DNA of 24,806 nucleotides. Origin: a virus. Shown here piece by piece: positions 1 to 24,806 of this stretch. The stretch covers positions 1 through 24,806 of the IMG/VR virus record IMGVR_UViG_3300032246_001380; one strand, given 5' to 3'. The notes under the pieces were generated by a model. The model saw nothing but the letters and a program-made list of their open reading frames with translations. It searched no databases and was not told where the DNA came from. Each line of letters opens with the position of its first letter. Position 1 is the stretch's first letter. A program made the position numbers and the translations under genes.

Positions 1-75
1 CCAAAATGTCCAGCGGAGTTTTGGAAATTGGTTTGGAATTTCCCTAACTTCTTATTTTCTAACAAGATATAGAAA
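1..75. repeat. Terminal direct repeat, left copy
   Basis: These 75 bases are identical to the last 75 bases of the window. The simplest reading is that a circular or circularly permuted genome was assembled with a k-mer-sized overlap, so the unit genome is about 24,731 bp. A true short terminal repeat is less likely given HK97-type terminase genes. The segment holds two overlapping inverted repeats: TCCAAAA/TTTTGGA (one arm starting at the last base before the right copy) and GGAAATT/AATTTCC (23-29 with 37-43). It is non-coding, between the late terminator and the first early gene, so it may also carry the early promoter, but I cannot pick out a convincing -35/-10 pair. Confidence 0.9.
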
Positions 76-116
76 CGAAAAAACGGCACCCTAGGAATCT
101 TTCCTAAGGCACCGTC
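76..116 (-). terminator. Intrinsic terminator closing the late operon
   Basis: Read on the minus strand, a 15-bp stem (ACGGTGCCTTAGGAA, loop AGA, TTCCTAGGGTGCCGT) is followed directly by TTTTTT. Three of the pairs are G-U wobbles on the minus-strand RNA and become A-C mismatches on the other strand, so the signal is oriented for minus-strand transcripts. It lies about 85 bases past the last late gene and should separate late transcription from the early genes that begin across the circle junction. Confidence 0.88.
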
Positions 117-132
117 AACCCTTCCATGGATC

Positions 133-160
133 ATAGTGGAGGGAACACCCCTCCATCTAT
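133..160. repeat. Hairpin upstream of the late terminator
   Basis: TGGAGGG and CCCTCCA form a perfect 7-bp stem with a 5-base loop, extended by ATAG/CTAT across one bulged base. It has no T-tract on either strand, so it is not itself a classical terminator. It may protect the 3' end of the late mRNA or assist the terminator that follows. Confidence 0.5.
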
Positions 161-199
161 CCTGGTGTCAATCCGGAAACAAGGCGAACCCGGATTTAC

Positions 200-499
200 C
201 TAGGAAAGGGACTCGAGGATAATTTTTACTGCCAATTTTAGGACGATACCCAAAGCGAGCGAGGGAAAACCCACAGCTTCCTTTGGTCCCTGGTTACCCA
301 ACAATGCCTCAATTGCTTCCACAATTGCACCATCTGAGCTGTCACCAATTCCTTGTTGAATCGGGAAGCCTTGCGCCAAGCCGTAGCCCAGAATGTTCCA
401 AGCTGCGTGAACTCCCTTGCTGGAATCCACTTTTCCCCGGACCACATCAAGCAAAGTCATTAGCGCATCAGTCGACAAAGTAAGCGGATAATCTACCAT
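200..499 (-). CDS. Hypothetical protein, end of lysis region
   Basis: A 99-residue protein of unrecognised family. The start is supported by AGGAG six bases upstream of ATG. The N-terminal two thirds look soluble and helical. The last 25 residues (about 74-97) are hydrophobic with scattered lysines and could be a membrane-associating amphipathic helix. It is the last gene of the late transcript, ten bases downstream of the cysteine protease gene, so a lysis accessory role is possible from position only. A small virion or lysis-associated protein is an equal alternative. Confidence 0.7.
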   Translation of the reverse strand: MVDYPLTLSTDALMTLLDVVRGKVDSSKGVHAAWNILGYGLAQGFPIQQGIGDSSDGAIVEAIEALLGNQGPKEAVGFPSLALGIVLKLAVKIILESLS

Positions 500-508
500 T
501 TGAATCTC

Positions 509-1432
509 CTAAGTGTGTAAAGTCCAATCAAGTGATTTTTCAGGCCGCGCAGGGAAGCCATCGAAAGCCGAAAACGCCCACGAATCCCCATAGTTCAACA
601 TCCTGTCAATTATGCGTGCATCTGCCCAGAATCCTTCAGACCCTGGATTCCCTGCACCAACAGGGCCCGTATGGGCTGCTCCGCCCCAGCTATTGTCAAT
701 GCGACCACCTTCCCTGATGCCAGTCTGATAACCACATAGACACATGCAATGGGACCACGAACCAACAGCACGGGCGAACCCTTCGCCATCCCTCACCATT
801 GCAAATCCCTGATCCGAACAAATGCTAATTCCAAATCCTGAAGCCAGCGCCCGTTTCGCTTGTTCCCAATTTGTGATCTTTGTGATGGCTTTAATCGAAT
901 GAAGCTGGGCGATGCTCTCAAGATTGTTGGGAACACCAGACGAACCCCAGGTTCTGGAGAGGCTGGCGGAATATTGGGACAGGTCGTATCCTTCATGTTT
1001 GCCCCTTTCAATGATCCCAAAATCCTTTACCCATTGGGCAGCCCATGCACCTACGGAACCATCCCCACGCCCCAACTTGCCCTTGCCGATCTCAACCCTG
1101 GAACCGCCATAGATCGGCTCGGTCGCAACGGTGCGGAACTGTTCTTGTTCGCCTGCCGCGATTTCAGCGCACATGGTGTATTCGATGGCCCGGGCCGTGC
1201 CAAAGCTCACGCAAGTTCCGATATTGCCCTGATTGCGGGGAGGAAGCAAACCGCCCGTTACCTTCTGCGCAGCATCCCACAAAAACACATGGTCAGGAAG
1301 TGGACTTGAATCCTGACCAGCAGGGGTTTCCCCAAAGGATGCGATTGGCTGTAGCGCGGCAATTGCCGCAACTGCCTTTGGGTCGTCAATCCATCCAGGG
1401 TAATCCTGTGGGGCGTCAAAGGGTTCGCTCAT
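509..1432 (-). CDS. Papain-like cysteine protease (peptidase family C1)
   Basis: A 307-residue protein with the full papain active-site layout. Gln68 (oxyanion hole) is six residues before Cys74 in NQGNIGTCVSFG, the same spacing as Gln19/Cys25 of papain. The catalytic His is His228 in WSHCMCLCGY, and Asn247 is followed by SWGG, matching the family NSWG signature. There is no signal peptide and only about 67 residues precede the active-site Gln, so there is no classical inhibitory prodomain. AAGGA precedes the ATG. It follows a holin-like gene and an exported protein gene, and no muramidase, amidase or transglycosylase is recognisable anywhere in the genome, so I infer it may be the lysis enzyme. 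A virion protease that opens the host surface is the main alternative. Confidence 0.88.
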   Translation of the reverse strand: MSEPFDAPQDYPGWIDDPKAVAAIAALQPIASFGETPAGQDSSPLPDHVFLWDAAQKVTGGLLPPRNQGNIGTCVSFGTARAIEYTMCAEIAAGEQEQFRTVATEPIYGGSRVEIGKGKLGRGDGSVGAWAAQWVKDFGIIERGKHEGYDLSQYSASLSRTWGSSGVPNNLESIAQLHSIKAITKITNWEQAKRALASGFGISICSDQGFAMVRDGEGFARAVGSWSHCMCLCGYQTGIREGGRIDNSWGGAAHTGPVGAGNPGSEGFWADARIIDRMLNYGDSWAFSAFDGFPARPEKSLDWTLHT

Positions 1433-1435
1433 GGA

Positions 1436-1939
1436 TTAGATTCCTTTTAGGATGTTAATCAATTTTTGGAGCAGGGATTTGGCCGCATTGGCATCAAGAA
1501 TGGCATCGGGATCTGTGCCCAGACTGGATTGGATTTCCTGCGCAATGCGGTCACGCAATGGCCTGAGATCGGCGGGTTTTAGCGTTTGAGATTTGCTCAA
1601 GGATTGCGCCAGGTCCGCCACGGTCGTTGCCTTGTCGATGCCATCAAGGGCTGTTTGGTAACTTTTTATCAGCGCCATCAGTTTGGCTTTTTTATTTGCG
1701 TCCTGGTCTGCACCATAAATCGCTTTGAGCCCATCGGCCAAATCATCACCAGGAGGAACAAAAGGATCCGCATCAACCGCAGGAATCACCAGATTAGCAT
1801 TTGGAGATTTGATCAAAACAGAACCATCAGCCAGCACCGTAACCGTAACCTGTCCCTGAACAATCTTTGTGCCTTTACCCGTAATTTCTATTTGTGGAGG
1901 AATGGCAAGAATAAGAAATGCCAGCGCAGATTGAATCAT
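1436..1939 (-). CDS. Putative exported protein of the lysis region
   Basis: A 167-residue protein that starts with a short hydrophobic stretch (residues 1-14, MIQSALAFLILAI) resembling a signal peptide or membrane anchor with little positive charge. A beta-rich segment (about 17-52) is followed by a helical, charged C-terminal half. The start ATG overlaps the stop of the upstream holin-like gene (ATGA), which implies translational coupling. Its position between a holin-like and a protease gene suggests an envelope function, for example spanin-like, but it has no recognisable spanin features and no lipobox. I do not recognise the family. Confidence 0.75.
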   Translation of the reverse strand: MIQSALAFLILAIPPQIEITGKGTKIVQGQVTVTVLADGSVLIKSPNANLVIPAVDADPFVPPGDDLADGLKAIYGADQDANKKAKLMALIKSYQTALDGIDKATTVADLAQSLSKSQTLKPADLRPLRDRIAQEIQSSLGTDPDAILDANAAKSLLQKLINILKGI

Positions 1940-2223
1940 TGTTGATTATCCTTTTTCATGTCGCCTAGTGCGTTGCTAATTTCATTGACTCTATCGCCAA
2001 TGGTTTCCACCTTTTTGTTGGTGTTTTCTACCTTTTCATCGATGTGGGCGGTGGTCGCCTTGAGCCCGTGAATGTCCTGACCGGCAACGGCCAGAAAGTT
2101 TTCCAGGGTCGAAATGAACTTGAGGCCCGCATCCCGAAACGGAATCAGGAAATACCAACCCAGGAAAATGATGATTGCCACGGGGAAGCCGACGCGCTCG
2201 ATGATTTGGATGATTTCGGTCAT
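1936..2223 (-). CDS. Holin-like small membrane protein
   Basis: A 95-residue protein with one strongly hydrophobic segment (about residues 11-29), then a coiled-coil-like charged region (about 50-90) with regular spacing of I/V/L. Single-span proteins with a C-terminal coiled coil next to lysis genes resemble BhlA/UviB-type holins. AAGGAG lies upstream of the ATG. It is coupled to the following exported-protein gene by an ATGA overlap and sits two genes before the cysteine protease. The holin role is inferred from topology and context. A membrane-anchored virion protein cannot be excluded. Confidence 0.72.
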   Translation of the reverse strand: MTEIIQIIERVGFPVAIIIFLGWYFLIPFRDAGLKFISTLENFLAVAGQDIHGLKATTAHIDEKVENTNKKVETIGDRVNEISNALGDMKKDNQQ

Positions 2224-2232
2224 GGTGGCTCC

Positions 2233-2634
2233 TTATTGTGGCTTGGGTTCAAGGATCGGTTGCAGCGACATCGAGGTTAAACAATCATCCCATGTCCACG
2301 GCTGTCCCACTTTGGTCTTATCATTTGGGACGCTAGTGGCTGTAAGAATGCCTTCCGGATTGGTTGCGCGCCAATAGGTGATGCCGGGCGTCGTATCAAG
2401 CCCCATGGATTCGAGGTTTTCCCGGATTGGTTCGGTCACAACAAATGCCGCGCCGTAATGCGTTGCAGGGAGGTTTCCCGATGCGGAGTATTTGGCCCCA
2501 TAATATTCCGGATGGGATGCATCCCTAGGTTGTCCATCATCGCAGGGAAAGGCGATGTCAAGTGCCTGGATTGCCCCGGGCATAGACGCATTTTCAGCAA
2601 TCACATAAACCTGGTGGATCCAAATAGTGGACAT
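2233..2634 (-). CDS. Hypothetical protein downstream of LamG protein
   Basis: I place the start at the ATG that overlaps the stop codon of the LamG-like gene (TAATG), giving 133 residues. Longer upstream in-frame extensions run deep into the preceding gene and are unlikely. The protein is acidic to neutral and aromatic-rich, has no membrane segment, and ends with a Pro/Lys/Gln tail. The family is not recognised. Tight coupling to the LamG-like gene suggests a partner in a tail-tip or fibre module, possibly a chaperone or a small structural protein. Confidence 0.72.
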   Translation of the reverse strand: MSTIWIHQVYVIAENASMPGAIQALDIAFPCDDGQPRDASHPEYYGAKYSASGNLPATHYGAAFVVTEPIRENLESMGLDTTPGITYWRATNPEGILTATSVPNDKTKVGQPWTWDDCLTSMSLQPILEPKPQ

Positions 2635-3389
2635 TACGCGTAGACTCCCCATTTGGCGTTGAGATAGGACAGGACCAAGGCCTGGGTCGTGACATCGTGG
2701 GCCGATTGGAACCAAAGGGTTTCGGCGAAATCACACCCGGAAAAGGCGCTATCGCCCTTGAACAGGACATCCCAGGAGCCGTTGGTCGCGTTGGCGGAGC
2801 TTTGGGGCGAGTTGGTTGCGGCGACATTGTTTCTTTTGAGCGTGCCGGTCGTGCCATCGGTGCTGGCATTAAGCAGGACAAAGGAGCTGTAGACATCCAT
2901 GGTGGGCGATGTAAAAACATTCAAAGAGGTATTTGCGGCAGGTTTGAATGGGTAATAAGTTTTTGAGTCGATGTAATTTTCGAACAGATACCGATTGGCA
3001 TTTGCATTGACCCCGGCCAATTCCATCACAGCGGCGGAACTGGCTTTTTTGACGACCAAATAGATGGCAAATGGGGCGTTCATGGTCAGCGTCGAGATGG
3101 TCATGAACGAGCTGGTGCCATTGGTGCGCACGATGTTTTTGCTGTTTTGGATCGCGGTCTTGAGCGTTGGCTTGTTGGAGCCGCTGGTCTGGCTTGCGTG
3201 GCGATTGTTGCCCGATTTGTCCGTCCAATAGCCGACCGGGTCACCATCGGCTGTCGCAGCAGATCCACCATTGCTTTGAAATAGGGTTGCGGAGTCTGCG
3301 GCATCAAGCCACAGCGCAGGTGAAAGCGAAAGCGGGTTAAAACTGGTGCCGCCGGAGCGTCGCCAGAGGCCTAGATCGAGGCTAATCAT
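2634..3389 (-). CDS. LamG/concanavalin A-like virion protein, adhesin candidate
   Basis: A 251-residue protein. After 20 residues it shows LSPALWLDAADSATLF, then GYWTDKSGNNRHA, and near the C-terminus FAETLWFQ and LSYLNAKWGVY. This layout is typical of LamG/concanavalin A-like jelly-roll modules found in surface and phage proteins, where they bind carbohydrate or protein. The start is preceded by an AAGGGG stretch. It lies at the end of the tail gene block, just before the lysis genes, as receptor-binding genes often do. I infer a receptor-binding or tail-decoration role. The LamG-like fold is fairly sure, the ligand is unknown. Confidence 0.8.
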   Translation of the reverse strand: MISLDLGLWRRSGGTSFNPLSLSPALWLDAADSATLFQSNGGSAATADGDPVGYWTDKSGNNRHASQTSGSNKPTLKTAIQNSKNIVRTNGTSSFMTISTLTMNAPFAIYLVVKKASSAAVMELAGVNANANRYLFENYIDSKTYYPFKPAANTSLNVFTSPTMDVYSSFVLLNASTDGTTGTLKRNNVAATNSPQSSANATNGSWDVLFKGDSAFSGCDFAETLWFQSAHDVTTQALVLSYLNAKWGVYA

Positions 3390-3401
3390 GAGTAGCCCCC
3401 C

Positions 3402-3671
3402 TTAGGAGATAGCGACGATAAGCGTAGCCGTGGTGCTGGTGGAGCGGACCCTTGAAACCCGCAAAGGAAGCAGCGTCCCCGCAGGAACACCAGAAAATAA
3501 GACGGTTGAACCATTTCCCATAATCACAGAAATGTTCCCTGCACCTCCAACCCAAAGAGCGCGGGAAACATTGGTTAGGTCCGTAGAGTCTGATGGTGTC
3601 ACAGCTTCCGCAATGGATGCTGGTGATGTGGTGCCAACTTGGTTTGTCGAAAAATTGTCGGTTGCTGGCAT
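3402..3671 (-). CDS. Small phage structural protein with VGGAGN/VPAGT motifs
   Basis: An 89-residue, Ser/Thr/Ala-rich, beta-type protein. The segment from about residue 35 (SRALWVGGAGNISVIM) to FSGVPAGTLLPLRVSRV matches a small protein that recurs in many tailed phages of diverse hosts, usually beside tail or neck genes and annotated only as a structural or hypothetical protein. GGAGAA precedes the ATG. It sits between the HNH nuclease gene and the LamG-like gene. A virion decoration or tail-tip role is likely from context but not proven. Confidence 0.8.
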   Translation of the reverse strand: MPATDNFSTNQVGTTSPASIAEAVTPSDSTDLTNVSRALWVGGAGNISVIMGNGSTVLFSGVPAGTLLPLRVSRVRSTSTTATLIVAIS

Positions 3672-3693
3672 GATTGGTTCTCCGTTTGGTAAA

Positions 3694-3987
3694 TTATACT
3701 TGTTTTCTGTTGGCTTTGTCTATTGCCGTTTTTTTGCTGTGACAAGAAATGCAAAGGCTTTGGAGGTTGTTTGGATCAAGCCTGGCACCTCCATCATTTA
3801 TTGGCTTTATGTGATCTACTTGATTTGCGCCGTTACCGCAACTAGCGCAGAATGGGTCTGTTGCCAATTTCCATTTCCTAAGTTTTTGCCAAGTGTGGTC
3901 GTATCCTCGCTCGGATGTGGAAAGATCCCTAGGCGCTTCCTTGCGCTTAGGGCCTGGATTTCTATGGATGTTCCTGCGCTGAACCAT
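3694..3987 (-). CDS. HNH endonuclease, HK97 gp74-like
   Basis: I choose the ATG just after the stop of the upstream gene, giving 97 residues. A longer version starting at 4017 would overlap that gene. The protein has the SERGYDHTWQKLRKW lead-in, a zinc-binding CxxC (DPFCASCG), the VDHIKPINDGG core with the catalytic His, an Asn in PNNLQSLC, and a second CxxCH. This is the layout of the HK97 gp74 family, which nicks DNA and in HK97-type phages works with terminase in cos packaging. Those genes are usually next to terminase. Here it is embedded among tail genes, so it may instead be a mobile homing nuclease or a displaced packaging gene. No strong ribosome binding site is visible. Confidence 0.85.
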   Translation of the reverse strand: MVQRRNIHRNPGPKRKEAPRDLSTSERGYDHTWQKLRKWKLATDPFCASCGNGANQVDHIKPINDGGARLDPNNLQSLCISCHSKKTAIDKANRKQV

Positions 3988-3989
3988 TC

Positions 3990-4505
3990 TTACGCATTGC
4001 CTGCAATTAGAATGCAATAGGTGACAGATGCGGCACCAGGATTGTTAATTTTTAAGATGTCCGCGGTTCCAGCGGTAACACTCCAACCCGATGCTCCAGG
4101 ATGGTAAAGTTCCAGGCTGTCAAAAATGTCGATGGTGCCTGCGGAACTTAATGGCCCAACAAATGGATTTGTGGCATTGCCCAGTACCAATTTATTGGTC
4201 CCATTTGCGCTGGCGCTGATCAACGCTATTGCAATGTATTTGATCCCTGTAAATGTCAGGCTGTTTCCAAAGGGATCCAGGAGGGATCCAGCCAAATCCA
4301 GGTTGTCTGCGGCACCCGCGGCTAAAGTGCGGTATGCCCTGTACCATTTGTTGCATTGCCCAGCACCTGTGCCATCGGTAATAGTTCTGCTTAGTGCGGG
4401 GAAGGAATTGCTTCCACTTGTCACGGCATCTGTGGTAATGCAAATGGTGCTGTCGTTGGTTAAAGTCCCCTGAACATTAAGGGATCTGGTTAGGCTCAAT
4501 GTCAT
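3990..4505 (-). CDS. Hypothetical virion protein (171 aa)
   Basis: A 171-residue protein rich in Ser, Thr, Gly, Asn and hydrophobic beta-branched residues, as expected for a beta-sandwich virion component. There is no membrane segment or catalytic motif. AGGAGG lies upstream of the ATG. It belongs to a run of beta-rich genes after the tape measure and precedes the HNH nuclease. Tail-tip or fibre function is inferred from position and composition only. Confidence 0.72.
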   Translation of the reverse strand: MTLSLTRSLNVQGTLTNDSTICITTDAVTSGSNSFPALSRTITDGTGAGQCNKWYRAYRTLAAGAADNLDLAGSLLDPFGNSLTFTGIKYIAIALISASANGTNKLVLGNATNPFVGPLSSAGTIDIFDSLELYHPGASGWSVTAGTADILKINNPGAASVTYCILIAGNA

Positions 4506-4520
4506 GCTAAATCCTCCTGG

Positions 4521-4907
4521 TTAAAATTCTTCGCCAATGAATGTAAAGTCTAGTGTAGCACCTGTCGCCAATGGCGTGCGTAATTGTGCGCGGAAAGCAT
4601 GGGCTGTTGTTGGCAGAAACAAATTGGTAAATGTAAAGAATGCTTGCAAGGTGTCTGGACCACCAGGACAAATTGAGCTGCCAATAGTTCTGCTGTTGGT
4701 TCCATCAAACAATTTTAACACCAATACCGTACCTGCGGGGATTGGGTTTGTTTGTCCGGAAAACACGCGGATTTCCTTAATGCGTTTTCCTTGCGCATGA
4801 CCAACAATTAAATCTGCACTTTCGCTTATCCCATTAACACTTGTCATTTGTGCCACTTCTGCAACACCGCCTGTGGGCAGATAATCATTTGTGTTTGTAA
4901 CTGCCAT
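4521..4907 (-). CDS. Hypothetical virion protein (128 aa)
   Basis: A 128-residue, beta-rich protein without a recognised domain. It has alternating hydrophobic strands (KEIRVFSGQ, GTVLVLKLFDG, ATLDFTFIGEEF) typical of jelly-roll or Ig-like virion modules. AGGAG is nine bases from the ATG. It is similar in size and style to its downstream neighbour, and both may be parts of one tail-tip complex. Confidence 0.72.
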   Translation of the reverse strand: MAVTNTNDYLPTGGVAEVAQMTSVNGISESADLIVGHAQGKRIKEIRVFSGQTNPIPAGTVLVLKLFDGTNSRTIGSSICPGGPDTLQAFFTFTNLFLPTTAHAFRAQLRTPLATGATLDFTFIGEEF

Positions 4908-4910
4908 ATT

Positions 4911-5795
4911 TTAAACTCCTGAAATTCCGGAACCAATGCCGGAGCCGATACCGCCTATGGTAAAATTATCTGTTTGTCTTGCGGCTATTACCGTAAATGG
5001 TGAAGATCCATTTGGGTAATAGGAAATGGATCCAAAGGAATTTGCGCCATAGGAAATAATTGCCCTACCCCTATACCCATTTGCCCGCATCAACTGCAAT
5101 GGATCATGCGCACTAAAAAAACTTTGGCCACCTGGAGCAGCACAGGTTACTGTATCTCCCGTTGAATAAGAACCATAATAATACGCATCAACTTGCAATG
5201 TAAATGGATAGAATACTGCGTATTGAATTGTTGGCTGAAAAACAGCAACACCATAAACAGTTGGTCTAAATTGGTTAAATATGTTAACCCATATTTCAGG
5301 AGTCCAAATTGATCCAGCAAATTTTCCCGATTTGCTTCCATCAATTGTTTGGATGAATGTAAAGCCGCCACTAACACTCATAACTTTAAATGGTTCTGCA
5401 ATACTTGAAGCTTGTGCATTTTGCACCAAATAGAGCCCTAGTGTTGTTGGAGCCAAAATGCCATTAATTGTGACATTCTGTGTCCAGGTTCCTCCAACAC
5501 GCGCTTGATAAATTGTACTGGGACTTAGCGTACCGCCATTTTGGTCCCGTATCCAAATTGGCATTTGAGGCACATAGGTGCCATTCTGGTTTTGTTCAAC
5601 AATCTCGCCCTGTACCGCCATTGCTCCTGTGTAACCAACTGGCAATGTGGAACTGGTGCGTATCAATAAATCCTGGTTGCCATTTAATATAATTGGCGTT
5701 TCAATTTCTGGAATTATTCCACGGTGTTCCTCTGTCCATTTGGTCGATGAAACAATTCGTTTCGCCAGAGGATAAGTAAATGTGGTCCCAGACAT
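4911..5795 (-). CDS. Hypothetical tail-region protein with glycine-rich tail
   Basis: A 294-residue protein, Tyr/Phe/Gly/Ser-rich and beta-rich, ending in a Gly-Ile-Gly-Ser repetitive tail (about residues 282-294). No domain is recognised. GGAG precedes the ATG by eight bases. It follows the 340-residue gene directly, with four bases between them. In siphophages this place holds the distal tail, hub or fibre genes, so it is probably a tail-tip component. Two Cys only, no signal peptide. Confidence 0.74.
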   Translation of the reverse strand: MSGTTFTYPLAKRIVSSTKWTEEHRGIIPEIETPIILNGNQDLLIRTSSTLPVGYTGAMAVQGEIVEQNQNGTYVPQMPIWIRDQNGGTLSPSTIYQARVGGTWTQNVTINGILAPTTLGLYLVQNAQASSIAEPFKVMSVSGGFTFIQTIDGSKSGKFAGSIWTPEIWVNIFNQFRPTVYGVAVFQPTIQYAVFYPFTLQVDAYYYGSYSTGDTVTCAAPGGQSFFSAHDPLQLMRANGYRGRAIISYGANSFGSISYYPNGSSPFTVIAARQTDNFTIGGIGSGIGSGISGV

Positions 5796-5799
5796 TTGA

Positions 5800-6822
5800 T
5801 TAACTCCAAAGAATTCTCATGTCAAAATCTGCGTCTGGTTGAAAATTAAAATATGTTATATTTGATCCATTTGCTAAAGGCTTAATATACCATCCTTCAC
5901 CATCAAGGAAAACAGGTTCTCCCAATGGCTGACCTGTTCCAATCTGTTGATTTCTATCTTGTGCTCCAGGTTCATTTTTAGCTTTTTCCCCATCACGAAT
6001 AATATGTACTTCAGGATTTGTGTATGTTTTCCCTCGTCGTCCGGTTTCTGCAACTGGCACAATCCATCCTTTGAATTGTTTCTTTTGGAAGTCTATATGT
6101 GGTCCTACTTCTATTGTAAAATTTACTCGCCAATAAAATATTCCATTTTCAAATACTGGTTCAGCATCAAGGCTTACAAATTTCAAAGCGTAAGCAGGAT
6201 AATAAATATTGCATATTGGAACAACAAGGGCGCGATCATTTATTTTTCCCAAATGTCCAAAGGCATTTCCAGGGCAGATTGGGAAATTACGCCCAATGCT
6301 GATTCTGGTTGTTGGAACTGATCTTTGAGGGACTGGTAATATTGGATCACCTGCGCTGTTTATATATGCTGCCCCATTAGCATCCTGCCTGGTGCTTACG
6401 GATGTTGTTCCACCAGAAACCTTGATATCAACTGGGCGCAATAATGGATTGTTTTGCCTTTGTTCTGGTGGTGTTCCTTGCTGTTGTCCGCCTGTGGCTC
6501 CGGCTGCTGCGCCTCCAGATGCGGAAGTCCCCACACCTCCAGAATCAAAATTGTTTGTGTAAGAAACACTTACAACATAATGACAATTTGGCTCTTCACT
6601 ATTTGCGGTTTCTCTAACTTCAATGTTTGAAACAAAACATGTATCAATGTCAGGATGTATTGTTTGAATATAAATTCCGGCGGTATCGCTGAAACTAAGT
6701 GAGACTGCAACAGCACTCAATCTTGTTGTGCTGAAAACATCAAATGTTCTGGTAATATTTCTAACAAGCTGGGCATCTACTGAATCTGTGCTGCTTTGTT
6801 GTTCGGAAATCGTAATTGCCAT
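5800..6822 (-). CDS. Hypothetical tail-tip protein following tape measure
   Basis: A 340-residue protein encoded immediately downstream of the tape measure gene, where siphophages place the distal tail protein or hub. The N-terminal domain (about 1-93) is joined to a C-terminal domain (about 130-340) by a low-complexity Gly/Ala/Gln linker (about 94-128). The C-terminal part is beta-rich with aromatic clusters, for example NGIFYWRVNFTIEVGPHIDF. No standard distal tail signature is visible. GGGAGGAT precedes the ATG. Tail-tip assignment is by position. Confidence 0.75.
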   Translation of the reverse strand: MAITISEQQSSTDSVDAQLVRNITRTFDVFSTTRLSAVAVSLSFSDTAGIYIQTIHPDIDTCFVSNIEVRETANSEEPNCHYVVSVSYTNNFDSGGVGTSASGGAAAGATGGQQQGTPPEQRQNNPLLRPVDIKVSGGTTSVSTRQDANGAAYINSAGDPILPVPQRSVPTTRISIGRNFPICPGNAFGHLGKINDRALVVPICNIYYPAYALKFVSLDAEPVFENGIFYWRVNFTIEVGPHIDFQKKQFKGWIVPVAETGRRGKTYTNPEVHIIRDGEKAKNEPGAQDRNQQIGTGQPLGEPVFLDGEGWYIKPLANGSNITYFNFQPDADFDMRILWS

Positions 6823-6825
6823 TGC

Positions 6826-8013
6826 CTATCCTCCCAACACATTTAATGCTGGTTTGTTTTGCAAAACTGTTTTGATTGCATTCAAAACATTGACTTGAGC
6901 TTGTTGCAATGTAATCTGTTCTTTGATCGCATTTTCAATGCGCATTTGAATGTCGCCGCCTTCTGCTTGCAATCTTGCTTTAACCAATGCTTCTTCCAAT
7001 CCTGATGAACCCATTGTAAGAAATCCACCAATGCGGCTTTGAACATCAACACCCAATCTTCCTGCAATCAAATCCCTGGTTGCAATTGCTTGGCGTTCCA
7101 GGTTGTTCTGATTGTTTGGTTTGTTAATGGCATCGCGAGCACCTTGAGCAATTCTGCCAATTCTTGCTTCTTCAATTTGCGCAAATTGAGCATTTCGCCT
7201 AGCTGCTTCTCCGCGTGCAATATCCTCCTTAAGAAATTTTCCCACACCTGGAGGCAATATTCCTAAAAATTCTCCTGCACCTGCCAATCCTCCAGCAATG
7301 TTATTTTGCAAGCCCATAATTTTACTTTTTGCATCTAACGCATTTAATATCTTAATAAAACTATTGGTAATTTGTACGGCAATTTTTGCGGCAACTTCAA
7401 ATGCGTTAATTGTTGCATTGGCTCCGTCTTTAAATGCTTGGCTTAAATCTTTAGGATTTATTTTTTGGCTTCCAAATTCACTTGCCAAAGCTGTAAAAAT
7501 TGCCCCGATAGCTGCAATGGAACCGCGGAACCATTCAAGCCCACTTTTGATGTTAAAGATACTATCAAGGCTATTTGCTATTTCTGAGAATGTGTCTTCA
7601 ACCGTGTTTTGAAAATTGCTCATTATCCCTGTAAAGGAAAACTCATTTGGCGTTCCCATTCCAACAAATTGGGCCTGCCTTGATTCTGTTGCCATTGCGG
7701 AAGATACTGGCGTTGCCAACAATCCTGTAACTTTCTTACCAAAGCCAACGGCTTGGTTTAAAACCGCCATGCTTTGAATTGAACCTGTGATTACATTGGA
7801 AACAGATTTTCCAATGAATCCAGCACCAGTTCCAACCTTTTTTCCAATGTCAGCTGCTGCTGATGCGACACCACTAAAATAGGTTTTCAATCCTAAAGAA
7901 ATGTTTTTACCAAAGTTGTTAACTGATTTCGTTGCCTCCTTTAAGCCCTGATCTAATGGCGCGTTGTCCGTAGACAAAATGATTGTAGGGTTAGCAATTG
8001 CTGGTCCTGCCAT
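6826..8013 (-). CDS. Tail tape measure protein
   Basis: A 395-residue, Ala/Gly/Ile-rich, mostly helical protein with a hydrophobic central segment (about 160-180, GSIAAIGAIFTALASEFG) and charged amphipathic helices after residue 260. It sits directly after the tail assembly chaperone pair and overlaps the GT frame by 23 bases, which is the standard siphophage order. Tape measure length sets tail length at roughly 0.15 nm per residue, so this short protein predicts a tail of only about 60 nm. AAAGG precedes the ATG. Confidence 0.85.
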   Translation of the reverse strand: MAGPAIANPTIILSTDNAPLDQGLKEATKSVNNFGKNISLGLKTYFSGVASAAADIGKKVGTGAGFIGKSVSNVITGSIQSMAVLNQAVGFGKKVTGLLATPVSSAMATESRQAQFVGMGTPNEFSFTGIMSNFQNTVEDTFSEIANSLDSIFNIKSGLEWFRGSIAAIGAIFTALASEFGSQKINPKDLSQAFKDGANATINAFEVAAKIAVQITNSFIKILNALDAKSKIMGLQNNIAGGLAGAGEFLGILPPGVGKFLKEDIARGEAARRNAQFAQIEEARIGRIAQGARDAINKPNNQNNLERQAIATRDLIAGRLGVDVQSRIGGFLTMGSSGLEEALVKARLQAEGGDIQMRIENAIKEQITLQQAQVNVLNAIKTVLQNKPALNVLGG

Positions 8014-8634
8014 TTGCGATCACCTTTGCCCTTTCAATCAATTGCTTTGCGGCTTCCGCAAAATTATTTGTTTGTGAATCTTCCTGTCCCCATTTGGGAA
8101 GAAAGTCTGTAATCTGAATCCGTGTTCTGCACCAGGGCGCCAATGCCGCGTGCTGCTGCATTGCGGAAAGGACATCCAACCTCGCACCGCCCCATGGCTC
8201 AATTGCCATTAGGGAACACCATTCCGCAAACTCTGAAGCATCCATGGTGGATTCAATTTCCGCCACGGTCTTTCCAAGGTATCCAGCCAGCGCAAATATT
8301 AGTCTGCGTTCTGGCTGGCTGCGGAGTTTTTTTCCAGATCCTTTTGGGCTTTGGTCGACAGTCCATTAAAATCGCTTGCAATGTCCGCCAAGGATTTGGA
8401 TGCGTCAAATGGAATGTCAGCAATTTGTTCTGCTGTCATGCCTTTGCCGTTTGCATCGCATAAAGCCAACTCTAGGATTCGCAAATAACCCTCGAGTCCT
8501 TCCAGACCCATAAGCGTTTTTGCTTCACCCAAAGGAATTTTTTTAATAAATGCCTGCCCAATTAAACCTGGAACCTTTTCTGGTTCACCAGGTTTGTTTT
8601 CAACGGTCAGGATTCTGGTAAATTTCAAGCTCAT
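7991..8634 (-). CDS. Tail assembly chaperone GT fusion made by -1 frameshift
   Basis: This is a joined product of about 214 residues. Ribosomes read 103 codons in the G frame, slip back one base at A AAA AAC (8332-8326) and continue in the T frame to 7991. After the slip the sequence continues LRSQPERRLIFALAGYLGKT, then VAEIESTMDASEFAEW and IEPWGGARLD, which is the conserved T-domain pattern of lambda-type tail chaperones (DUF4035-like). The T frame has no stop between the slip site and its conserved region and no good independent start there, only an internal GTG. As in lambda, GT should bring the tape measure and tail tube proteins together and is not part of the finished tail. Confidence 0.88.
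8284..8332 (-). promoter_or_regulatory. Programmed -1 frameshift signal
   Basis: In the G reading frame the codons GAA-AAA-AAC contain the slippery heptamer A AAA AAC. Four bases later (TCCG) CAGCCAGC (8321-8314) pairs perfectly with GCTGGCTG (8291-8284), an 8-bp GC-rich stem with a 22-base loop that contains the G-frame stop codon. This stem-loop can pause the ribosome. The arrangement matches known tail chaperone frameshift sites. Confidence 0.88.
8299..8634 (-). CDS. Tail assembly chaperone G
   Basis: The unshifted product is 111 residues. It is acidic and helical, starting MSLKFTRILTVENKPGE, with a central segment (EGYLRILELALCDANGKG) typical of small chaperones encoded between tail tube and tape measure genes. 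AAGG precedes the ATG. Its last codons hold the slippery site that produces the GT extension, so G should be the abundant form and GT the minor form. Confidence 0.85.
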   Translation of the reverse strand: MSLKFTRILTVENKPGEPEKVPGLIGQAFIKKIPLGEAKTLMGLEGLEGYLRILELALCDANGKGMTAEQIADIPFDASKSLADIASDFNGLSTKAQKDLEKNSAASQNAD

Positions 8635-8642
8635 TTTTAACC

Positions 8643-9077
8643 TTAGGTAATTGAAACGCTGTTAACCATGAAAACAAATTCATAGGTTAGCGGTTCATTA
8701 TTGTCTGCAATTGTTGGAATCGTCAAACCTTTGAAATAACCTGAAAAAGCTGCAATGGTTGTTAATGGCGTTGATGCCAATGAACCGGATGTGGTCAGGG
8801 TTAAAGTTGTTGCGGTTCTTGCATTCATTACAGTTTGGATTGCGATAAATTCCGTTTCAATGTAAGTAGCTGTAACCGTAATATCCGAAAATGATTTCTT
8901 TCCTGGAACTTTAATTTCTGCTGTTAGTGTGACTCCAGCAACAACAATATCTGCCAGGGTTTGAGACAGTCCAGAAATATTAGTTGGGTTTAGAATTGTA
9001 ACAGCAGAACCACCAGAAACCGTATAGGTTAGACTGGCTCCCTGTGGAATGATGATGTCGGTTGTTGCAATTGGCAT
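8643..9077 (-). CDS. Major tail (tube) protein
   Basis: A 144-residue, Thr/Ile/Ala-rich beta protein beginning MPIATTDIIIPQGASLTYTV. Size, composition and position between the tail terminator and tail chaperone genes fit the siphophage tube protein that polymerises around the tape measure. AGGAG is eight bases from the ATG. No Ig-like extra domain is present, so this is a minimal tube protein. The assignment rests mainly on gene order. Confidence 0.82.
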   Translation of the reverse strand: MPIATTDIIIPQGASLTYTVSGGSAVTILNPTNISGLSQTLADIVVAGVTLTAEIKVPGKKSFSDITVTATYIETEFIAIQTVMNARTATTLTLTTSGSLASTPLTTIAAFSGYFKGLTIPTIADNNEPLTYEFVFMVNSVSIT

Positions 9078-9103
9078 TGTTCAATCTCCTGGTTAATGTA
9101 ATT

Positions 9104-9520
9104 CTACTGTTCCCTTACCCAACCGCTAATATTTATTTCGCCCGTTTGATAAGGTGCATCGTCACCATCATTGATGGCTTCAGCATCGGATTGAATACCT
9201 GTGATTCTCAAACCTGCAATGATTGTACCATGGGCTGTTGTTTGGTTTGGTTGCCCATTTATCACACCCAATACTGCGGATGCTACGGCAGCCACTTGCG
9301 TTGGTGTAATTGCCCGGACATGCAATACAAATTCTGCTGTGCTGATTGGTAAGGTTCTGGTTAAGGATGAAAGGGGTGTGCTGTTAACCGTATAGGCTGC
9401 CGCAGGAAATGCGGATTCCTGTGGTATCATGTCAGGATGAATGCCACCAGGAAGGGCCGCGGAGACTGCCGCATCTGACAGGAGCAATGAGCGCAGCGCT
9501 TTTGCAAATGCAAGTGACAT
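9104..9520 (-). CDS. Tail terminator/completion protein, DUF3168-like
   Basis: A 138-residue protein opening MSLAFAKALRSLLLSDAAVS, with VGG-type loop replaced by ALPGGIHPDMIPQESAFPAA. This pattern (helix, 'P-x-x-P-Q-x-x-x-x-P' segment, then beta strands) is characteristic of DUF3168/HK97 gp11-like tail completion proteins, which cap the tube and join it to the head. The ATG overlaps the stop of the upstream gene (TAATG) and AAGGGG is upstream. The order gp10-like, then this, then tube protein is standard. Confidence 0.82.
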   Translation of the reverse strand: MSLAFAKALRSLLLSDAAVSAALPGGIHPDMIPQESAFPAAAYTVNSTPLSSLTRTLPISTAEFVLHVRAITPTQVAAVASAVLGVINGQPNQTTAHGTIIAGLRITGIQSDAEAINDGDDAPYQTGEINISGWVREQ

Positions 9521-10263
9521 TAAAACCCCTTTCCATTCATGCGTTTTTTTACATTTCTCTTTGTGACTTTCATTACTAACTTACCCAATTCCAAACCAAT
9601 TCTTTGCATGGCAAGCGTTTTCATTTCTCCGCCTGCTTGCTGATAAGCTCTTTTTATTATGTATTGTGGTTGGACCCATGTAGAACCGGAGCCAATTGCG
9701 GAAAGGATTGCCGCATATGCCTTGAAAATAAAACCTCTGGAAAGATCATTTGCCTTTTTAGCAAATTGATTTATTGTGTGTCGAAATGTTCCTTTTCTTA
9801 TTTTTTGTGGCTTAAAAAGTTCCACATCATGGCCAAGCAATTTCTTACTTCCTTTCAATCGTTTTCTGTGCTTTAACATAAAGCCAAATTCAACTAGGTG
9901 TGCGTATTTGCTTGGCGTTACCTTTACCATTTGTTTTCCAAGCAATACTGTTTTGGAAACCTTTTTATCTGGTCCCAAAACCGCATAAGGATTTCCTTTT
10001 CCTTTTTTGCTTACACCTTTTTTAACTTTGTAACTTTTTCTAAGTAATCCTGTGCGTTTGTATGGTGAAGTGAATCCGCGGCGCTTGCGTTTTTTCTTCT
10101 TTGGCTTTGCGAGCAATTTGGCTTTTTTCTCAACTGCCTTTAAACCAATTTGCAAACATGTGGCAATTGCCCTTTTGGTTTCTCCTGATTTGGCTTCAGC
10201 CGCCAAAGCTTTAAGTCCTGCCTTGAGTTGGTTTTCCATTTCCATTGCATTGATGCGGATCAT
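9520..10263 (-). CDS. HK97 gp10-like neck/tail-completion protein
   Basis: I choose the ATG overlapping the stop of the head closure gene (ATGA), giving 247 residues. The protein carries YKRTGLLRKSYKVKKG, YAVLGPDKK and SKYAHLVEFGFM, which match the 'RTG-L-x-x-S ... YA-x-x-VEFG' signature of HK97 gp10-family proteins. It is longer and far more basic than usual, with a KKKKRKRR patch after residue 50 and a basic C-terminus, so it may contact DNA or the last packaged end in the neck. The C-terminal half after about residue 150 has no recognised domain. Confidence 0.82.
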   Translation of the reverse strand: MIRINAMEMENQLKAGLKALAAEAKSGETKRAIATCLQIGLKAVEKKAKLLAKPKKKKRKRRGFTSPYKRTGLLRKSYKVKKGVSKKGKGNPYAVLGPDKKVSKTVLLGKQMVKVTPSKYAHLVEFGFMLKHRKRLKGSKKLLGHDVELFKPQKIRKGTFRHTINQFAKKANDLSRGFIFKAYAAILSAIGSGSTWVQPQYIIKRAYQQAGGEMKTLAMQRIGLELGKLVMKVTKRNVKKRMNGKGF

Positions 10264-10601
10264 GATGGAATCCCGCTGGTCAATGTTATGGCTTCCTGGC
10301 AAACCAATGCTGTAGCAATTTGGGCTTCATCAAGATTTCTAACGCCCTCAATGTTCAAAATTCTGCTGCCAAATAACACTCTGTGATTTGGCGCAACATC
10401 TGGTTGGTATCTAATCAAGATTGCATGTGTTGTTGAACTGCCCAATTGCAAACCATAAATTGATTCGCTATTGGATGTTGGTGTTATTTGCGCCCATATG
10501 GTTGCGTATGTTGTCCAGGACCTGTCAGGCTTACCGTAAATGTCGATGTAATCGGTGTAGGATTGTAAGTCAATCCTGTGCCTTAGATCGCCTATTTTCA
10601 T
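10260..10601 (-). CDS. Head closure/head-tail joining protein
   Basis: A 113-residue protein starting MKIGDLRHRIDLQSYTD, followed by DIYGKPDRSWTTYATIWAQI and RILNIEGVRN. These are the signature pieces of the Phage_H_T_join family (SPP1 gp16-like head closure proteins), which seal the connector after DNA packaging. The ATG overlaps the stop of the gp6-like gene (ATGA). A GTG fifteen bases upstream is in frame but poorly placed, with GGGGAG serving the ATG instead. Confidence 0.87.
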   Translation of the reverse strand: MKIGDLRHRIDLQSYTDYIDIYGKPDRSWTTYATIWAQITPTSNSESIYGLQLGSSTTHAILIRYQPDVAPNHRVLFGSRILNIEGVRNLDEAQIATALVCQEAITLTSGIPS

Positions 10602-11137
10602 CCGTAGGCTCCCCACATGTATTTGGATGCCACGGATTGATAGGCCAATGGAACCTCATTTCCACCAGTAGGACCAACAGCTTGGCGGTTTTCGTACCAA
10701 TGAGCTACAAGTAATCGAATGGCTGCATTGATTGATTCTGGAATCGTAGTGGTTTCCGACACATAGATTACCGTTACGGCACCAGGGTAATTATCTGGTG
10801 TGGGAAGATTGGCGGTGTCTTTAAATGCGATTAGTGGTTTGGTTTCTGTTTGGCCTGTTATTGTAATGTAATCGCTTGCTGATATGGTCGAAACGCCCGT
10901 TAATGTTCTGACGGTTACCGATGTGACAGATGTAACCGGACCTTTTTCCAGAAATATCACGCGGGAATCTGGCAAGGAATCCAACCGTTCGACAATGGAC
11001 CTCGAGGATAAAACGCGCCTGGTACTTTGTTCAAAATGATCGATTGCACCAGCCAGCAAGGATGTAATCAAAGGATCCTCTGTGGTGCTGTCTACGCGCA
11101 AATGCAATTTGACATCGTCCAATGTGGGCAGGGCCAT
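10598..11137 (-). CDS. Head-tail connector, HK97 gp6-like
   Basis: A 179-residue protein starting MALPTLDDVKLHLRVDSTTE and DPLITSLLAGAIDHFEQSTR, the typical N-terminus of gp6-like adaptor proteins that dock under the portal ring. The C-terminus has IPESINAAIRLLVAHWYENR, a helix conserved in this family. The ATG overlaps the previous stop codon (TAATG), so it is translated by coupling. Confidence 0.88.
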   Translation of the reverse strand: MALPTLDDVKLHLRVDSTTEDPLITSLLAGAIDHFEQSTRRVLSSRSIVERLDSLPDSRVIFLEKGPVTSVTSVTVRTLTGVSTISASDYITITGQTETKPLIAFKDTANLPTPDNYPGAVTVIYVSETTTIPESINAAIRLLVAHWYENRQAVGPTGGNEVPLAYQSVASKYMWGAYG

Positions 11138-11346
11138 TAGCGGGTTTCCTTTGCCCTGGTTTTAGGCTTAGGGGCTTCTGGTGTTTCCAATGGTGCATTG
11201 CTTGGCACAGGGATAAAGATTCCTGCATCGACCATCCTAGGCCCTTCAATTGGGCACCATTCCACTTGGTCACCAGGACGCAAACAAATTTCCTCACCCG
11301 TCAAGGGATTAGTACCAACCAATGATTGCTGCACCTGGTATTTCAT
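11137..11346 (-). CDS. Small hypothetical head-region protein
   Basis: I choose the second ATG, four bases after a GAGGTG ribosome binding site, giving 69 residues. An ATG four codons earlier overlaps that site. The protein starts MKYQVQQSLVG, has a compact beta-like middle (GDQVEWCPIEGPRMVDAG) and a Pro/Lys/Arg tail. It comes just after the capsid terminator and before the connector genes, a place often used for capsid accessory or decoration proteins. The family is not recognised. Confidence 0.72.
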   Translation of the reverse strand: MKYQVQQSLVGTNPLTGEEICLRPGDQVEWCPIEGPRMVDAGIFIPVPSNAPLETPEAPKPKTRAKETR

Positions 11347-11370
11347 TTCACACCTCATTCAAAATAAATC

Positions 11371-11407
11371 AAAAATAGGATACTCAATTTTTAGGCTGAG
11401 TATCCTA
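11371..11407 (-). terminator. Intrinsic terminator after the major capsid gene
   Basis: On the minus strand TAGGATACTCA and TGAGTATCCTA form a perfect 11-bp stem with a 10-base loop, followed by TTTTTGATTTATTTT. It starts just after the capsid stop codon. The downstream connector genes show no separate promoter, so it probably acts as a partial terminator that gives more capsid mRNA than connector mRNA, or protects the 3' end of the capsid message. Confidence 0.9.
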
Positions 11408-11422
11408 GGATTCAATTCAATC

Positions 11423-12754
11423 TTAAGCCTGGGTAAGCTTCTTGATTGCGGCAGATTGAACCACTTTGGAATCGAACCGTTCAACTGCAAGGAAGCTTGC
11501 TGCGTTGCTGGTGAACAAGAAATCATCCGAACGACGAATGACAATTGGGCCTGCATCCCTGATGTAGAATTTGGACATGTCACCAAAAATACCGGTAATC
11601 AAACCGGTGGTGATGGCGCTGTTCATGTTGTTATTAACAATGACAGGATACCCAAGCAATTTAGGTGCAACGCTTTCTGCGTAACCCAAATTCCTTTGGA
11701 TCAAATTCAAGCCAGTTGAATCCTGCAATTTGAGCAGATAAGTCCAAACGGTTTGGTGAAACATAAACGAAGCCTGTGGTTGATAAGCAGCGTCAAGGCT
11801 GTTTACCAAATCATAGATTTCATTGATGGTAATGGCTGTGGCGCTTGCAGTTGTCTTGCCTGCTGATGCACCAACGGTGACGCCTTGTGGTTGGCTGGAA
11901 CCGGTTCCGGTTGCAAAAGCCGCGGCTTCAGATCGGCCAAGCCTTTCACCCAGAAGCTCGCCAACAATTGCACCCAAATCAAGGCCGGTGTCCTGGAGCA
12001 ATTCCAAGGAACAATTAACCACCGATTTGTAGGAATAGGCGCCAAAGGTAACTTGCCCAAGCGTGAAGTCAGTTGCGCTGGTGGCGGTGTTTTCTGCTAC
12101 CAAAGCACCTGTATTGCTGGTGTCGTCGACCGTCGGCATCGGCATGGAATTGCCGCTATCGGTGCGGATAACACGAGACACACCACGCAGGGGATTAAAT
12201 GCAAGGCGCTTTTTCTCAAGCTCTGCAAGGAACCCTTGAGGAATCATGTAACCGCCAGCAGAACCGCTGGTGGATTGCGCGCGTTGTTCTTCAGTCGGAT
12301 TTGGATTTACAAAAATAGGACCATCAAGATTCAACCCGCTGCGATGTGCAGCGGCGCGTTGTTCGTTGGTCGCTTCTTTGCCCATACACCAGCCACGGAA
12401 AGCCATGGCGGAATCGCGGATGGATTGGCGATCGTTGTAATCGCGGACAAATCCAGGAGCAGGATTTACCTTGCGGGTTTGAATCCGTTTGTTGAATTCG
12501 CTGCGCAGGTTGCCACTTGGCCTAGAGCTCATGTCCATTGCCGGTTCCATTGGCATTGTGACATCAGCGGCTTCCGTGGTTTCCAACACTTGGATTCGTG
12601 CATCCAAATCATCTACGCGAGCAATGAGGTCATCGAATTTTGCCATTTCTTCAGGTGTCATTTCCCGCTTTTCCGGACCATCAGTAACGGCCAGAATTTT
12701 AGCGGATTCATCCATAAACTGGGCGCGTTGTGCCCGCAGTTCAGCAATCATCAT
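11423..12754 (-). CDS. Major capsid protein, HK97 fold
   Basis: A 443-residue protein from an ATG with GGAG seven bases upstream, just past the protease stop codon. A longer version starting at 12835 lies inside the protease gene and is rejected. Residues 1-70 form a charged coiled coil (the scaffolding-like delta domain, with AKFDDLIARVDDLDARIQVL) that the prohead protease should remove. The body starts around SGSAGGYMIPQGFLAELEKK and includes ATGTGSSQPQGV, both typical of HK97-type capsid proteins. It is flanked by the protease gene and an intrinsic terminator. Confidence 0.93.
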   Translation of the reverse strand: MMIAELRAQRAQFMDESAKILAVTDGPEKREMTPEEMAKFDDLIARVDDLDARIQVLETTEAADVTMPMEPAMDMSSRPSGNLRSEFNKRIQTRKVNPAPGFVRDYNDRQSIRDSAMAFRGWCMGKEATNEQRAAAHRSGLNLDGPIFVNPNPTEEQRAQSTSGSAGGYMIPQGFLAELEKKRLAFNPLRGVSRVIRTDSGNSMPMPTVDDTSNTGALVAENTATSATDFTLGQVTFGAYSYKSVVNCSLELLQDTGLDLGAIVGELLGERLGRSEAAAFATGTGSSQPQGVTVGASAGKTTASATAITINEIYDLVNSLDAAYQPQASFMFHQTVWTYLLKLQDSTGLNLIQRNLGYAESVAPKLLGYPVIVNNNMNSAITTGLITGIFGDMSKFYIRDAGPIVIRRSDDFLFTSNAASFLAVERFDSKVVQSAAIKKLTQA

Positions 12755-12756
12755 AA

Positions 12757-13329
12757 TCAACTCCGTGGCGGGTTGCGCCGTTTGAGAAAGGACAGAAGAC
12801 AGCGTTTGCGCCTGGTGTCCAATGTGGACTGCCAAGCGGTGAGCGAGCGCAAAGCGGCAGATGTGCCACTAGGATAAGCCGGATCCCCAACAATGGAAAT
12901 TTCCCGCAAATCCACATCATGCAAAGTTCTGATTCTAATTTTTGTTTCGGGATCCGTGGACCATTTATCAGACCTGGTAAAGAATCCAAATGAACAGCTT
13001 GTTACATCACCTCTTGCCATCAATTCCACCAGATCATTTGCGTAACTGGTATTGGGCAATGTCAGATCGAATTCCAAACCCCGATCATTTGAGGATAGTT
13101 TCAATGTTCCAGCGGAAATCCTGCCCAGAATTTTAGCGGAGTCATGATTGTAAAGGGCTCTGATGTCGTTTTCACCAATGCTTTTTATGAATGCCGTTGG
13201 TGCTATTTTCTCCTTGAATCCCCCAAGGTCGCCAGAAAGGGTTTCATATGCTGCCGCAATGCCAACAATACGCCGCCCGGAAGGATTAACTTCCAGGTTT
13301 CGTAGTTCAATATTGCGTATTTCAGTCAC
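12757..13329 (-). CDS. Prohead maturation protease, HK97 family (U35)
   Basis: A 190-residue protein. It starts with a strand-rich segment (IRNIELRNLEVN, RIVGIAAAYET) and carries the family catalytic residues: His62 in ALYNHDSAK, Ser113 in SCSFGF and Glu143 in LREISIVGDPAYP. It should cleave the capsid delta domain during prohead maturation. The C-terminal 35 residues are basic and may be a scaffold-binding or self-cleaved tail. It lies between portal and capsid genes as in HK97. Confidence 0.93.
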   Translation of the reverse strand: MTEIRNIELRNLEVNPSGRRIVGIAAAYETLSGDLGGFKEKIAPTAFIKSIGENDIRALYNHDSAKILGRISAGTLKLSSNDRGLEFDLTLPNTSYANDLVELMARGDVTSCSFGFFTRSDKWSTDPETKIRIRTLHDVDLREISIVGDPAYPSGTSAALRSLTAWQSTLDTRRKRCLLSFLKRRNPPRS

Positions 13330-13341
13330 TTTTTTAACCCT

Positions 13342-14901
13342 TTAATTTGGCTGGTTTGGTGGCTGTATTGGTTCAATTGGGTTAATAATCATGTTATCGA
13401 AAATACTATTCAAAATTGTTTTGTCAAGTGCTGGGAATGCCGCTTCTGCAAGGGCTTTGGCTGTCAATTTGCTTACCAAACCTTGCCCAACCTGGAGCAC
13501 AATTTCAAGCAAGCTTGCCACCTGTGCCCCGTTCAAGGCCTCCGCGGGAGCAGCCACCTGGTCAGTTTGTTCCTGTGCTGGTTGCGGTTCTGGTGTTGTG
13601 GTTTGCAAAGGATCCGTAGGCAATGGTGTCGCTGGTGTAATTGGTGTGGTTGGTGTAATAACACCCAATGTTGGGGATGTGATTGGTGCCGATGTTGCAC
13701 CCGTTGCCTGACCAATGGAAGCCATGTTAAGTGGCTGCATGTAAGTGTCGCCACCTTCAATGGCAGGAAGGTTTTCCAGCTTTCTAATGTCGTTAACGGA
13801 AAACCAGCCCCAATTGCGAGCAATGGCGTAGGAATTGTAGCGGGCTGCAATGTTGCCACGAAGCAAACCCTCCACTTGATGTTCGCAAAAATACTGCTTA
13901 TTTGGAAATAGTTTTTTATTGTTTTCCTGTTCAATTCTTACTAGCCATGGTCGTATGGTGTTTACCACATAATCAATTGCGTCATCTTCAGGGTTTGTGA
14001 ATGCGGTTGCTCCAGAAACCCGTAGCCGATTCAATGAGATGTTGAGCCACCTTGCCACTTCCTCAATTGTAAATTTTCTGGACTCGAGGAATTGCGCATC
14101 ATCATTGTTGATGGAATAGGCGCTAACATCCATTCCTTCCTCGAGGATGGCAACTTTGGCGGTGTTCTCAACTCCCTGGTGAATTCGTTCCCAACCTTCC
14201 CGCAGGCGCTTTACCGCTTCCTCTCCGAGTCGACCAGGGTGCTTAATTACAACACCAGGGCGGGAACCATTACCAAAGAATTTCCCTGCGTGCCTGTCGT
14301 AAACAATGCCCAGCCCTAGGGATTCTCTTGCCATCTGCAAAACAGATTTGCCCCAAAATCCATCGAATGCAAGTCCGCGATAGTGGAGGATGTCCCGCGG
14401 ATCCATGTCCACTTGAGCGCCGCTAATGGGTTGAATCCGATAGAATAAATTGCCTTCCTGGTCCCGCCAAGCATTAACAGAATCGTAAGCCAAAGGCCAA
14501 ATTGCTACAGGATAATCCCTAATCTCTGCATCATTCCATTCAATTTCCGCAAATGAATTACCATGCAACATGGATTGGGCTTGGAGTCCTGCACGAACAA
14601 CAGATGCTGTGGATTCATAGTTTGGGCTGTCGTGCAATAAATCAAATGCTGGGTGACTTAATGCCAGCTTCCTACCATCATCTTCTGTGCGCTCATAAAC
14701 ATTTAACGGAAGGGTGCCAATTGTTTCAGAAACAATCCTGATGCCATCGAAAAATGCTGCGACTGTAAGTGCTGATGTTTCATTAACGGAAACATTTGCA
14801 CCAGAATAACCACTCAATACCGTGTAACCAATAGGCTGATTCTTGATCAACGGCACTTGACCTGCGCGGTTTTCGTTATCTGCCGTTGAAATCCAGTCCA
14901 T
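13342..14901 (-). CDS. Portal protein, HK97 family
   Basis: A 519-residue protein with HK97 portal features: an N-terminal region with TVAAFFDGIRIVSETIGTLP, then SMLHGNSFAEIEW, FDGFWGKSVLQMARESLGLG and ARWLNISLNRLRVS. The core ends near residue 385. It is followed by a Pro/Thr-rich low-complexity linker (about 390-440) and a helical segment EALNGAQVASLLEIVLQVG seen in many portals, with a Pro-rich end. It forms the dodecameric ring through which DNA enters. AGGGGAAATAA precedes the ATG. Confidence 0.93.
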   Translation of the reverse strand: MDWISTADNENRAGQVPLIKNQPIGYTVLSGYSGANVSVNETSALTVAAFFDGIRIVSETIGTLPLNVYERTEDDGRKLALSHPAFDLLHDSPNYESTASVVRAGLQAQSMLHGNSFAEIEWNDAEIRDYPVAIWPLAYDSVNAWRDQEGNLFYRIQPISGAQVDMDPRDILHYRGLAFDGFWGKSVLQMARESLGLGIVYDRHAGKFFGNGSRPGVVIKHPGRLGEEAVKRLREGWERIHQGVENTAKVAILEEGMDVSAYSINNDDAQFLESRKFTIEEVARWLNISLNRLRVSGATAFTNPEDDAIDYVVNTIRPWLVRIEQENNKKLFPNKQYFCEHQVEGLLRGNIAARYNSYAIARNWGWFSVNDIRKLENLPAIEGGDTYMQPLNMASIGQATGATSAPITSPTLGVITPTTPITPATPLPTDPLQTTTPEPQPAQEQTDQVAAPAEALNGAQVASLLEIVLQVGQGLVSKLTAKALAEAAFPALDKTILNSIFDNMIINPIEPIQPPNQPN

Positions 14902-14924
14902 TTATTTCCCCTGTTTGTACGAAT

Positions 14925-14953
14925 ATTATACTATAGGGTATGTTTTACAATAC
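14925..14953 (-). promoter_or_regulatory. Candidate promoter between large terminase and portal genes
   Basis: A perfect TATAAT (14930-14925) lies 24 bases upstream of the portal ATG. Upstream, GTATTG sits at 17 bases and TTGTAA at 14 bases spacing, so the -35 match is weak. This 53-base gap is the largest in the head cluster and AT-rich, which suits a promoter for portal, protease and capsid genes. The small palindrome ATACCCTATAGTAT overlaps it. Evidence is only motif-based. Confidence 0.38.
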
Positions 14954-14954
14954 T

Positions 14955-16481
14955 CTAGAGCATTAAAAATTCTCTTGATTGGTAAACGGATGAACCATCT
15001 AGCCCAGTTGCTTCCGCTTTCCTAGCTCTCGCAAATGCCATAATTGATGATACCGCACAATCAATTCTTTCGACTGATTTACTTTTGGATGGTTTGCAAT
15101 TTCCTGCCGCATCCCGTTCAATTACCACATTATCAATGCACCATCTTAGCACCGCATTTCCATCATGGCTGATTTGCTTTTGTAAAACCGCGGCTTCAAA
15201 ATCTTTGGTAGGAGGTGACATGCTCCGGAATCCCTGCCTGAATTCCGTAATGGTGTAACCTTGATTCTCCAATTTTTGCATTAGAAATTCTGCGTTCCAT
15301 GGATCGACTGCAATTTCCCTAATTTTGAATTCTGCCGCAATTTCCGCAATTCTTTTTAGGATGATTTCATAGTCAACAATTTCCCCTGGTATCACCTCGA
15401 GGAAACCGGCTCGCACAAATTGGTCATACCTAATGCGGTTTGTGTCATTTCTTTTTCCCACCATGGCGGATGTGGTCCACGCAAAGGCCTTCAAATGGAT
15501 CGCACCTGGTAACGGGAATGCCAGCGTGAAGGAAGTTAAATCTTCCCTCGAGGAAAGATCCAAGGCCGCATAGCAAGGGATTTCCTCGAGATTGGTTGGA
15601 TGTGTTTCGCAACTGTTCCATGATTCCGAGCTGATCCATCTGGCCGCGGATTCAACCCATTGGTTAAGATGGTATTGCCGAAATGATTGTTCCCTTGCTG
15701 GATTGTTCTGGGCTTCGTGGCAGGTGTCCCGCAGATATTCCAGGGTAACGGATTTACCTAACCCTGGATTTGCCATTTTCCAGGATGATTCACTTCGCCA
15801 ATCCAATTCTGGTGCTGCTTCGTAAATTATTGGTAGGAATGTTGGATCCACCAATACACCTTCCCTAACCTGTTTTGCGTAATGATACAATTCATAACAC
15901 AATGATCCGCGATCATGACCACTTGTCGATATCATGAATGCTAATGGTTCTGTTCTCGCTCCCATGGATGTTATTAGGGATTCGTAAAGATCCCTGCTTT
16001 TTTGTGTCAACAATTCGTCGAATATTAAAGTGCTTATGTTATGCCCCAGGTTGCCTGCTGCATCAGCCGCAATTACCTTATAAACTGCACCCCTATTGGC
16101 CTCAATATGTCGCCTGTAAACCTTGCATTTTTTTGACAGCACAGGAGAATGAAGCACCATTTGTTTTGCAATATCAAATGCCAATGCCGCCTGGTCAGAA
16201 TCGCAGGCCGCGGAAAGGATTTCCGCACCTGGTTCCTGATCCATGATTAACATGTACAGCGCCACAGCTGCCGCTAATGTGGTCTTGCCATTCTTCCTTC
16301 CAAGCATTACCAATGCTTTTCTGTATTGCCTTTTTCCATTCTTAAGCTTTGTGTTGAATAATGGTTTGATAATATCATTTATTTGCCACTTATCAAGGGT
16401 TAATGGTTTGCCACCTAGTGGCCCTTTGGTATGTGTCAAAAATGTGGCACAGAATTCCTCAAACTTTTTCGATGGCAGCAT
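14955..16481 (-). CDS. terL: Terminase large subunit
   Basis: A 508-residue packaging ATPase-nuclease. The Walker A motif is GRKNGKTT (residues 61-68), Walker B is LIFDE (152-156), and the coupling motif is STSG (185-188). The nuclease domain shows the acidic residues Asp308 (AALDLSSREDL), Asp393 (AVDPWNAE) and Asp474 (ERIDCAVSS). It is of the HK97/Terminase_1 type, which usually goes with cos packaging. AGGA lies seven bases upstream of the ATG, and the previous gene stops nine bases before it. Confidence 0.96.
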   Translation of the reverse strand: MLPSKKFEEFCATFLTHTKGPLGGKPLTLDKWQINDIIKPLFNTKLKNGKRQYRKALVMLGRKNGKTTLAAAVALYMLIMDQEPGAEILSAACDSDQAALAFDIAKQMVLHSPVLSKKCKVYRRHIEANRGAVYKVIAADAAGNLGHNISTLIFDELLTQKSRDLYESLITSMGARTEPLAFMISTSGHDRGSLCYELYHYAKQVREGVLVDPTFLPIIYEAAPELDWRSESSWKMANPGLGKSVTLEYLRDTCHEAQNNPAREQSFRQYHLNQWVESAARWISSESWNSCETHPTNLEEIPCYAALDLSSREDLTSFTLAFPLPGAIHLKAFAWTTSAMVGKRNDTNRIRYDQFVRAGFLEVIPGEIVDYEIILKRIAEIAAEFKIREIAVDPWNAEFLMQKLENQGYTITEFRQGFRSMSPPTKDFEAAVLQKQISHDGNAVLRWCIDNVVIERDAAGNCKPSKSKSVERIDCAVSSIMAFARARKAEATGLDGSSVYQSREFLML

Positions 16482-16489
16482 TCAATTTC

Positions 16490-16960
16490 CTATGGCATCA
16501 ACTTCAATAATTTGGCGGACATGGAATTATCAGCCACAATTTCCTGTTGCATATCTTCGCCAGTTAATCGGGATGCGCTACGGCTCCGCGGTGTCAGGCA
16601 AAGCTGCCCCAATGTGGTTGCGAGGTCCGATTCTGCCTGCCGAACTTCCGCCAGGATTGGATGAACCATATTGCCGGATGATGTGGTAAATCCGCGGGAT
16701 TTCCCTTGCGTTTTCAGATAGAAACAAACTGCCCAGGATTCACCATCAATTACGGCTTTTTGCAATGAACTTACCGCATTGTCCAGCATGGTTTCCCGAA
16801 CTGTTTCCAGGCATTGATTCAATTCAGGATGTTTTTTTACAAAGCGAAAAATGGTAGTTCTTTCCACGCCAAGCATGCGAGCGGCAGCAGCCATGTTGCC
16901 GAAACATTTCTTTAGAGCTTCATCCACAACAGAAATTGTTAAAGGTGCTCTAGCTCCCAT
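16490..16960 (-). CDS. HTH DNA-packaging protein, terminase small subunit candidate
   Basis: From the ATG that overlaps the end of the Mom-like gene the protein has 156 residues. It begins MGARAPLTISVVDEALKKCF and has a helix-turn-helix, NMAAAARMLGVERTTIFRFV, then KHPELNQCLETVRETMLDNA and AVCFYLKTQGKSRGF. This pattern of HTH followed by a 'A-x-x-x-L-K-T-K-G-K-x-R-G' segment is common in small terminase-like proteins encoded just before large terminase genes. It would recognise the packaging site. A longer version starting at 17053 lies inside the Mom-like gene and is rejected. Confidence 0.82.
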   Translation of the reverse strand: MGARAPLTISVVDEALKKCFGNMAAAARMLGVERTTIFRFVKKHPELNQCLETVRETMLDNAVSSLQKAVIDGESWAVCFYLKTQGKSRGFTTSSGNMVHPILAEVRQAESDLATTLGQLCLTPRSRSASRLTGEDMQQEIVADNSMSAKLLKLMP

Positions 16961-17669
16961 GGCTGCACCCTTCAAGTGTATGGAGCGTTGGGATTGGATT
17001 TGCACCATCCCTTGTGCCATGGATTGGCACCGTGCCGCTATCAGCACTTCCAACGCGTTTTGGATAAGGTTGTTTCAATGGCTGAATTTTTTTCCTCATG
17101 TCTTCATCCAATGGCATCAAATATTTATGCTTGAATCCTGAACTTTCCCTTCTTGCATTTGAATCAACATTTTTCCTAAGCCATGGAATTGATGAGCCAC
17201 CTTTTCCGTGCCGTTTTCCAACTGTCATCGGGTGTGTCTTTTTTCCATTTATATAGTAAACATGAGTTTCTGTCCCGCCAACATAAATCCAGTTTGTCGC
17301 CTGGTAAATTCCTCCATGATGTCCCTGACTTGAATCGGCAAAGGAAACAACTAAACGCAAACCCTTTGCATGACTTTTTAATTTTTTTAAAATGATTGCC
17401 ATGATTCTACTTACAGGTGTTTTATGGTTTGTAAGTGCAATTCTTGTCAATTCACAAACTTGAGTTTGATTTAATCCATATGGTGTTCCAATATTTGGAC
17501 AAGCACCAGATCCAAATAAAACAACCCCAATAAATTTTCCCGATTCCCAAACCCCAAATCTTACGACTTTGCTTTTGGGTATGCATTTACTGTAATGCCA
17601 TTTTTCGCAGGCATATTTTGCTGCTTCTGGTGTAGCCCAATCAATTCGCAATTCACTTGACGAATTCAT
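16950..17669 (-). CDS. Mom-like DNA adenine modification protein
   Basis: A 239-residue GNAT-like protein. It begins around DWATPEAAKYACEKWHYSKC, continues with VRFGVWESGKFIGVVLFGSG, TQVCELTRIALTNHKTPVSR and VVSFADSSQGHHGGIYQATN, and ends with FKHKYLMPLDEDMRKKIQPL. This set of segments is characteristic of phage Mom homologues. Mu Mom converts adenine to N6-methylcarbamoyl-adenine and protects phage DNA from restriction. I infer the same role here. A GTG two codons upstream is an alternative start. It overlaps the ParB-like gene by 17 bases and the next gene by 11, so it belongs to the packaging operon. Confidence 0.85.
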   Translation of the reverse strand: MNSSSELRIDWATPEAAKYACEKWHYSKCIPKSKVVRFGVWESGKFIGVVLFGSGACPNIGTPYGLNQTQVCELTRIALTNHKTPVSRIMAIILKKLKSHAKGLRLVVSFADSSQGHHGGIYQATNWIYVGGTETHVYYINGKKTHPMTVGKRHGKGGSSIPWLRKNVDSNARRESSGFKHKYLMPLDEDMRKKIQPLKQPYPKRVGSADSGTVPIHGTRDGANPIPTLHTLEGCSHGS

Positions 17670-18129
17670 GCCCACACTCTGGACATTTTATTTTTGCTTT
17701 TTCATCAAGAATGCTTTGATCTTCAGCCGTTGCTTTTTCAAAGTTTGGCGGAATAATTCCAGCCTCCTGTGCCATATCTGCAAACATTTGGGACAACGCC
17801 TCGCTTCCCGTATTAACTTCGCGCAACAAGGAATCCAATGCCAGTGCATCGGTGCCAGCCATGGCGGACAATGGATCTAGGGATAACAACAATTTATCTG
17901 CCTCGGATTCCGTGATGTCCAGCACCAGCACCGGAACCTCGACGTCTGGTGTGGATTCGGCGCGCAAATGCCCATCGACCAACATTAGGCTGCCGTCAGG
18001 AAGTTCCCTAGCCAACAAGGCATCAGCGTAACCCACTTCCGCCAGGATCCCTTTCAGCGCATCCTGTTGGGACTGTGGATGGGTCCGCCAATTTTTTGGA
18101 TTGGGCATCAGTTCTGATGCCTTAATCAT
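17653..18129 (-). CDS. ParB-like nuclease-domain protein
   Basis: I favour the ATG with AAGGA seven bases upstream, giving 158 residues. An in-frame ATG eleven codons earlier (18162) is possible. The N-terminal domain has SELMPNPKNWRTHPQSQQ and SLMLVDGHLRAES, the two signature boxes of the ParB/Srx fold (GDGH-type loop). The C-terminus ends CPECGHEF, a half zinc-finger-like knuckle. ParB-like proteins of this size recur in phage packaging regions next to terminase and modification genes. They may bind or nick DNA. This one lacks the HTH of true partition proteins. Confidence 0.87.
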   Translation of the reverse strand: MIKASELMPNPKNWRTHPQSQQDALKGILAEVGYADALLARELPDGSLMLVDGHLRAESTPDVEVPVLVLDITESEADKLLLSLDPLSAMAGTDALALDSLLREVNTGSEALSQMFADMAQEAGIIPPNFEKATAEDQSILDEKAKIKCPECGHEFVK

Positions 18130-18164
18130 GCGTAATTCCTTAATTCGATTTCTAATTTTCATTC

Positions 18165-18434
18165 TTAACCCGTTGATTCTGTTGCGCCCATTATGAGCTG
18201 ATCTGCTGACATTACAATATCAAGTTTTTTATAAAGTAATTGTAGTCGTGCCAATCTTTTAGCCCCAATGCAAACCGTTTCCAGGTCCGAGCCCCTCGAG
18301 GTTCCAATCCGGGTTAGGGCGTTCCGTAACCTGGAATATGCTTCCCGCTCCAGGTCCGATGTCAGCATTGGTGGCGGTGATATCGGTAATGTGCTGCCAT
18401 CATCCCGTTGCCGCGGTTTTCTTCCTCGAGCCAT
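18165..18434 (-). CDS. P27-like small terminase candidate
   Basis: From the ATG with GAGGGA upstream the protein has 89 residues. A TTG five codons earlier is in frame but overlaps that site. It begins MARGRKPRQRDDGSTLP, then has LEREAYSRLRNALTRIGTSR and GSDLETVCIGAKRLARLQLL. The 'ARGRKP' start and the central helical layout resemble P27-family small terminase subunits, although the protein is shorter. It follows a GC-rich gap that could hold cos. Since a second candidate lies directly before the large subunit, only one may be the true small terminase. Confidence 0.75.
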   Translation of the reverse strand: MARGRKPRQRDDGSTLPISPPPMLTSDLEREAYSRLRNALTRIGTSRGSDLETVCIGAKRLARLQLLYKKLDIVMSADQLIMGATESTG

Positions 18435-18619
18435 ATCGTTTTCCCTCAAAAAAAGTTCAGAATTGGTGCTAAAAAAGATGGAGTGGGTCTGGGTCGGTCA
18501 GGCGTCCAGAACCCCGGATCGGGGGCTCCCCATCCCCCAAATTTTGGCCCAAAAAACGGCCAAAAAAAGGTCAAAACTTTCTGATTTTTCCACGGTAAAC
18601 TTTGCCAAAACTTCCTATC
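18435..18619. other. GC-rich intergenic region, cos or regulatory candidate
   Basis: About 185 non-coding bases separate early from packaging genes. AT-rich flanks with A/T tracts surround a GC-rich core (about 18484-18538). On the minus strand it holds GGGGG-ATGGGGAG-CCCCC, GGCC-GTTTTTTG-GGCC and a bulged stem GGGTTCTGG/CCAGACCC followed eight bases later by TTTTTT. In cos phages the packaging site lies just upstream of the small terminase gene, which fits here. A terminator plus promoter junction is the alternative. Confidence 0.45.
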
Positions 18620-18898
18620 TTAACATTCTTCCAAATCCTGCACTTCTGATATATCTTCCAAAATGTTTGTGCGTCTTTGTAATGCAATTATATATTTCCT
18701 CTTTTCCTGCTCGGTTTCTTTCCGTGGTCTTTTGGGTGTCATACCGCTTCTTTCATTTTGCATTTCATCGTATTGTTCGGGACAAATAATGGTGAAGATC
18801 TTTGCCCAATCATCTAGCGGCATTGGCACTTTCAGCATGGCTTTTTCCAATCGCTTCAGGATTGTAATGATTGGAATACCTCTTTTTAAATTATCCAT
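18620..18898 (-). CDS. Hypothetical early protein (92 aa)
   Basis: A 92-residue, highly charged helical protein. The first half (MDNLKRGIPIITILKRLEKA, then PLDDWAKIFTIICPEQYDEM) could be a small DNA- or protein-binding domain. The second half is basic and then acidic. AGGT precedes the ATG. It overlaps the end of the nuclease gene by eight bases and is the last gene before the GC-rich gap. The family is not recognised. Confidence 0.7.
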   Translation of the reverse strand: MDNLKRGIPIITILKRLEKAMLKVPMPLDDWAKIFTIICPEQYDEMQNERSGMTPKRPRKETEQEKRKYIIALQRRTNILEDISEVQDLEEC

Positions 18899-19202
18899 GG
18901 AAACACCTAATCAATAGGCTTATTGCCTCTCCTGTTTGAATCTGCTGTGGTGTCAAGCGCAAAAGCCTCCAACCTTTAATTGCCAGTTCATTGTATTTTT
19001 CCATATCGGCAATGAATCCTTTGGGCCTGGTATGCCTGCCGCGGATCCAGATTCCACCTTCAATTTCCAATGCTATTTTTTCTTCAGGCCAACCGTAGTC
19101 TAAGCGCCATTTTCTAGGCGGTGCAAATTGGTATTCCGGAATTGGTTCGGGAATTGATCCACATAATTTAATGTATTCAATTAGTAATATCTTTGCCTTC
19201 AT
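18891..19202 (-). CDS. PD-(D/E)XK-type endonuclease
   Basis: From the ATG overlapping the previous stop (ATGA), the protein has 103 residues. The segment APPRKWRLDYGWPEEKIALE then IEGGIWIRGRHTRPKGF and ADMEKYNELAIKGWRLLRLT matches small phage nucleases of the restriction-endonuclease-like fold, with Asp35 and Glu46/Glu48 as likely metal ligands and Lys69 nearby. Such enzymes often act as branched-DNA or Holliday-junction nucleases in phage replication and packaging. Specificity cannot be read from the sequence. Confidence 0.82.
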   Translation of the reverse strand: MKAKILLIEYIKLCGSIPEPIPEYQFAPPRKWRLDYGWPEEKIALEIEGGIWIRGRHTRPKGFIADMEKYNELAIKGWRLLRLTPQQIQTGEAISLLIRCFHG

Positions 19203-19411
19203 TGACCACCCTGAATTGCCTGAATCATCTGTGGAATATCCTCTACCATTTCCGCCATAGCAATAGTTTGGCGGCACCATTCATCTAATGGAATTGCTCC
19301 CAACCTGGAACGAACATAAGTAAAATTTAACCCGCTTCCTGATCGCATCAAATCGACAATTGCGGATTCGTAGAAATCCCTTTCAGCTTTGATTCTTTGT
19401 AGTTCGTTCAT
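19199..19411 (-). CDS. Hypothetical early protein (70 aa)
   Basis: A 70-residue helical protein starting MNELQRIKAERDFYESAIVD, coiled-coil-like at its N-terminus. AAGGAAGG precedes the ATG. It overlaps both neighbours by four bases, so it is translationally coupled between a zinc-ribbon protein and a nuclease. No family is recognised. It could be a partner subunit of either neighbour. Confidence 0.68.
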   Translation of the reverse strand: MNELQRIKAERDFYESAIVDLMRSGSGLNFTYVRSRLGAIPLDEWCRQTIAMAEMVEDIPQMIQAIQGGQ

Positions 19412-19983
19412 TCGTCACCCTTCCTTTTTATATTGACGGAATAGGAATCAATTCGGAACTTATTATGCCCAGCTACCGCGGTTCTCTGCTTTTGGATTTC
19501 ATCCCATTGCCGCATTTCTGATCGCCATGTTGGGTGCTGCAATTCATATTCACATAACCTGGTGCCCCTTAAATTACGATGCTCACCAATCCGGCACATG
19601 TGGCAGATAACAGCCATGGTATAACCCTCATGTGGTGGCAGGTTCCTGGTCCACTTTCCATTCTGCCAGCTGTTGTGGTGTGGTACGACAATGTGGCCCG
19701 TATTGCCGCAACAGGTGCAAACACCCCTGGTGTCATTAAGGGCCTCGACCTTTTTCGCCAACGACTGCACCCGCAATTCCCGCAGCTCTTCAGATATCGC
19801 TGTGAAATGTTCGCTGACAAAGTTGGGTGGCTTCTTTCGACGGCTTACCGCGGTGACGGCTGACACCAGGTCCGCTGCGGTGTAGCCCTCGAGACTCCAC
19901 AGCCGGTGCCAGATCCGATAGGTTTCCGTCCAATCCGCGGACCTGTGGCCAAATATTGCCGCGTGTTGTTGTGCCCAATTCAT
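19408..19983 (-). CDS. Zinc-ribbon protein of the replication module
   Basis: A 191-residue protein. The N-terminal 75 residues are helical (RIWHRLWSLEGYTAADLVSA, PNFVSEHFTAI) and loosely resemble small helicase-loader domains. A zinc site follows, with VCTCCGNTGH (Cys89, 91, 92) and ICHMCRIGEH (Cys127, 130). There is no Walker motif, so it is not a DnaC-type ATPase. The ATG overlaps the stop of the replisome-organiser-like gene (ATGA) with a strong GGAGGTGAT site. Loading the host helicase onto the origin is a plausible but unproven role. Confidence 0.75.
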   Translation of the reverse strand: MNWAQQHAAIFGHRSADWTETYRIWHRLWSLEGYTAADLVSAVTAVSRRKKPPNFVSEHFTAISEELRELRVQSLAKKVEALNDTRGVCTCCGNTGHIVVPHHNSWQNGKWTRNLPPHEGYTMAVICHMCRIGEHRNLRGTRLCEYELQHPTWRSEMRQWDEIQKQRTAVAGHNKFRIDSYSVNIKRKGDE

Positions 19984-20864
19984 TTCATCACCTCCAATTC
20001 AAGATTTGCCAATCTTTCCAGAAATGGCGCTGGACCGCCGATCTTTTCAAAACCGACCTCTGACCCAATTTGTGATAGATCGTGGCTTGGCGGTGCCTTT
20101 ACGGGCCTTGAAACGGTACGCAGAAGCCAGGATGTCAGGAATCGTGGCATTCCTTTGGCCGTTTTCCGCTTTTTTGGGTTTGCCTCGAGCCATGCCACAG
20201 CGCCAAGGATTTGATCCCGGACATCTGCACCAGGGAATGATCTAATCAGCAATTCGATTTGTCCGGATGAAATTTCCCACCTGGTCCCATCCGCCAGCGG
20301 TGCTGTCAAGATTTCCGCATTTGGATTTTCCGGACGCGGCAGGTCCGTGGCCTCTGGTCCGGACAAATGTATTTCTTCTTTGGGAAGGTAAGGTAAGGAA
20401 AGGGAAGGGAAGGTAGTTGCAACACCAGTTACGGACTCAGTAGGGGACTCAGTAGGGGACTTAGTTGGGTACTTAGTTGTGGACTTAGTTGGGGACTTAG
20501 TACCGCACTTAGTACCGCACTTAGTACCACACACATTTTTTTCTCTGGCAATCTTGTTTGCTGCAACACCTTTAACCCATGTTGGGCAATGTTCAAGCCA
20601 ATCATGTACCCATAAAGATCCGTCCTGGTGGCGATCAATCCAACCAGATTCGATTAAAGCCCCAATCAATTCTGTAGCGGCATTCTCCCATTCCAATACC
20701 GCGGCAATGTCATCATCGGTGTATCGTCCGATTCCACCATCCGGCGTATTGTGGGCCGTAAAATGCCATAGGCATTCGAGCAATCCAACTGCCTGATATT
20801 GAGTCAATCCTAATGTTCTTTTCAACCGCATTAACTTGACACTTGTCAACGCTCCAGATTTCAT
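19980..20864 (-). CDS. Replisome-organiser/replication initiator-like protein
   Basis: A 294-residue protein. The N-terminal domain (about 1-108) shows a winged-helix replication pattern with LKRTLGLTQYQAVGLLECLW, RYTDDDIAAVLEW, ALIESGWIDRH and LWVHDWLEHC, as in phage O/DnaD-like initiators. Residues about 112-145 are eight tetrapeptide repeats of the type [C/S/T/Y]-[G/P/T]-T-[K/E]. The C-terminal part has ADVRDQILGAVAWLEANPKK and FLTSWLLRTV, recalling C-terminal initiator or DnaT-like helicase-contact helices. The repeats are encoded by 12-bp iterons, as in the lambda O gene, where the origin lies inside the initiator gene. AAGGGAG precedes the ATG. Confidence 0.8.
   Translation of the reverse strand: MKSGALTSVKLMRLKRTLGLTQYQAVGLLECLWHFTAHNTPDGGIGRYTDDDIAAVLEWENAATELIGALIESGWIDRHQDGSLWVHDWLEHCPTWVKGVAANKIAREKNVCGTKCGTKCGTKSPTKSTTKYPTKSPTESPTESVTGVATTFPSLSLPYLPKEEIHLSGPEATDLPRPENPNAEILTAPLADGTRWEISSGQIELLIRSFPGADVRDQILGAVAWLEANPKKRKTAKGMPRFLTSWLLRTVSRPVKAPPSHDLSQIGSEVGFEKIGGPAPFLERLANLELEVMK
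20382..20416. repeat. Polypurine/polypyrimidine tract beside the iterons
   Basis: A nearly uninterrupted purine run on the plus strand made of GGGAA and GGTAA units lies 16 bases from the iteron array, inside the initiator gene. Such tracts can unwind or form triplex DNA. Beside iterons it could be part of an origin. On the coding strand it encodes a Ser/Leu/Pro-rich stretch. Confidence 0.5.
20433..20528. repeat. Eight 12-bp iterons, replication origin candidate
   Basis: Eight adjacent 12-base units run without a gap: two GGACTCAGTAGG, then GGACTTAGTTGG, GTACTTAGTTGT, GGACTTAGTTGG, GGACTTAGTACC and two GCACTTAGTACC. The core ACTYAGT is invariant apart from C/T. They are in frame within the initiator gene and produce a tetrapeptide repeat. 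Initiator genes with internal iterons are the known origin layout of lambdoid phages. Repeat-driven protein linker evolution without origin function is the alternative. Confidence 0.65.
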
Positions 20865-20879
20865 TTCTGGTGTCTCCCT

Positions 20880-21074
20880 TTACCATTTTAAATGTGAATC
20901 ATCCTCAACCTTTTGTTCCTGTTGGTCCAACATGGTGTTGATCAGATTTGCAGCCAGATCCAATCCAGCTTGGTAACCCCGTTGGAATGGTCCCGAACCT
21001 GGAACCCTTCTAGCTGTGGAAATCTTTTGAAGGATCATCCGGGCAAGCATTGCATCATCGAACCTATCATTCAT
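20880..21074 (-). CDS. Hypothetical early protein (64 aa)
   Basis: A 64-residue helical protein beginning MNDRFDDAMLARMILQKIST with a charged C-terminus. AAGGTG is upstream of the ATG and it overlaps the previous gene by eight bases. No family is recognised. It precedes the initiator gene by 15 bases and may be co-translated with it. Confidence 0.65.
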   Translation of the reverse strand: MNDRFDDAMLARMILQKISTARRVPGSGPFQRGYQAGLDLAANLINTMLDQQEQKVEDDSHLKW

Positions 21075-21252
21075 ATTTCATCACCTTTTTCAGTTGCTCG
21101 AGGTCTTCGCCCAGGTTCCCAATCTGCACCTGTCGTAACCGTGGCGGTAATGTGTCGTCGTTAATGGTGTCATATAACGCGGTAACTCTGGCAAGCATGT
21201 TGCCCAGAATCTGTTGTGCCACGCTGATGTTTGGTCCTGCCTGGTCATTCAT
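21067..21252 (-). CDS. Hypothetical early protein (61 aa)
   Basis: A 61-residue helical, neutral to acidic protein starting MNDQAGPNISVAQQILGNML. AGGAG lies upstream. It overlaps its neighbours on both sides by a few bases, a sign of a compact polycistronic message. No domain is recognised. Confidence 0.65.
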   Translation of the reverse strand: MNDQAGPNISVAQQILGNMLARVTALYDTINDDTLPPRLRQVQIGNLGEDLEQLKKVMKYE

Positions 21253-21617
21253 TTGCCTTTCTCCTGTTGATGGTTTGTTGGTCCGCTTTTATATTCTCTC
21301 CGCTTTGGTTTAATCTTATTCAAATCATCATTTACCAATTCCCAAAGCTCCAAATTGGCTTCATTGCATTGGCTGAAATATCCTTCTGAAAAATGCTTTT
21401 TCTTGTGCTCCTTAATCGCATCCTGAAGCCGTTTGCATTGTTCCCATGTTTTCCGTAGTTGGGCGAACAATGAACCATTTGCGTTGTTTGCGCCAAGAAA
21501 TCTACGGATAATTTGTTTGACAAATGGATCTGTACAGGTTTCTTTGTATGCAACAATTTCTTTGTATCTTATCGCATCTTTCATAAGTCCTGCACCTAGT
21601 ATTTTATCTTCATTCAT
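21249..21617 (-). CDS. Hypothetical early protein (122 aa)
   Basis: A 122-residue, strongly basic and helical protein with many Lys, Asn and Gln residues (for example AIKEHKKKHFSEGYFSQCNE). AAGGAAATGG precedes the ATG, which overlaps the upstream gene by eight bases. Basic charge suggests nucleic-acid contact, but I do not recognise a family. Confidence 0.68.
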   Translation of the reverse strand: MNEDKILGAGLMKDAIRYKEIVAYKETCTDPFVKQIIRRFLGANNANGSLFAQLRKTWEQCKRLQDAIKEHKKKHFSEGYFSQCNEANLELWELVNDDLNKIKPKRREYKSGPTNHQQEKGK

Positions 21618-21783
21618 TTTCCATTTCCTTTCTTAATTCTTCATATGCCTGAATCACACGAAACAAAGCGCATTTTATGTGCCATCTTTGGCATTGATCA
21701 GAATGAGTTAATTCCTTTCCATCCGTCAAATGGATCTGAACCAAATCATCAATTGCATACCTAGTCATTATTTCTTTCCACAT
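21610..21783 (-). CDS. Small hypothetical early protein (57 aa)
   Basis: I choose the ATG just past the terminator, with AGGGA five bases upstream, giving 57 residues (MWKEIMTRYAIDDLVQIHLT). An upstream in-frame ATG at 21843 would place the terminator hairpin inside the coding sequence and is unlikely. The next ATG at 21768, with GGAAAG before it, is also possible. The protein is helical, charged, with Cys and His in QCQRWHIKC. No family is recognised. Confidence 0.62.
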   Translation of the reverse strand: MWKEIMTRYAIDDLVQIHLTDGKELTHSDQCQRWHIKCALFRVIQAYEELRKEMENE

Positions 21784-21797
21784 GTTTTTCCCTATGT

Positions 21798-21836
21798 AAA
21801 AAGAACCTGCCCACCATATTTCAGGTGGGACAGGTT
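21798..21836 (-). terminator. Intrinsic terminator in the early region
   Basis: On the minus strand AACCTG-(T)-CCCACC pairs with GGTGGG-CAGGTT, a 12-bp stem with one bulge and an 8-base loop, followed by CTTTTT. It ends the transcript that carries the recombination genes and the structured intergenic region. Downstream genes start only 15 bases later, so read-through is likely and the site may be regulated. Confidence 0.87.
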
Positions 21837-21843
21837 GCCCCAA

Positions 21844-22009
21844 TTATTCCAGCCTTGGTTGGAGCTCACCGTTTACGGCCGCGGCATGTTTGCCCACTAA
21901 GCCGCGGCTGCTGGAAGTGATTTAAAATGCCCGCCTGGGTGCTCACCTCGTTGGATCCCATTGAACATTTAATGAGAAATAATCCACAAGCCAGACGGGC
22001 ATTGGTTTG
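21844..22009 (-). ncRNA. Candidate structured RNA in intergenic region
   Basis: These 166 bases carry no credible gene. On the minus strand they form two domains. First, AATGCCCGTCTGG (22003-21991) pairs with CCAGGCGGGCATT (21938-21926) over 13 bases with one G-U, enclosing a 52-base loop with a possible TGGAT/ATCCA stem, and is followed by TTAAAT. Second, CCAGC/GCTGG encloses GCCGCGGC-15-base loop-GCCGCGGC, a CCG-TAAA-CGG hairpin and GGTGAGCTCCAACC. An intrinsic terminator follows at once. A small regulatory RNA, attenuator leader or tandem terminators are all possible. Confidence 0.45.
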
Positions 22010-22318
22010 TTACTGTTGATCTGGCTTTGGTCCGAAATCTACCTTTGCCCGCTCAACAATAAATGTGCCAGCCTTTTCTCCTTTGTTTTTGAGGAATCCC
22101 AATTTCACCAGGGAAATAGGTCGCCCCATAAAGTCCGTTTTTTCAATTTCCTCCAGCAATTTGTAGGATCGACACGCCCCGAAATTGCTAGTGTAGGTTA
22201 CCACCAATGTTCCACAATCCAACCTGGTGCCTGCTGGTATCTTTGGAGGCTTGGCAATCTGCTTAAAATAAGCTGCGTTAACATCCTTTTGTTTTCGATC
22301 TATGTAATTCCAGCTCAT
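22010..22318 (-). CDS. Hypothetical early protein (102 aa)
   Basis: A 102-residue basic protein starting MSWNYIDRKQKDVNAAYFKQ, with a beta-rich centre (GTLVVTYTSNFGACRSYKLL) and a Lys/Gly-rich end. AAGGAG is upstream. It follows the DUF669-like gene by 12 bases and is the last gene before the structured intergenic region, so it probably belongs to the recombination/replication operon. Not recognised. Confidence 0.7.
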   Translation of the reverse strand: MSWNYIDRKQKDVNAAYFKQIAKPPKIPAGTRLDCGTLVVTYTSNFGACRSYKLLEEIEKTDFMGRPISLVKLGFLKNKGEKAGTFIVERAKVDFGPKPDQQ

Positions 22319-22330
22319 TCCGTGAACTCC

Positions 22331-22813
22331 TTAAAATGCTAGGTTTTCCTGTGAATCAAAAACAGTTATTTCCGCTGGTGCCATGTTCGCCAGGAATTTT
22401 AGCTGCATGGTAGTTGCACCAGTTTTTTTGCTGGTCCATGGGCTGATCTTCCATCGCGCCGATGAACCGCCCAAATCCTGCAATGCCAATGGAAGCATCC
22501 TAGAAAATGGTCGTAGTGGTGGGATCCAGGAAGCCGTATCAATTCCAAGGGTGGCAAGCTCACCGCCAAACCTTCCCACGGCATTTCCATCCGTCAGCCA
22601 ACTGGTGTGTTCCAGGGTTTGCCTGGTTGCGCATGGTCCGGATTCAATCAATAGAATCCATTTAACGATTGTTGCCCCATTGTTTGCTTTCTCCAATACA
22701 GCTGATCGGATTTGACCGCGGTATTCTCCCGCAACCAAATCATCTACCTTTACCGCGTTCCCAGTTGGAACAAATGTATCATCCCAATATTCCAAACCAA
22801 AATCATTCGACAT
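22331..22813 (-). CDS. DUF669-like, putative single-stranded DNA-binding protein
   Basis: From the ATG with AAGGGA upstream the protein has 160 residues. It begins MSNDFGLEYWDDTFVPTG, then VAGEYRGQIRSAVLEKANNG and TIVKWILLIESGP. That arrangement (acidic N-terminus, 'AGEY' strand, 'NG-x-x-x-x-x-x-x-x-I-x-x-GP' OB-like strands) resembles DUF669/SSB-like phage proteins found with recombinases. It follows the annealing-protein-like gene with an 11-base overlap. The assignment is from pattern and context, not a certain homology. Confidence 0.65.
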   Translation of the reverse strand: MSNDFGLEYWDDTFVPTGNAVKVDDLVAGEYRGQIRSAVLEKANNGATIVKWILLIESGPCATRQTLEHTSWLTDGNAVGRFGGELATLGIDTASWIPPLRPFSRMLPLALQDLGGSSARWKISPWTSKKTGATTMQLKFLANMAPAEITVFDSQENLAF

Positions 22814-23525
22814 TGCATTCCCTTTCATAGTTTTGCATTTCATTGATAATTATCATTGCCTGCCTGTTGGTTAAATCCTTGCTTGATTTAACCTGGAATT
22901 TCGCAAGGGTTTCTTCCCTCCAATTTGCTGGCAATTTATCCGCCACGGATTTAATCGTTGCCTGCAATTGCCTAAGAATTTGTGGTGTTATTGGGTCGTT
23001 GCCTGGTGGAGGCTCCGGAATCTCAATTGGATTGCTCTCAATTGCCAAAGGTGGGAAGGATTGTACACCAGGAATACCAACCACTTCAGTTTCATCAAGC
23101 ATCCCTAGCCCACACAGGGAAAGGGTTAGCCGCCGTTTGGCTTTGGTTAACGCTTTCATCCGCGCATTGGCCAGCTCTTCGCCTTGCGCCTTGCCGATTG
23201 GCACAACACCAATTTCGGTATCGATTCTACCTGTCTTATCAGTTCCAGAAACCTGTGCCGTTATGACACCATCCGCGGCTGTGATGCTGTCGATGCGAAT
23301 GGAAACCTGATGAAGTTTTCGTAGTTGGTCTGTGCATCCACGGAGAGCATATAAAGTAAGTTTGCCATTTAGGACAATGTATCCAAATGGTCTGGTTGTG
23401 GGCAGCAATCCAATCGCATCGCAAACCCGGTTGTAATATGCGACTCGCTCAGCTGGTGATAAGGTTTTCAAGTCGCCTTCAATAATTGCTGATTCTGCTT
23501 TTTCACTTATCGTTAATTCATTCAT
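22803..23525 (-). CDS. Putative single-strand annealing (recombination) protein
   Basis: From the ATG with AAGGAG nine bases upstream it has 240 residues. The core reads YYNRVCDAIGLLPTTRPFGY, VLNGKLTLYALRGCTDQLRK, EIGVVPIGKAQGEELANARM and TKAKRRLTLSLCGLGMLDET. I recall this conserved pattern from a widespread phage family placed in recombination modules with SSB-like genes, with features shared with RecT/Bet/Erf-type annealing proteins (a basic helix in a 'NARMKALTKAKRR' segment). The C-terminal 70 residues are a separate helical domain after a Pro-rich linker. Exact family membership is uncertain. Confidence 0.65.
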   Translation of the reverse strand: MNELTISEKAESAIIEGDLKTLSPAERVAYYNRVCDAIGLLPTTRPFGYIVLNGKLTLYALRGCTDQLRKLHQVSIRIDSITAADGVITAQVSGTDKTGRIDTEIGVVPIGKAQGEELANARMKALTKAKRRLTLSLCGLGMLDETEVVGIPGVQSFPPLAIESNPIEIPEPPPGNDPITPQILRQLQATIKSVADKLPANWREETLAKFQVKSSKDLTNRQAMIIINEMQNYERECNVE

Positions 23526-23526
23526 G

Positions 23527-23730
23527 TTACTCGCTCCTTTGATGTTCATCACGCATAATGATGTAGTCCTGTCGCTCTGCCACCAGTCGCAGTTGGGCGC
23601 GTTTTCCCGTCACACCAACAACCCGAATGTGGAGGATGTCACCTGTCCTGCGATCCACAATTGTTATGCCTTCCCCAATGTTCCGGCTCAGAACCAAACC
23701 GCCCTGGCTGATAATTGCATCATGACTCAT
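23527..23730 (-). CDS. csrA: CsrA-family RNA-binding regulator
   Basis: A 67-residue protein whose residues 11-62 align with CsrA/RsmA: GLVLSRNIGEGITI matches the first strand of CsrA, and DYIIMRDEHQ matches its 'VHREEI' end. Arg16 and Arg60 correspond to Arg6 and Arg44 of E. coli CsrA, the main RNA contacts. It has a 10-residue N-terminal extension not found in typical CsrA. CsrA dimers bind GGA motifs in hairpins near ribosome binding sites, so this copy could alter translation of host or phage messages. GAGGTG precedes the ATG, and it ends one base before the annealing-protein gene. Confidence 0.88.
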   Translation of the reverse strand: MSHDAIISQGGLVLSRNIGEGITIVDRRTGDILHIRVVGVTGKRAQLRLVAERQDYIIMRDEHQRSE

Positions 23731-23941
23731 TTGACACCTCGTTTTCTCCCATGCTAGCCCAGCGGATTTCCCGCTCTTTTAATCGAGCCGTCAGGACATT
23801 TACGCATTGCATTTGCAGCCATATTTCCTGCCGCTGAATCTGGATTTCCGTTTGCAATTCGGCAATTTTTTGCCTTGATATGCTGACCAAATCCCACGCG
23901 CAGGCTAATTGCCTTCCCACAAAATCATCATTGATTGACAT
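23720..23941 (-). CDS. Hypothetical coiled-coil early protein (73 aa)
   Basis: A 73-residue protein dominated by a helix with heptad-like hydrophobic spacing (SRQKIAELQTEIQIQRQEIW), suggesting dimerisation. No domain is recognised. AGG upstream of the ATG is only moderately placed. It overlaps the CsrA-family gene by 11 bases, so the two are probably translated together. The tRNA-like element lies just upstream. Confidence 0.65.
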   Translation of the reverse strand: MSINDDFVGRQLACAWDLVSISRQKIAELQTEIQIQRQEIWLQMQCVNVLTARLKEREIRWASMGENEVSNES

Positions 23942-23969
23942 TTCTTAACCTCCATTCCCACAATCGGGA

Positions 23970-24016
23970 TTGGGTGCCGCGGAATCGAACCGCGGAGAGC
24001 GCCAACCGCACACCCT
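23970..24016 (-). ncRNA. tRNA-like mini-element without anticodon arm
   Basis: On the minus strand a 6-bp acceptor-like stem (GGGTGT with GCACCC) encloses a D-arm-like GCGGTTGGCGC and, after TCTC, a perfect T-arm: CGCGG-TTCGATT-CCGCG with the canonical TTCRANY loop. There is no room for an anticodon arm and no encoded CCA. It lies wholly inside the 84-base gap between two genes. It may be a tRNA-mimicking regulatory RNA or a relic of an attachment site or tRNA gene. Confidence 0.5.
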
Positions 24017-24025
24017 GGTTAATAC

Positions 24026-24301
24026 CTAGGATTCAACAGGCCCTAGGATTTGGTCGAACCTGTCCTGGTATTCGCCCCGACTCCAGATCCAATCATCTAT
24101 GTGCTGGCCGATGTTTTCGGGATCATTTCCACCACAGGGAATGCCCAGATCCTCAATCAGTTCTTGATTATGAATTATCGTCGCAAATGTGCTGTACCAC
24201 CGCCACAGATCCACATAGGTTGCATCTGGCCCCAAACAGGTTTGGTCCATTAACCCACAATCAATTGGTTTAACCTTTGTTCTAATAATTCGGTAATTCA
24301 T
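24026..24301 (-). CDS. Hypothetical acidic early protein (91 aa)
   Basis: A 91-residue acidic protein starting MNYRIIRTKVKPIDCGLMDQ, with aromatic-rich segments (VDLWRWYSTFATI, HIDDWIWSRGEYQD). No membrane segment or motif is recognised. Upstream AGGAATGATCCA gives a usable ribosome binding site. Small acidic early proteins are often host-interference factors, but nothing here shows that directly. Confidence 0.65.
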   Translation of the reverse strand: MNYRIIRTKVKPIDCGLMDQTCLGPDATYVDLWRWYSTFATIIHNQELIEDLGIPCGGNDPENIGQHIDDWIWSRGEYQDRFDQILGPVES

Positions 24302-24321
24302 TGGATCATTCCTCTATTTGT

Positions 24322-24450
24322 TTATCTGGAAATGGTGTGCATGATCTGGACTGTTCCAGGTCCATTGCCGTAAATCACGCTCACGGTTGTGCTGTGGTGA
24401 GCACATCCAATGCCCAAACCACAGATCAAAAACAATGCAATGTATCGCAT
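24322..24450 (-). CDS. Small lipoprotein-like gene (42 aa)
   Basis: A 42-residue frame starting just two bases after the stop of the upstream gene, so translation is probably coupled, since no ribosome binding site is visible. It begins MRYIALFLICGLGIGCAHHS: one Arg, a 13-residue hydrophobic core and Cys16 preceded by LGIG, a loose lipobox. The rest is a short polar tail. If processed it would be a 27-residue lipoprotein. A small membrane protein for superinfection exclusion or host envelope change is a fair guess only. Confidence 0.55.
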   Translation of the reverse strand: MRYIALFLICGLGIGCAHHSTTVSVIYGNGPGTVQIMHTISR

Positions 24451-24451
24451 T

Positions 24452-24649
24452 TTAATAGTTAATTTCAATTTTATCTGAGATGTAAAAGCTGCTTAATTCT
24501 TCGATTTGAGAACCATCCCGTTCCCACCATTCAGCAAATAACAGAAGGGCTGATTTATCATCGACTGCTCGAACTGTCCGTTGGGAGCACCAGCCGTTAG
24601 TAAGCAGGGTATAGGTAATAGTAAAAAAGAATTGATTAGAAACGATCAT
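24452..24649 (-). CDS. First early gene, hypothetical protein
   Basis: I favour the ATG preceded by AGGT at seven bases, giving 65 residues (MIVSNQFFFTITYTLLTNGW). In-frame ATGs at 24661 and 24679 are possible. The N-terminal third is hydrophobic and aromatic, the remainder has ALLLFAEWWERDGSQIEELS. No family is recognised. It is the first gene after the late terminator and circle junction and so the likely first early gene. Confidence 0.62.
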   Translation of the reverse strand: MIVSNQFFFTITYTLLTNGWCSQRTVRAVDDKSALLLFAEWWERDGSQIEELSSFYISDKIEINY

Positions 24650-24675
24650 TTCAAACCTCATTGTGTTTCCGGATC

Positions 24676-24687
24676 CCAACCGGTTGG
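24676..24687. repeat. 12-bp perfect palindrome upstream of early genes
   Basis: CCAACCGGTTGG reads the same on both strands and is followed by the GGTCCGAACC near-palindrome. It lies 26 bases upstream of the first early gene start, where an operator might be. It could also be chance in a genome that is rich in palindromes. Confidence 0.45.
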
Positions 24688-24731
24688 TCCGAACCTTCTT
24701 GGCTCGACATTTTCAATATCGGCAATCCGCT

Positions 24732-24806
24732 CCAAAATGTCCAGCGGAGTTTTGGAAATTGGTTTGGAATTTCCCTAACTTCTTATTTTCTAACAAGATA
24801 TAGAAA
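24732..24806. repeat. Terminal direct repeat, right copy
   Basis: Identical to bases 1-75 of the window. It marks the closure point of the circular assembly. See the left copy for its inverted repeats. Confidence 0.9.

Follow-up and report, generated by a model that had tools for sequence, protein, structure and literature searches.

A candidate phage lysis cassette with a predicted papain-like protease in a probable planctomycete virus

Phage peptidases of the papain-like type and related lysis modules

Several described systems resemble the locus studied here. Among proteins of the papain fold, the closest are xylellain and the bacterial short C1A peptidases (MEROPS C1; PDB 3ois, and Legionella Lpg2622, 6a0n), which share with our protein the (here predicted) fold, the Gln-Cys-His-Asn catalytic set and a short N-terminal region before the catalytic domain. 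However, the identity is only about 16% in the Foldseek alignment, and no cassette with a membrane-anchored coiled-coil protein and an exported protein accompanies them. C1A genes of the xylellain type in Caudoviricetes have been noted as horizontal transfers (PMC10380794), without a lysis role in the parts consulted, and a survey of viral lytic proteins does not use the word papain (PMC12596118). CHAP and NlpC/P60 endolysins are papain-like-clan cysteine enzymes used by phages to cut wall peptides, whereas the present protein is a predicted full C1 protease with Asn as third residue and no recognised wall-binding domain. The pseudomurein endoisopeptidases PeiW and PeiP of archaeal phages (PMC4592898) offer a precedent for a phage peptidase that lyses a non-murein wall. 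They belong to a different peptidase family, C71, and their substrate is known. Finally, holin-endolysin and SAR-endolysin cassettes also combine a membrane protein with a soluble enzyme, and the N-terminally anchored enzymes lacking a separate transmembrane (TM) gene that we found in chromosomes recall the latter. Here, the enzyme is a predicted protease and its exported partner lacks any Cys. The fold and the kind of cassette are thus already known, but their combination is not described in the open literature that was searched.

We analysed a stretch of viral DNA of 24,806 nucleotides (IMG/VR record IMGVR_UViG_3300032246_001380), hereafter the window. A preliminary description had reported a C1-family protease with Gln68, Cys74, His228 and Asn247 after a holin-like and an exported protein gene, with no peptidoglycan hydrolase visible in the genome, and had proposed an unusual protease-based lysis or entry mechanism fitting a host with a protein-rich envelope. 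The observation itself is confirmed by our analysis. The proposed interpretation is only partly supported, as detailed below.

A conserved gene set around the protease

The window is one strand-coherent tailed-phage genome, in which connectors and tail genes extend from the head genes to about position 4500 and are followed by fibre-like genes (Table 1). Its first and last 75 bases are identical and two relatives (G009 and L001) are contiguous across the junction, which shows that it is a complete genome of about 24.73 kb and not a fragment. The protease gene lies in a cassette that closes the late region, before a terminator-like hairpin.

Table 1. Features of the window discussed in the text (positions are those of the 24,806-nucleotide window).
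Feature	Position	Strand	Description
Terminal repeat	1-75		75-bp sequence repeated exactly at 24732-24806
Hairpin	82-116	-	Intrinsic-terminator-like, 16-pair stem plus T run; longest stem among the hits of the region, whose number is not above shuffles
Small cassette protein	200-499	-	99 aa, conserved; C-terminal hydrophobic helix (KD19 1.93 at residue 76)
Protease	509-1432	-	307 aa, papain-like (C1/xylellain-type) cysteine protease; no signal peptide or TM
Codon of Q68	1229-1231	-	Within the protease gene
Codon of C74	1211-1213	-	Within the protease gene
Codon of H228	749-751	-	Within the protease gene
Codon of N247	692-694	-	Within the protease gene
Exported partner protein	1436-1939	-	167 aa; N-terminal hydrophobic signal plus helical domain; no Cys, so no lipobox
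TM-coil protein	1936-2223	-	95 aa; one TM at about 11-29, then (I/V)P(F/V/L)RD motif and coiled coil; candidate holin
HK97-type capsid	11423-12754
S78 prohead protease	12757-13329
Portal	13342-14901
TerL	14955-16481
Mom-family protein	16950-17675		PF25680, E 1e-54; next to the terminase genes; probable DNA-modification/anti-restriction gene
CsrA-like ORF	23527-23730		Reads like CsrA; one member of the unknown-ORF set matched PF02599

The assignment of the protease rests on sequence and on a predicted structure. The Pfam profile PF00112, the only family matched, hits the protein at 16.0 bits for a cut-off of 20.7, while a 58%-identical family member (L151) passes with 31.4 bits (E 2.6e-7). The AlphaFold model (pTM 0.76, mean pLDDT 65) displays the papain order of elements, with the long helix starting at C74, and a Foldseek search of the PDB returned xylellain (best hit, 3ois, E 2.8e-8, probability 1.00), cathepsins and plant papains. 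In an alignment of 128 distinct homologs, the catalytic Cys (127/127) and His (128/128) are invariant wherever the row covers them, and Asn is found in 122 of 127 rows, being replaced only by Gln in the other five. In one phage (L046), a Hint/LAGLIDADG intein is inserted exactly before the catalytic Cys (QGQVGS-intein-C; L046:1130-3193), in line with the preference of inteins for conserved active sites. A free-standing LAGLIDADG-like ORF follows both there (3307-3918) and in a second phage (L157, 10879-11478) whose protease has no intein. In these larger phages, an ORF that looks by eye like a C39-like cysteine peptidase is also close to the papain gene (L046:3911-4507 and L157:11471-12031).

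The cassette is recurrent. IMG/VR holds at least 211 viral relatives, on contigs from a few kb to 181 kb. A protein search of named phages for the protease returned none, and an alignment of a tail protein was too diverged to scan. In 27 non-redundant viral clusters, the exported gene is adjacent to the protease in 26, a TM-coil gene lies within 9 kb in 20, and the small downstream gene is present in 17. Cellular homologs (41-52% identity) are found in Gemmataceae, where they are sporadic (34 of 95 genomes of the family, up to four copies per genome), and in 10 of 391 other genomes drawn from the phylum. Hence, the host is probably a gemmataceal planctomycete, which remains an inference. A MAG titled 'Bacteroidales bacterium' (JAIXLE010000059.1) falls in the family of Limnoglobus in the same genome search and is probably mislabelled. 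In Gemmataceae, 36 of 43 hits of the exported family lie next to a protease hit, the rest being mostly weak or on short contigs.

The roles of the two partner proteins are less well supported. The term holin-like rests on topology, small size and position, since the TM-coil protein matches no holin family convincingly: the only holin profile match, among weak PHROG hits, is phrog_4898 (E 0.019, over 21 residues only), and none was found in Pfam. Concerning the exported protein, the AlphaFold model of a long homolog (from L046) gives a confident Ig-like domain plus a five-helix domain (pLDDT 91), of which the version of the window keeps only the helical part besides the signal. A spanin was ruled out, as the protein has neither a Cys for an o-spanin lipobox nor the TM plus periplasmic coil of an i-spanin, but only an N-terminal signal. 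Similarly, no chagasin/cystatin-like or propeptide-like protease inhibitor was present among the 50 Foldseek hits displayed, which are mostly generic Ig domains (phage lambda gpV, adhesins, S-layer).

Membrane anchors, a head-only element and the search for a lysin

The topology of the homologs points to an envelope site of action. None of the viral proteases (0/27) has an N-terminal anchor, while chromosomal homologs usually do (28 proteins). No anchored copy has a TM-coil gene nearby (0/28), whereas 21 of 37 soluble ones do (Fisher p 3e-7, uncorrected for kinship). This pattern fits one requirement met in two ways, namely that the enzyme must act beyond the inner membrane. However, the tree contains only about five changes of this trait, too few for a phylogenetically corrected test, and the correlation is suggestive only. 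In a Gemmataceae genome (G065), we also found a head-only element (L094; G065:C10:83500-103000), in which TerL, portal, capsid and two small genes are followed directly by the TM-coil gene and the protease, with no tail genes or exported gene seen. It is possibly a satellite or a gene-transfer-agent-like unit. A protease kept with such a minimal set is easier to read as a release function than as an entry function.

These observations bear on the alternative that the protease is a virion-associated or entry enzyme digesting a host protein layer. Its position downstream of tail-fibre-like genes would be compatible with this view, but the anchors of the homologs, the secreted partner and the element without visible tail genes argue against it, and this half of the earlier proposal has no support from sequence and comparison and appears very unlikely. 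A second alternative is a function in lysogeny or host modification, such as the trimming of surface receptors (superinfection exclusion) or another remodelling of the host surface. In its favour, many anchored chromosomal copies are not near portal or capsid genes, suggesting that part of the family may do something else, several copies can coexist in one genome, a relative (L006) carries an integrase downstream, and the partner of long-form homologs has an adhesin/S-layer-like Ig domain. Three loci (L108, L109 and L053) lie beside tape-measure-like and other tail genes, one of them (L109) also beside an integrase. Nearly every protease-bearing Gemmataceae genome searched has an HK97-type portal/capsid pair of similar score, often just one, which could be a conserved domesticated element or GTA. 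Nevertheless, in free phages the gene lies after the tail-fibre region with a TM-coil gene and without signal peptide or anchor, and it is present in the head-only element. We consider this alternative unlikely as well.

The discovery of a muralytic domain in one of the unknown proteins had been set beforehand as a result that would contradict the proposal. No peptidoglycan-hydrolase domain was found at Pfam and PHROGs sensitivity, either in the window, whose unknown ORFs match no lysin family in Pfam scans (E up to 0.1), or, within a partial coverage of their family matches, among unknown ORFs of relatives. The protease itself carries no known peptidoglycan-hydrolase domain. Moreover, Amidase_2, Phage_lysozyme, SLT and M15_4 are absent from 39 protease-bearing phage records. 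On its own, this absence is weak evidence. Four TerL-related phages without the protease (G527, G530, G532 and G533, with G+C-rich DNA of unknown host and ORFs picked by hand) also showed no Pfam lysin, so the expectation that cousins lacking the protease should have a normal lysin gave no informative contrast. Since about half of the ORFs of the genome have no assigned domain and the host group has peptidoglycan, a diverged, unrecognised hydrolase might perform lysis, with the protease cassette as an accessory for outer-membrane or surface-protein disruption (spanin-like help). We regard this as the strongest of the alternatives, though still unlikely, and the head-only element contains no obvious second candidate.

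A proposed holin-plus-protease model for planctomycete phages

We favour, with moderate confidence, the view that the four genes form a lysis cassette of a planctomycete (probably Gemmataceae) phage, with the protease in the place of the lysin. In this view, the TM-coil protein would be the holin opening the inner membrane at the end of infection. The protease, made in the cytoplasm without a signal, would then reach the periplasm and do the job of an endolysin by cutting the peptide part of the envelope, either wall/outer-membrane proteins or, less expectedly, peptidoglycan peptides. The exported protein would work with it in the periplasm for targeting, activation or restraint. Our analysis establishes the genes, the catalytic residues and the predicted papain fold of the protease, the conservation of the cassette and the lack of a recognisable peptidoglycan hydrolase in a complete genome, while the host, peptidase and holin activities, release to the periplasm, wall cleavage and lysis, the substrate and the role of the exported protein are inferred from sequence and comparison alone. 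The argument from a protein-rich envelope is weak, because DAP-containing, lysozyme-sensitive peptidoglycan was shown biochemically in Gemmata obscuriglobus (PMC4432640), a polymer that a C1 protease is not known to cut. In addition, a planctomycete phage has been reported to leave cells without lysis (PMC10945688). More tentatively, a whole class of planctomycete phages might lyse by proteolysis of envelope proteins rather than by peptidoglycan hydrolysis, using a TM-coil holin, a dedicated exported partner and a C1 protease even though the host makes peptidoglycan, with host genomes keeping membrane-anchored versions of the same module.

How planctomycete phages leave cells with an unusual envelope is essentially unstudied, and no characterised lysis system was found in the open literature searched. 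A recurrent protease-based cassette would be a new type of phage lysin and would make the question of whether the load-bearing layer is protein or peptidoglycan testable with one enzyme. It would also explain why annotation pipelines find no endolysin in these phages.
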